Positions 1-64,000 of a DNA stretch of 64,000 bases are shown in pieces. Position 1 is the stretch's first letter. Every line of letters starts with the position of its first letter. The position numbers and the translations under genes are program-made. The notes beneath the pieces are model-generated. The model did no database searches, had not been told where the DNA came from, and was given only the letters and a program-made list of their open reading frames with translations. The DNA is from an uncultured Bacteroidota bacterium (GTDB lineage Bacteria > Bacteroidota > Bacteroidia > JABEUT01), in the NCBI GenBank assembly GCA_903916255.1, contig CAIWVW010000034.1:1-64000 (forward strand), given 5' to 3'.

Positions 1-10
1 ACCCTCCTTG

Positions 11-35
11 TCATTCCGAATGAAGTGAGGAATCC
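11..35. repeat. Partial dispersed palindromic repeat
   Basis: This short stretch carries a CATTCCGAATGAAGTGAGGAATC-like half-palindrome, related in style to the CATTGCGAGG elements near 5.0, 14.0, 43.9 and 55.2 kb. It lies just downstream of the patatin-like gene and has no visible coding capacity. It may be cut by the window edge. Confidence 0.4.
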
Positions 36-42
36 ATAATTC

Positions 43-2325
43 CTATTTCATCAATTTCTTCAACTGTTCCAGCGCTTTCTTGTTGTCTTCCATTTTCATG
101 GAGTTAAGAATAATGGATTTCTCCCTGTCTGTTAGACGCCAACTAAGGGAAACATCGTCGTTCCCCTGGTTGTTTAACTGGTAATAGACCACGCTCACTT
201 TCCCTTTATACCAATGGCTCATATACTCCACCATGCGGTCCTCTTTAAAGTTTTCTACCGGGAAAAGCGCTGTGTAAAATTGGGAAATAGGGAAGGTGAT
301 GCTTCCAAATAAATCAGTAGGAGAGTTGCCCCATATTTTTTGTTTTTTCAGCTGGTCGCGAATTTGAATGATGATTATTCTGCGTGTGTGCGTGGGCAGC
401 CAATCTTTATATGTGTATATAAATTTCAACGCTTCCTCCATACCGAAATTATCAATTAATCCTGCGTCCATAGCCTCAACAGGCGGGTCGCTGGGTAATT
501 CGGTAAGCGGGGAAATAAACGGGAACGTGGAGTTCATCCGCAATGCGCTGGTGAAAAATAGATTTTGTGCATCCTGTTTAGCAAAGAAACGGGAGAACTC
601 TACAGACTGTGTATTGGGTTTATAGGTAACATTTATATCCACATCATAACCTGTCATAAATGAAATTCCAAGCGGTGAAATAATCAGTTTCCTTCCATCA
701 TTCACTATGGATGGGGTGACAAACATCATCGGGATTTTGGCCTGCTCCTCCGGGGCTTTATAATCCCCTAATCTTTTTGCCATCACGCTATCAGTATTTG
801 CATTCAACTTTTCTTCAAATGCGTATGCCCTGTCTTTCGTATAAACATTATTCCCGTCTTTAAAGTGCTGGAAACGGAAGGCCATATCATTTGTGGTAAT
901 AGTAAACACAATTGGGTTCAGCATATCCTGGCCTATTTTATCAAAATATTTTTGGTTGTCTATATCCGATTTTTTGCCTTGCAACCTTTCCAGGTAAAGT
1001 TCGCGGTAATACGCTGCGCCGATTATTCCGCCGGAAGAACCTGTGATAAGTTCGGAATGCTTAAATAATTGTCCATTGGTAATGCTGTCTAATTGCTGTA
1101 GTGTAAAGAACGACCAAAGCGTGGACCGCAGCCCGCCTCCGCTCGTATTTATAATTACCAAATCAGGGTTATTGTTGCTATCTCCCGATAAATTTTTTTC
1201 CCTCCATCGTTCCAATACTTCCCTGATATTGTTTTTATCGGTTCGTAATTTGGCTGTATCATCATTCAGTTTGGCAAATGCGTCGTAGGAATATTCTGCG
1301 GCAGGAACCGAGTAGTTCATGCCATACGCCTTAGCCGAAAAATAGGACCAATGCGCGCGGGAAAAATAATCCACCCCAAATAAAAGCAATATTACAACCG
1401 TTGTGGTCCAACCCCTGAACCATGTGTGCAGTGCGCTGATGAACATAATGAAAATGGTAAACAACAGCATGATGCTTGCACCCGCAGGAACCATGAATAC
1501 GGGGTTTTGCCTGAAAATACCCATGATAAGGAGGCTGGCAATCGCTATAAATTCAAACACCGAACCTGTTTGGTGGTTATGCCTGAAAATGGCCTCCAGC
1601 ATTTTTTTATGGTAATGCTTAATTCCCCTTGAAAGCTTTATCCGGAACTCACTTGAAAGGTAAGTCTCCACAAACCAGGAACGGTCAGAGTAGGAGAGGG
1701 GCATGTGCGGGTCGTGCCATAATGCATCAATTTCAGGGTCCTTTCTTTTTATGGGTTTGATTTTAATTTTGGATGCCTTCAGCGGGCTTACGCCAAACAA
1801 CCCAAAGACATTCCTGTCGAAAAGGTAAAAATAGACAATGGTAATAATCATAAAATTAAGTACGCCTATAACGAAGCCTGTAAGATGCCATGCTATAAGG
1901 CTTGTAGGTGCATTGTCATTTATCCGGAAATGAAAAACAGAAATGATATACGTAACAATAAATATAAACGGGATGGTCAGGTTGTTTACGAAATAAACGA
2001 AGAAGGGCCTTTCCAATGTGGCTAAAAAGGGAAAGCGGAAGCTGTTTAATACATACGAGGAAATATTGAATGCCATTATTAGCCCCCCGCAGGAAAACCC
2101 TAACAGTAAATAAGAAAAGAAATTAACCTGATTGAGGTATTCGGGATAAAGAAACAAATACGGAACTCCATATTTACCTCCTATAGAGTGGGTGATGAAC
2201 CCAAAAAAGATTAACCAGATGAGGATGTAATAAAAATTTTTTTTCACTGTCATCAGCAATAGCTGAAGCGGGAAAAAGTAGAATGCCCTCCGGAGTGTCT
2301 GGTTCTTCTTAAAGTATATCTTCAT
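43..2325 (-). CDS. Patatin-like phospholipase with N-terminal membrane domain
   Basis: Probable membrane-anchored lipid acyl hydrolase of 760 residues. The first ~340 residues hold several hydrophobic segments (near residues 20-50, 65-90, 100-130, 145-170 and 255-330) with no recognised enzymatic motif. The C-terminal half has the patatin signature: an oxyanion-type Gly-rich motif SGGGLRS near residue 396, the nucleophile elbow GSSGG near 428 and the Asp of the Ser-Asp dyad in MDAGLIDNFG near 618. Patatin-type enzymes deacylate phospholipids or lysophospholipids. The substrate here is unknown. The following minus-strand gene lies 90 bp away, so co-transcription is possible but not shown. Family assignment is firm; the membrane topology is read only from hydrophobicity. 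Confidence 0.85.
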   Translation of the reverse strand: MKIYFKKNQTLRRAFYFFPLQLLLMTVKKNFYYILIWLIFFGFITHSIGGKYGVPYLFLYPEYLNQVNFFSYLLLGFSCGGLIMAFNISSYVLNSFRFPFLATLERPFFVYFVNNLTIPFIFIVTYIISVFHFRINDNAPTSLIAWHLTGFVIGVLNFMIITIVYFYLFDRNVFGLFGVSPLKASKIKIKPIKRKDPEIDALWHDPHMPLSYSDRSWFVETYLSSEFRIKLSRGIKHYHKKMLEAIFRHNHQTGSVFEFIAIASLLIMGIFRQNPVFMVPAGASIMLLFTIFIMFISALHTWFRGWTTTVVILLLFGVDYFSRAHWSYFSAKAYGMNYSVPAAEYSYDAFAKLNDDTAKLRTDKNNIREVLERWREKNLSGDSNNNPDLVIINTSGGGLRSTLWSFFTLQQLDSITNGQLFKHSELITGSSGGIIGAAYYRELYLERLQGKKSDIDNQKYFDKIGQDMLNPIVFTITTNDMAFRFQHFKDGNNVYTKDRAYAFEEKLNANTDSVMAKRLGDYKAPEEQAKIPMMFVTPSIVNDGRKLIISPLGISFMTGYDVDINVTYKPNTQSVEFSRFFAKQDAQNLFFTSALRMNSTFPFISPLTELPSDPPVEAMDAGLIDNFGMEEALKFIYTYKDWLPTHTRRIIIIQIRDQLKKQKIWGNSPTDLFGSITFPISQFYTALFPVENFKEDRMVEYMSHWYKGKVSVVYYQLNNQGNDDVSLSWRLTDREKSIILNSMKMEDNKKALEQLKKLMK

Positions 2326-2415
2326 AGTGAGGAACTATAAACTATAAACGGGGAACTATAAACCAGAAGCGTACCACCTGTTTTGTGTCTTTCATTCATG
2401 TTTATCGTTAAATTA

Positions 2416-4068
2416 TTATTGCCAGAGGTTGGAAAGTGTTTTATCCTTAGGGTATTTTACGGAATAAGAGAACGTAAGTTTCCGGGTTTCCCCGGCAGCC
2501 AGTGATACATGCCAGGTCAGTTTGCCGGTGGCGTTTTCTTTTGCTCCGCCTAAATCTATGGCTGTAACTATAATGTCTTTATCGGTTGATAACGGAATCT
2601 GGTCAAATACATCGGTAGACAATGAATCGCTTTGCGAGTTGTGCAAAGTTATGGTCCACCCAAAGGTTTGTGTTTTGTTGCTGCCTATCCATTGTGCAGC
2701 GGAAAAATCAGTTGACCTTGTCCTTTTCACCACAATCTTTTTATCCATTCCTAAAGAGAAGTTCAGCGTATCGCTCGTGGCTTCAGGGCTTATATAAGAT
2801 TTCCCAACGTATGCGCCTGCGAAATAAATATTCACTTCCCCGGCAAGGATGTTAAGCTCTTCCCATTTGGTAATTCCGGCTAAAAGGAATACATCTTTTT
2901 GCAGCTTCGGAATAGTTAGGTAATGGTAAATGGCATTCAAATCATATTTTTTAATTTCCACCGTATGCGGCTTTTCGTCGGACGGGAGCGTATAAGGCAC
3001 ATCAATATGGAACTCCACCGAAAGTTGTGTGGATGTTGTTGTATTTCCAATGGCGCGCGTAGTTTGATCCGCAGTTACTTTTTGCCCGTCAATAATGTAT
3101 TCGGTTGCTTCTGATCGGCTTCCACGAATATTAAGCGAATTTGAATTATTGCTTTGTGTATAAACCCCCTGGGCAGCAGGAGGCGAACTTGCGTTAGTAT
3201 TATATTGGGGATAATAATATGAAAGATACCAGGGATAAAGTGTTGGTGCGGTTTGGTTAATAACCGGGTTGGAGGAAGAAAGGGTTAAATCAATATTGTT
3301 CCAGTCCTGGCCCGTATGTTGCGATATGTTGGCCTTATATGAAAACTGGCAGGTGTGTTTTATATCCTGTGCGCGCAAATCGTAAACAGGGGACCAGCTT
3401 GCATCATATGTAAGGTAAGATAAATCGAATGTAACTTTCTGGTTTTTGTCCGATGAAATAGATGCTTCCACATCACTGGCAAGCGTATCTGTTTTTGCCC
3501 GCCATTCAGTTATTTCGTCAGCTATTTTCTTAATCCTGTTTTGGTAGCGGCTTTCCTTTTTATTCAGGCGCATCAGCGAATCATCAAGGGCAGTCATCTG
3601 TTTAATATAGAAATCATACATTGATTTTACGGCCATAACAGTGGTTCCGGTTTGTGAGCCGCCTACAGTGGTGTTGGCTTTTAAAAGGTTTTTAGCTTCC
3701 CAAAGAATGGAAATCGTGTTTTTAATTCCTTCAAGGTCCTCGTTAATCAGGTCGAGGGAGTCCTGCCACTTTTTCACTTTCGAGGTGTTCCTGCTGATGC
3801 TCATATAATCGTCGTGCGAGGTGACCGACAGAATGGTAATATCCCTGTTAGACGATAATTGTATGCTCTGCCTGTCAATCCGCGATGGTAGGCCATGGAA
3901 AACGACGGTGGTTTTTCCCGCATCCAATGTTACTTCCCCTTCATGGGTTACTAATGCGCCGTTTTGATAAAGGGTAACGCTTTTTACAGCAGGGCTGATA
4001 TCGGCAGTGCCTTGTGAAAATAAATATAGGGGCGCCATGCAGGCAATAATGAGGGATAGGTTTTTCAT
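2416..4068 (-). CDS. DUF4140/DUF4139 (MuiA-like) secreted protein
   Basis: Secreted protein related to the 'mucoidy inhibitor MuiA' family (DUF4140 at the N-terminus, DUF4139 at the C-terminus). The molecular function of the family is not established. I place the start at 4068 because MKNLSLIIACMAPLYLFSQG is a good signal peptide, whereas the 34 residues possible upstream are basic and unlike a leader. The DUF4140 start (SVTLYQNGALVTHEG) follows directly, then a coiled-coil-like segment, then the beta-rich C-terminal half. Between them sits a short segment with LNIRGSRSEATEYIIDGQ, which resembles the plug-domain box of TonB-dependent receptors. The protein is about 550 residues, a usual length for the family. 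Confidence 0.85.
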   Translation of the reverse strand: MKNLSLIIACMAPLYLFSQGTADISPAVKSVTLYQNGALVTHEGEVTLDAGKTTVVFHGLPSRIDRQSIQLSSNRDITILSVTSHDDYMSISRNTSKVKKWQDSLDLINEDLEGIKNTISILWEAKNLLKANTTVGGSQTGTTVMAVKSMYDFYIKQMTALDDSLMRLNKKESRYQNRIKKIADEITEWRAKTDTLASDVEASISSDKNQKVTFDLSYLTYDASWSPVYDLRAQDIKHTCQFSYKANISQHTGQDWNNIDLTLSSSNPVINQTAPTLYPWYLSYYYPQYNTNASSPPAAQGVYTQSNNSNSLNIRGSRSEATEYIIDGQKVTADQTTRAIGNTTTSTQLSVEFHIDVPYTLPSDEKPHTVEIKKYDLNAIYHYLTIPKLQKDVFLLAGITKWEELNILAGEVNIYFAGAYVGKSYISPEATSDTLNFSLGMDKKIVVKRTRSTDFSAAQWIGSNKTQTFGWTITLHNSQSDSLSTDVFDQIPLSTDKDIIVTAIDLGGAKENATGKLTWHVSLAAGETRKLTFSYSVKYPKDKTLSNLWQ

Positions 4069-4204
4069 AGCAAATTTATTAGAGCGTAAAATTAACCTTT
4101 TAAGAAGAAGGCGGTTGTTAAAAAAAGCAAACGGGCCGCTATGCTTTTTGATAGCTCCATGCAGTTTCAATAAAAGAAAACCGCATTTTTATAAAGTTTA
4201 CAAA

Positions 4205-4978
4205 TCAGAATGAACCAAAAACATCCTGTGCGTTTCGCGTGGTTATTTCCGCAATTTGTTCAATTGGCAATCTGTAAATTTCCGATAGTTTATCGGCTAC
4301 ATGCCAAATATAGGAACTCTCGTTTCGCTTGCCCCTGAAGGGAACCGGAGGCAGGTATGGCGAATCGGTTTCCAGAACGATATAGGGTAAAGGTATTTCT
4401 TTCAGCACCTGCGGAAGGGTGCTGTTTTTGTATGTTACCGTTCCTCCAATACCCATTTTGAAACTCTTTAAATTCATTACCCGTTGGGCTTCTTCCACTG
4501 TTCCGCCAAAACAATGAAAGATTCCTTTAAGGCTTTCATCATGCATTTCTGTTATTATTTCCATCACCTCATTAAATGAATTGCGGCAATGTAAAATAAT
4601 GGGCAGGTCCATCTCCTTTGCCCATTCTACTTGAATGCGCAAAGCCTTTTTTTGCTCTTCTGCAAAAGTTATGTCATGATACAAGTCGATACCTGTTTCA
4701 CCTATTCCATAAAATTTCCGTTTGCCAAACCAACCTTTAATTTCCGCCAGTTGCTTTTCATAATTAGCATCTACCGAACAAGGGTGCAAACCCATCATCG
4801 GAAAACAATTTGCAGGAAACTCATCACACATACTCAGCATGGCCGGAATGGTGGATATTTCAATATTCGGAAGGAAAAAACTTGTTACGCCTTTGTCGAT
4901 GGCACGTTGCACCATTTCCGCCCTGTCTGCATCGAATTCTTCCGCAAAAAGGTGCGTATGTGTGTCAGTGAGATGCAT
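4205..4978 (-). CDS. tatD: TatD family metal-dependent DNase
   Basis: Metal-dependent hydrolase of the TatD family (257 residues, the typical length), a cytoplasmic 3'-5' exonuclease or DNA-processing enzyme in characterised members. Visible metal-ligand motifs are DTHTHL at residues 5-10, the Glu in GIGETGID near residue 94, His in ILHCRN near 130, His in FHCFGG near 155 and LETDSPYLPP near 205. No paralogue is seen nearby. It lies between the DUF4139 gene and the cysteine desulfurase gene, separated from the latter by a palindromic repeat, so it probably has its own transcript. Confidence 0.92.
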   Translation of the reverse strand: MHLTDTHTHLFAEEFDADRAEMVQRAIDKGVTSFFLPNIEISTIPAMLSMCDEFPANCFPMMGLHPCSVDANYEKQLAEIKGWFGKRKFYGIGETGIDLYHDITFAEEQKKALRIQVEWAKEMDLPIILHCRNSFNEVMEIITEMHDESLKGIFHCFGGTVEEAQRVMNLKSFKMGIGGTVTYKNSTLPQVLKEIPLPYIVLETDSPYLPPVPFRGKRNESSYIWHVADKLSEIYRLPIEQIAEITTRNAQDVFGSF

Positions 4979-5023
4979 TTGTAGTAACCTGTTAGTTTTA
5001 TATTGCTAGTCGGGCTCGGACGC

Positions 5024-5087
5024 TCATTGCGAGGCTTTGCGAAGCAATCTCTTTAATAATTGCGACTGCTTCGTTCCTCGCATTGAT
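5024..5087. repeat. Dispersed imperfect palindrome (CATTGCGAGG family)
   Basis: An intergenic imperfect inverted repeat. The left arm reads CATTGCGAGG...GCGAAGCAATC and the right arm GACTGCTTCG...CCTCGCATTG, with a short AT-rich middle. The same arms appear at 14.03, 43.86 and 55.2 kb. It sits between the cysteine desulfurase and TatD genes and could fold into a hairpin in either transcript. Confidence 0.75.
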
Positions 5088-5104
5088 GGAGTTTATGTAT
5101 ATTA

Positions 5105-6277
5105 TTAATTAATTGCCTTTTCAGTAACTGCAATCTTATCAACAGCATTCTTCGGATAAAAAGACTTAAGCGTTTCAATGCAATAATCGACTTCCCCAAT
5201 GTTACTGTACTTGGAGAAAGAAAAGCGAATGACCGGCCTTCTTTCTAAATTTTTTCCTAACGCAGCTATAACATGCGACCCAACATTGCTACCCGAAGAA
5301 CAAGCGCTTCCGGCAGATGCCGCAATGCCATTCATATCGAGTTTCATCAGCATCATTTCGTAATCGTCGCTTTCAGGAAGCATTACATTTAATACCGTAT
5401 AAAGTGAATTGCCATTTACATCGCCATTAAATTCCACGTCCTTCAATTCATTAACAAGGCGGTTATACATGTGCGTTTTTATGCTTTGTATATGGGCTGC
5501 ATGTTCCTGCATGTGGATATGGGCAATTTCAAATGCCTTTGCCAGGCCCATAATGCCTGAAACATTTTCGGTTCCGCCACGCATATTGCGTTCCTGCCCT
5601 CCGCCATGTATGAGCGGGGAAATTTTGCGCGAACCATTAATATAGATGAAGCCCGTGCCTTTTGGCCCGTGGAATTTGTGCGCGGCACAAGCTATAAAGT
5701 CAACATGTGTTTTTTGCAAGTCAATAGGGTAATGGCAGACAGACTGAACCGTATCGGAATGGAAAATGGCATCGTATTTTTTGCATAGTTCGCTCACTTT
5801 TTCAATCGGCGTAATGTTGCCAATCTCATTATTGGCGTGCATCAGCGATACCAGCGAACCCGGGTGTTTCTTCAATTGGTTTTCCAAGTCTTCTAAATCA
5901 ATGTGCCCGTCTTTCTTAATTGCCACATGGCTCACGGTTACTTTTCCTTTATGCACCAAATCCTCTATGCTGTGCAAAACGGCATGGTGTTCCAGCGGGC
6001 TGCTGATAATGTGTTTTATGTTATAGTCCTCGACTGCCGAGCGGATAGCCATATTATCGGCTTCCGTCCCACCCGAAGTGAAAAATATTTCTGAAGGGGA
6101 TGCATTAAGGTGTTTTGCAATGGTTTTACGCGCTTTCTCCACCATAGCTTTGGCTTCGCGGCCATAGGAATGGATAGAAGAAGGGTTGCCGTGTTTGTTT
6201 TCAAGCACATGCATCATTTCTTTCACAACTTCGGCATCCATTGCTGTGGTTGCTGCATTATCAAAATATACATTCAT
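5105..6277 (-). CDS. Cysteine desulfurase (NifS/IscS-type aminotransferase class V)
   Basis: PLP enzyme of 390 residues that removes sulfur from cysteine to give alanine and an enzyme persulfide, feeding Fe-S cluster assembly or tRNA thiolation. The N-terminal VYFDNAATT motif, the PLP-lysine in AAHKFHGPKG (near residue 200), the substrate-site RGGTENV and the mobile loop with the persulfide cysteine in AGSACSSGS (near 325) are all present. The short SxxSSGS loop is closer to NifS/IscS-type than SufS-type enzymes. No scaffold gene (iscU, sufBCD) is adjacent, so the client pathway is open. A TAAATTTG -7 box lies 30 bp upstream. Confidence 0.93.
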   Translation of the reverse strand: MNVYFDNAATTAMDAEVVKEMMHVLENKHGNPSSIHSYGREAKAMVEKARKTIAKHLNASPSEIFFTSGGTEADNMAIRSAVEDYNIKHIISSPLEHHAVLHSIEDLVHKGKVTVSHVAIKKDGHIDLEDLENQLKKHPGSLVSLMHANNEIGNITPIEKVSELCKKYDAIFHSDTVQSVCHYPIDLQKTHVDFIACAAHKFHGPKGTGFIYINGSRKISPLIHGGGQERNMRGGTENVSGIMGLAKAFEIAHIHMQEHAAHIQSIKTHMYNRLVNELKDVEFNGDVNGNSLYTVLNVMLPESDDYEMMLMKLDMNGIAASAGSACSSGSNVGSHVIAALGKNLERRPVIRFSFSKYSNIGEVDYCIETLKSFYPKNAVDKIAVTEKAIN

Positions 6278-6306
6278 ATCTTTGTAGTTCGGAATTTATA
6301 GGAATG

Positions 6307-6314
6307 CAAATTTA
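6307..6314 (-). promoter_or_regulatory. -7 promoter box of the cysteine desulfurase gene
   Basis: Minus-strand TAAATTTG matches the Bacteroidota -7 consensus TAnnTTTG and lies 30 bp before the start codon. The match is to the consensus only; no clear -33 TTTG was found. Confidence 0.5.
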
Positions 6315-6364
6315 GGCTTTTAATAATAAACGGGAAAGAAGTACGTTAACGCAGTCATAATAAT

Positions 6365-7681
6365 ATGCTTAGAATTAACATAGTGAGGCATTGCCCGAAG
6401 TTAACAGCTTTGCTGCTGTTTGCTTTTTTCCTTCCTGTTTTACTGAATGCACAAAAGTCCGATTCACTCAACCCCAACAGGCTGCGGTATGATGACCATA
6501 TCTATAAAGACTACATAAAAAGCGTTCAGCTGCACCAGGTGGGATGGAAGTTTTCTCCGCCTATTATACAACTTCATTCCGGCGACCAGCTACAGCTTGA
6601 TTTTGATGATTTGGCGGGCGATTACATTCAATATTCTTATACCCTTGTGCATTGCGATGCAGACTGGACACCTTCTGATTTAGTGCCTTTCGATTACCTG
6701 AAAGGCTTTAATGAGGACCAGATTACAGAATACTATAATTCCTTTGCCACCTTTCAGAATTACACACACTACCGCTTGTATTTTCCGAGCAGTAATATGC
6801 AACTGCTGCTTTCTGGCAATTACCTGTTGAAAGTTTACAAAGACCATAACCCCGACAGCCTTATTATTACACGCAAAATAATGGTGTATGAAAATGGTCT
6901 TAAGTTTCACGGGCGGGAAAAACAAGGGATGGGCGATGATATATTTACCAAACAGGAAATAATTTTCACCCTCAACACCTCGCGGGCCAATATTACCGAC
7001 CCTTTCCACGCCTTGCAGATTTTCATCAGCCAGAACGGCCGCTGGGATAATGCCATAAGCGGCCTGCAGCCCGCCTATTTGCAGGATACCGCATTGATTT
7101 ACGACATGGACATTGGCAATAGTTTCGATGGCGGAAACCAGTTTCGTTCCTTCGATATGACCAGTTTGAAATACCTCACCCAATTTGAGGATTCCTGGGT
7201 GAATTCTAAAAACGCTTATGGAATAAACCTGAAACCCGATGTGCCCCGTGCAGGTGAGCAATATTATACCTTTTCGGATATTGACGGGCAATTCCTGATA
7301 TATACCAAAGATGCCGACAGCACGCCCATCAGCGCGGAATATGTAACTATCAACTTTTTTATGCCTATCGATTCGGAAATAACCACCGGAAACATTTATA
7401 TTTTCGGGGCGCTTACCGATTGGCAATGCCAGCCCGATTACCAAATGCATTATGATGCAAAACGGAAAGGCTATGTAGGTTCGGCGTATTTAAAACAAGG
7501 GTATTATGAATACCAATATGCCTATTTGAAAAAAGGTTCTACTGTTGCAGATTTAAGTTTTATAGAAGGCAGCCACTTTGAAACTACCAACACCTATTTC
7601 CTTTATGCATATTACCGGCCTGTCGGACTCTTTTATGATAAACTGATAGGCTTCGGCACTATTCATGCGCCGACGAATTAG
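6365..7681 (+). CDS. DUF5103 protein, T9SS plug protein homologue
   Basis: Secreted protein of 438 residues with a signal peptide ending near VLLNAQ (residue ~30). The region from ~45 onward has the hallmarks of DUF5103 (KSVQLHQVGWKFSPPII, YTLVHCDADWTPSDL, FATFQNYTHYRLYFPS). The family includes the Plug protein that closes the SprA translocon of the type IX secretion system on the periplasmic side. That role is taken from the family and not shown here. The gene starts divergently from the cysteine desulfurase gene with an 87-bp gap. Another T9SS component (PorW/SprE-like) lies 3 kb downstream, and four T9SS-tailed cargo proteins are in the window. Confidence 0.85.
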   Translation: MLRINIVRHCPKLTALLLFAFFLPVLLNAQKSDSLNPNRLRYDDHIYKDYIKSVQLHQVGWKFSPPIIQLHSGDQLQLDFDDLAGDYIQYSYTLVHCDADWTPSDLVPFDYLKGFNEDQITEYYNSFATFQNYTHYRLYFPSSNMQLLLSGNYLLKVYKDHNPDSLIITRKIMVYENGLKFHGREKQGMGDDIFTKQEIIFTLNTSRANITDPFHALQIFISQNGRWDNAISGLQPAYLQDTALIYDMDIGNSFDGGNQFRSFDMTSLKYLTQFEDSWVNSKNAYGINLKPDVPRAGEQYYTFSDIDGQFLIYTKDADSTPISAEYVTINFFMPIDSEITTGNIYIFGALTDWQCQPDYQMHYDAKRKGYVGSAYLKQGYYEYQYAYLKKGSTVADLSFIEGSHFETTNTYFLYAYYRPVGLFYDKLIGFGTIHAPTN

Positions 7682-7693
7682 CGGGAGAAATAA

Positions 7694-8482
7694 TTAATAA
7701 TAGGTGTTAATATATTTAATATATCCTGTTAACTTGTTATTGGTATAGCAGTCATTTCTTTTTAGATTTCCATACTTATCAAAAAAGTATATAGCTTTCC
7801 TTTCTTTTCCGTCTTGAACATTTATAAATACTTGTTGTTGTTGTTTGGTATCCATTATATAAGTGTAGGTGACGGGTGAATGTAATTTAAACTTTTCGTT
7901 AGAATTTGAATACGACATCTTAATGACTCTTTTTAAAGAATCATATTGGAAAGTAGTTATACCAATTATAAATTCAGTTGGGTTTCTAAGTGTATAAGTT
8001 GAATCTATCTGTTTAATAGGGTTTCCTATACTATCATAAAAATATGTGATGGTAGAATTAGAAGAATTACTATCGTTACCAATTTTATACTTTTTCAGTA
8101 AAGTTTTGTTCTTATAGTAAGATAATTCTTGCCACAGATGTTCTTTGTCCTTATGGTGTTTACGAAATGTGTAATTCCATGTATCTGATATACTTAAATT
8201 TTTAACAGAATCAAAGGATGATAAAGTTAGTGTTTCATAACTCTGCACTTTTGACCAATTAGTTTGCTTATTGGAATCTCTTTTAGGTCGATAGGACGAC
8301 TGAAAACTCAAATGTTTTATGCAAAATCCATTACGATTATTATAAATATAGCTAACAATCGTCTTTTTCATGGAGGTGCCACGTAAATCAAATACTTTTT
8401 CTTTGCATTTTTTTAAAACTGCTTTTTGAGAAAATAATACAAATGGAAAGAGTAATAATAGCGCGATAAATCTTTTCTTCAT
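7694..8482 (-). CDS. Hypothetical secreted protein
   Basis: Not recognised. The 262-residue product starts with a signal peptide (MKKRFIALLLLFPFVLFSQ). The mature part is rich in Lys, Ser, Thr, Tyr and Asn and has loosely repeated stretches such as TYFYDSIGNPIKQIDST and TTFQYDSLKRVIKMSYS that resemble the YD-type repeats of secreted beta-rich proteins. The gene is clearly more AT-rich than its neighbours, which may mean lateral acquisition or relaxed constraint. It is convergent with the plug gene (12-bp gap) and is transcribed away from the carboxylase gene. Confidence 0.6.
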   Translation of the reverse strand: MKKRFIALLLLFPFVLFSQKAVLKKCKEKVFDLRGTSMKKTIVSYIYNNRNGFCIKHLSFQSSYRPKRDSNKQTNWSKVQSYETLTLSSFDSVKNLSISDTWNYTFRKHHKDKEHLWQELSYYKNKTLLKKYKIGNDSNSSNSTITYFYDSIGNPIKQIDSTYTLRNPTEFIIGITTFQYDSLKRVIKMSYSNSNEKFKLHSPVTYTYIMDTKQQQQVFINVQDGKERKAIYFFDKYGNLKRNDCYTNNKLTGYIKYINTYY

Positions 8483-8569
8483 AAGATTCGATAGGAATAT
8501 AAATAAAAGTTTAAAAATACAAAAGATAGTACATAGTTCATTGTTTATAGTTCTATATCTATTATCTTT

Positions 8570-8577
8570 TACCTTTG
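8570..8577 (+). promoter_or_regulatory. -7 promoter box of the acyl-CoA carboxylase gene
   Basis: TACCTTTG followed by C is a perfect match to TAnnTTTG(C). It lies 53 bp before the start codon at 8631, leaving a leader of about 45 nt. Confidence 0.6.
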
Positions 8578-8630
8578 CAGCCTTAAGGCATTGTACACTT
8601 TATGTACTTTGTGGTTAAATAAAAACATCT

Positions 8631-10172
8631 ATGGAAAACAAACATAAACTCTTAAACGATAAAATAGCCGAAGCCAAATTGGGCGGAGGACAAGAACGCA
8701 TCAATTCGCAGCATAAAAAAGGCAAACTTACCGCCCGCGAGCGGGTTGCCCTGCTTATGGACGAAGGCAGCTTTGAAGAAATAGGCATGTTCGTCACCGC
8801 CCGTGAAAGCAATTTCGGCACCGAGCGCGAGCAGTTTTTAGGGGATGGCGTTATTACAGGATACGGTACTATTAATGGCAGGTTAACGTATGTATTTGCC
8901 CAAGATTTTACCGTCTATGGCGGTTCATTGTCGGAGGCGCATGCCGAAAAAATTTGCCGCATATTGGATTTAGCCATGAAAAACGGTGCACCTGTTATCG
9001 GGCTCAATGACTCCGGCGGTGCCCGCATACAGGAAGGGGTTGTATCACTCGGCGGCTATGCAGATATTTTTTATCGTAATACAAGGGCATCAGGTGTTAT
9101 ACCGCAGCTTTCTGCTATCATGGGCCCTTGCGCTGGCGGTGCGGTATACTCTCCTGCTATAACTGACTTTATTTTGATGGTGGAACATACTTCTTATATG
9201 TTTGTCACCGGCCCCAATGTGGTTAAAACCGTAACCCATGAGGTTGTTACCTCGGAAGAATTAGGCGGTGCTTCCACGCACTCAGCTAAATCGGGTGTGG
9301 CGCATTTTTCCTGTGCCAATGGGGTAGAGTGTATCCAATATTTAAAAACATTATTGAGCTATATTCCGCAAAACTGCGAGGAGGATGCCCCTTCAGTACC
9401 TTATGAACCAAGCAATGAAAGCCGCCCTGCACTTACTAACCTTGTTCCGGAAAACCCTAATCAGCCGTATGATATAAGGGAGGTCATTTCCGAAGTAACT
9501 GATGCCGACAGTTTTTTTGAAGTGCATAAAAATTATGCTGAAAATATAATTGTCGGTTTTGCCCGTTTGGCAGGAAAAAGCATTGGTATTGTTGCCAATC
9601 AGCCTGCTTTCCTTGCAGGAGTGTTAGATAATAAATCATCCACCAAAGCAGCCCGTTTTGTTCGTTTCTGCGACAGCTTTAATATTCCCTTATTGGTATT
9701 TGAAGATGTACCGGGTTTCCTTCCGGGCACTGACCAGGAATGGAACGGAATCATCTCCAACGGAGCTAAATTGCTCTATGCATTCTGCGAAGCCACTGTA
9801 CCCCGTATCACCGTTATCACACGTAAAGCCTACGGAGGAGCATACGATGTGATGAACTCCAAACACATAGGTGCCGATATGAACTATGCCTGGCCCACTG
9901 CCGAAATTGCAGTTATGGGTGCCAAAGGCGCTACCGAAATTATCTTTAAAAAGGAAATTACGGAAGCCAAAGACCCGACCGCCAAGCTGAAAGAGAAAGA
10001 AGCCGAATATATTTCGCACTTTGCCAACCCTTACAGGGCCGCTGAAAGAGGTTATGTGGATGAAGTTATTATGCCTGAAGATACCCGTATTAAACTCATC
10101 AAAGCGTTTGATATGCTGAAAAACAAGGTGGATACGCTACCTAAAAAGAAACACGGGAATATTCCCCTATGA
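8631..10172 (+). CDS. Acyl-CoA carboxylase beta subunit (carboxyltransferase)
   Basis: Carboxyltransferase subunit (513 residues) of a biotin-dependent acyl-CoA carboxylase such as propionyl-CoA carboxylase. It moves the carboxyl group from biotin to acyl-CoA; the product of a propionyl enzyme is methylmalonyl-CoA. Features include the N-terminal [19 protein letters not shown], two crotonase-like halves, the first oxyanion-type patch [12 protein letters not shown] near residue 165 and the second [10 protein letters not shown] near 400. Length and both motifs fit PccB/MmdA enzymes. The alpha (biotin carboxylase) and biotin-carrier genes are not in the window, so the exact enzyme, including a sodium-pump decarboxylase alternative, is not settled. 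Confidence 0.92.
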
Positions 10173-10227
10173 GGAATTTTAAATGTTGAATGCTTAATGT
10201 TAAATAAAAAAGCAGAGACAAAAGAGA

Positions 10228-10578
10228 ATGCCAAAGGATAATGTGATACTGGATAAAACGTTTCAATTTTCATTGAACATTATTGATGTTTATAAAAAGC
10301 TTATTGGAGTCAATGAATATGTTCTTTCAAGACAATTATTGAGGGCGGGTACTAGCATTGGGGCCAATGTAAATGAAGCAACAGCTGGGCAGACCAAGAA
10401 GGACTTCATTACTAAAATGGCAGTTGCGTCAAAGGAAGCCAGAGAAACCAGATACTAGCTTATGTTATTGGAAAAGAGCTAGTTTGTTAATTGGGATTAT
10501 ACTAAGCTTTTGAAAGAGATTGATGAAATTATTAATATCCTCACAGCCATTGTAAAAACTTCACAAGAAACAGAATAA
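10228..10578 (+). pseudogene. Four-helix-bundle protein (23S rRNA IVP-like), broken by two TAG codons
   Basis: Reads as a member of the four-helix-bundle family first known from intervening sequences in 23S rRNA genes (RQLLRAGTSIGANVNEA is the family core). The frame stops at a TAG at 10456-10458, exactly where the family has the Trp of a RYWL motif. It then resumes in the same frame as LMLLEKS, meets a second TAG at 10480-10482 and runs on as FVNWDYTKLLKEIDEIINIL to a TAA at 10576-10578. Each TAG is one transition from a sense codon (TGG or CAG). The full frame of about 116 codons is the usual family length. Best read as a recent pseudogene; the first 76 residues could still be made. Confidence 0.75.
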
Positions 10579-10646
10579 GATATAGGCAAACTCTCTGTAT
10601 TTCATTCAAAATTTAAAATTCAAAATCCAAAATCTGGAATTACTGT

Positions 10647-10654
10647 TATCTTTG
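10647..10654 (+). promoter_or_regulatory. -7 promoter box of the PorW/SprE-like gene
   Basis: TATCTTTG followed by C matches the TAnnTTTG consensus and lies 50 bp before the TTG start at 10705. Confidence 0.6.
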
Positions 10655-10704
10655 CACACTAAAATCACACTTTATAGGTTATATATTTACCTTTTTTTAA
10701 GTCG

Positions 10705-13314
10705 TTGACCAAACAAAATATATTCCGTTTATCGGCTATAGCCCTTGTGCTGTGGGGTTTGTCTGCTTGTACTACCTCCAAGAACACTTGGCTTACCCGT
10801 ACTTTTCATAACACCTGTGCCCACTATAACGGATATTTTTGGGGTAAGCTTGCTTACGACGAAGGTATCGACAACCTGAATAAAACCCATAAGGACGACT
10901 ACACCGATATTATTCCCGTTTACGTTTACCCCGACCCGCCCGAAGCCCCTGCCCTTTATCCGCAAATGAGCCGTGCCATTAAAAAGGCGGATACCATGAT
11001 TCAGAAGCATACTATTACCGATAAGGCCAAGCATGAAATACCTGATGCCGTTCATTACATAAAGTATTGCTACTTGCTGCTTGCCCAGGCCCACCTCTAT
11101 AAAAATGACCTGATACAGGCCAGCGATATAATGGAATATGCTACCAAGGAATACCGCAAAACCGATTTCCGGTTTGAAGCATTGATATGGCAGGCAAGGG
11201 TATTCAACCAGTTGGGTTCGGTAAGTAAGGCCGAAGAGGTAGTAGACCTCTTGCGAAGCAGTAAGAAGGTACCACCCAAGATAATGCCCGAGATTTTCGC
11301 GGTTGTGGCCGATTGGAACATGCGCATAGGCCAATATCCCGAGGTGGAAGCACAGCTTTTGCGTGCCATGAAATATGAAAAAAATAAAAAGGTAAAGGCT
11401 CGCTATTGCTTCATAATTGGACAAATAGAAGAAAGACAGGGCGAAACCCAAAAGGCGTACAACTACTACACCCAGTGTCTTAGCCTGCATCCATATAACG
11501 AACTGGACTTTGAAGCCCGTATTAAAAGAGCCTTGTTATTTATGGGCGGACCCAAGGAAAATGAACGGATTAAGGCTGATTTGGCCAAAATGTTAAAGCC
11601 CACCAAATATATCGATGACAGGGACCAGATTTATTATGCCCTTGCTGAAATTGCATTGAAGGAGAAGAATGAAGAATTGGGAACCGAAGATTTGCACAAA
11701 TCGGTAAAGGCAAGCACCACCAATAAAATTCAAAAGGCTATATCCTACCTTGCATTGGGCAACCTTGCATTCGACTATGAAAACTACCGTGCCGCAAAAA
11801 AATTTTACGACAGCACAATTGTTGCGCTTCCTCTAAAATACAGGGGCCGGGATTCTATAGTTGCCAAGAAAAATAACCTGGACAAATTAGTGCGCGATTT
11901 GAATGTAATAGACCGTGAAGACAGCCTGCAAAAAATAGCCAAGCGCGGGGAAAAAGGCGCAGAACAATACGTTGACAGCCTTATTGCAGTGCAAAAGAAG
12001 TTGGAAGAAGAGAAAAAGGAACAGGATAAACAGGCAGCCGAAGCAGCCCAAAATCAGGGGCCGCAACCGAATGCATCAAACGGAAAATGGTATTTCTATA
12101 ACCCCAGTGCGGTAAGCCAGGGAATAGCCGAGTTTACATCCAAATGGGGAAACCGTCCGCTAGAAGATAACTGGAGGCGGAGCAAAAAAATATCGGATAA
12201 CCTGGCAGGCGGGAACGAAAATGGAAACGATACCGCTAAAAAGGCAGTTGTAGCAAAAAAGGATTCTGCACAAAATAACTATAATGCAAGCAGTTACCTG
12301 AAAAATATACCGTTTACGGAGGCTAAAATGAAAGCATCCAAGGATACCCTTATAGAAGCGTACTATAATGTGGGTTTTATTTACAAGGAATACATTAAAA
12401 ACTACCATCGTGGTGAAGATGATTTTGAAACTATGCTGGGCCGTTTCCCGGATAATAAGTATAAGCTGATAGTTTACTATGATTTGTATCTTATGTACAC
12501 CCAAACGGGTAATTCGGAAAGAGCTGATTACTATAAGAATATATTGCTTGGCAAATACCCTGATACGGAATACGCCATGCTTATAAAGGACCCTGAAAAA
12601 TACCGCCAGCAGCAGGCTGCCAGCCGTCAGGAAATCCTGAAGATTTATTCAGCTACGCTGGAATCGTATAAGGCGGCTAACTATGCCGAAGTATTGAATG
12701 ATTGCGCCCAGGTAGATTCATTATTTCCAAAGAATACCGAAATGGCCAAATTTGCTTTTATGCAGGCTAAAGCCATCGGGCACATGCAAGGGATAGATGC
12801 CTATAAGAACGCACTGGAAAAAGTGGTTATTCAATATCCTAAAGATACCCTTCGTATTGTTGCCCAATCTATCCTTGATTACCTGAACAAAAAGAAAGAA
12901 GCGGCTCCACCACCGGTAGCACCTAAAACAGACACCGTACCTGTGGTATATTCCAATGATGTCGACTCAACCTTTTTCTATATCCTTACCATAGATAACA
13001 GGCAATCGAGCAAGGTAAATACCGTTAAGAATGCTATTAGTGATATGAATACAAGAATATATAGCCAGAACCAGTTTACCATGGACGATATTTTCCTTAA
13101 CAGCAACCAGCAAATGCTTGTAGTTCATAAGTTTGCTTCGGCGGCAGCGGCCAAAGACTATTACAATTATGTAACCAGCAACCCCGACTTGCTGAAAGCA
13201 ATTCCTACCGGTTCCTACCAGTCATTCTATATATCCGATAAAAACTTCCATATCCTTTTCAAACATGGCATAAGCGATGAGTATGTCAAGTTTTTTAACG
13301 ATAATCTGAAATAA
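10705..13314 (+). CDS. porW: PorW/SprE-like T9SS TPR lipoprotein
   Basis: Large lipoprotein (869 residues) related to PorW of Porphyromonas and SprE of Flavobacterium, needed for type IX secretion and gliding. The lipobox is LSAC near residue 21, followed by the family-typical segment NTWLTRTFHNTCAHYNGYF. Tetratricopeptide-like helical repeats cover residues ~60-400 and ~540-700, separated by a Lys/Glu/Gln-rich coiled-coil-like linker (~400-450). The C-terminal ~110 residues form a distinct FYILTIDNRQSSKVNTVK domain. The likely start is TTG, just before TKQNIF, because the leader needs it. Its location in the periplasm at the outer or inner membrane is inferred from the lipobox. Confidence 0.85.
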   Translation: MTKQNIFRLSAIALVLWGLSACTTSKNTWLTRTFHNTCAHYNGYFWGKLAYDEGIDNLNKTHKDDYTDIIPVYVYPDPPEAPALYPQMSRAIKKADTMIQKHTITDKAKHEIPDAVHYIKYCYLLLAQAHLYKNDLIQASDIMEYATKEYRKTDFRFEALIWQARVFNQLGSVSKAEEVVDLLRSSKKVPPKIMPEIFAVVADWNMRIGQYPEVEAQLLRAMKYEKNKKVKARYCFIIGQIEERQGETQKAYNYYTQCLSLHPYNELDFEARIKRALLFMGGPKENERIKADLAKMLKPTKYIDDRDQIYYALAEIALKEKNEELGTEDLHKSVKASTTNKIQKAISYLALGNLAFDYENYRAAKKFYDSTIVALPLKYRGRDSIVAKKNNLDKLVRDLNVIDREDSLQKIAKRGEKGAEQYVDSLIAVQKKLEEEKKEQDKQAAEAAQNQGPQPNASNGKWYFYNPSAVSQGIAEFTSKWGNRPLEDNWRRSKKISDNLAGGNENGNDTAKKAVVAKKDSAQNNYNASSYLKNIPFTEAKMKASKDTLIEAYYNVGFIYKEYIKNYHRGEDDFETMLGRFPDNKYKLIVYYDLYLMYTQTGNSERADYYKNILLGKYPDTEYAMLIKDPEKYRQQQAASRQEILKIYSATLESYKAANYAEVLNDCAQVDSLFPKNTEMAKFAFMQAKAIGHMQGIDAYKNALEKVVIQYPKDTLRIVAQSILDYLNKKKEAAPPPVAPKTDTVPVVYSNDVDSTFFYILTIDNRQSSKVNTVKNAISDMNTRIYSQNQFTMDDIFLNSNQQMLVVHKFASAAAAKDYYNYVTSNPDLLKAIPTGSYQSFYISDKNFHILFKHGISDEYVKFFNDNLK

Positions 13315-13355
13315 AAATGTGACGGGAGTCAATTCCCTGCTATTGGTGAATTGCA

Positions 13356-13363
13356 TACCTTTG
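13356..13363 (+). promoter_or_regulatory. -7 promoter box of the hydroxylase-like gene
   Basis: TACCTTTG followed by CA matches TAnnTTTG(C) and lies 18 bp before the ATG at 13382, giving a very short leader. Confidence 0.6.
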
Positions 13364-13381
13364 CAACCGCTATTTTAAATT

Positions 13382-14002
13382 ATGGAAAAGAATTTTGTTT
13401 CGAATAAAGATGAATCGGTAGTGATGTTTAAAAGCCCTGTGCTCGATAAAATGTCGCGCATACACTGGTCCGTTCCGCTATATTTATTTGTGCCTGTTGT
13501 GCTTTTCTTTCTCTATCGCTCTATTTTCATGCTTCACCTTGGCGCGCTGGTAATTGCCGGATTTTACATTGCCGGTATTTTTGTATGGACCTTATTGGAA
13601 TATGTCCTTCACCGTTGGGTATTTCATACTCCCTTGCCCGGTGAATTAGGCAGGAGGCTCCATTTTATTATTCATGGTGTGCACCACGATTACCCGAATG
13701 ATACCCATAGGTTGGTAATGGTACCATCACTAAGCATACCGCTGGCTTTTGTGGTCTATTTTATTTTCTGGGCCCTCTTGGGAAATATATATGTAGCTCC
13801 GCTTTTCGCCGGTATAGTTACCGGATATTTAGTTTATGATATGACGCACTACGCTATTCACCACTATGGTTTTAAAAGCAAATACTGGCTCAATTTAAAA
13901 GTGAACCACATGAAACACCACTATCAGCAACCCGACAGGGGGTATGGTGTCAGTTCCATTCTTTGGGATGTGATTTTCCAGAGTAAGTTTAAACAAAAAT
14001 AG
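13382..14002 (+). CDS. Fatty acid hydroxylase / sterol desaturase family membrane protein
   Basis: Integral membrane di-iron oxygenase candidate of 206 residues. Four hydrophobic segments alternate with the His-rich boxes typical of the family: LHRWVFH near residue 77, HFIIHGVHHDYP near 95, THYAIHHYG near 158 and VNHMKHHYQ near 178. The arrangement is closest to the fatty acid 2-hydroxylase (FA2H/Scs7) type without its cytochrome b5 domain. Such an enzyme would 2-hydroxylate fatty acids of sphingolipids or lipid A-type lipids; the substrate is inferred only. It stands alone between the PorW-like gene and a convergent TMTC-like gene. Confidence 0.88.
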   Translation: MEKNFVSNKDESVVMFKSPVLDKMSRIHWSVPLYLFVPVVLFFLYRSIFMLHLGALVIAGFYIAGIFVWTLLEYVLHRWVFHTPLPGELGRRLHFIIHGVHHDYPNDTHRLVMVPSLSIPLAFVVYFIFWALLGNIYVAPLFAGIVTGYLVYDMTHYAIHHYGFKSKYWLNLKVNHMKHHYQQPDRGYGVSSILWDVIFQSKFKQK

Positions 14003-14026
14003 CGTTTATTTATTTTCTTTTGGTAA

Positions 14027-14054
14027 GATTGCTTAGTTCCTTGCAATGACGATT
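14027..14054. repeat. Half copy of the CATTGCGAGG palindrome family
   Basis: AGATTGCTTAGTTCCTTGCAATGACGAT corresponds to the right arm of the complete element at 43.86 kb. It lies in the 98-bp gap between two convergent genes. Confidence 0.55.
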
Positions 14055-14100
14055 GGAGTCCAAATGTAACTTTAACCTTTTTACTTTCACCTTTCAACTC

Positions 14101-16053
14101 TTAGCGGTGCCCTAACTGCTGCGCTTCCTTGGTAAATTCGTCTGCTTTTTGCACATCACCTTTGTCTTTATAAATTACAGAAAGGTTGTAAGCTGCATTT
14201 CCCGGCAAATTATATGAAGCATTTTGTTTCATCACGGGCATAGCCAGCGTCTTGTTAAAATCATCAGCTGCATTATCCACTTTTCCCATACTATATTCGG
14301 CAACGCCCCGATTGAAGTAATAAAGTGCATTATCAGGATTCATTCGTAGCAGAATATTGTAATCATTTATCGCTTCCGCATATTGCTTGGTTGCCACATG
14401 TGCAAAACTGATATTGTTATATAGTCCTTCATCATATGCATAAATGCTTTTAGCTTTATTATAGTAATAAAACGCCGCCGGGTAATTACCGGTATCGGCA
14501 TTTATAATTCCCAAATTCCTATACGACATAAACTGGTTGCTGTCTATTTGCAACGATATTGTCAGGTATTCTGCTGCCGCTTTCATATTATGCAACGACA
14601 TTAATACGCTTCCCATATTGCAATATGCATCTGCATCTCGCAAATGCATTTTGTTTATCAATACATCATAGCACTTGTAAGCATCTTCCGGCCGACCATT
14701 TTCACCGTAAAATACGCCGAGATATTTGTACGCCTGCGGCACTTTCTCGGGGTATTGGTTTATAACATCCGTCAGCATAGCTTCTGTATCATGCCATGCC
14801 TGTGTGCGCTCATAACAAAAATAACCGAGATAGACCGAGAATACCAGTCCGCTTATAACAACAGCGTTCTTAATTATTACATCGTTTTTCTGAAACAACT
14901 CATTTATAAAGTAAGCAAGTATGAACAGCAAACCTATATATGACATATACGAATATCGGTCGGATATAATAGCGGAACCCACCGAAAGGAATTGTAACAC
15001 CAATGCAATATTCACCAGATAAAACCCAAAACCGAAAGCTGAAACTTTAAACCATGTTTTATTTTTTTTATAGGTGTAATACAATGGTCCCGCAGTAATA
15101 ATAATTACAAGTAAGGGCCTTATATAAAAAGAGCCCGGCAGGCTTTCTCCCGGATTCATAGGGTAGGGGTAGAATCCGGAAAGATGCAAGGGGTAAAACA
15201 GTTTGATGATATATTCCAGGAAGCTATAGGATGCAATAAAAAAGCGTTGCGATAGCGAAAACGTATATTCAAGTGCATGTGCTTCTTTTTGGGTGTGCAA
15301 TGTGAGAACTCCAATAATTAATGACAATATGAAGAATGGAACTTTTTCAAGCCATACATTCGATTTGAATTTGCGGCTCAATAAAAAATCAATCAGTAAA
15401 AGCGATGCCGGAAACACCACTGCCATGGGCTTCGACATGCAGGAACAAATAAATAATAAAAATGTGTAAACAAGCCATTTTATTTTTTTGTTTTTCAAAT
15501 AGGTGCTATAGGTTAACAAGCCCGATAAGTAGAAGAAGGTATACAGCACATCTTTGCGCTCGAATAACCACCCTACCGACTCTACGTGCATAGGATGGAT
15601 GCCAAACCAAAGCGATGCTATTCCAGCAATGATTAGGGATTGTTCCGGTTTGGTATTGTTCCGGAATTGGTTCATCAAATTCCTGATTACAAAAAACACT
15701 AAAGCCGTATTGGCAATATGCAAGGCCACATTGGTGAAGAAATATCCGAACGGAGTATATTTTGAAAAATAATAGTTCAGCGAATAAGACAGCATGGTAA
15801 GCGGTTGCCAGTTAGCGCCAAACTCATGCGAAAAGAGATACTTTATATTTTCCCATGAAAGCCTGCGCAGGTGAATATTGTTGAGAATAAACTGGTTGTC
15901 GTCCCAAAATAAAAATTGGTTGTTGAAAGTATTACTGAAACAAATAGCCGTTATAATGCAAATCCCTATGGGAACGGCAAAATCCATGGCCGATTTGGAT
16001 TTTATCTCCAAAGCCAAAGGCACCAGTTTGTTTTTTTTAGGAGCTTGTTTCAC
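14101..16053 (-). CDS. TMTC/PMT-like multispanning membrane protein with C-terminal TPRs
   Basis: Polytopic membrane protein (650 residues). The first ~420 residues have about ten hydrophobic segments and the conserved loop HPMHVESVGWLFERKD, diagnostic of TMTC-type (DUF1736-containing) O-mannosyltransferase relatives. Residues ~440-650 are tetratricopeptide repeats (AYKYLGVFYGENGRPEDAY and following). A role as a glycosyltransferase using a lipid-linked sugar is inferred from the family. The start shown is a GTG at 16053, but a -7 box at 16060-16067 would place transcription onset close to it. The first ATG, at 15987 (MDFAVPIGICII), is a good alternative that starts right at the first membrane segment. 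Confidence 0.75.
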   Translation of the reverse strand: MKQAPKKNKLVPLALEIKSKSAMDFAVPIGICIITAICFSNTFNNQFLFWDDNQFILNNIHLRRLSWENIKYLFSHEFGANWQPLTMLSYSLNYYFSKYTPFGYFFTNVALHIANTALVFFVIRNLMNQFRNNTKPEQSLIIAGIASLWFGIHPMHVESVGWLFERKDVLYTFFYLSGLLTYSTYLKNKKIKWLVYTFLLFICSCMSKPMAVVFPASLLLIDFLLSRKFKSNVWLEKVPFFILSLIIGVLTLHTQKEAHALEYTFSLSQRFFIASYSFLEYIIKLFYPLHLSGFYPYPMNPGESLPGSFYIRPLLVIIITAGPLYYTYKKNKTWFKVSAFGFGFYLVNIALVLQFLSVGSAIISDRYSYMSYIGLLFILAYFINELFQKNDVIIKNAVVISGLVFSVYLGYFCYERTQAWHDTEAMLTDVINQYPEKVPQAYKYLGVFYGENGRPEDAYKCYDVLINKMHLRDADAYCNMGSVLMSLHNMKAAAEYLTISLQIDSNQFMSYRNLGIINADTGNYPAAFYYYNKAKSIYAYDEGLYNNISFAHVATKQYAEAINDYNILLRMNPDNALYYFNRGVAEYSMGKVDNAADDFNKTLAMPVMKQNASYNLPGNAAYNLSVIYKDKGDVQKADEFTKEAQQLGHR

Positions 16054-16059
16054 TTATTG

Positions 16060-16067
16060 CAAATATA
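16060..16067 (-). promoter_or_regulatory. -7 promoter box of the TMTC-like gene
   Basis: Minus-strand TATATTTG matches TAnnTTTG. Its closeness to the GTG at 16053 suggests that translation really starts at the ATG at 15987. Confidence 0.5.
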
Positions 16068-16088
16068 TAGGATTTGTTTTGTTAAGTA

Positions 16089-16180
16089 TTTAAACCATAG
16101 TAGAAAAACCAATTCCTCTCATAACTATCCTTATTAATAAGGTTGGTATAATTGTGGTGTGTAATTTCTACTAAAGTTAA
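16089..16180. repeat. Inverted TTTcTACTAAAGTTtA motif pair
   Basis: TTTAAACCATAGTAGAAA at 16089-16106 and TTTCTACTAAAGTTAA at 16165-16180 form an imperfect inverted repeat around ~58 bp that also holds the small palindrome CCTTATTAATAAGG. A better copy of the same motif pair is at 22228-22292. It sits between the divergently transcribed TMTC-like and PaiB-like genes. Confidence 0.55.
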
Positions 16181-16216
16181 TACCATGTAAGGCTAATCGC
16201 TATTGAAGAAATTTAT

Positions 16217-16224
16217 TATATTTG
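16217..16224 (+). promoter_or_regulatory. -7 promoter box of the PaiB-like gene
   Basis: TATATTTG matches TAnnTTTG and lies 25 bp before the ATG at 16250. Confidence 0.55.
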
Positions 16225-16249
16225 AATTCCGCAGGCTATATATACGAAT

Positions 16250-16861
16250 ATGTACACCCCAAAATATCACCAGATAACAGACCGTGTTGAAATTATTGCT
16301 TTTATGAAGCAATATAACTTCGGGGCTATTGTTACTTCCAACAATAATGAGCTTACTGCTACGCATTTGCCATTTGTTATTTCGGAGGAAGGGGAAAACC
16401 TGATTATATATGGACATTGCGCCAAAGCGAATAAACAGTGGCAGGAAATGGAACAAAATACCGTTTTGGTAATTTTTGCCGAACCTCATGCCTATGTTTC
16501 ACCCAGCCATTATGAACATAAAATAAATGTACCCACCTGGAATTATGCCGCCGTTCATGCCTATGGAAAAGTGCAGGTAATAGAAAATCCGGAAGGGATA
16601 ATAGAGGTGATGGAACGCTCATTCGATTTTTTTGAACCGGGCTATAGAGAGCAATGGAAAAACCTTCCTGAAGAGTATGTTAACGGGTTATTAAATGGGG
16701 TGGTTGCCTTTAAAATTCTGGTAACAGACTTGCAGGGAAAAAAGAAGCTCAGCCAGAACAGAACCGAGAACGAAAGACAGGTCATTATCGAGTCGTTTTC
16801 CGATAGCAACGACCACCATGAAAGGGAGATAGCCGACCTTATGAAAAAGCTGGAAATTTAG
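16250..16861 (+). CDS. PaiB-like FMN-binding split-barrel protein
   Basis: Protein of 203 residues in the family annotated as FMN-binding negative transcriptional regulators (PaiB of Bacillus). Characteristic segments are MYTPKYHQITDRVEIIAFM at the start, HLPFVISEEGENLIIYGH near residue 45, EPHAYVSPSHYE near 80, VPTWNYAAVHAYG near 92 and KLSQNRTENER near 163. The fold is a flavin-reductase-like split barrel. A regulatory role is known for few members, so the function here is uncertain. It has its own promoter and lies 135 bp before the Fic gene, which also has one. Confidence 0.88.
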   Translation: MYTPKYHQITDRVEIIAFMKQYNFGAIVTSNNNELTATHLPFVISEEGENLIIYGHCAKANKQWQEMEQNTVLVIFAEPHAYVSPSHYEHKINVPTWNYAAVHAYGKVQVIENPEGIIEVMERSFDFFEPGYREQWKNLPEEYVNGLLNGVVAFKILVTDLQGKKKLSQNRTENERQVIIESFSDSNDHHEREIADLMKKLEI

Positions 16862-16942
16862 ATTCCATTTTCTACCCTTTTAAAATGGGCTAATATGCAT
16901 GTTTTTTCTTAAAATGCCTATACGTTGCATTCTAAATTATAG

Positions 16943-16950
16943 TATATTTG
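16943..16950 (+). promoter_or_regulatory. -7 promoter box of the Fic-SRAP operon
   Basis: TATATTTG matches TAnnTTTG and lies 46 bp before the ATG at 16997. A TTG at 16925-16927 is a weak candidate for the -33 element. Confidence 0.55.
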
Positions 16951-16996
16951 TCTTTAATAATGTACAGTTTAATGTCCCAAATTATTAGATTATAAC

Positions 16997-18226
16997 ATGT
17001 TAACAAGCAAATATATAAATTCGACAGGTGGAGTAACTTCTTTTAAAAATGTCGAATTAAGTGTGCATAAGCATGCATTTATATTGGGTAAAATTGTGGC
17101 TTATCTTGAAGATTTGAATAATATTTCGCTTTTGCCGCAAGTCAGGAATGAATATTTAAGGTCTAAAATTGCTTCAGGAATATACTCGGTTCTGGCATGG
17201 GAAGAAAGTGAGATTAAACTTGAACAGATAGCGCAAATTCAAGCCGGAAATTCATTGCCTGCCGGGAAGGTTTTTTTAGAGGACAGGATTAAAAAAATGC
17301 TGGCTGCCGAGCATGATTTGTATAAGGATATTGCGATAGAAAAAAAGCATACGCAAATCACCCCGGACTTCATAAAAAAAATGCATTTGAAAACTATCGC
17401 GGAAGATGTGGCGTTTTCTCCTGAACAGGAAGAATGGTTGGATGGTTTTTGCAGTTGGGTGAATTCTGAAGTTGTTCCCATACATCCTGAAACGGAAGTA
17501 AAAGCAATTCTTAAAGCTATCTTGACGCAGGCGTATTTCGAATGGATGCAACCTTTCAACTCCGGAAGCAAACAAACCGGCCAATTGCTTGAAATGGCTC
17601 TTTTGTTGGAGGGTGGTATACCTTACCTTGTTGCCCATATATTACCCGTGTTTTATTATGAAACCCGAAGCTTATATCAACGAAGGCTGGACATAGTAAG
17701 TAAGGATGAAAATCCGAACAGCTTTATAGAATATGCATTACAGGGTTTCTGCGACGGGTTGGAAGATATATTGCAGACGCTGCAGGCGCAGCAGTTCGTA
17801 ATTACCTGGCAGCATTATATCGATACTACCCTTGCAAACGATGAAGATGCTATTAAGAAAGTAACTATCCGCCGGAAATTACTAATGCATGCATTTCCTC
17901 TGAATTTGGAAGATGGCCAGAAGTTTGAAGATGTTTTGGTGCTTACTCCGGCCATTGCCAGGGTATATGCCAAAAGTTCCAAAACAGCCCGGCGCGATTT
18001 ACAGGCATTGATAGACCTTGGTTTACTCACTAAGAAAAAGATGAAATATTACCCTAACGTAACAGCCATACTTGGAGAAATGGCGCTTAAATCGTCACTT
18101 GTTAAACTGGAACAACTAAAGAAAAAGGAAATCAAATATTCTCACCATGTAATGCCCATGATAGGGGCAATGGAACTTAAATCGGAATTGCTGCAAACCC
18201 TCAACGAGCTAAACGGCGGCGAGTAA
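16997..18226 (+). CDS. Fic-fold protein with degenerate active-site motif
   Basis: Protein of 409 residues with the layout of a Fic family protein: N-terminal helical region, Fic core (~residues 125-235) and C-terminal winged-helix-like part (~300-370, VYAKSSKTARRDLQALIDLGLL). In the position of the catalytic loop HPFxDGNGRxxR it reads QPFNSGSKQTGQ (residues 185-196). The catalytic His, the Asp, the Asn and both Arg are replaced, although the flanking helix and the downstream hydrophobic segment and YYETRSLYQRRLD stretch align well. AMP transfer by the known mechanism is therefore not expected. The stop codon is 4 bp before the SRAP gene, so the two are probably co-translated. A binding, regulatory or altered-substrate role is possible. 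Confidence 0.75.
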   Translation: MLTSKYINSTGGVTSFKNVELSVHKHAFILGKIVAYLEDLNNISLLPQVRNEYLRSKIASGIYSVLAWEESEIKLEQIAQIQAGNSLPAGKVFLEDRIKKMLAAEHDLYKDIAIEKKHTQITPDFIKKMHLKTIAEDVAFSPEQEEWLDGFCSWVNSEVVPIHPETEVKAILKAILTQAYFEWMQPFNSGSKQTGQLLEMALLLEGGIPYLVAHILPVFYYETRSLYQRRLDIVSKDENPNSFIEYALQGFCDGLEDILQTLQAQQFVITWQHYIDTTLANDEDAIKKVTIRRKLLMHAFPLNLEDGQKFEDVLVLTPAIARVYAKSSKTARRDLQALIDLGLLTKKKMKYYPNVTAILGEMALKSSLVKLEQLKKKEIKYSHHVMPMIGAMELKSELLQTLNELNGGE

Positions 18227-18230
18227 AAAG

Positions 18231-18959
18231 ATGTGTTATTATATAAAGAATAATGTGGATGTTGCCGCTTTGCGAGAAAAGTATAAAACTATGGCCGAAG
18301 AAGCTATGGCTAAAATAAAGTTTTACAATGTCTCCGGTTTTGCACATCCGCAATTGCCGGTTTTAACGCAAGGCAATAGAAAGGAATTTCAATTATATTA
18401 TTGGGGGTTAATTCCTGCCTGGTGTCCCGATGAAGCCAAGGCCGGAGAATTGTCCAACATGGCATTAAATGCCAAAGCGGAAACAATATTCGAAAAGCCG
18501 ATGTTCAGGGAAAGTATAATCCGAAGGCGATGTATTTTGCCTGTGAACGGTTTTTATGAATGGAGAGAAGAAAACAAAATAAAATACCCCTATTTTATTT
18601 ATCCAAAAAACGGGGGGCTTTTTACCTTTGGATGCATCAGCGATACATGGGCCGACAAACATACAGGGGAAATTTTAAATACCTTTTCCATTATAACTAC
18701 CAGGGCCAACCCGGTAATGGAAACAATTCACAACAAAAAGAAACGTATGCCTCTTTTATTGGATGATGCAGGCTGGCAGCCTTGGCTCGATAACTCGGCA
18801 TCGAAAGAAGAAATAATAAAACTGATGAAACCTGCTCCCGATGAATGGATGGGTTATCACACCATTTCAAAAGCCATATCGCGTAAAGAGACCGACACTA
18901 ATTACGAAGGAATAGAAGCGGAAGTGAAATACCCGGAACTCGAGAACCGTTTGTTCTAA
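18231..18959 (+). CDS. SRAP family protein (YedK/HMCES-like abasic-site crosslinker)
   Basis: Protein of 242 residues in the SOS response-associated peptidase family. Family members form a thiazolidine crosslink with abasic sites in single-stranded DNA through the N-terminal Cys, exposed when Met1 is removed. Seen here: Met-Cys at residues 1-2, the active-site Asn in ALNAKAE near residue 80, Glu in VNGFYEW near 107, the KKRMPLLL segment near 172 and the His in MGYHTISKAI near 206. All key positions look intact, unlike its operon partner. Coupling to the Fic-like gene (4-bp gap) suggests a joint role, perhaps in DNA damage or stress, but this is inference. Confidence 0.9.
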   Translation: MCYYIKNNVDVAALREKYKTMAEEAMAKIKFYNVSGFAHPQLPVLTQGNRKEFQLYYWGLIPAWCPDEAKAGELSNMALNAKAETIFEKPMFRESIIRRRCILPVNGFYEWREENKIKYPYFIYPKNGGLFTFGCISDTWADKHTGEILNTFSIITTRANPVMETIHNKKKRMPLLLDDAGWQPWLDNSASKEEIIKLMKPAPDEWMGYHTISKAISRKETDTNYEGIEAEVKYPELENRLF

Positions 18960-18968
18960 TTGGTGTTA

Positions 18969-19586
18969 TTACTTTTTATCGGTTGTACCCCCTGAAGCCC
19001 CAGAACTGGAAGAGTTCTTCTTTTTAAGCATATCTTTACTCTTATTATGAATGCCAGGATATGATAATCTTTGAGGCCCTTTTTGGGTTTTAATAGCTTT
19101 TGATTTACCTACCCCCGGATAGGAATAACTAGAGTTGCTTTTATTGGTGCTTCCGGCTGCGCCGGATGAACCTGCGCCTGCGTGAGAAGAAGAACCTGAA
19201 CCTGACCCTCCATGCGAGGATGAGCCTGAGCCATGACCGGAGGATGAAGAAGAGGAACCGGAAGTGCCACCATATGGAGAAGTATAGTTGCTTTTAGGCC
19301 CGGATGATGAATAGCTGCCGCTAGAATAGCTTGAACCGGTTTTTTTAGCACCTGTAATTGAACTATACATTGAATTGGAGCCGCTCCCGGAGGATGAAGA
19401 GCCTGAACCAGTACTACGCTTTTTACCAAAAGAACTATTGAATGCTCCTGCATTCTTGTTGCCAAATGAGCCGTTTGACATACCGGGTTTTTTTGACCCC
19501 ATTGTCGAGCCTAATTGGGCATAAATGCCAGAGGCGGTAAAAAGATTTACCCCAATAAAAAGTAGCGTTTTTTTTAACAACTGCAT
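18969..19586 (-). CDS. Gly/Ser-rich low-complexity secreted protein
   Basis: Not recognised beyond composition. I place the start at 19586 (MQLLKKTLLFIGVNLFTASG, a signal peptide ending near IYAQ). A TATCTTTG promoter box at 19610-19617 lies upstream of this ATG but inside or beyond the two earlier possible starts, which excludes them. The ~180-residue mature protein consists mainly of Ser, Gly, Lys, Asn and Tyr in stretches such as SGSGSSSHAGAGSSG, with two SYPG(V/I) motifs near the end. It is likely disordered and exported. It converges with the SRAP gene with a 9-bp gap. Confidence 0.65.
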   Translation of the reverse strand: MQLLKKTLLFIGVNLFTASGIYAQLGSTMGSKKPGMSNGSFGNKNAGAFNSSFGKKRSTGSGSSSSGSGSNSMYSSITGAKKTGSSYSSGSYSSSGPKSNYTSPYGGTSGSSSSSSGHGSGSSSHGGSGSGSSSHAGAGSSGAAGSTNKSNSSYSYPGVGKSKAIKTQKGPQRLSYPGIHNKSKDMLKKKNSSSSGASGGTTDKK

Positions 19587-19609
19587 AAGTTTGTAGAGCA
19601 TAACTTGTG

Positions 19610-19617
19610 CAAAGATA
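19610..19617 (-). promoter_or_regulatory. -7 promoter box of the Gly/Ser-rich gene
   Basis: Minus-strand TATCTTTG followed by CA matches TAnnTTTG(C), 23 bp before the ATG at 19586. It lies downstream of the strong terminator at 19667-19699, so this gene seems to be transcribed separately from the structured region upstream. Confidence 0.6.
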
Positions 19618-19666
19618 GGCAATTCATTACGTATTAATTTTATAAAGTAAACTTTCTTTGTTTTTG

Positions 19667-19699
19667 AAAAAAAAGCCCCCCGGTAATCAACCGGAGGGA
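19667..19699 (-). terminator. Strong rho-independent terminator
   Basis: On the minus strand CCCTCCGGT - TGATT - ACCGGGGGG forms a 9-bp stem (one G-U) followed by C and eight U residues. This is the clearest intrinsic terminator in the window and ends a minus-strand transcript crossing 19700-19960. Confidence 0.85.
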
Positions 19700-19840
19700 C
19701 CCTCTTTAACCAATCGAAACACTCCTATTTCGATTGGAGCTCTATGGAAAAAACGTCCTTCTTTTTACTAACCTTTAATTCAATTGGAAAGGCGTTTCAA
19801 TTATAGAAACGGGAGGCGTTGGCCAAACGTTGGGTGGGTT
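19700..19840 (-). ncRNA. Candidate structured RNA: serial hairpins before a terminator
   Basis: This 141-bp stretch has no plausible ORF but at least four successive short dyads. They are a perfect 10-bp stem CCAATCGAAA/TTTCGATTGG (19710-19719 with 19728-19737), CCTTT/AAAGG (19772-19776 with 19788-19792), a 6-bp GTTTC/GAAAC-based stem (19794-19798 with 19806-19810 plus a flanking pair) and CGTT/AACG (19817-19820 with 19826-19829). It lies between two minus-strand terminators. It may be an independent small RNA or the end of a longer 3' UTR. The strand is inferred from the terminators. Confidence 0.45.
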
Positions 19841-19842
19841 GT

Positions 19843-19880
19843 AAAAAAATAATCCCCCCACAACTAAATGAGAGGGGATT
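19843..19880 (-). terminator. Rho-independent terminator after the three-way-junction element
   Basis: Minus-strand AATCCCC (19874-19880) pairs with GGGGATT (19851-19857), followed by A and seven U residues. The 16-base loop is long, but two more G residues can extend the stem. It follows the three-way-junction element directly. Confidence 0.65.
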
Positions 19881-19884
19881 CTCT

Positions 19885-19960
19885 GTATTGTCCGGCTTTC
19901 CGTCTTGCGACGATACCTATGAAAACGACCTCAAACCCCTTTGAGGGAGCCGGCACAACT
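19885..19960 (-). ncRNA. Candidate three-way-junction RNA element
   Basis: A closing stem of ten pairs with one bulged base (19888-19897 with 19948-19958, CCGGCT/AGCCGG extended by TTGT/ACAA) encloses two arms. One is a 7-bp CCTCAAA/TTTGAGG stem (19929-19935 with 19940-19946). The other is CGTC-GCAA-GACG (19901-19912), which has a GNRA tetraloop only when read on the minus strand. The element starts 59 bp after the stop of the barrel-protein gene and is followed by a terminator. I do not recognise a known RNA family. It could be a 3'-UTR-derived sRNA or a protein-binding site. Confidence 0.5.
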
Positions 19961-20019
19961 CCAGTTTCATACTATATAGAATCATTTAATTGAAAAAGGT
20001 TTAATGGCTGTATGTTAAA

Positions 20020-21375
20020 TTATAAAGTATATGACACTAGCAGTTTCGCCCCTGTATTATAGAAGTAAAGATTTTCCCCGAAGAATGATTTGTTATCAAC
20101 CGGTGTCATAAAATATATCATAAGGTAAGTTGAAAAATGGCGGTTGAAAGTATATCTGTAAAGTCCATAAGCAGATGCAGTCAATGTATTATATCCGTTC
20201 AAGTGGATATTTTGCGAATAGTTCTGGTAGTTCGCGGGCGGGTTATTATCCAGTTGCTGATAAGTGGTTGCAGAGGCAGTGCTGCTTAACAAAAACGATA
20301 CACTTCCACCTAAACCCAAACTGCTTTTATGCCCGACAAATTTTTCAAACTGTACCGGAATGCTAAGGTAATACAAGCGTTTGGTGGTTATTGCCGAATC
20401 ATTAATAAGGTTCGGGTTTTGCACCGATGAATGCTGGTAGTTATAGGTATAAGAACCCATGTGCCCGAAATCGCTGAATTGAATTCCTGTTTTAAGAAAC
20501 CATTTCTTGCTGAGGTAACGGGTATATCCAACACCAACAACATAATTGAAGCCGGAGCCTTGCGTAATATTGATACTTGGCGACCAGCCACCGCTGTAAT
20601 AGGTTCCTGCATCAATAGAAATCATTTGTTTTTTGCCATTGTAAATTCTCGGTTCATCTGAAAAACGCTGTGGCAAACTACTTGCAGTATCGGGCGCTTT
20701 GGTATTTACCTTAGCCACCGGAGGAGCAGGAACTTTAGGCGTTACAGGCGGTGTAGAGTTTACAGGCAATTTAGCCTGTGTTAGCGGAGCTTCCGATGAT
20801 TCCTTCACCGAAATAACATTTTTTTCCGCAGTGTTATTTTCAACATCAGCAATGGTTTTATTCAAATCGGCAATTTCCTTGTCTGATGCTCCAATAGCTG
20901 AATTGCCCGATTTTGTTTTATGTTTTTTATTGCCCGCATTTTTCAAAGGTTGTGAATTGGCAGCTACTGAAACTGCTTTAGTTGCCTGTGTTTTATTCGC
21001 AGAAGCAACTGAATTGTTTGAAGAATTTGATAATAAATTGTTAGTTGAAATTGACGGCGTGGAATTTATAGTCTGCCTAGTTGTAGTTGCAGCAGTTGCA
21101 CTATTTGTTGCAGCAGAAGGCGATGCAGTATTTGATTTCACACTATTGGAAACTACGTTTGCATTTCCGATTGTGCTTTTCCATTCAAAAATGCCTGCCG
21201 TGCCTATGGCACAAAGCAATAATGCCAATGAACCTAAAATGAATAAGGTGCGTTTCTTTTTCGCCCGCGATTCATCAATCATTGTACGCATGGCTTTCCA
21301 GTTCCTTTCATCGAAAGGATGTTCCTTTTCGCTGAACTTGCTGCGTAAAATGTCGTTAAAATTGTTGTTGCTCAT
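20020..21375 (-). CDS. Sigma-operon membrane protein with C-terminal outer-membrane barrel
   Basis: Protein of 451 residues with three parts. A charged N-terminus (~residues 1-40, FDERNWKAMRTMIDESRAKKKR) precedes a single transmembrane helix (~41-63), a ~180-residue linker rich in Ala, Asn, Ser, Thr and Lys follows, and a ~200-residue beta-rich C-terminus from ISIDAGTYYSGGWSPSI resembles OmpA/OmpX-type eight-stranded barrels. The start codon overlaps the end of the ECF sigma gene by 4 bp, so the two are translationally coupled. This is the position of an anti-sigma factor, but no known anti-sigma domain is visible. Such a layout would reach from cytoplasm to outer membrane. Confidence 0.7.
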   Translation of the reverse strand: MSNNNFNDILRSKFSEKEHPFDERNWKAMRTMIDESRAKKKRTLFILGSLALLLCAIGTAGIFEWKSTIGNANVVSNSVKSNTASPSAATNSATAATTTRQTINSTPSISTNNLLSNSSNNSVASANKTQATKAVSVAANSQPLKNAGNKKHKTKSGNSAIGASDKEIADLNKTIADVENNTAEKNVISVKESSEAPLTQAKLPVNSTPPVTPKVPAPPVAKVNTKAPDTASSLPQRFSDEPRIYNGKKQMISIDAGTYYSGGWSPSINITQGSGFNYVVGVGYTRYLSKKWFLKTGIQFSDFGHMGSYTYNYQHSSVQNPNLINDSAITTKRLYYLSIPVQFEKFVGHKSSLGLGGSVSFLLSSTASATTYQQLDNNPPANYQNYSQNIHLNGYNTLTASAYGLYRYTFNRHFSTYLMIYFMTPVDNKSFFGENLYFYNTGAKLLVSYTL

Positions 21376-21938
21376 CCTGCTACTAGTTTATATAAGTTCG
21401 GGTTAATTCGTAAAATCATTTCCTGTAATTTCTGCCGAGATGCATTCAAATGCCACCGCGATGTGCCTTCCGTAATGCCCAGCATGCCCGCAATTTCCTT
21501 ATGCGAAAATCCATCGATGGCATACATGTTAAATACCTTTTGGCTCACAGGCGGCAGTTTCACTATCAAGGCGTGTATTTGTTCCACATCCATTTTTACC
21601 AATGCGTTGTTCACCTCTGTATCTTCCTCAATCTGGTCATAGTCTTCCACATATTGCACATGTTCTTTCTGCACTTTCTTTTTGCGGTATTCATCTATCA
21701 GCGTGTTCACCATTACCCGGTGCACCCATGCCTTAAACGAGGTTTCCAACTGGTACTTTTTCAGGTTGGTTAATATTTTAAAAAAACCGAGATTCAGCAT
21801 TTCCCTGGCTTCTTCGCGGTCGTTCGAATATCTTAGACATATAGACATAAGGTAACTGTAAGTCAAGCGATAAAGCTCGTACTCTGCCCGTTCATCTTTT
21901 TGGATGCACGCAGTTATTATCTCAGTCTCAACCTTCAT
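21372..21938 (-). CDS. ECF-type RNA polymerase sigma-70 factor
   Basis: Sigma factor of 188 residues with only regions 2 and 4, as in ECF sigmas. Region 2 shows YLMSICLRYSNDREEAREMLNLGFFKI (~residues 30-57) and FKAWVHRVMVNTLIDEYRKKK (~68-88). Region 4 shows LPPVSQKVFNMYAIDGFSHKEIAGML and the helix-turn-helix ITEGTSRWHLNASRQKL (~155-172). It should direct RNA polymerase to a small set of promoters under control of a partner protein, most simply the membrane protein whose gene it overlaps by 4 bp. No TAnnTTTG box was found in the 150 bp upstream, in keeping with autoregulation by a different promoter type, though this is inference. Confidence 0.92.
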   Translation of the reverse strand: MKVETEIITACIQKDERAEYELYRLTYSYLMSICLRYSNDREEAREMLNLGFFKILTNLKKYQLETSFKAWVHRVMVNTLIDEYRKKKVQKEHVQYVEDYDQIEEDTEVNNALVKMDVEQIHALIVKLPPVSQKVFNMYAIDGFSHKEIAGMLGITEGTSRWHLNASRQKLQEMILRINPNLYKLVAG

Positions 21939-22097
21939 GTAGTAATGTACCCTATAACTTGCCGTTTGTCAATATAAACGAACCCTATAAGGCAAATGTT
22001 GGGTACTAATATATGAAATTTCAGATAAATACCCAATTATATGAAGGTTATCAGGGAGATAGGTGGCAAAATATGTTGTTTTATTCCGTGTTTATCC

Positions 22098-22152
22098 GTG
22101 TTCTCCGTGTCTATGTGGTGAAAAATACAAACCACGGAGGCACGGAGAACAC
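22098..22152. repeat. Inverted CCGTG-rich repeat
   Basis: GTGTTCTCCGTGTC... at 22098-22119 is repeated inverted at 22131-22152 with 18 of 22 positions matching. Similar 'ccgtgtctccgtg' phrases are common in intergenic DNA of this phylum. It lies in the 404-bp gene-free stretch 21939-22342, which otherwise holds only the motif pair at 22228-22292. Confidence 0.6.
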
Positions 22153-22227
22153 TGATTTTCACAGAGCATATTACAACTTTTCTTTAGGATGAGGTCTTAA
22201 TAAGGTTAATATTCAGAAGGGGTTTAA

Positions 22228-22292
22228 TTTCCTACTAAGGTTTAAACACAAAATGACCCATTTAATGAATGAATTTAAACCTTAGTAGGAAA
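22228..22292. repeat. Perfect 19-bp inverted TTTCCTACTAAGGTTTAAA repeat
   Basis: TTTCCTACTAAGGTTTAAA at 22228-22246 is present as an exact inverted copy at 22274-22292 with a 27-bp spacer. A looser copy of the same pair lies at 16089-16180. It is 50 bp beyond the stop of the T9SS-tailed gene at 22343. It could act as a terminator-like hairpin or as a protein-binding site. Confidence 0.8.
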
Positions 22293-22342
22293 ACAGAATA
22301 CGTTTGATTCAAACCTTATTGCATTATTTATTGAAACTCGAT

Positions 22343-23677
22343 TTATTTTTTTATAACCACTTTCCCCTCCCCAAGCAAACTACCGTCTTCTTTTAAAACC
22401 CGGTAGAAATAAAGGCCGTTTGGCTGAGAACTTAAATTAATTGTGAATGGTGAGTTGTGAATGGTGAATTGGGAAAATACTTTCTCGCCAAGTATATTAT
22501 AAATTTCAGCAGTTGCAGGCACAAAATTTTGTGCCCCTACAAGTGCAATGGTGAAAATGCCTGTGGAGGGGTTGGGGAAAATTGTGCATTCATTATTGTT
22601 GGTTAGTTTATTTATGCCTAAAGGGCTTGTCCATTGGGCAATATTATTGACGGGAATTCCCCCGGCGGAATCAAATATTCCACCCGCTATCAAAACTCCT
22701 TTATAATTGAAAAGTGCATTAACATTAGTAGAATTACCAGTGATGCCGGACCCGAGCGCTGACCAGTTTGTACCATCCCAAAAAGCTATATTATTTGCAG
22801 GAACTCCCCCGGCGCTGTCAAATCCACCTCCCACACTTAAAACGGAACCATATACTGCAAGACAGGCCACACCTCCGCTGTCATTAATTCCTGTACCTAA
22901 TGCACTCCATGATGAACCATTCCACCCTGCTATATGGCTTGCTTTTATGCTGCCAGCACTATCAAAACCGCCACCCACCATAAGTATTCCATTATAAATG
23001 CAAAATGAACTCACATCATTATTTATCCCTCCACCAACCGCGGCCCAGTTAGTTCCGTTCCATACGGCAATATTTTTTGCAGGAACATTTCCTATGGAAT
23101 CAAAACTCCCGCCCACATATAATTTGTTGTTGTATACTTCCATTGCATAGATAGTAAATGAGCTTGTATTTCTTATTAACCCCGTAGGTAGCGAATCCCA
23201 ATTGGTTCCGTCCCATGTAATAATGTTACTACCCCCCACATATAGTTTTCCCTGGTAAGGTGTTAAAGCTTTTATTTCCATGTTATCTAAGTTATAGAGT
23301 TGCGATTGCGTGGGCCTTACACTATCCCATGCCACACCGTTCCATTGTGCCACAACAAATTCAGGCATATCTAACCCGGCCACAAATAATATATTGTTAT
23401 AAACACCTTCAGCCCAGACATCCTCCGGAACATATTTTATACTTGTTGTATATCCGATAGTATCCCAATTCGTGCCATTCCATTGTCCAATACCCACACG
23501 AGTGAAAATTCCACCTGCCAGTTCAAAAAAACCACCCGCTACAAGATTGCTGTCATATTGGGTTAATGCAAAAACTTCCCCTGCTACTCCTCCCTGGGTA
23601 CCTGAACCCAGGCTGTCCCATTTTTGAGCGCTTAAAAATGAGGAGCATAATAATAATCCGGCACATATTTTTTTCAT
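22343..23677 (-). CDS. Secreted beta-propeller-like repeat protein with type A T9SS tail
   Basis: Exported protein of about 444 residues. The start at 23677 is chosen because MKKICAGLLLCSSFLSAQ is a signal peptide and the -7 box at 23695-23702 lies just upstream. The earlier ATG at 23731 is upstream of that box. The body holds about seven ~45-residue repeats of the form NNIAxWNGTNWSALGSGI...YNGxLxVGGxFDSAGGVPA. The last ~80 residues are a type A T9SS sorting domain (FPNPSTGIFTIALVG ... YNILGEKVFSQ ... LPNGLYFYRVL...GEGKVVIKK). The protein is probably attached to the cell surface or released. A palindromic GTAGGG element is embedded in the tail. Confidence 0.82.
   Translation of the reverse strand: MKKICAGLLLCSSFLSAQKWDSLGSGTQGGVAGEVFALTQYDSNLVAGGFFELAGGIFTRVGIGQWNGTNWDTIGYTTSIKYVPEDVWAEGVYNNILFVAGLDMPEFVVAQWNGVAWDSVRPTQSQLYNLDNMEIKALTPYQGKLYVGGSNIITWDGTNWDSLPTGLIRNTSSFTIYAMEVYNNKLYVGGSFDSIGNVPAKNIAVWNGTNWAAVGGGINNDVSSFCIYNGILMVGGGFDSAGSIKASHIAGWNGSSWSALGTGINDSGGVACLAVYGSVLSVGGGFDSAGGVPANNIAFWDGTNWSALGSGITGNSTNVNALFNYKGVLIAGGIFDSAGGIPVNNIAQWTSPLGINKLTNNNECTIFPNPSTGIFTIALVGAQNFVPATAEIYNILGEKVFSQFTIHNSPFTINLSSQPNGLYFYRVLKEDGSLLGEGKVVIKK
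22512..22540. repeat. GTAGGG-type palindrome inside a coding region
   Basis: An 18-bp perfect palindrome GGCACAAAATTTTGTGCC (22518-22535) is flanked on one side by CCTAC, giving a GTAGGGGCACAAAA... element on the minus strand. It encodes VGAQNFVPATA inside the T9SS tail without breaking the frame. It belongs in style with the palindromes at 50083, 50131, 53900 and 53952. Confidence 0.65.
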
Positions 23678-23694
23678 ATTCTTTGAATTTGTTT

Positions 23695-23702
23695 CAAAGA
23701 TA
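23695..23702 (-). promoter_or_regulatory. -7 promoter box of the propeller-like T9SS gene
   Basis: Minus-strand TATCTTTG matches TAnnTTTG, 17 bp before the ATG at 23677. The rest of the 314-bp stretch 23678-23991 has no recognisable gene; it ends in the hairpin at 23966-24000. Confidence 0.6.
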
Positions 23703-23965
23703 ATGGATAAAAATGGGATACCATGCCCCACTTATTATCCGGCGGCTTTCACTTATTATATGGTAGGTTTTAGCCTGTGAGTGGTTTTTTGCTTGCCATT
23801 TGCCAGGCATTTATCAGGGCAGAAATTTATAGCAAACTTCCATTTCTATATTGCTACCCCTGTGAAATAAGCGTAAGTCATTATGGGTCAATAGTAAATT
23901 TGCCCTATTCTTTGTTTTTCAGCATTTCGAAAATATGGGGAAAGTGTGAAGTAACGTGAAGTAAA

Positions 23966-24000
23966 GCCAAGTAAAAAAATCACTAATTTTTTTACTTGGC
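23966..24000. terminator. Perfect 15-bp hairpin overlapping a stop codon
   Basis: GCCAAGTAAAAAAAT (23966-23980) and its exact inverted copy (23986-24000) enclose a 5-base loop. On the minus strand the hairpin starts within the last codons of the kelch-repeat gene. The A/T runs inside the stem would supply a U tract on either strand, so it may terminate in both directions. Confidence 0.7.
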
Positions 24001-25251
24001 AATAACAAACTTGCCTGTGTTTAATACCTTATTCGCGCCATAAATGCGGTAAAGGTACGTCCCGCTTCGCAGGGAAGTAACGTCCATAATGGCCTGTCCG
24101 TAGCTATTGGTAAGGGTGGTAGTGCTTACCACATTACCCAAGGCATCAATCAGTTTAAGTGTTGCGGGCAGTTCCGTTATTCCGGAATAGTTAAAAGTTA
24201 TGGCATAATTAGCCGGATTAGGGTAAACGCTGATGAAAGAAGTAGTGGTAGCGCTGCTTTCGGTGGTGTATTCATAAAATTGGCTAAGGTCAATACCATT
24301 GTGCGAGCCTGTGCCGATGTATGCATTCGTGCCAATAGTAAAAGCAACACCATCCGCCATCATATAGCCGCCATAGGGCGCAATGGAACTCCATGTATTA
24401 TCGGCAGGGTTATATTTCCAACCGGCACTCGTATAAGCAGTATCACTAATACCCAGGCATACATAGCCATTGTTACCAATAGTAAACGCCGATGCGCACC
24501 TGATAGGTAATCCGGGCAGGTCAGCTATCCGGCTCCATGAATTAGTTGCGGGAGTATATTGCCAAAAGTCGCTGGTGGCATAATTGGCAAGGTCATTATC
24601 ATTGCCTGTACCAACATATATTTTGCCGTTGGCGTAAAAAGCGGCGGCATTGTCACGTTGCCCGCCGGGGAAATCGGCAAGCTGTTTCCAAGTAGCGGTA
24701 GGGATATAAAAGCTCCACCAATCCGATAAATAAGCGGTATCATTATCATTTCCGGTTCCATAAAATATGGTAGAATCATCCGGGTCGATAACCGCTACGC
24801 CAAAGTCGCGGGCCAAACCGGGAAAGGTGTCAATCTTTAACCATGAATTGGAATCGGGGTTATATCTCCACACATCTCCAAAGAATGTGCCTTCGCAAAC
24901 GGCGCCATGCGTTTTTACAGGCCCATAGCAACTGGCAGGCTCTTCACCGCCCAGTACATAGCCGTATCCATTAAAAGAAAGGCCTCGGGTGCCTATCCTT
25001 TTTTTCGCCGGATAGGACGATACCTGGGTCCAAATATTGGTATTACTGTTCCATGCCCACATATCTGTAAAGTACCCACCGGTGTCTGTTCCACAAAGAA
25101 TATAGCCTGTGTTGCCTATGGCAAAGCCGCTGGCATCATCACGCCCGCCCGGTGCAAAATTGGCTTTTTGCAGCCATGTGTTTTGGGCATAGACGTTAGT
25201 AGCTGATGAGCAGCAAAGAAGCAGAAAGAGTACAAAAAGTATTTTTTTCAT
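23992..25251 (-). CDS. Secreted kelch-repeat protein with type A T9SS tail
   Basis: Exported protein of 419 residues: signal peptide MKKILFVLFLLLCCSSATNVYAQ, then about six kelch-type repeats with the usual spaced W and GG residues (WLQKANFAPGGRDDASGFAIGNTGYILCGTD, WKQLADFPGGQRDNAAAFYANGKIYVGTG). A sixfold beta-propeller is likely. The last ~80 residues are a type A T9SS sorting domain (VYPNPANYAITFNY ... LIDALGNVVSTTTL ... SGTYLYRIYGANKVLNTGKFVIAK). No enzymatic residues are evident. It has its own promoter at 25276-25283 and is preceded by the end of the glycan operon. Confidence 0.88.
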   Translation of the reverse strand: MKKILFVLFLLLCCSSATNVYAQNTWLQKANFAPGGRDDASGFAIGNTGYILCGTDTGGYFTDMWAWNSNTNIWTQVSSYPAKKRIGTRGLSFNGYGYVLGGEEPASCYGPVKTHGAVCEGTFFGDVWRYNPDSNSWLKIDTFPGLARDFGVAVIDPDDSTIFYGTGNDNDTAYLSDWWSFYIPTATWKQLADFPGGQRDNAAAFYANGKIYVGTGNDNDLANYATSDFWQYTPATNSWSRIADLPGLPIRCASAFTIGNNGYVCLGISDTAYTSAGWKYNPADNTWSSIAPYGGYMMADGVAFTIGTNAYIGTGSHNGIDLSQFYEYTTESSATTTSFISVYPNPANYAITFNYSGITELPATLKLIDALGNVVSTTTLTNSYGQAIMDVTSLRSGTYLYRIYGANKVLNTGKFVIAK

Positions 25252-25275
25252 CTATTCAGGCAGGATATAACAAAG

Positions 25276-25283
25276 CAAAGATA
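25276..25283 (-). promoter_or_regulatory. -7 promoter box of the kelch-repeat gene
   Basis: Minus-strand TATCTTTG followed by C matches TAnnTTTG(C), 24 bp before the ATG at 25251. Confidence 0.6.
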
Positions 25284-25340
25284 GGAATATTTATGAACGG
25301 GAAAATAACTGGGGATGATGGTGTCTTTTAATAATGCCGC

Positions 25341-27632
25341 TTATCTGGCATTAATTTTCTTGGCAAGTTCCTCCGTAATGTTAATGCCCTTCGCCCTTAT
25401 GTCATCAGCAGAAGTGCCTTTATCCAACAAGGCCCGGATGTACTTAACAAGGGCATCCTGGTCGTTCAGACTTTGGGCGCAACTGAGTATATTGAAATAA
25501 GCCTGTGTATAGTTTGGGTTTATTTCGACCGCTTTTTCAAAGCATGTTTCAGCTGATTTGGTTGGGCCGGTAGTATTTAAATAGGCTGCACCTGTGTTAT
25601 AATAAGCATCTGCATTTTTTGGGTTGATAGCTATGGTGCTGTCCCAATCTTTTATGGCCGTTTGATAATCTTTATCCTGAAAATACAGAATGCCTAAATT
25701 GAAGAAGGCCTCTTCTTTTTGGAGGTTCAAGGTTATCTCAGTGTTGAATTCTTTTTTAGCTTCGGCCTGCATATTTCTTTTCATTTCAATCATTCCAAGG
25801 TAGTTATGCAAGTGAGGAATCGCGCCGCCATGCGTTTTTTCCTGCACGGTGGTAAGCACTTTTTCGGCGTCATCCAGTTTACCGCTTTGTATTAATCCAT
25901 TCACCGAAAGAACGATGGAGTTAACCGTTGCAGGGTTTTTGAAGGAGGCGGAATCGCTCATTAGTTTGTTTAAATCGAAATTGCGGGCAATGTATAAAAC
26001 GTAATTTTCATCGGGGACTATGCAATCGTAAAATGATGCAATACGGGTAAACTGAATGTTGCCAATTACCTTCCCTTCGCCAATTCCAAAGTAATCGCCG
26101 GTGGATATGAAAAGTACAGAATCTTTTTGCTTTGATATATATTTACTTATTCGTGATATCAGTATGTTCGGGTCGAAAGACATGCGTGTGTCAATGTTGA
26201 TTGTATGCATTCCTATTGTATCTCTGTCAGGGAAGTATATAGGTTGTTTGGTCCATGTGGAAATAGGGGAAACTGCATAATCTATAAAACCGGTTTCAGG
26301 AAGTTTGTCTAAATGATGACTTGTAATATAATTACCTGCCAGTTTAATGTTGGTAAAGTTATATGCCAGTGACTTGCCGAAAGCAATAATTCCGGCCAGC
26401 ATGTTAATGGCAAATAAAGCAGTAACAAGATAAGGGAAATTCTTTTCCACTTTCAGTTTGTTTCGCAGGGATTTTAATCCCGGAATACCGAATTTGCTCT
26501 TTTTAACAAAGGGTGCAAGCCAAGCGGCCGCTATGAAGGTGATAAATATAAAACCATAGTGATTCGCGGCATTAATAGAGAAAATGACGCTGTTGGTGTA
26601 ATGAAATAATAGCACTCCCGCTGTTCCGGCAAAGTAAAACGCCGCAATGCTTAGTTTATTGGAATAGAATAAAAGGCAATATATAATGAGGCATATTGAA
26701 AGCAGGCGTAAGACTGTAAAAGTAAAAGGACCCGTATCCGGTGCATAAAACATATTGGAACTCCAGAAGTGCATTGTTGATAACTGAGGAATGGGTATAA
26801 AGCTCATCCAAAAGGTACGGAACGACCTTTCCATTCGCTGCGCATCAATAGCTGTATACCAATTATTGCCATAATGGTTCCCGGCCGAGGGTGTTATCCA
26901 TTTAATGGAAAGATAAACTCCTAAAAGCGCTATAACAACCCCCATACCGAATTGCAAAAACGAATATTTCTTACGGATAGAATTATCTTCACTGAAGAGG
27001 TAATCGGTAATCATCATGCCCAGCAATGCTAGTGTCATAATAACGGCATGACCGGTGGTATTCGCCAGAAAAAATAATACCAGTGAAAGATATAAGTAAC
27101 GGTTTTTTGATTTTACCTGTTGGTATAAAACGCAGAAAAGAAAAATGAAAAAAACAGACATGGCATATCCCCTTGCTATGATTGAATATTCAAAAAACAA
27201 ATAATAACTAAACGATACAAAAAACTTTTGAAGACGGGTGAAGGGGGCGTATTTTAAAATCAAATAAACGGTTCCGGTAGCAAACAATAAATGGAAAATC
27301 TGAACAATGAAAGGGTCCAGACTAAACCTGCTCAGAATAAAATCAAACCCATACCAGCCCAAAGGATTCGTTTCATTTTTCATGCTGAAAATAAAGTCAC
27401 TCACGTTATGGCTTGAAACGCCTACAAGCCAAATTTGCAACTCATCACGCCACATATCATGGTGCAACACCCCGATTAATCCGATTATGAAAAAAACTGC
27501 AAGAACGGAATAAATGAATGTGTGTTCACTTATGCGGGATGGCTTTGGTATTGCCATTTCAGAAACCGCCGGCTTTTTTGCAGCCGGTTTTGATATTTTA
27601 GGTAATGGTCCCTTTTTGGGAGGTTTAGCCAT
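25341..27632 (-). CDS. Multispanning glycosyltransferase-like protein with C-terminal TPRs
   Basis: Membrane protein of 763 residues. A Lys/Pro-rich cytoplasmic N-terminus (~1-40) is followed by a membrane helix and the acidic loop HHDMWRDELQIWLVG (~62-76), which resembles the first periplasmic DE loop of GT-C enzymes, then ten or more further hydrophobic segments to ~430. A soluble region and tetratricopeptide repeats (~590-740, EEAFFNLGILYFQDKDYQTAIKDW) follow. It is the last gene of the five-gene glycan operon, 3 bp after the methyltransferase gene. By analogy with GT-C enzymes it may transfer a sugar from a polyprenyl-phosphate donor such as the product of the neighbouring DPM1-like enzyme. 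The function is inferred. Confidence 0.72.
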   Translation of the reverse strand: MAKPPKKGPLPKISKPAAKKPAVSEMAIPKPSRISEHTFIYSVLAVFFIIGLIGVLHHDMWRDELQIWLVGVSSHNVSDFIFSMKNETNPLGWYGFDFILSRFSLDPFIVQIFHLLFATGTVYLILKYAPFTRLQKFFVSFSYYLFFEYSIIARGYAMSVFFIFLFCVLYQQVKSKNRYLYLSLVLFFLANTTGHAVIMTLALLGMMITDYLFSEDNSIRKKYSFLQFGMGVVIALLGVYLSIKWITPSAGNHYGNNWYTAIDAQRMERSFRTFWMSFIPIPQLSTMHFWSSNMFYAPDTGPFTFTVLRLLSICLIIYCLLFYSNKLSIAAFYFAGTAGVLLFHYTNSVIFSINAANHYGFIFITFIAAAWLAPFVKKSKFGIPGLKSLRNKLKVEKNFPYLVTALFAINMLAGIIAFGKSLAYNFTNIKLAGNYITSHHLDKLPETGFIDYAVSPISTWTKQPIYFPDRDTIGMHTINIDTRMSFDPNILISRISKYISKQKDSVLFISTGDYFGIGEGKVIGNIQFTRIASFYDCIVPDENYVLYIARNFDLNKLMSDSASFKNPATVNSIVLSVNGLIQSGKLDDAEKVLTTVQEKTHGGAIPHLHNYLGMIEMKRNMQAEAKKEFNTEITLNLQKEEAFFNLGILYFQDKDYQTAIKDWDSTIAINPKNADAYYNTGAAYLNTTGPTKSAETCFEKAVEINPNYTQAYFNILSCAQSLNDQDALVKYIRALLDKGTSADDIRAKGINITEELAKKINAR

Positions 27633-27635
27633 GTT

Positions 27636-28328
27636 CTATAATTTTTCTGCAACAATTACAGCTTGTGTAAATATATCCCTGGGTCCGAAATAATATTTGA
27701 TAACACTAAAACCGGCGCTTGTGAAGGTATCCATTGCAAATTCTTTACCTTTACAGTGTGTTATTTCGTCAGGATGCAGTTTCACTTTCATTCGGAAAAT
27801 TTTGTTGAGAATGAAATGTGCACTATCCAAAATAAAGACTGTAAAACCGAAGGTGGGTGGCCACAGGATGATAATCCGGCCATTCGGCTTTAATATTCGT
27901 TTCGCCTCTGCCAGTATCAGTTGGATTTCATCCGGCGTAAAATGTTCTAATACACCAAGGTTATATACCCCATCAAAACTTTCGTCTACAAAGGGCAGGC
28001 TGAAAATATTACCCTGAATAGTTTTGCATTTTTTACCATGCACCTGGCGGTAAATAATCAAAGCATTGGCAGAAATATCTAAAGCAGTGATATCAATATG
28101 TTTTGCAATATCAACATCTACCTGGCCACTGCCGCAACCCGCATGAAGCACTTTTGCCCCTTTAGGGAAATACTTAAATACAAAATGATTCAAGATATTT
28201 TTCACAACTAAGCGGCGGTAAATGCCGGCCAAAAAATCATATACAGCCGAAGTCCGCTTATTTTTGGCAGCCCAATAAATATCCCAGTCTTGTTCAATAA
28301 TCTTATCTTTTCCTTCGGGTAAACTCAT
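27636..28328 (-). CDS. Class I SAM-dependent methyltransferase
   Basis: Methyltransferase of 230 residues. The SAM-binding motif I is VLHAGCGSGQVDVDIA (~residues 60-75), motif II is ITALDISANAL (~80-90), and the LPFVDESFDGVYNLGVLEHF segment (~110-129) is typical of Methyltransf_11-type enzymes. The substrate is unknown. Its ATG shares one base with the stop codon of the glycosyltransferase gene before it (TAATG), so the pair is translationally coupled. It probably modifies a sugar or lipid in the pathway of this operon. Confidence 0.85.
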   Translation of the reverse strand: MSLPEGKDKIIEQDWDIYWAAKNKRTSAVYDFLAGIYRRLVVKNILNHFVFKYFPKGAKVLHAGCGSGQVDVDIAKHIDITALDISANALIIYRQVHGKKCKTIQGNIFSLPFVDESFDGVYNLGVLEHFTPDEIQLILAEAKRILKPNGRIIILWPPTFGFTVFILDSAHFILNKIFRMKVKLHPDEITHCKGKEFAMDTFTSAGFSVIKYYFGPRDIFTQAVIVAEKL

Positions 28329-29062
28329 TAATTCAATTGTAAAGTTTTCTTACGAAATAGTTTCCTGTTATAAAGTTTTAATAGAAAGCTAAGGCTATTC
28401 CATGCGTCTTTCCAAGTCATTTTTGAAGTCCCGTAAGTGCGCGACGGCAATTCTATTGGAGTTTCAACAATTGTTATTTTATTAAAATAAAGGATGAATA
28501 AACTCTCAAAGAAAAATGAATAGCCTTTGGAACTGATAAGTTTAAAAATGGCAGGGTTAATCTTTTTCAGATTATATAGCCTGAATGCTCCGCTAGCATC
28601 ATAGGGCATATTCAGCATATTCACTGTTAAAAAATGACCCAGGTAAGTAAGAAATTTGCGGAATAAATTCCAGGTGGCGAGGCTGTCTTTCTGCATATAT
28701 CTTGAACCAACCACGATGTTGGCTTTTTCCGAAAGATTAATAAAATCTGAAATATAAGAAGGGGAATGTGTAAAATCGCAATCCATAGTAACCAGTATTT
28801 CATATTTATGGTCGTATGCCCATCGTATGCCATCCTGATGGGCGCTTCCTATGCCAAGTTTGCCGCTGCGGTGAATGGTAAATACGTTTGGGTTATTTTG
28901 GGCAATGGTATCGATTACTTTTCCTGTTCCATCTGGCGAATTATCATCTAAAAACAGCATATCTGCCCCTAGGTTCAATGATTTTATATCATTGAAAATC
29001 TTCTCTACGTTTTCAACTTCGTTATAAGTAGGAATAAATATGAGTGTATTATTTTGCGGCAT
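28328..29062 (-). CDS. Family 2 glycosyltransferase, polyprenol-phosphate mannosyltransferase-like
   Basis: GT2 enzyme of 244 residues resembling DPM1-type polyprenol monophosphomannose synthases. Visible motifs are FIPTYNEVENVEKI (~9-22), LFLDDNSPDGTG (~36-47), the catalytic-site VTMDCDFTHSP (~92-102) and VVGSRYM (~116-122). The protein has no C-terminal membrane helices, as in the single-domain type. It would load a nucleotide sugar onto a polyprenyl phosphate. It overlaps the upstream dehydratase gene by 14 bp and the downstream methyltransferase gene by one base. Confidence 0.85.
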   Translation of the reverse strand: MPQNNTLIFIPTYNEVENVEKIFNDIKSLNLGADMLFLDDNSPDGTGKVIDTIAQNNPNVFTIHRSGKLGIGSAHQDGIRWAYDHKYEILVTMDCDFTHSPSYISDFINLSEKANIVVGSRYMQKDSLATWNLFRKFLTYLGHFLTVNMLNMPYDASGAFRLYNLKKINPAIFKLISSKGYSFFFESLFILYFNKITIVETPIELPSRTYGTSKMTWKDAWNSLSFLLKLYNRKLFRKKTLQLN

Positions 29063-30002
29063 TCTTATTTAATTCAGCATTAACTAAAATTTTTATTAAC
29101 CCGCTAAAAGTAACAGAATTTTCCCATCCTGTTGCATTTTTCAATTTCCTGTTGTTACCGGTAAGGTTTTGTTTTTGCTTTTTAGTAATCAAGTTTGGGT
29201 TAATCTCCACATGCCTTTTCCAATCAAGCCCGAGATTTGCGAAGACCTCTTCCGTGAAATCCTGAATGCTATGGGTGGTGCCGCTCGAAATTATAAAATC
29301 GCCCGGTAAATTTAATTGTAGTATCCGATAGGCAGCGTCCACGTAGTCGGGTGCATAACCCCAGTCTACTCTTTGGTCCAAGTTTCCAAGAATTAGTTTG
29401 TCTTTTAACCCAAGTTTGATTGCAATCGCTGTTTCTACAATTTTTTTTGAAACATATTTGGAAGCTCTAAGGGGCGATTCATGATTATAAAAAATCCCCA
29501 CAGAAGCAAAAATGTTATAATTATCGCGGTAAAAATGGCATGCCCGTATGCCCATGGTTTTGGTTATGCCATAAATGCAATTGGGGTTTAACGGAGTGGT
29601 TTCATCCTGAATTGGGTTTGCTGTTTCACCAAATATGTGGGAGGATGCGGCGTAAAATAGTTTCGTTTTTCCGGAGTGAAGCCTGGCTGCCTCCAGGAAA
29701 TTGACAAAAGCTTTTGAGTTTATATCTATACTTTTCTGGAATAATTCGCCTTCTTCCATTTGCTTATCGGACGATGACTGGTGGATAGCTGCCAAGTAGT
29801 ATAGCTCATCAGGCCGGAAGTTCTTAACCAGGGTTTCAACCTGGTTGAAGTTTTTGATGTCGAGAGGTGCTAAATCACCCTCTTTGGAAGATAAAACCAG
29901 ATTACTGGAAACCCCTATTAATTCATAGTTTTTTGCGCTTAAAAGTTCCCATAGGTAATTTCCGTCCTGCCCTGTATGCCCTATAATAATAGCTTTACTC
30001 AT
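29049..30002 (-). CDS. GDP-mannose 4,6-dehydratase-like SDR enzyme
   Basis: Extended short-chain dehydrogenase of 317 residues with NAD(P)-binding GHTGQDGNYL (~8-17), the substrate-side AASSHIFGE (~118-126) and the catalytic YGITK (Tyr and Lys, ~144-148). The GQDG variant of the glycine motif and the overall pattern are those of GDP-mannose 4,6-dehydratases. These make GDP-4-keto-6-deoxymannose for fucose, rhamnose, colitose or perosamine-type sugars. At 317 residues it is shorter than typical Gmd (~345-370), so a related nucleotide-sugar dehydratase is also possible. It follows the C-methyltransferase-like gene after 2 bp. Confidence 0.82.
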   Translation of the reverse strand: MSKAIIIGHTGQDGNYLWELLSAKNYELIGVSSNLVLSSKEGDLAPLDIKNFNQVETLVKNFRPDELYYLAAIHQSSSDKQMEEGELFQKSIDINSKAFVNFLEAARLHSGKTKLFYAASSHIFGETANPIQDETTPLNPNCIYGITKTMGIRACHFYRDNYNIFASVGIFYNHESPLRASKYVSKKIVETAIAIKLGLKDKLILGNLDQRVDWGYAPDYVDAAYRILQLNLPGDFIISSGTTHSIQDFTEEVFANLGLDWKRHVEINPNLITKKQKQNLTGNNRKLKNATGWENSVTFSGLIKILVNAELNKNAAK

Positions 30003-30004
30003 GG

Positions 30005-31258
30005 CTAAACAATCTCTATGGAAGGAAGGGGAAAAATGAATTTTCCGCCATTGCTCCTGAATTCTTTTTCTTTTTCGAGGATCCCCTTGCGGAAATGCCA
30101 GGGTAGCACCAGATAATAATCGGGCTTCATTTCACGGGCAGCTTTTTCCGAAATAATGGGTATATGGGTATCTGGGGTGCAATGACCAAATTTATCCTCA
30201 TTCACTTCAGCTATATAGGGTATCTCCTTTGTGGTGAAACCGCAATATTGCAAAATAACATTGCCTTTTGTGGAGGCACCGTATCCAAAAACTTTTTTCC
30301 CTGAAGCTGTTAGCCTATCAATTAGCTCTTTAAGCTCATCCCTGTGTTTGCAAATATTTTGATAGAATTCCTCATAAGGTTTCAGGGAGTCCAATTTAAG
30401 TTGGTTTTCTTTGTCCTGAATATGTTTAACGGAATCTGAAATTGTATATTTTGATTGCTCTTTAGCAACAGTAATCCTGAAGCTGCCCCCGTTAATATCA
30501 TTTAATTCGACATCAATTATTTTAAATCCGGCATGGTCCATCAGCCATTTTATCTGGCCAAGGGCATAATATTCCAAATGCTCATGGCAAACCGTATCAT
30601 ACGCATTGGTTGAAATCATAAGCGGGAGATAGCTTTGTTCAAAAACCCATATCCCTTCATCTGCAAGGGAATCCATTATTTCTTTAACAAATAATGCCGG
30701 ATTTTCGAGGTCGTAAAACATCGCTATGGATGTAATAATTTTAGCTTTCTTTCCGGCACCTGTTTTTTTTACGGCTTCCGCCGAAAAGAAATCGGGAACC
30801 AAGCGGATATAATCCGGATAATATTTTGCAAACTTTTTACCCGTGGGGTCAATACCAAATAACTGCAGTTTTTTGTCTGTCGGGTAGCCTTGCAACAAAG
30901 TGCTGTCGTTACTACCTATGTCTATTATCAAATCACCCTTGGCAAGGTTTGCTTTAGAAGTTGCAAATGCCACAATATCCCTTAAATGGCGAACCATGGA
31001 TTGGTTTAAACCTGAACGGTACCCATAGTTTAATCCATACATTTCTTCACTTTCATAAGAATGATTGAGTTGGACTAAATGGCAAACCGTATCATCCGGA
31101 GCGGAAGGATGGCATTTTACCAATTCCAGGGGGCCCGATGTTATTATTTCTTCAGCATTTTTTGGAAATATCCCGGTAAGCGCTTGTTCACCCAGGTTGA
31201 GCAATGATACAAGATTTTTATTTCCGCAAATTCTGCACTGCGTAATCTTTTTATACAT
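30005..31258 (-). CDS. Nucleotide-sugar C-methyltransferase-like enzyme
   Basis: Enzyme of 417 residues in three parts: an N-terminal zinc-binding segment (CRICGN at 8-13 and further Cys/His near 50-62), a SAM-dependent methyltransferase core (IIDIGSNDSTLLQ, ~108-120), and the C-terminal domain with GYGASTKGNVILQY (~325-338). This order is that of TylC3/TcaB9-type C-3 sugar methyltransferases acting on keto-deoxy sugars. Together with the dehydratase gene that follows, it suggests a branched or C-methylated deoxysugar. It is the first gene of the operon and has a TATATTTG box 24 bp upstream. Confidence 0.88.
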   Translation of the reverse strand: MYKKITQCRICGNKNLVSLLNLGEQALTGIFPKNAEEIITSGPLELVKCHPSAPDDTVCHLVQLNHSYESEEMYGLNYGYRSGLNQSMVRHLRDIVAFATSKANLAKGDLIIDIGSNDSTLLQGYPTDKKLQLFGIDPTGKKFAKYYPDYIRLVPDFFSAEAVKKTGAGKKAKIITSIAMFYDLENPALFVKEIMDSLADEGIWVFEQSYLPLMISTNAYDTVCHEHLEYYALGQIKWLMDHAGFKIIDVELNDINGGSFRITVAKEQSKYTISDSVKHIQDKENQLKLDSLKPYEEFYQNICKHRDELKELIDRLTASGKKVFGYGASTKGNVILQYCGFTTKEIPYIAEVNEDKFGHCTPDTHIPIISEKAAREMKPDYYLVLPWHFRKGILEKEKEFRSNGGKFIFPLPSIEIV

Positions 31259-31281
31259 AATAAACGTTAGAAGTAGGTAGA

Positions 31282-31289
31282 CAAATATA
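31282..31289 (-). promoter_or_regulatory. -7 promoter box of the five-gene glycan operon
   Basis: Minus-strand TATATTTG matches TAnnTTTG, 23 bp before the ATG at 31258. It probably drives all five genes down to 25341. Confidence 0.55.
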
Positions 31290-31392
31290 CTATTATTATT
31301 CTCTAAACAGCAGCAAGCCTATTAATTATGAATGATGGTAATACATCCTTCATGTTTTGGTAATCTGGCCGTATTATCGCTACATTAAACTT

Positions 31393-32748
31393 TTAGTGTT
31401 CCAAGATTATTTTCCCTTCACCTATAATTTCCCCTGAAGCTGCAATAACTCTGTATAGATAAACTCCGTCGGGCTGGCTGGCTATGTTTATTTTATAGGT
31501 ACTTTGTTCGGTTTCAGGCATTTCATTAAGCACTTTTTGGCCCAGCACATTAAATACCTCAATGGTTTTAAGTTTCAGGTTTTGGTTTTTAGCTTCCAAT
31601 GTGAATTGGCCAGTTGACGGGTTGGGGTAAATATTCAAATCAACAGTATTTGTAATAATAGTAATACCCTCTTCGGTGTTGTTGCCCACTTTTCTTACCC
31701 GTTGGTTTAATTCATCAGCAATGTAGAGGTTGTTCCATTTGTCAAGGCCAAGATTAAGGGGGTAGTTTAACTCCGCATCTGTTGCAGGGCCTCCATCTCC
31801 GCTAAAATTACCGCCGGGATACACTCCGGCTACTGTACTAATAACCCCCGATGTGTTTATCACACGGATTACATTGTTGTAGGAGTCAGAAAAATAAAGT
31901 TTCTGTGAGGGATCGACAATAAAGCCATAAGGATAATTTACTTCAGAAGCTGTAGCGGGGCCTCCGTCTCCGGAATAGGATCCAACTCCATTTCCGGCAA
32001 CTGTGGTTATGATTCCTGACGTGTTTACCATACGTATCCGGGCGCCTTTATAGTCACCGATATATACATTGTCGGATGAATCAATTGCGATACCGTAAGG
32101 CCAATTTAATTCAGCTGTTGTCGCAGCGCTTCCATCTCCGCTAAACCCAACAAGGCCATTTCCGGCAATAGTCGAAATAATTCCGGAAGTGTTCACTTTC
32201 CTCACCCTTTGATTCAGCACGTCTGCAATGAAAATGTTTCCTGCTTTATCTACTTTAAGGTCAGTGGGGCTATAAATTTCAGCGGCTGTGGCCGGTCCTC
32301 CGTCACCGTTGAAACTTCCAACTCCATTTCCGGCAACCGTGGTAATAATGCCGGAGGTGTTTACTTTCCGCACCCGGTTATTGAACTGGTCGGCGATATA
32401 AACATTATCCTTATCGTCCACAGTAACAGATACGTCTTTATATATTTCAGCGGCTGTGGCCGGTCCTCCGTCGCCGCTGTAACTTGCCACTCCATTGCCT
32501 GCAATAGTTGAAATAGTTCCTGCCGTGTTAATCTTTCTCACACGGCTGTTTGACCAGTCCCCAATAAATATATTGCCTATGTTATCCACTGCAACTCCGC
32601 ATGGGCTATCAAGTTCAGCGTCAGTTGCAGCGCCCCCGTCCCCGGAAAAGCCTATTATTCCATTGCCTCCAACTGTATTAATAGTTTGCGCATTGGAAAT
32701 AGAAACAAATGCTAACGCAACAGTAAGTAGTGTATATGCTTTTTTCAT
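31393..32748 (-). CDS. Secreted NHL-repeat protein with type A T9SS tail
   Basis: Exported beta-propeller protein of about 451 residues. The start at 32748 gives the signal peptide MKKAYTLLTVALAFVSISNAQ. The possible upstream extension of 68 residues has no leader-like features and lies beyond the -7 box at 32792. Six or more ~55-residue NHL-type repeats follow with the consensus NTSGIITTVAGNGVGSYSGDGG and PATAAEINYPYG, IDSSDNVYIADxxNxRVRKV. The C-terminal ~85 residues are a type A T9SS sorting domain (IYPNPSTGQFTLEAK ... FNVLGQKVLNE ... QPDGVYLYRVIAASGEIIGEGKIILEH). It separates the two glycan operons and is transcribed alone. Its ligand is unknown. Confidence 0.86.
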   Translation of the reverse strand: MKKAYTLLTVALAFVSISNAQTINTVGGNGIIGFSGDGGAATDAELDSPCGVAVDNIGNIFIGDWSNSRVRKINTAGTISTIAGNGVASYSGDGGPATAAEIYKDVSVTVDDKDNVYIADQFNNRVRKVNTSGIITTVAGNGVGSFNGDGGPATAAEIYSPTDLKVDKAGNIFIADVLNQRVRKVNTSGIISTIAGNGLVGFSGDGSAATTAELNWPYGIAIDSSDNVYIGDYKGARIRMVNTSGIITTVAGNGVGSYSGDGGPATASEVNYPYGFIVDPSQKLYFSDSYNNVIRVINTSGVISTVAGVYPGGNFSGDGGPATDAELNYPLNLGLDKWNNLYIADELNQRVRKVGNNTEEGITIITNTVDLNIYPNPSTGQFTLEAKNQNLKLKTIEVFNVLGQKVLNEMPETEQSTYKINIASQPDGVYLYRVIAASGEIIGEGKIILEH

Positions 32749-32791
32749 AAATGGAAATATTGATTGGTTCGAACTGGAAGGCATTGTTCCA

Positions 32792-32799
32792 CAAAGATA
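32792..32799 (-). promoter_or_regulatory. -7 promoter box of the NHL-repeat gene
   Basis: Minus-strand TATCTTTG matches TAnnTTTG, 43 bp before the ATG at 32748 and 43 bp downstream of the stop of the transketolase subunit gene. Confidence 0.55.
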
Positions 32800-32842
32800 A
32801 AAAAATATCCGATATAAACAGCTGATTAACAAATCCCAGGCC

Positions 32843-33757
32843 TTATGCAAGCAGAATCTTAATTTCCTTAGTGATATTTTCAACATCCAGGCCGCTTTCC
32901 CGTTGGTGAAATTGCTGGTCTCCATATAAGCCGGAAGGGTAATTTTTAGCATTCAATGCTTTAAACTTACCCAAATGAATATTCATTTCAGATAATTTCA
33001 AAGCAATGGATTGGCCCAATCCTCCTGTCTCCACGTGCTCTTCAGCAATCAACAATTTTTTTGTTTTTTGAATGCTATCTTTTAATTCTGAAGGCATGTC
33101 ATGAATAGGAAAATGAGTGGCAGTATATAAATTGGTTTTATCCAACAAATTATTTTTTGTGAGTGCATCGAGCACATTCATCACTATTGGCCCCATGGCA
33201 ATAACCGTTATTTCCGGTTTTGCAGAAGCAAGCACTTCATTAAACTGGCCTAAGCGCTTTTGTGTTTGGGGCGGATTTTTACTGTTCCCTAACCTGAAAT
33301 AAGCCGGTGAGGGGTCATTCAAAAGTTCGGCCAACATGGGTTCAACATCATCGGCGAATGCCGGAACAACGCATTTCATATTGGGTAGGCTGCTTAACGC
33401 AGCAATATCGCTTATGGAATGGTGTGTGGAACCCATAATGCCATAGCCGTAGCCACCGCCATTGCCCACCAGTATTACATCTTTCTTGTGAAAACAAATG
33501 TCATTCCTGATTTGTTCCAGCGGTCGGAATACCATAAAAGGGGCAATGCTATAGCAAATAACTTTATACCCTTTATGCGCAATTCCGGCAGCAATGCTCA
33601 CCATGCTTTGCTCTGCAACTCCCGCATTGATAAACCTTTTACCTAATGCTTTTTGTACATTTTCAAGTGCATTGAAACCTAAGTCGCCCGTGAGGAAAAC
33701 TATCCGGTCGTCTTCACGGGCTAACTTTTCAATGGTATTTGAAAACTCCTTTCTCAA
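32843..33757 (-). CDS. Transketolase C-terminal subunit (pyrimidine-binding and C-domains)
   Basis: Subunit of 304 residues covering the pyrimidine-binding and C-terminal domains of a split transketolase or DXS-like enzyme. The start MRKEFSNTIEKLAREDDRI and GDLGFNALENV (~24-34) are typical. The ThDP-activating Glu is in NAGVAEQSMVSIAAG (~46-60), and the aromatic stretch APFMVFRPLEQIRNDI follows (~75-90). The matching N-terminal subunit is encoded at 37576-38367, with four glycan genes between the two. It is the last gene of the operon. Dedicated use in making an unusual sugar is more likely than a role in the pentose phosphate pathway, but this is inference. Confidence 0.88.
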   Translation of the reverse strand: MRKEFSNTIEKLAREDDRIVFLTGDLGFNALENVQKALGKRFINAGVAEQSMVSIAAGIAHKGYKVICYSIAPFMVFRPLEQIRNDICFHKKDVILVGNGGGYGYGIMGSTHHSISDIAALSSLPNMKCVVPAFADDVEPMLAELLNDPSPAYFRLGNSKNPPQTQKRLGQFNEVLASAKPEITVIAMGPIVMNVLDALTKNNLLDKTNLYTATHFPIHDMPSELKDSIQKTKKLLIAEEHVETGGLGQSIALKLSEMNIHLGKFKALNAKNYPSGLYGDQQFHQRESGLDVENITKEIKILLA

Positions 33758-33769
33758 AAGAACGAGAAA

Positions 33770-34717
33770 TTACTTCATTATTTTTTTGCTGATGTCCATA
33801 TAGTTGAACTGCTCCAGCCAAGGTTTCGTGCGCAGGAATATTTCCGCCTTTTCTTCTTTGCTCAATTCGTTAGCGGTTGCAATATTTACTGCGTCGGTTG
33901 GGGTGCGGATGGTTCCCCATGGATACACTTCAGTCAGCTTTTCGCCGTTCCAACTTGGGTATTCCAGGGTTTTGCTGTAGCTGATTCCGGCAGCTTTAAA
34001 AATATCTGCAAATGCTTTTTTGCGGTCAGCAATAATATCTTCGTAACGCAGGATGAAACAGTTTTTAGGGTATTTTGCTTTGTAAATACTCATGTAATAT
34101 TGGCATAATACCCACCCTGAAATATAGTGGTGCAATGACAGTGGTACTGCGCGTTTTTTTGTGTCTGCATAAGCTGACCATGGGTTGCGGATTGCGTGCA
34201 GTACAAATCCGTTTTTGCCATAATCCTGTACAATTTTATCGGCATCTACGCCAATGATAGGGCTGTAACCCACGTATGCTTTTTCTTTGCCCGATTTATT
34301 GTAATTCTTCCATGCTAAAAACGTAGCGCGGAAAAATGCTTCTGCATAGTTGGCACGTGTTGCAGGTTTGCCTTTCATGAAATCAACAAAATGTTTTTTA
34401 CGGTCCTTGTCGGTCATTTGCAAATCGGCTGTGCGGAACTTGCTTACATAAGGGGTTTTTGACCTTACTTTCCCTTCTTCATCTATAATCAATTCATAGG
34501 CTTCTTCAGCAGAAACTGAGTTTGGAAATATGGGCCAACGGTATTTTAACGGGAAAAAGCTGGACAGGAAATCGTTTACATGTTTTGTGCCTGGTTGAGA
34601 TTCAAATGGATAAACGAATAGTTCAGGATGCCCGTCTAACATGCGATGGGTGGTGTTGCCGCCATTTTCATACATGGCAGAAATCATGATAAATTTATAG
34701 TCTGAGTTTGCTTTCAT
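33770..34717 (-). CDS. Sulfotransferase-like protein
   Basis: Probable PAPS-dependent sulfotransferase of 315 residues. The N-terminal segment MISAMYENGGNTTHRMLDGHPEL (~10-32) matches the layout of the 5'-phosphosulfate loop and following helix, although the loop lacks the usual basic residue before the Ser/Thr. VLHAIRNPWSAYADTKKR (~177-194) is the typical 3'-phosphate-binding region, and FILRYEDIIADRKKAF (~227-242) the later conserved helix. It may sulfate the glycan built by this operon. Its neighbours are the transketolase C-subunit (12-bp gap) and the DUF4915-like gene (10-bp gap). Confidence 0.8.
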   Translation of the reverse strand: MKANSDYKFIMISAMYENGGNTTHRMLDGHPELFVYPFESQPGTKHVNDFLSSFFPLKYRWPIFPNSVSAEEAYELIIDEEGKVRSKTPYVSKFRTADLQMTDKDRKKHFVDFMKGKPATRANYAEAFFRATFLAWKNYNKSGKEKAYVGYSPIIGVDADKIVQDYGKNGFVLHAIRNPWSAYADTKKRAVPLSLHHYISGWVLCQYYMSIYKAKYPKNCFILRYEDIIADRKKAFADIFKAAGISYSKTLEYPSWNGEKLTEVYPWGTIRTPTDAVNIATANELSKEEKAEIFLRTKPWLEQFNYMDISKKIMK

Positions 34718-34727
34718 AGATGGATTG

Positions 34728-35870
34728 TTAAATGATATAATTAGAGAAAAAATTTAATTCTTGTTCAGTTGACTTGTTTGCACCGGTGAATAAAAAGCCA
34801 TTGCAGGCATTATAACCAATGGGCTCAATCCCGAAAATCTGGTTGCCGAAAGGCCATTCTATATGTCCCATTATTTTTTTAGTAGTCATATTAATTGCGT
34901 AAACGCCGCACTGCTGCTGCTTTTCCTTAATTCCCGGAGCATAGGCTTTATATTGTTGAATTACTTTAGAAACACCCACAAATGCTACGTTGTCTTTAAA
35001 GCAAAGTCCTCTTGTCCAGCCCGGAAGTTTTGCAAAGGAAGCAAATTTCCCGTTTTCGATACTGCCAAATTCCCCGTATCCGCTGTTGTCTACCCATATT
35101 TTGCCTTTATAAAGCCTTGCAGAGTGGGGGCGGGTAAGCCCTCTGGCTACTATTTTCCCTGTTTTCCCCTGAAAAATAACACCTGTTTTGTCTACAGGAA
35201 ATTTTAAATCTCCCGGTTTATATTGGATAGGCTTTTCTGCAGAGGCAGAGAAATAAGAATCGGCTATTGATTTTCCTGCGGCAATAGAATTTAGTTGAAT
35301 ATGGTTTCGAGTATTTTCCTTTACAGGTAAAGGAGACCAAACTACTTTATCAGATTCGGAGGAATTGAAATCTACTTTTATAACACTGTTTTTACCGACT
35401 GAATTAGCATATAATTCCCCATTGATAAGAGCCAGGTCGTGGAAATAATAACCTCCGCCATAGTATTTAACCCTTGCAGGCGTAAGGAATTTTTCGGCTG
35501 ATTTGCTTGCAGGATTATGGGCAATTGCCAACTCTACAATCTGGTTAGGATTGCGTGTCGCCGCAACATATACTTTATTGGTTTTTGCATCAACTGCTAT
35601 TCCGCTTGGATGAGGAAGATGGATGAATGACTGGCGGAGTTTTTTCTTTTTCGAACTTAATGCGATTACCAAATGTTCATACTCCCGTGAAACCAATAAT
35701 GTAATATTCAGTTTTTCAAGGATGGAAAGGAAATCCCCGTGAACAGTATATTCAAGCGATTCAGGTAAAACCCCATTGGTTTTATAGTCTCCGCAAATTA
35801 CCTCCGACGGTTCGCGCAAGGCATTTTTCTGGATTTCTAAAAGTTTATTAAAACTGGAAGTAGATTTCAT
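34728..35870 (-). CDS. DUF4915-like beta-propeller protein
   Basis: Protein of 380 residues resembling the DUF4915/TIGR03032 group, whose function is not established. Supporting segments are LLVSREYEHLVIALSS (~58-73), LPHPSGIAVDAKTNKVYVAATRNPNQIVEL (~84-114) and GLTRPHSARLYKGKIWVDNSGYGEFG (~242-268), which are the propeller-like blades of the family. There is no signal peptide, so it is likely cytoplasmic. It overlaps the upstream glycosyltransferase gene by 4 bp. Family members often sit beside glycan or TPR-sulfotransferase genes, which agrees with this context. Confidence 0.72.
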   Translation of the reverse strand: MKSTSSFNKLLEIQKNALREPSEVICGDYKTNGVLPESLEYTVHGDFLSILEKLNITLLVSREYEHLVIALSSKKKKLRQSFIHLPHPSGIAVDAKTNKVYVAATRNPNQIVELAIAHNPASKSAEKFLTPARVKYYGGGYYFHDLALINGELYANSVGKNSVIKVDFNSSESDKVVWSPLPVKENTRNHIQLNSIAAGKSIADSYFSASAEKPIQYKPGDLKFPVDKTGVIFQGKTGKIVARGLTRPHSARLYKGKIWVDNSGYGEFGSIENGKFASFAKLPGWTRGLCFKDNVAFVGVSKVIQQYKAYAPGIKEKQQQCGVYAINMTTKKIMGHIEWPFGNQIFGIEPIGYNACNGFLFTGANKSTEQELNFFSNYII

Positions 35871-36547
35871 ATCTGGTTTTTCAGTTTAAACAAACCTGTA
35901 TACATTTTTAATGCAGAACTGAACTTGGTAGTGCTTTTCCCGCTGATGCGCTTGGTGGATGTTATCAAAATCTCAACAAGTTGCACATTTTTCCGGTATA
36001 GTTTAGCCATAATTTCCGCATCAATCAAATCTCCTTCCGAAATAACGGTTAATCCGTCAAGGTATTTGGCCGGAATTACTTTAGGTGTGCCATTTACATC
36101 CCACAGCGGTGTGCCAAGTAGTTTGCGGTTTTCGTAATTATAAAGAATAGATCCAATTTTCCGCACAAAACTCTCACGAATTACGCGGGTTGTTTTTATT
36201 ACAATATCATCATTGGCAAGTGCGCATTTAAGCACTAAAATCAAATCTTCCACTACTGTGCGGGCCGAATTGGTATAACATACCAACTCACCCTGCGCAT
36301 TTTCAAGTCCAAATTTTACAGCCCTTCCCCAACCGCCTTTCTCTAAATTAAATGTTTTAACATTCGGGTTTTGTTTTGAAAAAACCAATGCCTTTTTATG
36401 TGAATCATCTTTTGAACCATTCACCACAAAAAGAAGCTCCCATGTTACATTTAGATTTTCGAGATTCGATATATACTGTTCAAACAGGTATTCTATTTGC
36501 GAACTTTGGTTGTAAATGGGGAGTATTACGGATACTTTTGGTTTCAT
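35867..36547 (-). CDS. Family 2 glycosyltransferase
   Basis: GT2 enzyme of 226 residues beginning MKPKVSVILPIYNQSSQIEYLF. The start at 36547 is preferred over the ATG eight codons upstream because its ATG shares a base with the upstream epimerase stop (TAATG). The nucleotide-sugar fold shows LLFVVNGSKDDSHKKAL (~43-59), EKGGWGRAVKFGLENAQGELV (~75-95) and CYTNSARTVVED (~96-107). The usual DxD is replaced here by a TNSA-like stretch, so metal binding may be atypical. The acceptor is unknown. It overlaps the DUF4915-like gene by 4 bp. Confidence 0.85.
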   Translation of the reverse strand: MKPKVSVILPIYNQSSQIEYLFEQYISNLENLNVTWELLFVVNGSKDDSHKKALVFSKQNPNVKTFNLEKGGWGRAVKFGLENAQGELVCYTNSARTVVEDLILVLKCALANDDIVIKTTRVIRESFVRKIGSILYNYENRKLLGTPLWDVNGTPKVIPAKYLDGLTVISEGDLIDAEIMAKLYRKNVQLVEILITSTKRISGKSTTKFSSALKMYTGLFKLKNQI

Positions 36548-37575
36548 TATTTTCTGTTTGTCCAGTTCCAAAGTGCATTATCAAAATCTACGTCTTTTTG
36601 CCACTGGATTGATTTGTTTAATCCTTCCGCTAAACTTATTTCAGGCGCCCATTTCAGGTCTTTTTTTATGCGGGTTATATTTCCATACCAATCTGTTAAA
36701 TCCCAGACACGGTTTGGCATGGAATTAAAACTGGGTTTTACTTTCAAGCCTTGTTTTTTGCGCACTATTTCCACCAGTTCCTTAATGGTGGTTTTGTTGC
36801 CGGTGCCTACATTATAGGCTTTCCCATAATGTTTCTTTTGCAATTTATGTGCTGCATATATGAAGGCCGAGCAGATGTCTGTTATATAAATGAAATCTCT
36901 TGAAATATCCGGGTTTACAAGTTGGGGCAATTTGCCATTACGGGCATGGGCTAGCAATACGGGCATAAGCCTGTCAGGTTCTTCCCAAGGGCCAAATGCT
37001 GAATATAAGCGCAGATGAATAACAGGGAGCTCTTCCACCTTGCCGTAATATTTCATCAGGTAATATGTAGATACCTTAGATACGGAATAATGCGTATTAG
37101 GAATCAGCGTATCATTCTCATCAGGTGCGGCACTGTTCAAGCCATATTCCGAACTGGAGCCTGCGTGCACATAAGCAGAGAAGCCTTGTTTCTTCAATAC
37201 TTCTATAATGATAGTAGTAGAATTGAAATTTGTGGCATAAATTTTATGGTATTCCTTTTGCTTGGAATAAGCACCATAGGCAGCGAGGTTGAAAATGGTT
37301 TTAGGTTTTACTTCTTTAATAACATCTTCCACGCGTTGCTGCTCGGTAATGTCGCAATTAATCAGGTTTGCCATCGGAATTTTGTTGGCGAGCAATCGCC
37401 AGCTGTTAATGTAGTCGTGAGAGGCCCCGTAAACATCTTTACGGTAAAGTAAAAGTGATTTCAGTAAGTTAATACCAATAAAACCTCCGGCACCAAAAAT
37501 TAAAATAGGACCTTCAAGGGCTTTTACTTTAGCTACCAGCGCAGGGGAAAGTTTATAGAAGTCTTCTTGCTTCAT
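36547..37575 (-). CDS. NAD-dependent epimerase/dehydratase
   Basis: Extended SDR enzyme of 342 residues. Motifs are GAGGFIGINLLKSLL (~28-42, the coenzyme GxxGxxG), HAGSSSEYGLN (~132-142) and the catalytic YSVSK (Tyr and Lys, ~165-169). Such enzymes epimerise or reduce nucleotide sugars (GalE, RmlD or GDP-6-deoxy-4-keto types); the specific reaction cannot be read from sequence. It follows the transketolase N-subunit gene with no gap and shares one base with the glycosyltransferase gene downstream. Confidence 0.87.
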   Translation of the reverse strand: MKQEDFYKLSPALVAKVKALEGPILIFGAGGFIGINLLKSLLLYRKDVYGASHDYINSWRLLANKIPMANLINCDITEQQRVEDVIKEVKPKTIFNLAAYGAYSKQKEYHKIYATNFNSTTIIIEVLKKQGFSAYVHAGSSSEYGLNSAAPDENDTLIPNTHYSVSKVSTYYLMKYYGKVEELPVIHLRLYSAFGPWEEPDRLMPVLLAHARNGKLPQLVNPDISRDFIYITDICSAFIYAAHKLQKKHYGKAYNVGTGNKTTIKELVEIVRKKQGLKVKPSFNSMPNRVWDLTDWYGNITRIKKDLKWAPEISLAEGLNKSIQWQKDVDFDNALWNWTNRK

Positions 37576-38367
37576 TTACGAATACTTTTCGGTAATTTCC
37601 TTTTGTGCATGTTGGTATAGTTCTTCGGTCATGGGTTGATAATGCCACTCCAGCTTATTTTCCATAAATGAAACACCTTTGCCTTTTACCGTTTGTGCAA
37701 TCAGTACTTTAGGTCTATTGTTTTCTGATTTCTTAAAGGAATCTATTGCATGTTGAATGGCTTCAATGTTGTGTCCGTCAACCACAGCGGTTTCAAAACC
37801 GATGGCTTGCCATTTGGATGAATCGCTTGTGTTGCCAATTACTTCATTAATCTCTCCAAAACCCTGCAAGCCATTATTATCTATAATTACAATAATGTTG
37901 TTCAATTGGTGCTTTACTGCAAAGTGAGCTGCTTCCCATGTTGTGCCTTCGTTGGTTTCTCCGTCCGACATCACCACGTAAGTATACCCTCCGCCTCCGG
38001 AGAGTTTAGAACCTAATGAAATACCTGTTCCAATAGGGAAGCCATGTCCTAATGAGCCCGTTGCAAATGGAATGCCTTTAAATTTTAGTGCAGCCGGATG
38101 AGCCGGCAAGGCGGTGCCGTTTTTGTAATAGGTTTTTAAGTCTTCATCCGAAATTTCTCCCAGATGATTTAAACTCGAATAGAGGGCTGATGCTGCATGT
38201 CCTTTGGATAAAAGAAATATATCCTTCTCTGTTTTTCTACCTATAAGTGTTGCAATCAGAATGTCGATACAACTTAATGAACAGCCAATATGCCCGGCAT
38301 TTGCACCATAGTGTAATTCAAGGATTTTTTTCCTCAGCTTGTTTTGTATTGCATTATATGCGCTCAA
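37576..38367 (-). CDS. Transketolase N-terminal subunit (ThDP pyrophosphate-binding)
   Basis: Subunit of 263 residues holding the pyrophosphate-binding half of a split transketolase. Visible are NAGHIGCSLSCIDILIA (~22-38), FLLSKGHAASALYSSL (~50-65), LGHGFPIGTG (~110-119) and the thiamine-diphosphate motif from SDGETNEGTTWEAAHFAVKH to IIDNNGLQGFG (~135-170). It is the first gene of the six-gene operon. The partner subunit is the last gene, 4.6 kb downstream. In other bacteria such split pairs usually lie side by side. Confidence 0.88.
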   Translation of the reverse strand: MSAYNAIQNKLRKKILELHYGANAGHIGCSLSCIDILIATLIGRKTEKDIFLLSKGHAASALYSSLNHLGEISDEDLKTYYKNGTALPAHPAALKFKGIPFATGSLGHGFPIGTGISLGSKLSGGGGYTYVVMSDGETNEGTTWEAAHFAVKHQLNNIIVIIDNNGLQGFGEINEVIGNTSDSSKWQAIGFETAVVDGHNIEAIQHAIDSFKKSENNRPKVLIAQTVKGKGVSFMENKLEWHYQPMTEELYQHAQKEITEKYS

Positions 38368-38397
38368 AGGTTGTAGGTCTTATTGTGTATTGGGTGG

Positions 38398-38405
38398 CAA
38401 AACTA
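38398..38405 (-). promoter_or_regulatory. -7 promoter box of the six-gene glycan operon
   Basis: Minus-strand TAGTTTTG matches TAnnTTTG, 30 bp before the ATG at 38367. Confidence 0.5.
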
Positions 38406-38526
38406 ATATTTATTCACTATTTGCCATAGTACACGGAATGGAGTTATCCACTATTCGATGTTGGGATGGGATACAACAGGTGGTTTAACACAGCCCCCGA
38501 TTATATAACTCAAAGAAATTTTTTAG

Positions 38527-38880
38527 CTATGCCCCTTTAGCGAGGTTCAGTAAATTTAATTTTGAAAGCAATTCTTCGTCCCGGAAGGGCATTCTGATGT
38601 AGGCATCGGCCCAATTAAATGCCCCTTTGGTCCCATCGATAATTACAATTTGAACTGGAGAGGTTTCATGCGCTTCCATCAAATCATTATTCAGGCTTTT
38701 ATATTTTCCATTTAATGAAATTTCATCACAAATGATAATGGAAGGATTAAGCCTGGTAATTGTTTTTTTTAAGTCATTCCCGTTTGTAATGCCTTTAGCC
38801 TTAAATCCTTCAAGTTGCAGCAATTCTACAAGGTTTTCGTTTAAAACTATATCCGGTTCAATTATAAGTACTGTTTTCAT
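38527..38880 (-). CDS. Stand-alone receiver-like domain
   Basis: Protein of 117 residues with the size and fold pattern of a CheY-type receiver and no output domain. It shows the N-terminal acidic pair in VLIIEPD (E8, D10) and an Asp in IIICDEISLNG (D52) at the phosphorylation position. The conserved Lys before the cis-peptide Pro is replaced: AYIRMPF has Met97 where KPF is expected. This suggests slow or absent phosphoswitching. No histidine kinase gene is close. It could be a divergent single-domain regulator or a pseudo-receiver. Confidence 0.75.
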   Translation of the reverse strand: MKTVLIIEPDIVLNENLVELLQLEGFKAKGITNGNDLKKTITRLNPSIIICDEISLNGKYKSLNNDLMEAHETSPVQIVIIDGTKGAFNWADAYIRMPFRDEELLSKLNLLNLAKGA

Positions 38881-38887
38881 TGCAGCA

Positions 38888-38895
38888 CAAAACTA
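38888..38895 (-). promoter_or_regulatory. Possible -7 promoter box of the receiver gene
   Basis: Minus-strand TAGTTTTG matches TAnnTTTG but lies only 7 bp before the ATG at 38880, so any transcript would be nearly leaderless. Confidence 0.35.
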
Positions 38896-38964
38896 CCCTG
38901 AAGGATAAGTTATACGTATGACTTAACTCACACGGTTCAATGACTTTAATCAATAAAAAAGGAA

Positions 38965-39735
38965 CTAGAAATTGCGAACCAGAGTAAGTTTAATTGTCCA
39001 TGAATGAGCAGATTCCACTTTATCAAGAGGAGTAACATAAAGTTTTTCGGGGCCTATGCCATACTTTAAAAATATTTCTCTTTCAATATTTCTATGGTTT
39101 TTATACCGCACGCCTAATCCAACTACTGCTTCAGTCCAATGAGTGATATAAGCGGGTTCGTAAAAATTTCCGTTTTCATCCATCATATCACCGTTAGAAC
39201 TATTGTTTTTTATAAATAACCCGGTGTTTTCAATTCCCGCGAGGATAAACAACCCGTAGGCATCAAAGGTATTGTGGGTTGCCCCATTTCCATAGTTTAA
39301 TTCTAGCATTAACGGAATGTTATATGAACAATTGGCATAGGGATTTATTTGATACACATCCGGCTCGGCAACTACCGTAAACCCTATACCGAAAGAAGGT
39401 GCTGTGCTAAACGATAAGGAGACTCTTGAACTGAACTGAATGAGGTTGTACCTGATTTTCCCGCCTATGGAAACGAAATTTGTGTTAAACACAAATACTG
39501 CTGCGTTTCCTTGTTGCGGATATGGAGGTTTTGGGGTATTATCGCTTGCGTAGTGCGGGAAAACAGTTATAGGCCCTTTTTCAATATCGGGCAGGATATT
39601 ATAGGTGAACCCATAAAAAAATCTGTTTTTTGAATGTATGGTTGTGGAATCCCACCCAATCTGGCTATAGGTTGAAAGGGGTAAAGTGAAAAAAAATAGA
39701 ATTATAAGATGGAGTATTTTTTTAATCACCTGCAT
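38965..39735 (-). CDS. Hypothetical exported beta-rich protein
   Basis: Not recognised. The 256-residue product has a signal peptide (MQVIKKILHLIILFFFTLPLSTYSQ) and a beta-rich body with alternating hydrophobic residues and a C-terminal aromatic (TIKLTLVRNF). Segments such as VSIGGKIRYNLIQFSSRVSLSFSTAPSFGIGF and LMLELNYGNGATHN suggest a small outer-membrane barrel. No catalytic motifs are visible. It lies between the receiver gene and the ABC exporter gene; the gaps of 84 and 106 bp make an operon possible but unproved. Confidence 0.65.
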   Translation of the reverse strand: MQVIKKILHLIILFFFTLPLSTYSQIGWDSTTIHSKNRFFYGFTYNILPDIEKGPITVFPHYASDNTPKPPYPQQGNAAVFVFNTNFVSIGGKIRYNLIQFSSRVSLSFSTAPSFGIGFTVVAEPDVYQINPYANCSYNIPLMLELNYGNGATHNTFDAYGLFILAGIENTGLFIKNNSSNGDMMDENGNFYEPAYITHWTEAVVGLGVRYKNHRNIEREIFLKYGIGPEKLYVTPLDKVESAHSWTIKLTLVRNF

Positions 39736-39841
39736 TCGAAATAATGCTCAAGGTAGCAATAAATTTTGAAAACGGGTATGAAGCGGATTAGGCCAGTAGA
39801 AACAGTCACTTTTTCAGGGTATTATAACGTTTATGACGGAT

Positions 39842-41617
39842 TTAGCTTAGTTCAGCCACAGCTTTAGCTTTAACAGTTTTTCGTTCCCCAATTTGTTGCC
39901 TCCACATAGCAAAATAAAGCCCTTTTTCTTCCAATAATTCTTCATGTTTGCCCGATTCAATAATGTGGCCTTTTTCCAGAACGAAAATTTTATCGGCATG
40001 CATAATTGTAGAAAGCCTATGGGCAATTAATATGGTAATGTGATTTGTATTTTGCGACACGTCCCGGATAGTTTTGCTTATTTCTTCCTCGGTAAGCGAA
40101 TCGAGGGCGGAAGTAGCTTCATCAAACACAAGCAAATTAGGTTTACGGAGCAGAGCCCGTGCTATGGATAACCGTTGTTTTTCACCACCCGACACTTTTA
40201 CACCGCCTTCTCCAATTAACGTATCAAGCCCTTTGTCGGCCCTTGCCAGCAAGTTATCACAAGCTGCTTTTTTCAGCACATCGAAACATTCTTTATCGGT
40301 AGCGTTGGGGGCAACAAACAACAGGTTCTCTTTTATACTGCCAGAAAATAATTGAGCGTCCTGTGTCACAAGTCCAATCTGTTCACGGAGCTTGTCGAGG
40401 TCAATATCTTTTCCGGATATGTCATTATATAGGATTTCACCACTTGCGGGTGGATATAGCCCTACCAGTAATTTCACCAATGTGGTTTTTCCGGAACCCG
40501 ATGGCCCTACAAAAGCAATGGTTTGCCCGAGTTCTGTTTTAAAGGAAATATCTTCGACTGCATACCCCGTGGCTGTTTGATGTTTGAAGGTTACATTTTC
40601 AAATTCCAGTGATTCTATTTTATTAAGAGTAGCCGGCTTTTCAGGTTTGTGGTCTTTGGGCGTATTAAGTATTTTGTTGAAATTATCCAGCGATACTTCT
40701 GTTTCCCTGTAGGTATTGATAATATTGCCCAATTCCTGTAACGGGCCGAAGATAAAGAAGGAGTAAATCTGCAAGGCAAACATCTGCCCGATAGAAAGCC
40801 TGTTGCTGAAAATGAGGAAAATAAGCATGAACAAAATAACATTCTGGAGAAAGTTAACTATGGTGCCCTGCACGAAACTGATACTGCGGATATAGCGTAC
40901 TTTTTTTAACTCCAATCCCAATATTTTAATAGTGGTAGAATTAAGCCTGTTAATTTCCTGCTCGGCAAGCCCGAGGCTTTTTACCAATTCTATATTGCGC
41001 AGCGACTCGGTTGTGGAACCTGCCAATGCAGTGGTTTCTGATACAATTACCCGTTGCACTTTTTTAATTTTCTTTGTCAGAAATGTGCTGACAAAGGCCA
41101 AAATAGGAACAATAGAAAAATAGACGGGCGCTATTAACCAATAAATTTTAGTGGCATAAATAACCACAAACACAACACCTACAAGGGTTGTAAACAATAC
41201 GCTGATTAGGGCAAGAACAAACTTTTGGATATCATCCCGCGCCTTTTGCAAAATGCCAAGGGTTTCTCCGCTGCGCTGGTCTTCAAATACGGAGTAGGGC
41301 AATTCCAATGAATGGCGGATGCCGTCGGTATATATCTGCGCCCCGGTTTTTTGTGTAACTACATTGGTAAAGTAATCCTGAAAATTTTTGGCAATGCGCG
41401 ATACCATTGCAAAACTCATTGATACGCCAATCCAGAAAAGTATGTGCCGGTAAAATTCCGCCGAGGTGAACGTGCTTTTAACGGTCAGGTATTTATCAAC
41501 AATATGCTGAAAAACCCATGGGTTTAGCATGGAAAATACCTGGTTAATAGTAGCCAATATTAAGGCCAGAAAAACCAGCCATTTATATTGCTTAAGATAG
41601 GAGTATAATAATTTCAT
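39842..41617 (-). CDS. ABC exporter, fused permease and ATPase
   Basis: Half-transporter of 591 residues in the type IV (MsbA-like) ABC exporter family. About six membrane segments cover residues ~15-300. The nucleotide-binding domain has Walker A VGPSGSGKTTL (~370-380), signature VSGGEKQRLSIARAL (~475-489), Walker B LLVFDEATSALD (~495-506) and the switch His in ILIAHRLSTI (~527-536). A homodimer would export a lipid or drug-like substrate. A TAGCTTTG box lies 22 bp upstream. Confidence 0.92.
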   Translation of the reverse strand: MKLLYSYLKQYKWLVFLALILATINQVFSMLNPWVFQHIVDKYLTVKSTFTSAEFYRHILFWIGVSMSFAMVSRIAKNFQDYFTNVVTQKTGAQIYTDGIRHSLELPYSVFEDQRSGETLGILQKARDDIQKFVLALISVLFTTLVGVVFVVIYATKIYWLIAPVYFSIVPILAFVSTFLTKKIKKVQRVIVSETTALAGSTTESLRNIELVKSLGLAEQEINRLNSTTIKILGLELKKVRYIRSISFVQGTIVNFLQNVILFMLIFLIFSNRLSIGQMFALQIYSFFIFGPLQELGNIINTYRETEVSLDNFNKILNTPKDHKPEKPATLNKIESLEFENVTFKHQTATGYAVEDISFKTELGQTIAFVGPSGSGKTTLVKLLVGLYPPASGEILYNDISGKDIDLDKLREQIGLVTQDAQLFSGSIKENLLFVAPNATDKECFDVLKKAACDNLLARADKGLDTLIGEGGVKVSGGEKQRLSIARALLRKPNLLVFDEATSALDSLTEEEISKTIRDVSQNTNHITILIAHRLSTIMHADKIFVLEKGHIIESGKHEELLEEKGLYFAMWRQQIGERKTVKAKAVAELS

Positions 41618-41639
41618 AGGGGTAATTTGAGTATAGACG

Positions 41640-41647
41640 CAAAGCTA
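41640..41647 (-). promoter_or_regulatory. -7 promoter box of the ABC exporter gene
   Basis: Minus-strand TAGCTTTG followed by C matches TAnnTTTG(C), 22 bp before the ATG at 41617. Confidence 0.55.
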
Positions 41648-41732
41648 CAAGAAATACTTTCAAGGCTATGCCTAAACGCCTAAAGGTGCTTTAATAGCGC
41701 AATTTGAAGCCCCTTCAGGGGTTTGGGGTGGG

Positions 41733-42704
41733 TCAGCTTCCCAGCATGTGGGCCATGTTTAGAAGCCCTTCATTAATATCTACAAGATGTTTGCGTGTTT
41801 GCGAAAATGGGGTAAATACAATCTGGTTATTGATTAATCCTGCCATTTCGTTTTTCCGACCGTTTAGTAGCCCTTCTGTTGCTGCAACACCAAGCCTGCT
41901 GGCTAAAATGCGGTCAGATGCACTGGGGTTGCCGCCTCGTTGCATGTGCCCGATTACGGTAACCCTCGATTCAAAATAACTGCATTTTTCAGTTACTTGT
42001 TTGGCAATTTCATAGGCCCCTCCGGGCACATCACCTTCAGCAACTATAATAATGAAGGAAGATTTATTTCGTTTTATTCCTGCATCAATTCGTTTTACTA
42101 CCTCATCAATATTCGTTTTCGATTCGGGGATCAGGATGTCTTCCGCGCCCGCGGCAATGCCACAATTAAGGGCTATGAATCCGGTATCCCGCCCCATTAC
42201 TTCCACGAAAAACAGCCGGTGATGCGAGGATGCCGTATCCCTTATTTTATCTACTGCCTCTATAACTGTGTTAATAGCGGTATCGTAACCAATGGTAAAA
42301 TCCGTTCCAAACAAATCATTGTCAATAGTGCCGGGAACGCCCATGGAATGTACCCCGCTTAGTTCGGAAAATTCCTTAGCTCCTTTAAAAGTACCGTCGC
42401 CGCCAATAAGCACCATCCCTTCAATACCTGCATCCTTCACCTTTTGTTTGGCTGCCAAAATTCCTTCCTGTGTTTTAAAACGGACGCTACGCGAAGTTTT
42501 AAGCACAGTTCCTCCCCGTTGGATAATGTCGCTGACAGATGCGGCATCCATAGGCATAAAATCACCATCCATCAATCCATCATACCCCCTGCGGACCCCA
42601 ATCACTTCCACCCCGTGGAAGATGGCAGTACGGACGACGGCCCGGATAGCGGCATTCATGCCCGGTGCATCTCCACCCGAAGTTAAAACTGCAATCTTTT
42701 TCAT
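41733..42704 (-). CDS. pfkA: ATP-dependent 6-phosphofructokinase
   Basis: Glycolytic enzyme of 323 residues that phosphorylates fructose 6-phosphate. Motifs include TSGGDAPGMNAAIRAVVR (~8-25), the nucleotide site GGDGTFKGAKEF (~101-112), the catalytic GTIDNDLFGTD (~123-133), VEVMGRDTGFIALNCG (~167-182) and HMQRGGNPSASDR (~250-262). The Gly after the GGD motif fits the ATP-using type rather than the pyrophosphate type. Length matches bacterial PfkA. It lies alone between the ABC exporter gene and a 460-bp non-coding region. Confidence 0.95.
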   Translation of the reverse strand: MKKIAVLTSGGDAPGMNAAIRAVVRTAIFHGVEVIGVRRGYDGLMDGDFMPMDAASVSDIIQRGGTVLKTSRSVRFKTQEGILAAKQKVKDAGIEGMVLIGGDGTFKGAKEFSELSGVHSMGVPGTIDNDLFGTDFTIGYDTAINTVIEAVDKIRDTASSHHRLFFVEVMGRDTGFIALNCGIAAGAEDILIPESKTNIDEVVKRIDAGIKRNKSSFIIIVAEGDVPGGAYEIAKQVTEKCSYFESRVTVIGHMQRGGNPSASDRILASRLGVAATEGLLNGRKNEMAGLINNQIVFTPFSQTRKHLVDINEGLLNMAHMLGS

Positions 42705-42880
42705 AGTATAAATATTTTAACCGAACGAAATTAGGAATATTTCAGCATTGCGGATTCCCCCGAATAGCATATTTAATAATGATTTAGCTCATGGTTGCCC
42801 GGCATTGCCCGGCAATTTAAATTGCTAAGCTCATGGCAAAGAAAATTTCATCCCGATGTATTTGGGTTGTAAGATTCCTA

Positions 42881-42895
42881 AAAGTCATTGACTTT
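42881..42895. promoter_or_regulatory. 15-bp dyad AAAGTCATTGACTTT, copy 1
   Basis: A perfect 7-1-7 dyad, AAAGTCA-T-TGACTTT, followed by TTA. An equivalent dyad with A in the centre occurs 233 bp downstream at 43114. Both lie in the 460-bp gene-free stretch 42705-43164. It looks like a protein operator, but no cognate regulator is known. Confidence 0.5.
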
Positions 42896-42981
42896 TTACG
42901 ATTATAAAAAATAAATGACCAAACATCAAAATCGAATAAGCGATAGCTTATGCTATGGCTTATGTTATGGAATTGAAAATG

Positions 42982-43062
42982 TTTTTCTTCTTTTTTCTTT
43001 TTTTCTTCTCTTTTCTTTTGGTACTTTTCTTTTCTCTTCTTTTTTCTTTTTTCTTCTTTTTT
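42982..43062 (+). other. 81-bp polypyrimidine tract
   Basis: The plus strand is pure T/C for 38 bp, interrupted only by GGTA at 43020-43023, and then pure T/C for another 39 bp. It lies between the two dyads and upstream of the secreted protein gene at 43165. Such tracts can form triplex (H-DNA) or slip during replication. Nothing else is recognisable in the 42705-43164 stretch except a short repeated phrase near 42807 (gcccggcattgcccggc). Confidence 0.8.
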
Positions 43063-43113
43063 AGTGATGTGTGTAATGTGCAGGTGTTTAATTGCTTATG
43101 TGGTTTGGCAGGT

Positions 43114-43128
43114 AAAGTCAATGACTTT
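43114..43128. promoter_or_regulatory. 15-bp dyad AAAGTCAATGACTTT, copy 2
   Basis: A perfect 7-1-7 dyad, AAAGTCA-A-TGACTTT, 37 bp before the ATG at 43165, where it would overlap or border a promoter. It pairs with copy 1 at 42881-42895. Confidence 0.5.
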
Positions 43129-43164
43129 TTAAAGGCATACTGTTATTTGAATTTACTTTGCAGC

Positions 43165-43824
43165 ATGAAAAAAGTGAAAAATGGCATCGGTATTATTGCG
43201 GTACTGGTTTTTGTATTCTCCCATGCCTCCCTTGCCCAGGAAATGCTGAAGCCTGATAGCAATGGCATTAAATTACGGAATTTTTATTTGGGCTTAAATG
43301 TGGAAAAGCTCTGGATTGGCGGCCACCATGTGAACTGGGAAACCGGCGAGCCGGATGACTCGAATGCGACGCACGATGTAAAAACGCATTGCAGTGCATT
43401 TACTGCTGCTGCTTGTGAAAGAATGAATATTTATATCCTTCGCCCACCACAGCACAAACAGGGGCTGTTGGCAAACGCCCAATACGATTGGCTGAAAACC
43501 GATGAAGCATATAAAGCCGGCTGGAGGCCAATTTCAGGCAACGATGAATTTGCTGTGTATAACAGTGCGCAAGAGTATGCAGATAAAGGATATGTAGTAG
43601 CCGCAGTGTTTCAAAATCCCGATAAGCATAAACCCGGACATGCAGCATTAATTATGCCCGACGAAAGGACGATAGGGAAAATTAAAGAAGAAGGGCCGGA
43701 GGTAATCCAGGCGGGGCAGCATAATTATGCCGGGGCATCGCTTATTGTGGGTTTTAAAAACCACATTACCAAGTGGCCGGAAACGGGGATTGAGTTTTAT
43801 TATAATGTAAACAGGAAGTTTTAG
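43165..43824 (+). CDS. Secreted protein with possible Cys-His amidase/peptidase site
   Basis: Exported protein of 219 residues. The start at 43165 gives the signal peptide MKKVKNGIGIIAVLVFVFSHASLAQ; the 70 codons possible before it only translate the polypyrimidine tract into Phe/Leu/Ser runs. The mature part has a Cys in THCSAFTAAACERM (~residue 77), a His in KPGHAALIMPDE (~158) and HNYAGAS further on (~178). This order of Cys then His resembles CHAP or NlpC/P60 peptidoglycan amidases, but the match is by eye only. A wall-acting role would fit export. It has an unusual upstream region with two dyads and a T/C tract. Confidence 0.6.
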   Translation: MKKVKNGIGIIAVLVFVFSHASLAQEMLKPDSNGIKLRNFYLGLNVEKLWIGGHHVNWETGEPDDSNATHDVKTHCSAFTAAACERMNIYILRPPQHKQGLLANAQYDWLKTDEAYKAGWRPISGNDEFAVYNSAQEYADKGYVVAAVFQNPDKHKPGHAALIMPDERTIGKIKEEGPEVIQAGQHNYAGASLIVGFKNHITKWPETGIEFYYNVNRKF

Positions 43825-43860
43825 TATCCCTTTATTAGTCTATCACGGAAACACCTAACG

Positions 43861-43924
43861 TCACTGCGAGGAACTAAATAGTCTCAATATTAAAGAGATT
43901 GCTTCGTTCCTCGCAATGACGATG
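43861..43924. repeat. Dispersed imperfect palindrome (CATTGCGAGG family)
   Basis: A 64-bp element with a CACTGCGAGGAACTAA left arm and an exact-family right arm (GAGATTGCTTCGTTCC and TCGCAATGAC). It lies between two convergent genes and could serve both as a terminator. This is the best copy of the family, whose other members are at 5024, 14027 and 55195. Confidence 0.75.
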
Positions 43925-43954
43925 TAATGCTCTGTAATTCTCCTAAGTAAATTT

Positions 43955-45385
43955 TTAATCTGTGTAATCTGTGGCAACTTTTTTCACCAACAGCGCAATA
44001 TTCTCCACATGCGAAGTATGCGGAAACATATCGAAGGGTTGGATTTTAGTAACTGTATATTTTTCTTTCATCAGGGCAATATCCCTCGCTTGGGTAGATG
44101 GGTTACAGCTTACATACACAATTTTTTCAGGGGCCATTTTCAACAAGGCTGCCACCACATCCGGGTGCATTCCGATTCGTGGAGGGTCGGTAATTACCAC
44201 CTTAGGCAAGCCGTGGTGGCGGAAGAATTCCTCGGTCAGCATTTTCTGCATATCGCCTGCAAAGAACTCTACATTTTTTATGTTGTTTAATTCCGCATTC
44301 ATTTTGGCATCAATAACAGCCTGTTCCACATATTCAATCCCCACAACCGACTTGGCTTCCGATGCTATAAAAGATGCTATTGTTCCGCAACCGGTATATA
44401 AGTCATAAACTATTTCATCTCCTTTCAAGGCGGCATATTCGCTCACTTTTTGATACAGTGCATTTGCTTGTGGGGTATTGGTCTGGAAGAAGGATTGGGG
44501 CGAAATGCGGAACTTTAAAACATCCCCGTTAGCCCTTACCAATTGTTCCGTAATATATTCTTTGCCTGAAAAAGTGACCGCGGCCAAATCACTGAAAGTA
44601 TCGTTTTTCTTAGGGTTGATAATGTATTGCAGGGAGGAGATTTGCCGGAATTTCTCTTTAATATGGTTCATTAATTTATCCCGCATTGCAACTTCATCTC
44701 TGAAAAACACCACTACTACCATCAATTCCCCGGTGGTAGTGTTGCGCACCATGATATTCCGCAAAAGGCCTTCTTGGGCATTTAAATCAAAGTAGGGCAT
44801 GTTTTCTTTTACAGTAAATTCCTTTACTTCATTCCGGATAGAATTGGATGGCTCCGGTTGCAGGTGGCATTCCTGAATATCCAATACTTTATCAAAAAAT
44901 CCGGGTATGTGAAAGCCTAATCCCGGCTGGTTGAAATTGGCTGTATCGCCCATTTCAGCATTAGTGAGCCATTTTTTTGCCGAGAATGTGTATTCCAGTT
45001 TATTGCGGTAATGAAATATGTTTTCAGAACGGATAATCGGGAATTTTTCCCCTATTGCTATGTGTCCGATACGCTCCAGCGCGTCTTCCACATGCTTTTG
45101 TTTGAAGGCAATTTGCTTTTCATAATCAAGGTTCTGCCAACTGCATCCGCCGCAGGTTCCAAAGTGCTTGCATGCAGGCTGGACCCGCAAAGGTGAAAGC
45201 GTTTTAATTTGAATTACTTTGCCCAGCGCGTATTTTTTCTTCTTTTTTACTATTTTAATATCTGCTATGTCTCCGGGCACTAATCCTTTGGCAAAAATTA
45301 TCCTGTCATTGTGGCGAAGCACAGCATTCCCGTCTTCTCCGGTATCTATCGCTTCTGCGTTTTCTACTATTTCGTGTTGTGGCAT
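43955..45385 (-). CDS. rlmD: 23S rRNA (uracil-C5)-methyltransferase RlmD
   Basis: RNA methyltransferase of 476 residues that makes m5U at position 1939 (E. coli numbering) of 23S rRNA. The N-terminal TRAM domain (~1-62) is followed by the Fe-S cluster cysteines in [13 protein letters not shown] (~72-84), the SAM site [14 protein letters not shown] (~314-327), the TDPPR segment (~397-401) and the catalytic Cys in [13 protein letters not shown] (~418-430). Length agrees with RlmD/RumA. The RlmC and TrmA paralogues are excluded less firmly. It is divergent from the aminotransferase gene with a 66-bp gap. Confidence 0.9.
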
Positions 45386-45425
45386 TGTATGATTAAAATC
45401 AGTGTCAAAGATGCGCCTTTATTCT

Positions 45426-45433
45426 TAACTTTG
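45426..45433 (+). promoter_or_regulatory. -7 promoter box of rocD
   Basis: TAACTTTG followed by C matches TAnnTTTG(C), 18 bp before the ATG at 45452. Confidence 0.6.
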
Positions 45434-45451
45434 CGTAGATTAAATTTTAAA

Positions 45452-46690
45452 ATGGTAACATTAGCAGTTAAAAAGAATAGGGCGGGAAGGCTAATTGAAT
45501 TGGAGCAGCAATATGGCGCCCACAATTATCACCCATTGCCTGTAGTGCTTGAAAGGGGCGAAGGGGTGTATGTTTGGGATGTGGAGGGTAAACAATATTT
45601 TGATTTCCTTTCTGCATATTCAGCCGTTAACCAGGGGCATTGCCATCCTAAAATTGTAGATGCTTTAATTGAACAGGCTAAAAAGCTGACACTGACTTCA
45701 AGGGCTTTTTATAATGATTCGCTTGGAGAATATGAAGAATTTATAGCTACATATTTTGGGTACGATAAGGTATTGCCCATGAACACAGGCGCAGAGGCTG
45801 TAGAGACTGCTTTTAAGCTTTGCCGTAAATGGGCCTATTTGGTAAAGAAGATTCCTGATAATAAAGCTAAAATCATAGCCTGCGAAGGGAATTTTCATGG
45901 ACGTACTACTACAATTGTTTCTATGAGCAGCGACCCTGACTCCTATAAGGGGTATGGCCCATATACTCCCGGAATAGAATTAATTCCCTATAATAATATA
46001 GAAGCTCTGCGCAAAGCGCTGGAAGACCCGAATGTGGCAGGATTCCTTGTTGAGCCCATACAAGGTGAAGCAGGTGTGGTGGTTCCTGATGAAGGTTATT
46101 TAAAGGCTGCATCAGAACTCTGCAAAGAGAAAAATGTACTCTTTATTGCTGACGAGGTGCAGACAGGCATAAGTAGGACAGGAAGGCTTTTGGCGTGCAA
46201 TCATGAGAATGTTAGGCCCGATATATTAATATTGGGTAAAGCCCTTTCAGGAGGAGTTTATCCTATTTCTGCCGTATTAGCCGATGACAAAATAATGCTT
46301 TGCATAAAGCCCGGTGAACATGGTTCCACCTTTGGTGGAAACCCGATTGCAGCACGTGTTGCAATTGCTGCCTTGGAGGTTGTACACGATGAAAAGCTGT
46401 CGGAAAATGCAGCCACCATGGGCGAGATATTCCGGGAAGAATTGCACAAAATAAAATCAGAAAGGATAGAAGTTATAAGGGGCAAAGGCCTTTTGAATGC
46501 TATTGTAATAAAACCGATAAACGGTATTACCGCATGGGATGTTTGCATGGCATTAAAAGAAAACGGGCTGCTTGCCAAACCTACCCACGACCATATTATC
46601 CGTTTTGCACCACCATTGGTAATTACCAAAGACCAGATATTGGAAGCGGCTGATATTATCAAGCGGGCAATTGAGGGGTTGGATAAATAG
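45452..46690 (+). CDS. rocD: Ornithine aminotransferase
   Basis: PLP-dependent class III aminotransferase of 412 residues that converts ornithine and 2-oxoglutarate to glutamate semialdehyde and glutamate. I place the start at 45452 (MVTLAVKKN) because an earlier start would lie inside the divergent RlmD gene and upstream of the -7 box. Motifs are the N-terminal [21 protein letters not shown], the cofactor site [17 protein letters not shown] (~112-128), [14 protein letters not shown] (~231-244) and the PLP-Lys in [14 protein letters not shown] (~260-273). It fits the arginase and other arginine genes further downstream. Confidence 0.92.
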
Positions 46691-46697
46691 GCAGTGT

Positions 46698-47015
46698 TTA
46701 TTTCTGCTTCTTGACTTCTTTAGTCAGTTCTTTTGGTTCTTGCCTCGAATCAAAAATGGTATCAATTACAATCACATTTTCTATAATGCGGTAAATGGCT
46801 TTGTAATTCCCTATAATTAATTTTCTATATCCACGTTTAAGATGAACAAGGGCTGCTTCTTCATTACCCAATTCGGGATTTTTCTTTAGTTTGCGTATTC
46901 CATCAATAATATCGTCCTTTATAGACTGTGCAACTTTTAAAGATGCTTCATGCTTGTAATAAATGTAAGTGTCTTTCAGGCGAGCCTTGGCAATTTCTGT
47001 AAAAACAATTTTCAT
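46698..47015 (-). CDS. RelE/ParE family toxin
   Basis: Toxin of 105 residues of the RelE/ParE type. The N-terminal FTEIAKARLKDTYIYY (~6-21) and the central GYRKLIIGNYKAIYRI (~64-79) show the expected beta-hairpin with basic and aromatic residues. Whether it cleaves mRNA at the ribosome or targets gyrase cannot be told from sequence. The antitoxin gene precedes it in the same operon with a 9-bp gap, the usual order. It is convergent with rocD with only a 7-bp gap. Confidence 0.85.
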   Translation of the reverse strand: MKIVFTEIAKARLKDTYIYYKHEASLKVAQSIKDDIIDGIRKLKKNPELGNEEAALVHLKRGYRKLIIGNYKAIYRIIENVIVIDTIFDSRQEPKELTKEVKKQK

Positions 47016-47024
47016 AAAGATAAC

Positions 47025-47252
47025 CTACCAGTTGCCGGATTCCTCTTCAAGTTCTTCAATGGTGATAACTTTACCGCCTTTACGCGCCTTTTCAGAAAGT
47101 TCGAGGTCAGATAATAACTCATCTATTGTAATCCGCTTAGTCGGATTATGCGCTAATTTTTCACGGAAATTATACATCTTATTAATAACTGTTTCATCTT
47201 GCAACGAAACCAACCATTCAATAAGGCTTAGTTTTTTAGCTTGGATATTCAT
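47025..47252 (-). CDS. Antitoxin of a RelE/ParE-type module
   Basis: Small acidic protein of 75 residues that precedes the toxin gene. The N-terminus IQAKKLSLIEWLVSLQDETVINKM (~3-26) and the acidic C-terminus ITIEELEEESGNW (~63-75) match the widespread antitoxin partner of RelE/ParE-like toxins in this phylum. It has its own -7 box 5 bp upstream. Binding to the toxin and autorepression are expected from the family but not shown. Confidence 0.82.
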   Translation of the reverse strand: MNIQAKKLSLIEWLVSLQDETVINKMYNFREKLAHNPTKRITIDELLSDLELSEKARKGGKVITIEELEEESGNW

Positions 47253-47256
47253 ACCA

Positions 47257-47264
47257 CAAATATA
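47257..47264 (-). promoter_or_regulatory. Possible -7 promoter box of the toxin-antitoxin operon
   Basis: Minus-strand TATATTTG matches TAnnTTTG but is only 4 bp from the antitoxin ATG, so the transcript would be almost leaderless. Confidence 0.4.
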
Positions 47265-47290
47265 GGAAATTTTTAATCTTTATCCTTTAC

Positions 47291-48691
47291 TTAATACCCC
47301 AGCACCTTCAACATGCTCTTATAGCTTTGTTCTTTGGCAAAGAGTTTGGTGGTAATTTCCCCGTCTTCGGTTTTGTTTATGATAACATGTTTTGGGGCAG
47401 GTATCAAACAATGCTGTATTCCGCCATATCCTCCCAATGATTCCTGGTAAGCACCCGTGTGGAAGAAACCTACATATTGGGGTTCATCTTCCTTGTAATT
47501 AAATTTGGGAAGATACACTTCGTTTGTATGTAATTCCGAATTGTAGTAATCGAGGCTGTCGCAGGTAAGTCCGCCGAGGTTTACCTTCTGGTATTCGTGG
47601 TCCCAGTGGTTGATGCCAAGCATTATAAAGCGCTGGTTAATCCCCCAGGTATCGGGCAAGGTAGTGATGAATGAACTATCAATCATATACCAAAGCTCGC
47701 GGTCATTCTGCCATTTTTTATCCAAAACGGAGTAGAGGGCAGCACCACTTTCTCCTACAGTGAATGAGCCAAACTCTGTATAAATATTGGGTTCAGGAAT
47801 ATCGTTCTGGTCGCAGTAATTCTTAATCTGCAAAATGATTTCTTCGATTAAGTATTCGTAATCAAATTCAAATCCCAGTGAATTGCGTATGGGCAACCCT
47901 CCACCAATGTTTAATGAATCAAGGGTCGGGCAAATCTTCTTTAACTGGTGATAAACTTTAAGGCACTTGGCTAATTCCGTCCAGTAATAAATAGCATCCC
48001 TTATACCTGTATTAATAAAAAAGTGCAGCATCTTTAACTGAACTTTCGGGTTTTTCTGTAACTCTTCTTTGTAAAAATCCACTATATCCCTATACCGTAT
48101 TCCAAGGCGGGAGGTATAAAAGGCAAATGTGGGTTCTTCCTCGGCTGCTATACGTATACCAATGTTAAATTTCTTTTTCGCATGGCGGTTATAGTATTCC
48201 AGTTCCTCTTTATTATCAAGAATCGGAATCAGGTTGGTGAATCCATTATTAATGAGTTCGCAGATGTATTGTTTATATACCGGCCGCTTGAAACCATTAC
48301 ATATTATTGTGGTCTCTTTGGTAATCTTTCCTTCTTTGTAAAGGTCTTTAACAATAGGGATGTCGAAGGCGGACGAGGTTTCAATATGAACATCCTCATT
48401 GGAGAGGACTTCATCCAATACAAAAGAAAAGTGGGAGCTTTTAGTGCAGTAACAGTATCTATACTTACCTTTGTAGTCGGCTTTTGCCATTGCTACATTA
48501 AAAAGCTTTTTGGCTTTTTGGATTTGGGAACTGATTTTTGGGAGATATGTAAGTTTGAGAGGTGTTTTATATTGCTTGATAATGGACATGAGATTGATAT
48601 CATGAAAATAGAGTTCGTTGTCTTCTACGCGGAATCCTTCTTGCGGAAAATTGAAGGTTTGCTGTATGAGGTCCATGTACGTGTTTTCCAT
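47291..48691 (-). CDS. speA: Arginine decarboxylase (short, fold-type III PLP enzyme)
   Basis: Decarboxylase of 466 residues that would convert arginine to agmatine in polyamine synthesis. The N-terminal DLIQQTFNFPQEGFRVEDNEL and YRYCYCTKSSHFSFVLDEVL (~77-96, with the PLP-binding Lys in TKSSHF) and CDSLDYYNSE near residue 387 are characteristic of the alanine-racemase-fold arginine decarboxylases. It is much shorter than the ~630-residue enterobacterial SpeA, which has extra domains. The family is common in this phylum. Its substrate is assigned by family only. It is divergent from the arginase gene (167-bp gap). Confidence 0.82.
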   Translation of the reverse strand: MENTYMDLIQQTFNFPQEGFRVEDNELYFHDINLMSIIKQYKTPLKLTYLPKISSQIQKAKKLFNVAMAKADYKGKYRYCYCTKSSHFSFVLDEVLSNEDVHIETSSAFDIPIVKDLYKEGKITKETTIICNGFKRPVYKQYICELINNGFTNLIPILDNKEELEYYNRHAKKKFNIGIRIAAEEEPTFAFYTSRLGIRYRDIVDFYKEELQKNPKVQLKMLHFFINTGIRDAIYYWTELAKCLKVYHQLKKICPTLDSLNIGGGLPIRNSLGFEFDYEYLIEEIILQIKNYCDQNDIPEPNIYTEFGSFTVGESGAALYSVLDKKWQNDRELWYMIDSSFITTLPDTWGINQRFIMLGINHWDHEYQKVNLGGLTCDSLDYYNSELHTNEVYLPKFNYKEDEPQYVGFFHTGAYQESLGGYGGIQHCLIPAPKHVIINKTEDGEITTKLFAKEQSYKSMLKVLGY

Positions 48692-48720
48692 TTCAGGCGT
48701 ATTAAATTATTTTGAGGATG

Positions 48721-48728
48721 CAAATGTA
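48721..48728 (-). promoter_or_regulatory. -7 promoter box of the arginine decarboxylase gene
   Basis: Minus-strand TACATTTG followed by C matches TAnnTTTG(C), 29 bp before the ATG at 48691. Confidence 0.55.
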
Positions 48729-48807
48729 AGTAAACTACTTTGAAAAGAAAACGGTAAAGTAACTCACTTACATTAGCAGGCGAAAAATTAATATTGAGGA
48801 ATAAATA

Positions 48808-48852
48808 GCAATGAATGACCATTGACCACTAACCACTGATAACTGACCACTG
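48808..48852 (+). repeat. Short degenerate TGACCACTGA-type repeats
   Basis: Four or so tandem degenerate copies of TGACCACTGA/TAACCACTGA just before the arginase start codon. They look like low-complexity intergenic sequence and have no clear function. Confidence 0.5.
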
Positions 48853-48858
48853 AAATAT

Positions 48859-49812
48859 ATGAAACAGATAAAGTTAATAGAAGTAAAGTCGGAGATAGGG
48901 GCAGGCACACGGGGGGCAAGCATGGGTATTGATGCCTTGAAAATAGCTGCGCTCGATTTCGGGAGTTATTTCTTTAAGCGGAATAAGTCTGTTAAAGTAC
49001 CGGTGGAGAACCGCCTTTTACTGGAGCCTATTAAAAATGAATATGCCAAAAGGATTGTAGGGGTATATATGGTAGTAGATAAGCTATCGAAGGAAGTACA
49101 AAAGGCCGTGGAGGCGCCTAATACATTCCCTATAATCCTTTTGGGAGACCATAGCTCCTCTATGGGGACAGTTGCCGGAATTAAAATGGCGCACCCTGAT
49201 AAAAGGCTTGGTGTGATTTGGATTGATGCCCACGCCGATATTCATTCGCCTTATACAACCCCCTCCGGTAATATGCACGGAATGCCGATTGCAGCTATGC
49301 TGGATGAAGACAATATGGAGAACCGTGTTAACAATCCGGATGAGGAAACCATACAATATTGGGAAAAACTGAAATCGTTGGGCGGGATTAAACCCAAGAT
49401 ACTGCCAAGCGATTTGATATATGTTAGTATGCGCGATACAGAGGTACAGGAAAACGCCATTATGAAAAAGCTTAATATCCGGAATTACCCTGTTTCAGAA
49501 ATGCGGTCTAAAGGCGTGGAGCGTGCAGCTGTGGAAGTATTGAATTACCTTGATAAATGCGATATCATCCATATCTCATTCGATGTGGATTGCATGGACC
49601 CATCCATATCACGGGGTACAGGAACGCCTACCAAAAACGGAATCACCGAAAGGGAAGCAGGTAACTTTATTTCCCGTTTGCTTTATAGCAAAAAAATAGT
49701 TTCATTTGAAGTTACCGAAATAAACCCAACCCTTGACAGGGAAAACCTGATGGCAGAAAATGCCTTTGAAATATTACAGAAAGCCGCTAACCAAATTACA
49801 CGCGTTATATAA
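48859..49812 (+). CDS. Arginase (ureohydrolase family)
   Basis: Manganese enzyme of 317 residues hydrolysing arginine to ornithine and urea. Metal ligands are seen in LLGDHSSS (His, ~95-102), IDAHADIHSP (Asp-His-Asp, ~118-127) and SFDVDCMDPS (~236-245). PSGNMHGMP (~131-139) is the hallmark of arginases and points away from agmatinase. The ornithine product would feed the RocD encoded 2.2 kb upstream. Divergence from the decarboxylase gene suggests two alternative uses of arginine. An agmatinase role cannot be fully excluded. Confidence 0.85.
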   Translation: MKQIKLIEVKSEIGAGTRGASMGIDALKIAALDFGSYFFKRNKSVKVPVENRLLLEPIKNEYAKRIVGVYMVVDKLSKEVQKAVEAPNTFPIILLGDHSSSMGTVAGIKMAHPDKRLGVIWIDAHADIHSPYTTPSGNMHGMPIAAMLDEDNMENRVNNPDEETIQYWEKLKSLGGIKPKILPSDLIYVSMRDTEVQENAIMKKLNIRNYPVSEMRSKGVERAAVEVLNYLDKCDIIHISFDVDCMDPSISRGTGTPTKNGITEREAGNFISRLLYSKKIVSFEVTEINPTLDRENLMAENAFEILQKAANQITRVI

Positions 49813-49821
49813 TTAAAGGTT

Positions 49822-50412
49822 GTGAATTCAAGGAGGAAAAATATTCGATTAGAGGGTTTTGACTATTCTGCGAAAGGCTCATATTTCATAACTATCTGCA
49901 CAAAGGATAGGGAATGTTATTTTGGAGAAATAAATGGAGGTGAAATGGTATTTACAATAATCGGCGAAAGAGCACAAAATTATTTGACAGAGATTTCAGG
50001 TCATTTTAGAAATGTAAAACTGGAAGATTTTGTTGTGATGCCCAATCATATTCATTGTATATTGAATTTAGAAGATCCCATTGTAGGGACACTACATGTC
50101 GTGTCCCTACAACATGAATCTGATAACCTTGTAGGGACATCATATATGATGTCCCTACCTGATGACAAAAGAAAAAACCAATTTTCCAGGCCGATACCCG
50201 GTTCAGTTTCTGTGATAATCCAGCAGTTCAAATCATCAGTCAAAAGATGGTGCAATCAAAATGGATATCCATATTTCCAATGGCAGTCAAGATTCCATGA
50301 TCATGTCATACGTAATTATGATTCATATCTGGAAATAAAAAGCTACATACAAACCAATGTTAAAAATTGGAGCAAAGATTCTCTATTTAAAACAATATCA
50401 AAAGGCTTATAA
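49822..50412 (+). CDS. RAYT-type (REP-associated) Y1 transposase
   Basis: HUH single-tyrosine nuclease of 196 residues related to REP-associated tyrosine transposases. It starts with GTG, then RRKNIRLEGFDYSAKGSYF. It has the metal-binding MPNHIHCIL (H76 and H78), a RFHDHVIR segment (~158-164) and the likely nucleophile Tyr in YIQTNVKNW (Y175). Residues 88-112 are coded by two palindromes of the GTAGGG family, which makes an internal VGTxxxxSL repeat, without breaking the frame. There are no terminal repeats around it, as expected for RAYT genes. It probably mobilises small palindromic repeats. It lies in the gap between arginase and argS. Confidence 0.88.
   Translation: MNSRRKNIRLEGFDYSAKGSYFITICTKDRECYFGEINGGEMVFTIIGERAQNYLTEISGHFRNVKLEDFVVMPNHIHCILNLEDPIVGTLHVVSLQHESDNLVGTSYMMSLPDDKRKNQFSRPIPGSVSVIIQQFKSSVKRWCNQNGYPYFQWQSRFHDHVIRNYDSYLEIKSYIQTNVKNWSKDSLFKTISKGL
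50083..50110. repeat. GTAGGG palindrome inside the transposase gene, copy 1
   Basis: A 28-bp near-perfect palindrome with arms GTAGGGACAC and GTGTCCCTAC and an ACATGT core. It is part of the coding sequence (residues 88-97). Confidence 0.85.
50131..50158. repeat. GTAGGG palindrome inside the transposase gene, copy 2
   Basis: A perfect 28-bp palindrome with arms GTAGGGACATCATA and TATGATGTCCCTAC. It lies 20 bp after copy 1 and keeps the transposase frame (residues 104-112). Confidence 0.9.
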
Positions 50413-50418
50413 ACGATT

Positions 50419-52206
50419 ATGCAAAGCATCCACCAATTAATTTCCCAATCTTTAAAGAGAGCCGTTGCAACACTTTACGCTGTTCCAGCAGAAAACCTGA
50501 ATGTGTCGCTTCAAGCCACCCGCGAGGAGTTTGAAGGTGATTTTACAATTGTGGTTTTCCCGTTTGTCTCGTATTCCAAAAAGAAACCGGAAGACACTGC
50601 AAAAGAATTGGGAGAGTTCATAAAGAACGATTTGAAAGAGATTGAATCATTCAATGTTATCAAAGGTTTTCTAAATCTTAGTGTGGCAAAATCTTACTGG
50701 ATTGAATTTTTAAAATCCATTTCAGATGATAAAAACTACGGTTTTACTGAACCTCAAAAAGATTCCCCTTCGGTAATGGTGGAGTATTCAGGTCCTAATT
50801 CCAATAAACCTTTGCACTTGGGGCACGTGCGCAATAACCTCATTGGATTTGCGGTTGCGCAAATATTGAGAGCCGCCGGAAACAATGTTATCAAGGTGAA
50901 TATTATTAATGACCGGGGCATACATATTTGTAAGTCCATGTTGTCATGGAAAAAGTGGAGTGGGGGAGAAACCCCGCAATCATCAGGGATGAAGGGGGAT
51001 TTTTTTGTGGGGAAATACTATGTTCTGTTTGACAAGCATAATAAAGAAGAATTGAAGCAGTTGATAGCCTCCGGATTATCGGAAGAAGAAGCTGCAAAGA
51101 AATCTGCCTTGATGGCTGAAGCCGGAGAGATGCTTCGCAAATGGGAGGACGGCGATGAAGAAACCCTTCAATTATGGAAAACTATGAACGGCTGGGTTTA
51201 CGAAGGTTTTAACCAGACCTATAAAGCCATGGGCGTAGATTTTGATAAGATATATTACGAATCGGAAACCTATTTATTAGGAAAGGAAATAGTGGATGAT
51301 GGATTAATTAAAGAAGTATTTTACAGGAGAACCGACCATTCCGTTTGGGTAGATTTAACGCATGACGGGCTTGATGAGAAATTGGTTTTGCGTTCGGATG
51401 GTACTTCGGTTTATATTACACAGGATTTGGGAACTGCTTATCTGCGTTCACAAGATTATAAGTTTGATAAGCTGGTTTACGTAGTTGCCAACGAACAGGA
51501 ATATCACTTTAAAGTTTTGTTTTTAATCCTGAAAAAGCTGGGCTACAAATGGGCGAGCGGTTGTTACCACCTTTCCTATGGGATGGTTGAATTACCTGAA
51601 GGTAAAATGAAATCCCGCGAAGGAACGGTTGTTGATGCCGATGACCTGATGCAGGAAATGGTGGATACCGCAAGGGACATTACCAAAGAACTTGGCAAGA
51701 TTGAAAACTTTGAATCGACGGAAGCGGAAGAGTTATATAAAACCATTGGCATGGGCGCGCTCAAATACTTTATCCTGAAGGTTGACCCAAAGAAAAAGAT
51801 GTTGTTCAATCCCCGGGAGTCGGTTGATTTTGAAGGCAACACAGGACCCTTTATACAATACACGCATGCGCGTATTTGTTCCTTATTAAACAAAGCGAAA
51901 GACCTAAGTTACGTTTCTGCAATTAAGGTAACCGGCATAGCAGATAAAGAGCGAAACCTGATTCGTAAGATTCATGAATTCCCCTCTGTAATTAAAGATT
52001 CTGCGAATACTTACAACCCAGCATTAGTGGCTAATTATACGTATGATTTAGTAAAAGAATATAACGGCTTCTACCACGATTACCAGGTGCTGAAAGAAGA
52101 GAATCCGGATGTAAGGAGTTTCCGTATTGCCCTATCCAAACAAACAGGACAGGTAATAAAAAATGCCTTCTGGCTGCTTGGTATTGATGTACCGGAGCGC
52201 ATGTAA
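50419..52206 (+). CDS. argS: Arginyl-tRNA synthetase
   Basis: Class I aminoacyl-tRNA synthetase of 595 residues that charges tRNA-Arg. The HIGH-type motif is PLHLGHVRNN (~131-140), and the KMSKS equivalent is KMKSREGT (~396-403). The N-terminal additional domain (~1-100), which binds the tRNA D-loop, and the C-terminal anticodon-binding helices (~480-595) are present. Length is typical. It follows the transposase gene after 6 bp, which may mean read-through from an upstream promoter. It ends 4 bp before a 27-bp perfect inverted repeat. Confidence 0.95.
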   Translation: MQSIHQLISQSLKRAVATLYAVPAENLNVSLQATREEFEGDFTIVVFPFVSYSKKKPEDTAKELGEFIKNDLKEIESFNVIKGFLNLSVAKSYWIEFLKSISDDKNYGFTEPQKDSPSVMVEYSGPNSNKPLHLGHVRNNLIGFAVAQILRAAGNNVIKVNIINDRGIHICKSMLSWKKWSGGETPQSSGMKGDFFVGKYYVLFDKHNKEELKQLIASGLSEEEAAKKSALMAEAGEMLRKWEDGDEETLQLWKTMNGWVYEGFNQTYKAMGVDFDKIYYESETYLLGKEIVDDGLIKEVFYRRTDHSVWVDLTHDGLDEKLVLRSDGTSVYITQDLGTAYLRSQDYKFDKLVYVVANEQEYHFKVLFLILKKLGYKWASGCYHLSYGMVELPEGKMKSREGTVVDADDLMQEMVDTARDITKELGKIENFESTEAEELYKTIGMGALKYFILKVDPKKKMLFNPRESVDFEGNTGPFIQYTHARICSLLNKAKDLSYVSAIKVTGIADKERNLIRKIHEFPSVIKDSANTYNPALVANYTYDLVKEYNGFYHDYQVLKEENPDVRSFRIALSKQTGQVIKNAFWLLGIDVPERM

Positions 52207-52210
52207 TTGA

Positions 52211-52286
52211 GTTTATAAAGTAGAAAGTTCATAAAGTTTATAAAGTTCAAATGCCTTTTACTTTATGAACTTTCTACTTTATAAAC
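52211..52286. terminator. 27-bp perfect inverted repeat (bidirectional terminator candidate)
   Basis: The 27 bases at 52211-52237 occur as an exact inverted copy at 52260-52286, with a 22-bp middle. The arms are AT-rich (GTTTATAAAGTAGAAAG...). It lies between the ends of convergent genes and could terminate both. The direct phrase TTATAAAGTT is repeated inside. Confidence 0.75.
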
Positions 52287-52287
52287 T

Positions 52288-52560
52288 TTATGAACTAACT
52301 CCTCCCGTAATAAACTTCGTCATTATATGCTGGGTTTTCTCACACGGATAACCAGGCGGGTTTTGGGTGATGGTAATGGTTACCTGCTGCCCTGTGATAT
52401 GATATGTTGCTTTCGCAACTGTAAACCCAAGCACCTTCACCGAAATAGTTTCTCCATCATTACTCACGGCAAAGTTTTGCTCGCTGGCAGCCTGCTGCAT
52501 TTTAGCAAAAAGCTCTTCCGGTGTGCCGGTAAAATCTACTGTGAAAGGTGTACAGTCCAT
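52288..52560 (-). CDS. Small conserved hypothetical protein
   Basis: Protein of 90 residues, not assigned. It has the pattern FTGTPEELFAKMQQAASEQ (helix) then short strands ending in TYHITGQQVTITITQNPPGYPC. A similar helix-plus-beta layout occurs in small proteins associated with polyhydroxyalkanoate systems, but the resemblance is weak and by eye. There is no signal peptide. Its promoter TACCTTTG lies 15 bp upstream. Confidence 0.65.
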   Translation of the reverse strand: MDCTPFTVDFTGTPEELFAKMQQAASEQNFAVSNDGETISVKVLGFTVAKATYHITGQQVTITITQNPPGYPCEKTQHIMTKFITGGVSS

Positions 52561-52575
52561 AATTGTTATTTAGGC

Positions 52576-52583
52576 CAAAGGTA
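52576..52583 (-). promoter_or_regulatory. -7 promoter box of the 90-residue protein gene
   Basis: Minus-strand TACCTTTG matches TAnnTTTG, 15 bp before the ATG at 52560. Confidence 0.55.
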
Positions 52584-52613
52584 AAGATAAAACAATACCG
52601 GGTTTTTCTGATT

Positions 52614-53195
52614 TTATTTTTTCAGTTTATCTTGCGCTTGTAAAAGGTAAGCAACCACTTGTTTAAAGTCATCACTTTTCAAGTTAACATTAGCACCTTC
52701 ATTATTGGAGTCTAGTTTGAAATTAATTATCCAATCTTTTTTAGATAGCCCATTCAATTTACCCCAATAGCATTTAAGTTCAAAGCCGCCAGCAGTATAA
52801 AAATTCGATTCAACATAATCAGTTGGAGTGGTTGGCAAAATCTTAAACTGAATTGTTTTACATGCATTTACAAATGCATCCACTTCATCACTGTCAATAT
52901 AGGCAGTGGAAGTCAACTCTTGTGATGTATTAGGGTCAGCATAAACATATACAAAAACCAGTGCAGAAATATGCTCATTGATGCTTTGGTTAGTAAGATG
53001 TACAACCTGCACTTTCAAGCCTTTCACTTCGCCTATGGTGGTAAATTCCTTTTCAATCAATTGGTCATTAACATTAAGGAACTGGTCGACTTTGCTACTG
53101 GAATTGTTGGTATTATTAGCCCCTGACTGATTCTGGCAAAAAGCTGTTTGAATTGCTATTAGCAGAATGGTTGTCAAAACAAGAAATCTTTTCAT
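52614..53195 (-). CDS. Hypothetical exported protein
   Basis: Not recognised. The 193-residue product has a signal peptide (MKRFLVLTTILLIAIQTAFCQ), an Asn/Ser-rich spacer (~22-37) and a mixed domain with strands such as LKVQVVHLTNQSINEHISALVFVYVY and FELKCYWGKLNG. The gene is AT-rich. It is transcribed towards the small protein gene at 52288 (53-bp gap). A TACATTTG box is 60 bp upstream. Confidence 0.65.
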   Translation of the reverse strand: MKRFLVLTTILLIAIQTAFCQNQSGANNTNNSSSKVDQFLNVNDQLIEKEFTTIGEVKGLKVQVVHLTNQSINEHISALVFVYVYADPNTSQELTSTAYIDSDEVDAFVNACKTIQFKILPTTPTDYVESNFYTAGGFELKCYWGKLNGLSKKDWIINFKLDSNNEGANVNLKSDDFKQVVAYLLQAQDKLKK

Positions 53196-53254
53196 GAGGC
53201 GGTCTTTTATTATAAAATTATGTGCTTAAAATATAGTGTGAATTTTCCTTCATG

Positions 53255-53262
53255 CAAATGTA
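53255..53262 (-). promoter_or_regulatory. -7 promoter box of the 193-residue protein gene
   Basis: Minus-strand TACATTTG followed by C matches TAnnTTTG(C), 59 bp before the ATG at 53195. Confidence 0.5.
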
Positions 53263-53343
53263 GAGAATATATTGTATTTTCAGCTAAAGTTAACCTTGGT
53301 GAATGAATAAACTGAAATATTTTGTAAATTAGTCAACTATTTT

Positions 53344-53886
53344 ATGAAGTATTTCTCAATTATTTTGCTGTTCTTACTAGTTGCCTGTAACAGCACCCCA
53401 GCTAACTTGCAAGGCTTTACGAATAGAAAAGAAGCTAAGAATTTAATGGTGGATGGTGTAAAAGAAGGGAAATGGGTGGAGTATGGTTTTTTGTTTTGGA
53501 TTATCAGGGCCGATACACTTGATTACACGCTTATTGAATACAGGCATGGCTTACCGGTTGGTATAGTGAGGGAATATTTTATGAACGGAAATTTAAAAGG
53601 TGAAGTGCACTACAATATGGATGGTAAAAGAAACGGATTGGCAAAAGGTTACTATAAAAATGGACTGTTGAAGGCGGAAAACTATTTTACCAACAACCAA
53701 TTAAATGGATCAGTGATATCCTACTTTTCAAATGGTGCAATTGATTCCGAAGCAACTTATATAAATGGGGTTAAAAACGGTGTTGTAAAACGCTACCATC
53801 CTAATGGAAAATTAGAAAGTGAGATAACCTGGAAAGATGGGAAAAAGATTTCAGAAATAGAGCACCCGGAAAATGATTATCAATAA
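53344..53886 (+). CDS. MORN/YwqK-type repeat lipoprotein
   Basis: Lipoprotein of 180 residues with a lipobox (LLVACN, Cys at residue 15). The mature part has about five copies of a ~23-residue repeat of the form GxxxGxxxxYYxNGxLxxExxYxxG, as in MORN-type and YwqK-like proteins (NGNLKGEVHYNMDGKRNGLAKGYYKNG). The function of such proteins is uncertain; some are antitoxin-like or envelope proteins. It is a smaller paralogue of the gene at 54042, and the two share the ~25 bp before their start codons. Confidence 0.8.
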   Translation: MKYFSIILLFLLVACNSTPANLQGFTNRKEAKNLMVDGVKEGKWVEYGFLFWIIRADTLDYTLIEYRHGLPVGIVREYFMNGNLKGEVHYNMDGKRNGLAKGYYKNGLLKAENYFTNNQLNGSVISYFSNGAIDSEATYINGVKNGVVKRYHPNGKLESEITWKDGKKISEIEHPENDYQ

Positions 53887-53899
53887 ATAAGTTTCAATT

Positions 53900-53928
53900 G
53901 TAGGGAATGGTTTCAAACCATTCCCTAC
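53900..53928. repeat. GTAGGGA palindrome, intergenic copy 1
   Basis: A 29-bp palindrome with one central mismatch: GTAGGGAATGGTTT and AAACCATTCCCTAC. It lies in the 155-bp gap between the two MORN/YwqK genes. Confidence 0.85.
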
Positions 53929-53951
53929 CAACGCACCAAAAATTAAATAAT

Positions 53952-53980
53952 GTAGGGAACGGTTTCAAACCGTTCCTGAC
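53952..53980. repeat. GTAGGGA palindrome, intergenic copy 2
   Basis: A 29-bp near-palindrome: GTAGGGAACGGTTT and AAACCGTTCCTGAC. The right arm has diverged at two positions. It follows copy 1 by 23 bp. Confidence 0.8.
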
Positions 53981-54041
53981 AAACACCCAGTTTTTGTGTA
54001 TAGTTGCAAATAAAATATTTTATAAATTAGTCAACTATTTT

Positions 54042-55151
54042 ATGAAAGCTTTTCTATCACTTATATTATTTCTTTCGTTTGCTTTGGTAGGGTTTGCTCA
54101 GCAAAATTACCCTGATAGCGGCTTTACCAATAAGGCAGAAGCAAAGAATATGCTAAAAGACACATTGAAAATTGGCAAGTGGATAGAATATCTAGATTGT
54201 AATAATCAAATTATGAAAGACACAAATCGATATTGGTCATATCGTTTAATTGTGTATAAAGCAGGAAACCCGTTCGGCATTGTAAGAGTTTATACAAAAA
54301 ATGGGAAATTGAAACTTTTGACTCCTTACAAACACGGTAAGAAGGAAGGTATAGAAAAACAATTTGGCGATAATGGTAATGTACTCAAAGAGACACCATA
54401 TTCAAATGATAAAATGAATGGAATTTGCAGAACCTACTACTACGATACCATTGCAATATCTCGGGTAGTTCACTATGTGGATGGGAAAGAAAATGGAGTT
54501 GATACGGGTTATTACAAAACAGGGGAGATTATGCAATTATCTCCATACATAGAAGGCAAACTAAATGGATTAGATATAGTATATGAAAGGAATGGAAGAA
54601 TAATGCGGGAGATGCCATTTAGAGACGGTAAAAAGGATGGTGTAGAAAAAGAATATTATGATAGCGGGCAAATAAAGCATGAATTCTCATTTACCTCTGG
54701 TAAATTGAATGGATATGTTAAGGAATACTTTAAAAATGGAAAGTTATCGAGCGAGTATAATTGTATTATGGATACTCTAGATGGAACTATTAAAACATAC
54801 TTTGAAAATGGTAACTTGCGAGAGGAAACTCCTTATAGCATGGGCAAAATTAATGGCATTCTCAAAGGTTATTACGGTAATGGAATACTAAATTTTGAAA
54901 AACCATACGTAAATGGTAAAGAAACAGGAATAGAAAAAGCATATTACACAAATGGTAAAATAGCTGATGAAATGCCATTGAATGATGGTATTGTAAACGG
55001 AATAGAAAAGGTTTATTATGAGAATAGTAGTTTAGAATTTGAAATAACTTGGATCAACGGAGCAAGAAAAGGATTGGAAATTGATTATGATAAAAATGGA
55101 AAAATTATCAGAAAAATAATTAATGATGAACTGCTTCCATTTAAGGATTAA
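54042..55151 (+). CDS. Exported MORN/YwqK-type repeat protein
   Basis: Exported protein of 369 residues. The start at 54042 gives the signal peptide MKAFLSLILFLSFALVGFAQ; the 45 residues possible before it translate the palindromic repeats. The body has about eleven ~23-residue repeats (NGKLKLLTPYKHGKKEGIEKQFGDNG and following) that give a long beta-sheet-like structure. No catalytic motif is seen. The gene is AT-rich. It is a longer paralogue of the gene at 53344 and ends near a cluster of palindromic repeats. Confidence 0.8.
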   Translation: MKAFLSLILFLSFALVGFAQQNYPDSGFTNKAEAKNMLKDTLKIGKWIEYLDCNNQIMKDTNRYWSYRLIVYKAGNPFGIVRVYTKNGKLKLLTPYKHGKKEGIEKQFGDNGNVLKETPYSNDKMNGICRTYYYDTIAISRVVHYVDGKENGVDTGYYKTGEIMQLSPYIEGKLNGLDIVYERNGRIMREMPFRDGKKDGVEKEYYDSGQIKHEFSFTSGKLNGYVKEYFKNGKLSSEYNCIMDTLDGTIKTYFENGNLREETPYSMGKINGILKGYYGNGILNFEKPYVNGKETGIEKAYYTNGKIADEMPLNDGIVNGIEKVYYENSSLEFEITWINGARKGLEIDYDKNGKIIRKIINDELLPFKD

Positions 55152-55194
55152 AGGCAAGGTGTTACTATTTTATTCCGTTGTTTTTGTAATATCC

Positions 55195-55306
55195 CAATTT
55201 GTAGAGATCCTTCGTTCCTCAGGATGACAAAGTCATAGGGTTTGGCAAAGGCAAGCATGGCTACATAGGGGTAAGATGGCTTCGCAAAGCCTCGCCATGA
55301 CGAACT
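55195..55306. repeat. Degenerate copies of the CATTGCGAGG palindrome family
   Basis: Two degraded elements occur here: GATCCTTCGTTCCTCAGGATGAC at ~55207-55229 and GATGGCTTCGCAAAGCCTCGCCATGACG at ~55275-55302. They fill most of the 196-bp gap between two convergent genes. Confidence 0.6.
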
Positions 55307-55347
55307 AGCGCTACTTTATGAACTCTACAAACTTTTTAAACTTTCAA

Positions 55348-57024
55348 TTACAGCACAAGTTTCTTATGCCTGAACGGTTTATTGGCATCTTCACCCAAAC
55401 GCTTCTTTTTGTTCTCTTCGTATTCGGTGTAGCCGCCTTCAAAGTAATATACGTTTCCTTCGCCTTCAAAAGCGAGTATGTGTGTGCAAACCCTGTCGAG
55501 GAACCAGCGGTCGTGGGAGATGATTACACAGCATCCGGCAAAGTCTTCTATGGCTTCTTCCAATGCACGGAGGGTATTTACGTCAATATCATTCGTAGGT
55601 TCATCGAGGAGCAATACGTTGGCTTCAGAAAGCAATGTCATGGCAAGGTGCAAGCGGTTTCGTTCACCGCCCGATAGCACTCCGCATTTCTTTCCCTGGT
55701 CCTGTCCGCTAAAGTTGAAACGTGCAACGTATGCGCGTGAGTTGAGCAAACGCCCGCCCAGCATAATGTTTTCATTGCCTCCTGAAATCGTTTCCCAAAT
55801 AGATTTATTAGGGTCGACATTGGTGTGCTCCTGGTCCACGTAGCCAATTTTAACTGTTGAGCCTACTATAAATTCTCCGGCATCGGGTTTTTCTTGACCC
55901 ATAATCAACCGGAAGAGGGTGGTCTTACCGGCACCATTCGGGCCAATAACACCAATAATGCCCGCAGGCGGTAACCGGAAGTTTAAATCATCAAAGAGTA
56001 CCTTATTTCCGAATGCTTTTTTAACATGGGTTGCATCAATAACTTCATTGCCAAGGCGCGGCCCGTTAGGTATAAATATTTCCAGCTTTTCTTCTTTCTC
56101 TATTACGTCCTCGCTCATCATTTTATCGTAGTTCGCCAAACGCGCTTTGCTTTTTACATTGCGGCCTTTAACCCCTGCGCGAACCCATTCCAACTCTTTT
56201 GCCAATGTCTTTTGGCGTTTCGATTCCGATTTCTCTTCCTGCGCTAAACGCTTGCCTTTTTGTTCCAGCCAAGCCGAGTAGTTACCCTTCCAGGGAATAC
56301 CTTCGCCACGGTCGAGTTCCAAAATCCAACCGGCTGCATTATCCAGGAAATAACGGTCGTGTGTTACGGCAATTACGGTTCCTTCGTATTCGTGCAAGTG
56401 GTGTTCCAGCCAATCTACCGATTCAGCATCCAAGTGGTTGGTAGGTTCATCTAACAGTAAAATATCCGGTTTTTGTAAAAGCAATCTGCACAATGCAACC
56501 CTTCTTTTTTCACCTCCTGATAAGTTCTGAATCGGAGCATCGCCATCCGGGCAACGCAAAGCATCCATTGCAATCTGCAGCCTGTTATCTAAATTCCACG
56601 CATCATGCTGTTCGAGCAAGTCATTCAGGCGAGATTGGCGGTCAACCAATTTGTTCATTTCCTCATCTGTCATCGGTTCGGCAAACTTGTTGTTCACCTC
56701 TTCATATTCCTGAAGCAATGCCATAGTTTCTGCCGCACCTTCACGCACAATTTCAATAACGGTTTTGGTAGGGTCCAATTTTGGTTCCTGTTCCAAATAC
56801 CCCACTTTATATCCCGGTGAAACGTGGATTTTTCCATCATACGATTGCTCTATTCCGGCAATAATTTTCATAAGGGTTGATTTACCCGAGCCGTTCAAAC
56901 CTATTACCCCGATTTTTGCACCGTAGTAAAAGGATAAATAGATGTTCTTTAAAATTTGTTTACCCGATGGTAATATCTTACTGATATTAACCATCGAAAA
57001 TATAATCTGCCTGTCTTCTGCCAT
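55348..57024 (-). CDS. ettA: Energy-dependent translational throttle protein EttA
   Basis: ABC-F ATPase of 558 residues that binds the ribosomal E site and gates the first elongation steps according to ATP/ADP level. Two ABC domains are seen: Walker A GLNGSGKSTL (~41-50) with signature LSGGEKRRVALCRLLL (~167-182), and GPNGAGKTTL (~356-365) with LSGGERNRLHLAMTLL (~460-475). Both have DEPTN(H/D) after Walker B. The interdomain linker (~250-310) is of EttA length. It has no membrane domain. It is transcribed alone. Confidence 0.94.
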   Translation of the reverse strand: MAEDRQIIFSMVNISKILPSGKQILKNIYLSFYYGAKIGVIGLNGSGKSTLMKIIAGIEQSYDGKIHVSPGYKVGYLEQEPKLDPTKTVIEIVREGAAETMALLQEYEEVNNKFAEPMTDEEMNKLVDRQSRLNDLLEQHDAWNLDNRLQIAMDALRCPDGDAPIQNLSGGEKRRVALCRLLLQKPDILLLDEPTNHLDAESVDWLEHHLHEYEGTVIAVTHDRYFLDNAAGWILELDRGEGIPWKGNYSAWLEQKGKRLAQEEKSESKRQKTLAKELEWVRAGVKGRNVKSKARLANYDKMMSEDVIEKEEKLEIFIPNGPRLGNEVIDATHVKKAFGNKVLFDDLNFRLPPAGIIGVIGPNGAGKTTLFRLIMGQEKPDAGEFIVGSTVKIGYVDQEHTNVDPNKSIWETISGGNENIMLGGRLLNSRAYVARFNFSGQDQGKKCGVLSGGERNRLHLAMTLLSEANVLLLDEPTNDIDVNTLRALEEAIEDFAGCCVIISHDRWFLDRVCTHILAFEGEGNVYYFEGGYTEYEENKKKRLGEDANKPFRHKKLVL

Positions 57025-57116
57025 GTTTTAAAATTTATTTGCCTGCCAAAAACTAATAATGGGCTGCAAATATCGTAAAAACAAGCTTATTAGTCGTTGG
57101 AATTTACCTGTTCAAC

Positions 57117-57155
57117 TATATTTGGTAGAATAATGGGAAAAAAGTATTAATTTTG
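57117..57155 (+). promoter_or_regulatory. Candidate promoter of the SprB-repeat gene
   Basis: TATATTTG at 57117-57124 and TAATTTTG at 57148-57155 both fit TAnnTTTG. The second, 60 bp before the ATG, has the TTTG of the first as a possible -33 element 23 bp upstream. Either or both may be used. Confidence 0.45.
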
Positions 57156-57215
57156 AATCTTAGTCCCCTGCACAATATTTAAATTGTTTGGCGTTATATG
57201 TATTAGCGTGGTAGA

Positions 57216-60200
57216 ATGAAAAAAAGATTACAAGCATTATTTTTCACATTAGCATTAGGGAGTTTTTCTTCCCTTTTTGCACAATGTTATGGAGTTGTTC
57301 ATTATGATTCAACAGCTACTGCCGGCGGGCTGAGTACATTTAATATTGTTACTTCCAATGCTAATGAGTTAATTCTTATCGCTTATAATGGTTGGGATAC
57401 CCCGGGCTCCGGGCCCGTTAAAGTGGATGGAAATCCTGCTACCCACATCAATACGGCACATACAGGTAATGCGGCTGTAGCTGAAGTATATTGCTATTCT
57501 GCACCGGCAGCCGGCACACATACTATTGTTTGTACCGAAACAGGATACACATCCCCTTATTATTTAAATTTTGCCGCCTCGTTTTATGTAACAGGTACAT
57601 GCCTTCCATTAAGTTGTTCAAATCTTATTACTACAGAAGCTGCTATTGGCAACAAAACAGTTACTGACAATATTACTACTACCACGCCGAATGAAATAAT
57701 TTATTGCTCGGCTGTGAGTAATACCGGAAAGTTCCACGCCTATGCCATGACATTTACAGGTGCCACTCGCGTATTGGGAACAACACATATTGCAGATGGA
57801 ATTGATGCGGCCGATGCATATACCAATGCCCCAACCATAGGAACGTATACTGTTTCTACATTCGATAATTATTCTTGCTGTGGTGGTGGAATCGTGCTTG
57901 TGGCTATTGTTCCGCCTGTATGCGGTGGTGATACAGTTACTTCTACCACTACACAGATTAATCCTACCTGCGGCTCGAATAACGGCAGCGCTACAGTAAT
58001 CGCTACTGGCGGCGGAAGGCCATATACTTATTTATGGACACCAAGCGGGCAAACTGATTCAACAGCTACCGGCTTAAGTGCAGGAACCTATACCGTTTAT
58101 ATTACCAATAGTTGTGGATATAGAGATTCTTCCGTAGTTACACTTACTTCCACCGCACTTACGGTGACTGCCAATGTAACAGGTAATGAGCCTTGCAATG
58201 GAAATTGCGTAGGTAGCGCGGCCGCTGTAATTACAGGTGGAACGGCTCCTTTTACTTATGCCTGGACACCTACCGGTGGAACGAACGCAACTGCTACCGG
58301 TTTATGTGCCGGAACGTATACAATTTCAGTTACTGATAAGAATGGTTGTCACGGAACGGCTTCTGTTACCATAACCCAACCGCTTTTACTTACAGCGACA
58401 ATTGCAGCAGTAGACGAAAAATGCTTTGGCGGCAATAATGCAACTGCAACCGTAACTGCATCGGGAGGAACGGTTCCATACACCTATCTTTGGAATCCGG
58501 GGGGGCAGACCAATTCCTCTGCTACCGGTTTGAGTATTGGCTCCTATACTGTAACTGTAACAGATAATAATGGATGTACTGCAACTGCATCTATAACAAT
58601 AACACAACCCCCACAGGTAACGGCTACCATGGGCATACCTACCAATGTATTATGTAATGGTGCCAATACGGGCAGCGCTACCGTAACCGCAGGTGGTGGA
58701 ACACCAAATTATACGTATTTATGGACACCTTCAGGACAGACCAATGCCACGGCTACAGGCTTATCTGCGGGAACATATACAGTAACAATAACAGATGCCA
58801 ATGGTTGCACGGCGACAGCCTCAGTTACTATTACCCAGCCAACGGCAGTTACCGCAACAATCAGTTCGAGTGTAAACATATTATGTAATGGAGGGATGAC
58901 AGGGAGTGCGAGTGTGCTAGTGAGTGGGGGGACGCCAGCGTATACGTATAATTGGATGCCTGGAGGAAACAGCAATGCGAGTGCGAGCGGAATGAGTGCA
59001 GGGACCTATACCGTAACAGTAACAGATGCGAACGGATGCACCGCAACGGCTAGCGTAACCTTGACACAGCCAGCCAACGCATTGTCAGCGACGACAAGTT
59101 TCACGCAAGCCACATGTAATTTAAGCAATGGCAGTGCAACGGTAATTGCCGGTGGCGGTACGCCGAACTATACGTATGTATGGAACCCCGGAGGTAATAC
59201 TAATTCCACAGCCACCGGGCTGGCGGCAGGCAGTTATACGGTCACTGTCACGGATGCCAATGGCTGCATACAGACCGCCGGTGTAACAGTAACGCAGCCC
59301 AATGCGGTGAATGCCACGATAGCGGTCAACAGCAATGTAAGCTGCAACGGAGGGAGTGATGGCAGCGTCACGGTAAGCGCCAGCGGAGGCACGGCGCCCT
59401 ACACCTATTTATGGACCCCATCGGCCCAAACAAATGCAACGGCCACAGGACTAAGTGCCGGGACATACACCGCTGCGGTAACCGATAATAATGGATGCGT
59501 AGTAACCGCGACGATAAGCATTACCGAACCAAGCCTGTTAACCGCATTTATAGGTACCCCGGTGAATGTAAGCTGCAACGGAGGCAACAACGGCAGCGCA
59601 CTATTAACCGCGGGAGGCGGCACGCCGAACTATACCTACCAATGGACTCCTGCGGGCGGCACGAATGCCATGGGAACAGGCTTAAGTGCGGGCACCTATA
59701 CCGCTACCGTAACCGATGCCAACGGATGTAGCGCAACGGCAAGCGTAACGATAACCGAGCCTGCGATAGTAACCGCCACGATGGGAGCCCCCACGAATGT
59801 AAACTGCAATGGAGGCAGCAACGGAAGTGCGACAGTAACAGCCGGAGGAGGCACCCCGCTTTACACCTACCAATGGTCACCCATAGGCGGCACGAATGCG
59901 ACAGGAACCGGGCTTAGTGCAGGAACCTATACAGCAACGGTAACCGATGCGAACGGATGTAGCGCTACGGCCACTGTAACAATAACCGAGCCCACAGTTT
60001 TAACAGCCAGCACCAGCTTTACCCAGGCCAGTTGTAATTTAAGTAATGGAAGCGCGACGGCTATACCTGCGGGAGGAACCGGTCCTTATACCTATGTATG
60101 GACCCCAAGCAATAATACCAATGTTACGGCAACAGGCTTGTCAGCCAATAGTTATACGGTAACGGTCACCGATAATAACGGCTGTATAGCCACGGCATCG

Positions 60201-62402
60201 GTAACGGTAACCCAACCTTCTGCTGTAACGGCCACCATAACATCCAGCACCAATATACCATGCAACGGAGGCAGTAATGGAACAGCAACAGTAACAGCAG
60301 CGGGAGGTTCAGCGCCCTATACCTATCAATGGACCCCGACGGCACAAACCAATGCCATGGCAACCGGGCTGAGTGCAGGCACCTATACCGCCACGGTGAC
60401 CGATGCGAACGGATGCATTATAACAGCAAGCGTTACTATCACCCAGCCAACAGTATTAACAGCCACGATGAGTAATCCAACCCAGGTATTATGCAACGGA
60501 GGCAATAATGGAGCCGCCACGGTAACAGCTATCGGCGGAACATCGCCCTACAACTATTCCTGGACGCCTGCAGGGGGCACGAATGCCACCGGCACAGGCT
60601 TAACAGCCGGAAGCTATACCGCCACGGTAACCGATGCGAACGGATGTAGCGCGACAGCGACCGTTACCATCACCCAGCCAGCAATATTAAGCGTAAGTAT
60701 AGGAGCAATAAACAATGTAAAGTGTAACGGACAAGCCGATGGCAGCGCCACGGCCACTGCCACAGGCGGTGTACAGCCCTATGTATATGCCTGGACCCTG
60801 TCGGGAGGCAGCAATGCCGGTGCCAGCGGATTAAGCGCAGGCGTATATACGATAACGGTCACCGATTTTAACGGATGCACCGCCACCGCCAGCACAAGCA
60901 TCACCCAGCCGGGTGTATTATCGACCACGTTAAGCCCAACCAATGTAGTATGTTATGGAAGTTCCACAGGCAGTATTACTTCTGCAACGGCAGGAGGAAG
61001 CACCCCATACAAATACCTTTGGAGCAACGGGCAGATAACAGCCAATGCGACCAACCTGAGTGCAGGCAGTTATACCTTAACGGTAACCGATGCCAATAAC
61101 TGTACCGCCACAGCATCGGTAAGCATAACTGTACCCAGCCAGTTAACAGTAACCGCCACGGGCCCGCAGAGCGTATGTTCAGGAGCGCCTGCAAACCTGA
61201 GTGCGACGGCCACAGGAGGGACGCCGCCCTATGTTTATAACTGGACCCCATCGGGAGGGACCGGTTCAAGCACGGTAGTCCGTCCAATATACCCGACCAC
61301 CTATACGATAACCGTAACGGATGCCAATGGATGCACGGCAATATATACAGTCCCCATCAGTGTAAATGCGCCATTAAGCCTGACCGTATCAGGAGTTACT
61401 TCGGTATGTCCCGGTTCGAATATCACCTTAGTGGCCCATGCCACGGGCGGCGATGGTAATTATACGTATACATGGCTTCCAAGCAATCAAACGACCCAAA
61501 CCGTATCGTTCAGCCCGACCAAAGACACGGTGGTGACCATAGAGTTAAACGATGGATGCAACTCTACGATGCAAACCCTTACGCTGCCCATCCGAGTAAA
61601 CCCAACCCCTTATGTCTCTTTTGCGGCGGATATTACCAGCGGATGTAAGCCGCTCTGCATCCAGTTCAGTGATTTAACGGCCAACCAGAACCGTTCGAGC
61701 CTGCAACGGATATGGAGTTTTGGCAATGGAGATACGATGACCGCGAATAACCCGTTTTATTGTTACAATGATACCGGCAGCTACAGTGTAACGTTGACCG
61801 AGACGTCGGACAGCGGCTGCAGCGGTTCGCTGAGTATCGTAAACCTGATACATGTATATGCCCCGCCTGTGGCAGCCTTTAACTATAGCCCGAATCAGAT
61901 AAACATATTAAATCCGCAGGTACAGTTCACCGACCAGAGCAGTGCGCAATACAAACTGATGCAATGGTATTGGAGGTTCGAGCAAGGTTCCGACTCAATC
62001 AATACCGAAGAGAACCCACTGCACACCTACCAAGATACAGGAACCTACTGTGCCACATTGGTAGTAGTGGATGAGCATGGTTGCGTAGACAGTGTAACGA
62101 ACTGCCTGGTGGTAAATCCGTTGTTCACATTTTACATACCGGATGCGTTCAGCCCGAATGGCGACGGAATCAATGATGTGTTTATGCCCAAGGGTTCATA
62201 TGTAAAGAGCTACGAGATGTACATTTATGACCGCTGGGGGCAGCAGTTGTTCCACACCACGGATATCAATAACGGATGGAACGGAACTACCAAAGGGGGT
62301 TCAACGCTTTGCCAGGAAGATACCTATGTATACCTGATAAACCTTACAGACTCTCAGGGTAACGGTCATTCGTATACGGGGAACGTCACCTTAATTAAGT
62401 AA
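57216..62402 (+). CDS. Giant SprB-repeat surface protein with type B T9SS tail
   Basis: Secreted protein of 1728 residues. After a signal peptide (to FAQ, ~residue 23) comes a ~215-residue N-terminal domain. Then there are 14 SprB-type repeats of ~76 residues (consensus CNGGxxGSATVTAxGGTxPYTYxW and GLSAGTYTVTVTDANGC), two Ig-like units (~61135-61610) and two PKD-like domains. The last domain is a gliding-motility-type C-terminal domain (IPDAFSPNGDGINDVF, YDRWGQQLFHT, DTYVYLINLTD), the type B T9SS signal. Such proteins form adhesins or motility filaments. The repeat array contains a four-unit higher-order duplication. Confidence 0.9.
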   Translation: MKKRLQALFFTLALGSFSSLFAQCYGVVHYDSTATAGGLSTFNIVTSNANELILIAYNGWDTPGSGPVKVDGNPATHINTAHTGNAAVAEVYCYSAPAAGTHTIVCTETGYTSPYYLNFAASFYVTGTCLPLSCSNLITTEAAIGNKTVTDNITTTTPNEIIYCSAVSNTGKFHAYAMTFTGATRVLGTTHIADGIDAADAYTNAPTIGTYTVSTFDNYSCCGGGIVLVAIVPPVCGGDTVTSTTTQINPTCGSNNGSATVIATGGGRPYTYLWTPSGQTDSTATGLSAGTYTVYITNSCGYRDSSVVTLTSTALTVTANVTGNEPCNGNCVGSAAAVITGGTAPFTYAWTPTGGTNATATGLCAGTYTISVTDKNGCHGTASVTITQPLLLTATIAAVDEKCFGGNNATATVTASGGTVPYTYLWNPGGQTNSSATGLSIGSYTVTVTDNNGCTATASITITQPPQVTATMGIPTNVLCNGANTGSATVTAGGGTPNYTYLWTPSGQTNATATGLSAGTYTVTITDANGCTATASVTITQPTAVTATISSSVNILCNGGMTGSASVLVSGGTPAYTYNWMPGGNSNASASGMSAGTYTVTVTDANGCTATASVTLTQPANALSATTSFTQATCNLSNGSATVIAGGGTPNYTYVWNPGGNTNSTATGLAAGSYTVTVTDANGCIQTAGVTVTQPNAVNATIAVNSNVSCNGGSDGSVTVSASGGTAPYTYLWTPSAQTNATATGLSAGTYTAAVTDNNGCVVTATISITEPSLLTAFIGTPVNVSCNGGNNGSALLTAGGGTPNYTYQWTPAGGTNAMGTGLSAGTYTATVTDANGCSATASVTITEPAIVTATMGAPTNVNCNGGSNGSATVTAGGGTPLYTYQWSPIGGTNATGTGLSAGTYTATVTDANGCSATATVTITEPTVLTASTSFTQASCNLSNGSATAIPAGGTGPYTYVWTPSNNTNVTATGLSANSYTVTVTDNNGCIATASVTVTQPSAVTATITSSTNIPCNGGSNGTATVTAAGGSAPYTYQWTPTAQTNAMATGLSAGTYTATVTDANGCIITASVTITQPTVLTATMSNPTQVLCNGGNNGAATVTAIGGTSPYNYSWTPAGGTNATGTGLTAGSYTATVTDANGCSATATVTITQPAILSVSIGAINNVKCNGQADGSATATATGGVQPYVYAWTLSGGSNAGASGLSAGVYTITVTDFNGCTATASTSITQPGVLSTTLSPTNVVCYGSSTGSITSATAGGSTPYKYLWSNGQITANATNLSAGSYTLTVTDANNCTATASVSITVPSQLTVTATGPQSVCSGAPANLSATATGGTPPYVYNWTPSGGTGSSTVVRPIYPTTYTITVTDANGCTAIYTVPISVNAPLSLTVSGVTSVCPGSNITLVAHATGGDGNYTYTWLPSNQTTQTVSFSPTKDTVVTIELNDGCNSTMQTLTLPIRVNPTPYVSFAADITSGCKPLCIQFSDLTANQNRSSLQRIWSFGNGDTMTANNPFYCYNDTGSYSVTLTETSDSGCSGSLSIVNLIHVYAPPVAAFNYSPNQINILNPQVQFTDQSSAQYKLMQWYWRFEQGSDSINTEENPLHTYQDTGTYCATLVVVDEHGCVDSVTNCLVVNPLFTFYIPDAFSPNGDGINDVFMPKGSYVKSYEMYIYDRWGQQLFHTTDINNGWNGTTKGGSTLCQEDTYVYLINLTDSQGNGHSYTGNVTLIK
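59094..60929 (+). repeat. Two 918-bp higher-order repeat blocks in the SprB array
   Basis: SprB units 6-9 (59094-60011) and 10-13 (60012-60929) correspond one to one. Units 6 and 10 share TSFTQA(T/S)CNLSNGSAT, units 7 and 11 share the TP(S/T)AQTNA segment, units 8 and 12 share TPAGGTNA, and units 9 and 13 share GAxxNVxCNG. Spacing of the first pair is 918 bp (four units plus a residue or two). Confidence 0.7.
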
Positions 62403-62408
62403 ACTTAA

Positions 62409-63818
62409 TTATTTAGTTTCTTCGCAAACTTTCAGCAACACATTGGAAACTTCTTTACACTGAACTCTCAATTCCGGAACAGCAATAGTTTCCCAAAGAG
62501 AACCTTTGAGATTTGTGCCTAACGTAAATATTTGCGGAAGCTTTTTCCCTTTATTGTCGATAATATTATACGTGGAAATATCGGTATTAACGCCCAATTC
62601 AAGCGGGTCAGCAGAGAGTATACCCCTATCTGCAAGCTGGCGTAGCAGCGGGTTAAGGGTTTTATAAATACTTGTTTCCGGACCTGTACAATTAATTACC
62701 CTTTGCACTATCAATGTTTCATTGGTGTGCGTTTTTGCATTATGGAAAGTAACATGAACTTGATTCCCTTTTTCAATAATATCAACCAACTTTCCCTGAT
62801 GAACTATTAATTGCCCTTCCAACCGCAGGTTTTCTATAATGTCGTAAATAAATACAGGCAGCCTGTGCCGCGCCACTCCCCACATATAGCGGAATCTGTT
62901 GATGAATTGTTTCTTTTCTTCCAAAGTGAAGGCCTGCCAAATTTTATGACTGTAAGGCCGCAGGGAATCGATTACAGGCCCGGCACTGACCCCCAGTTTC
63001 CGTACTTTTTTAATGTGCTTATTTACAATACTTACCAACCGTTGCAATTCATATCTGTTTTCAAGTTCTTTTACCAAGCCTGTGTACGATAGCCCGAAAT
63101 GCCTGTGTGCAAGTACTCCGAAGCCGTTGGTGGAAACAGAATATATTTTGTTTTTGAAGCCGTGTTCAATTAACCCGATAACGGTATCTACCATAGTTAG
63201 TCCATTGCCAACAATTAATACATCATCGTCCGGGTTTAATTTTGTAACTGATTCAACTGTCCAAGGATTTCTATAATAAGTTGAACTTTTGTAATAGTCC
63301 ATATTAGCTATTTGCGGATTACGCGGTAGTGAATTTCCCGTTGCTAATACAGCATAATCAGCAGTTAAAGGTTCTCCACTTTTCAGAGTTACTTTTACTG
63401 TATTATTTTCCGCTAATTCCAAATCACTTACGTAATCATCTACCAATGAAAATTCAATATGATTTGACATGGATGCCAATGTGCTTTCCCATACACTCTG
63501 TACGTACTTTCCAAAAAGATTTCTCGGCAGGAAAGTTTTAGATAATAAATCGGTTTCAAATTCGCTGTACTCGTCTTTGCTCTTTACCCAATTCGTAAAG
63601 TGCATCATATCCTCCGGAAATACGCTCATATTGCCGGCTGCAACATTCAGCAGGTGTGTTGCAGAATAGGTATTGTAAGCCACTCCTAAATTAAATGGCG
63701 CACCCGAATTTACTACAGTAATTTTCAAAGGGCCTTTGGCTCCTCTGATTAAATTAGTAGCAGTCATCGTGCCGCAAAACCCGCCTCCTATAATAACTAT
63801 GTGTTTAGTCTTGGTCAT
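62409..63818 (-). CDS. FAD/NAD(P)-binding protein
   Basis: Flavoprotein of 469 residues of the FAD-NAD(P)-binding (NAD_binding_9) type. The dinucleotide fold IVIIGGGFCGTMTATNL (~8-24) starts the protein. A second glycine motif is VLIVGNGLTMVDTVIGL (~200-216), and NCTGPETSIYKTLN (~382-395) is the usual ATG-like motif. The substrate is unknown; some family members act on amino acids or sulfur compounds. It is convergent with the SprB-repeat gene (6-bp gap). Its own promoter is not obvious. Confidence 0.85.
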   Translation of the reverse strand: MTKTKHIVIIGGGFCGTMTATNLIRGAKGPLKITVVNSGAPFNLGVAYNTYSATHLLNVAAGNMSVFPEDMMHFTNWVKSKDEYSEFETDLLSKTFLPRNLFGKYVQSVWESTLASMSNHIEFSLVDDYVSDLELAENNTVKVTLKSGEPLTADYAVLATGNSLPRNPQIANMDYYKSSTYYRNPWTVESVTKLNPDDDVLIVGNGLTMVDTVIGLIEHGFKNKIYSVSTNGFGVLAHRHFGLSYTGLVKELENRYELQRLVSIVNKHIKKVRKLGVSAGPVIDSLRPYSHKIWQAFTLEEKKQFINRFRYMWGVARHRLPVFIYDIIENLRLEGQLIVHQGKLVDIIEKGNQVHVTFHNAKTHTNETLIVQRVINCTGPETSIYKTLNPLLRQLADRGILSADPLELGVNTDISTYNIIDNKGKKLPQIFTLGTNLKGSLWETIAVPELRVQCKEVSNVLLKVCEETK

Positions 63819-63883
63819 ATTTCCGCTTCAAAATTTTTATGCAAAATAAACACGTTTTGGATTGTAAAGTGTGATAAATGTAC

Positions 63884-64000
63884 TCACTGCATTTCAAATG
63901 CCGCTTTTAAATAGATAAGCGCATCACTTGGTACGTTGTCATTTACTACACCTCGTTTTTTGCCGAGCCGCACCACCACCATGTTTTTATCGGGGATAAC
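63884..64000 (-). CDS. Serine hydrolase (beta-lactamase family), C-terminal end only
   Basis: The last 38 codons of a minus-strand gene that runs off the window. The product ends VIPDKNMVVVRLGKKRG...YLKAAFEMQ. The pattern (I/V)IPxKxxVVVRLG is typical of the last strand and helix of class C beta-lactamase-related serine hydrolases. The catalytic residues lie outside the window. The stop codon is at 63884-63886, 65 bp upstream of the flavoprotein gene's start. Confidence 0.7.
   Translation of the reverse strand, partial: VIPDKNMVVVRLGKKRGVVNDNVPSDALIYLKAAFEMQ

Follow-up and report, generated by a model that had tools for sequence, protein, structure and literature searches.

Base-pairing small RNAs (sRNAs) of the Bacteroidota are known mainly from Bacteroides, where the RRM-type protein RbpB binds such sRNAs. 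Two of the Bacteroides sRNAs, GibS and FopS (RF04182 and RF04319), have been shown to pair at start codons and thereby block translation (PMC7366714, PMC11697453). The dual-membrane-spanning anti-sigma (Dma) proteins of Bacteroides have a layout of helices, tether and barrel, and in Dma/Das systems an ECF sigma factor stands beside such a protein, whose helices are N-terminal (PMC13088901).

The locus described here lies in the window, by which we mean the whole 64,000-nt stretch of DNA that was analysed, from an uncultured Bacteroidota bacterium. A small RNA element on the minus strand (about 19959-19843) follows an ECF sigma/barrel operon, and a second conserved RNA lies beyond it. The features, in the direction of transcription, are:

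21976-22002, minus strand: ECF-type promoter CCAACATTT-N13-CGTTT of the sigma operon, conserved in 4/4 genomes
21372-21938, minus strand: ECF sigma factor gene (Pfam and NCBIfam)
20020-21375, minus strand: gene for a candidate Dma-like anti-sigma protein with a C-terminal eight-stranded barrel (structure model; OmpA/OmpX/NspA-like barrel matches)
19975-20004, minus strand: putative promoter-like block TTAAACCTTTTTCAATTAAATGATTCTATA directly upstream of the element, recurring in relatives
19948-19959, minus strand: 5' strand of the closing stem, GUUGU-G-CCGGCU (fold; covariation in 8/10 pairs, 0/500 shuffles)
19929-19946, minus strand: first hairpin, CCUCAAA-GGGG-UUUGAGG, which folds in 4/4 genomes
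19913-19928, minus strand: conserved exposed stretch UCGUUUUCAUAGGUAU, the proposed seed, constant in sequence while the stem diverges
19901-19912, minus strand: small second arm CGUC-GCAA-GACG (fold), not conserved
19887-19897, minus strand: 3' strand of the closing stem, AGCCGG-ACAAU (fold, flank pairing, covariation)
19843-19880, minus strand: intrinsic terminator of the element (fold), a G+C hairpin and U run after the element in 4/4 genomes
19807-19833, minus strand: ECF-type promoter CCAACGTTT-N13-CGTTT for the next transcript, after the element in 4/4 genomes
19667-19754, minus strand: second RNA, a hairpin with the invariant loop UAGGAGUG and a terminator, conserved

The model of the 451-residue barrel protein has helices in the N-terminal part (up to residue 61), followed by a disordered tether that reaches about residue 247 and by a barrel of eight strands similar to OmpA, OmpX and NspA; overall confidence in the model is low, with the barrel strands at 84-87 pLDDT. 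An ECF sigma gene is thus found beside a protein with N-terminal helix, transmembrane helix, tether and barrel, the operon layout of Dma-type systems, and by this layout we read the host operon as probably Dma-type, with a putative anti-sigma activity. Here an RNA element lies behind the operon; the Dma2 paper makes no mention of an sRNA.

The promoter before the sigma gene and the one after the element share the motif CCAAC[AG]TTT-N13-CGT. In a count over whole genomes, the four that bear the operon contain 15 copies of this motif (reversed control: 2), and the other seven contain 4 (reversed control: 7). The remaining sites in the four genomes lie mostly before genes of large secreted proteins. 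Given these positions, before the sigma gene and mostly before secreted-protein genes, we consider it probable that the operon regulates itself and that its regulon is related to secretion or the cell surface. Examples of motif sites before large secreted-protein genes lie at loci L102, L105, L106, L107, L111, L114 and L117.

All described parts of the element are present in its minimum-energy fold. Positions 19959-19948 pair with 19897-19887 in a closing stem of 11 bp plus one bulged base, where an earlier reading made from the sequence alone (the sequence-only reading) had rightly seen a closing stem and counted 10 bp. The GCAA loop forms on the minus strand only, the U-tailed hairpin that follows is the terminator at 19880-19843, and the element begins about 59 bp past the stop codon of the barrel gene (20020), each as that reading had described. 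Inside the stem, 16 bases of UCGUUUUCAUAGGUAU are unpaired, and 13-16 of the 16 are unpaired in the fold of every genome that carries the element. The folding energy is more favourable than that of shuffled sequences by a modest margin only (z -2.2 for the minus strand, -2.7 for the plus strand), so that the strand and the reality of the element are settled by comparative evidence and not by energy. The element is present as a single copy in its own genome. As the sequence-only reading had expected, it is absent from Rfam: the window yielded no match to it at the gathering score, and a lax threshold returned weak, implausible matches only.

A BLAST search of 11 genomes of the genus found short matches in three relatives (G010, G006 and G004), confined to the hairpin and the exposed stretch, each immediately after the barrel-gene orthologue of the same ECF sigma/barrel operon and on the same strand. 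Among the surroundings of barrel homologues, the element was present at 4 of 30 loci, namely its own and those of the three relatives; it was absent behind more distant barrel homologues, most of which have a lipoprotein-type gene directly next. At L069-L091, loci of such more distant barrel-protein homologues, the lipoprotein-type gene mostly takes the place where the RNA element would sit. Neither promoter nor element was seen at the 17 sigma homologues of less than 50% identity that were examined. When 395 genomes of the class were searched with a model of the RNA core, the fourth true member scored E 6e-12 and the next match 8e-5, and class-wide searches with models of the two RNAs returned only the same four genomes above a wide gap.

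The interior of the junction is near-constant across the four genomes. The exposed stretch is strict in three of them, and G004 has one altered core base and two changes at the 5' edge. The closing stem differs in sequence in each genome, and pairing is retained in all. In a hand-edited alignment of only these four sequences, from which the non-conserved inserts were omitted (the variable second arm of the window's genome and G004, short inserts of G010 and G006), 8 of 10 closing-stem pairs have changed on both sides and 90.9% of cells pair (0/500 shuffles), against about 50% when the partner is moved by one base; over the whole structure, double changes affect 9 of 17 pairs (0/500 shuffles), with slid controls far lower. 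In a duplex test of the immediate flanks, the 5' and 3' flanks of every genome pair better than shuffled ones (combined p 3e-7); the own partner is best in three of the four, and for G006 the partner from its near relative G010 is slightly better. This test was decisive, whereas counting the closing-stem pairs in folds of the whole sequence, with shuffled flanks as the control, did not decide the matter for single sequences. In the relatives, the first hairpin contains wobble pairs (U-G, G-U), favouring the minus strand.

In G010 and G006 the GCAA-capped second arm is weak or missing, and G004 has a different, larger arm in its place. Because this arm is unconserved, the defining architecture of the element is a variable closing stem, a fixed hairpin, a fixed exposed 14-mer and a terminator; the three-way junction with its GCAA loop, by which the sequence-only reading had described the element, is not supported as a defining feature. 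The check proposed by that reading, conservation and covariation behind similar operons, was positive in the three relatives (0/500 shuffles), and its claim of a real element is borne out by the fold, by the same preceding gene in these relatives and by the covarying stem. We regard the existence of a conserved structured RNA as near certain.

The exposed stretch contains the 14-mer GUUUUCAUAGGUAU, which is antisense to AUACCUAUGAAAAC, a start context of the AUG-AAA type. In Rfam, the GibS consensus starts with GUGUUUUUCAUAGUAUUAG and the BTnc231 consensus (RF04180) with ACGUUUUUUUCAUAGAG, and both share UUUUCAUAG with the exposed stretch, in a common run of 9 nt; a shared run of at least 9 nt was found for 25 of 20,000 random genomic 16-mers with the GibS 5' seed and for 26 of 20,000 with BTnc231. 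As candidate families for the element, GibS and FopS were rejected, their covariance models giving no match to the element at the gathering or a lax threshold, and so was BTnc231, whose model gave no match.

Within its own genome, pairing of the seed with start regions exceeds that of 98 of 100 shuffled seeds, and the same comparison found pairing with coding regions not above chance. There are 44 copies of ACCTATGAAAA in the four genomes, where the reversed control gives 13, and most sites in the window's own genome lie at start codons of exported proteins. One lipoprotein with ACCTATGAAAA at its start is orthologous in three of the four genomes, with predicted duplexes of -15.6 to -17.0 kcal/mol, and the region upstream of its gene carries a AAACCTTT-N11/12-RTCTA block, as is found before the element. 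The target statistics cover 30% of the genome (1.13 Mb), within which ACCT before ATGAAAA starts shows a mild excess (3 against 1.8 expected). The duplex scores mark start regions generally and not a defined target set, and the changed core base of the G004 seed has no matching change in the candidate target of that genome. The lipoprotein gene, a candidate sRNA target that encodes a Gly/Tyr/Ser-rich product in three genomes (L285, L278 and L272), has a strikingly conserved 5' region, AATAAACCTTT...AGTCTAACCTT...ACCTATGAAAA.

The sequence-only reading had raised a 3'-UTR-derived RNA as one option. That origin is possible, and a primary transcript is equally possible, since a conserved promoter-like block lies just upstream of the stem. 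In this block, AAACCTTT and RTCTA are separated by 11-12 nt, at the same position in the relatives and also upstream of the candidate target gene. The block is only suggestive as a promoter lead, because the pattern, which was derived from these very sites, was noticed after the fact and is matched as often when reversed (2 against 2 matches). The ECF motif precedes the sigma operon in four genomes and directly precedes the second RNA in the window's own genome, G004 and G006; from these positions, the first element would be reached by an ECF promoter only via read-through, and its own upstream block appears to be of another type.

The region between the two terminators, in which the sequence-only reading missed a second conserved RNA, holds the ECF-type promoter of that RNA. 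Behind this promoter, the second RNA comprises a 5' UUCCAUAGA, a 3' AAGAGGG and a terminator; it turned up only in the same four genomes (own, G004, G006 and G010; E below 1e-19) and contains three compensatory pairs. In G010 (L118:2805-4247), a secreted-protein gene lies between promoter and second RNA, and the RNA forms the 3' end of that gene. The 5' part of the second RNA resembles BTnc231, but assignment to that family was rejected, with 17.2 bits against a cut-off of 80.4 and higher scores for other loci in the same search; a BTnc231 search of the genus found no credible member, the best match resembling, by eye, an ordinary terminator downstream of a gene. At a lax threshold the GibS and FopS models matched the second RNA weakly (19.6 and 15.6 bits against 115 and 56). 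Past the second terminator, in the downstream direction, comes a gene for a Ser/Gly-rich exported protein (window 18969-19586, minus strand), for which Pfam and NCBIfam gave no match and which has a TAnnTTTG-type promoter box, TATCTTTG.

Together, these observations favour, at a probability of about 0.58, a trans-acting sRNA at the 3' end of the ECF sigma/Dma-like operon that would block the translation starts of surface proteins. That the element is an sRNA is likely; the odds for the start-codon mechanism are about even to somewhat better. We infer a discrete transcript of about 105-120 nt, made from the 3' end of the presumably autoregulated operon, in which the covarying stem and the hairpin would serve as a scaffold holding the 14-nt GUUUUCAUAGGUAU single-stranded. 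This seed would pair with ACCUAUGAAAA-type translation-start regions of exported and surface proteins and repress these targets by blocking translation, in the manner of the Bacteroides sRNAs GibS and FopS, so that the sRNA would form the repressive arm of an envelope/secretion regulon. The envelope-linked sRNA suggested by the sequence-only reading is in keeping with the tie to the sigma/barrel operon and is plausible, its pairing and targets being predictions.

We read the element as a new RNA family that belongs to a known kind, the base-pairing sRNAs; its enclosed seed is unusual, and its host is a sigma operon of the Dma type. It shares with GibS (consensus) the run UUUUCAUAG in a conserved unpaired stretch, and with GibS and FopS an intrinsic terminator and start-codon pairing, the latter proposed here from complementarity; BTnc231 has the same run at its 5' end. 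However, GibS and FopS have an open seed at the 5' end, whereas the seed proposed here lies in a junction loop inside a covarying closing stem, in an element that is single copy and linked to a sigma operon. The Sigma-E-dependent RybB and MicA of enterobacteria follow a similar idea, an sRNA arm through which an active envelope sigma factor reduces envelope proteins, but are unrelated to the present element in sequence and structure. Neither is known to be encoded at the 3' end of the sigma operon.

A different role for the same RNA, which we consider rather unlikely but a serious alternative, is that of a cis-acting 3'-UTR element that stabilises or matures the sigma/anti-sigma mRNA, its conserved stretch being the site of an RRM-type or other RNA-binding protein. 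Its position 59 nt past the stop codon and its terminal terminator would suit this role, as would the unpaired, U-rich character of the conserved stretch, and each of the four genomes has two matches to RRM-type proteins. Yet the stretch matches both start-codon antisense and the GibS seed beyond chance, and the promoter-like block immediately before the element points to a transcript of its own.

The conserved core within a variable stem is, on paper, also riboswitch-like, but a ligand-binding or catalytic RNA appears improbable: the element lies behind genes and not before them, Rfam gives no match, and the core consists of a single linear stretch and a plain hairpin. Its own terminator and the separate promoter next downstream argue against this as well. 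As the sequence-only reading held, the element is no leader of the next gene. We give very little credence to a plus-strand gene for a small protein, for which an ATG stands in the context ATACCTATGAAAAC (MKTTSNPFE...), as its frame and length vary among the genomes (MKTTSNPFEELI, MKTPQLPLREN, MTITPKPP...) and it is the base pairs of the minus-strand RNA that are kept. The least credible of all is a mere fancy terminator or chance folding, which would fit an energy only 2.2-2.7 standard deviations better than shuffles but not an element whose core is conserved, whose stem covaries and whose position is syntenic in four species; for the structured part it is already refuted by the covariation.

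The trans-acting sRNA may be one of a pair. We tentatively suggest, as a possibility we hold at less than even odds, that Dma-type systems of Bacteroidota can carry an RNA arm of two structured sRNAs, which act on start codons to repress surface proteins, with the sigma factor activating secreted proteins in parallel. One of the two would lie at the operon's 3' end and present its seed from a closed stem, and the other would be driven by the promoter that the sigma factor itself uses. The recent description of Dma-type anti-sigma systems includes no RNA component, and a conserved sRNA with a GibS-like seed on such an operon would connect these systems with the base-pairing sRNAs. If true, this would also give a testable rule for the whole phylum, that UUUUCAUAG-type stretches are general anti-start-codon seeds for mRNAs without Shine-Dalgarno sequences.
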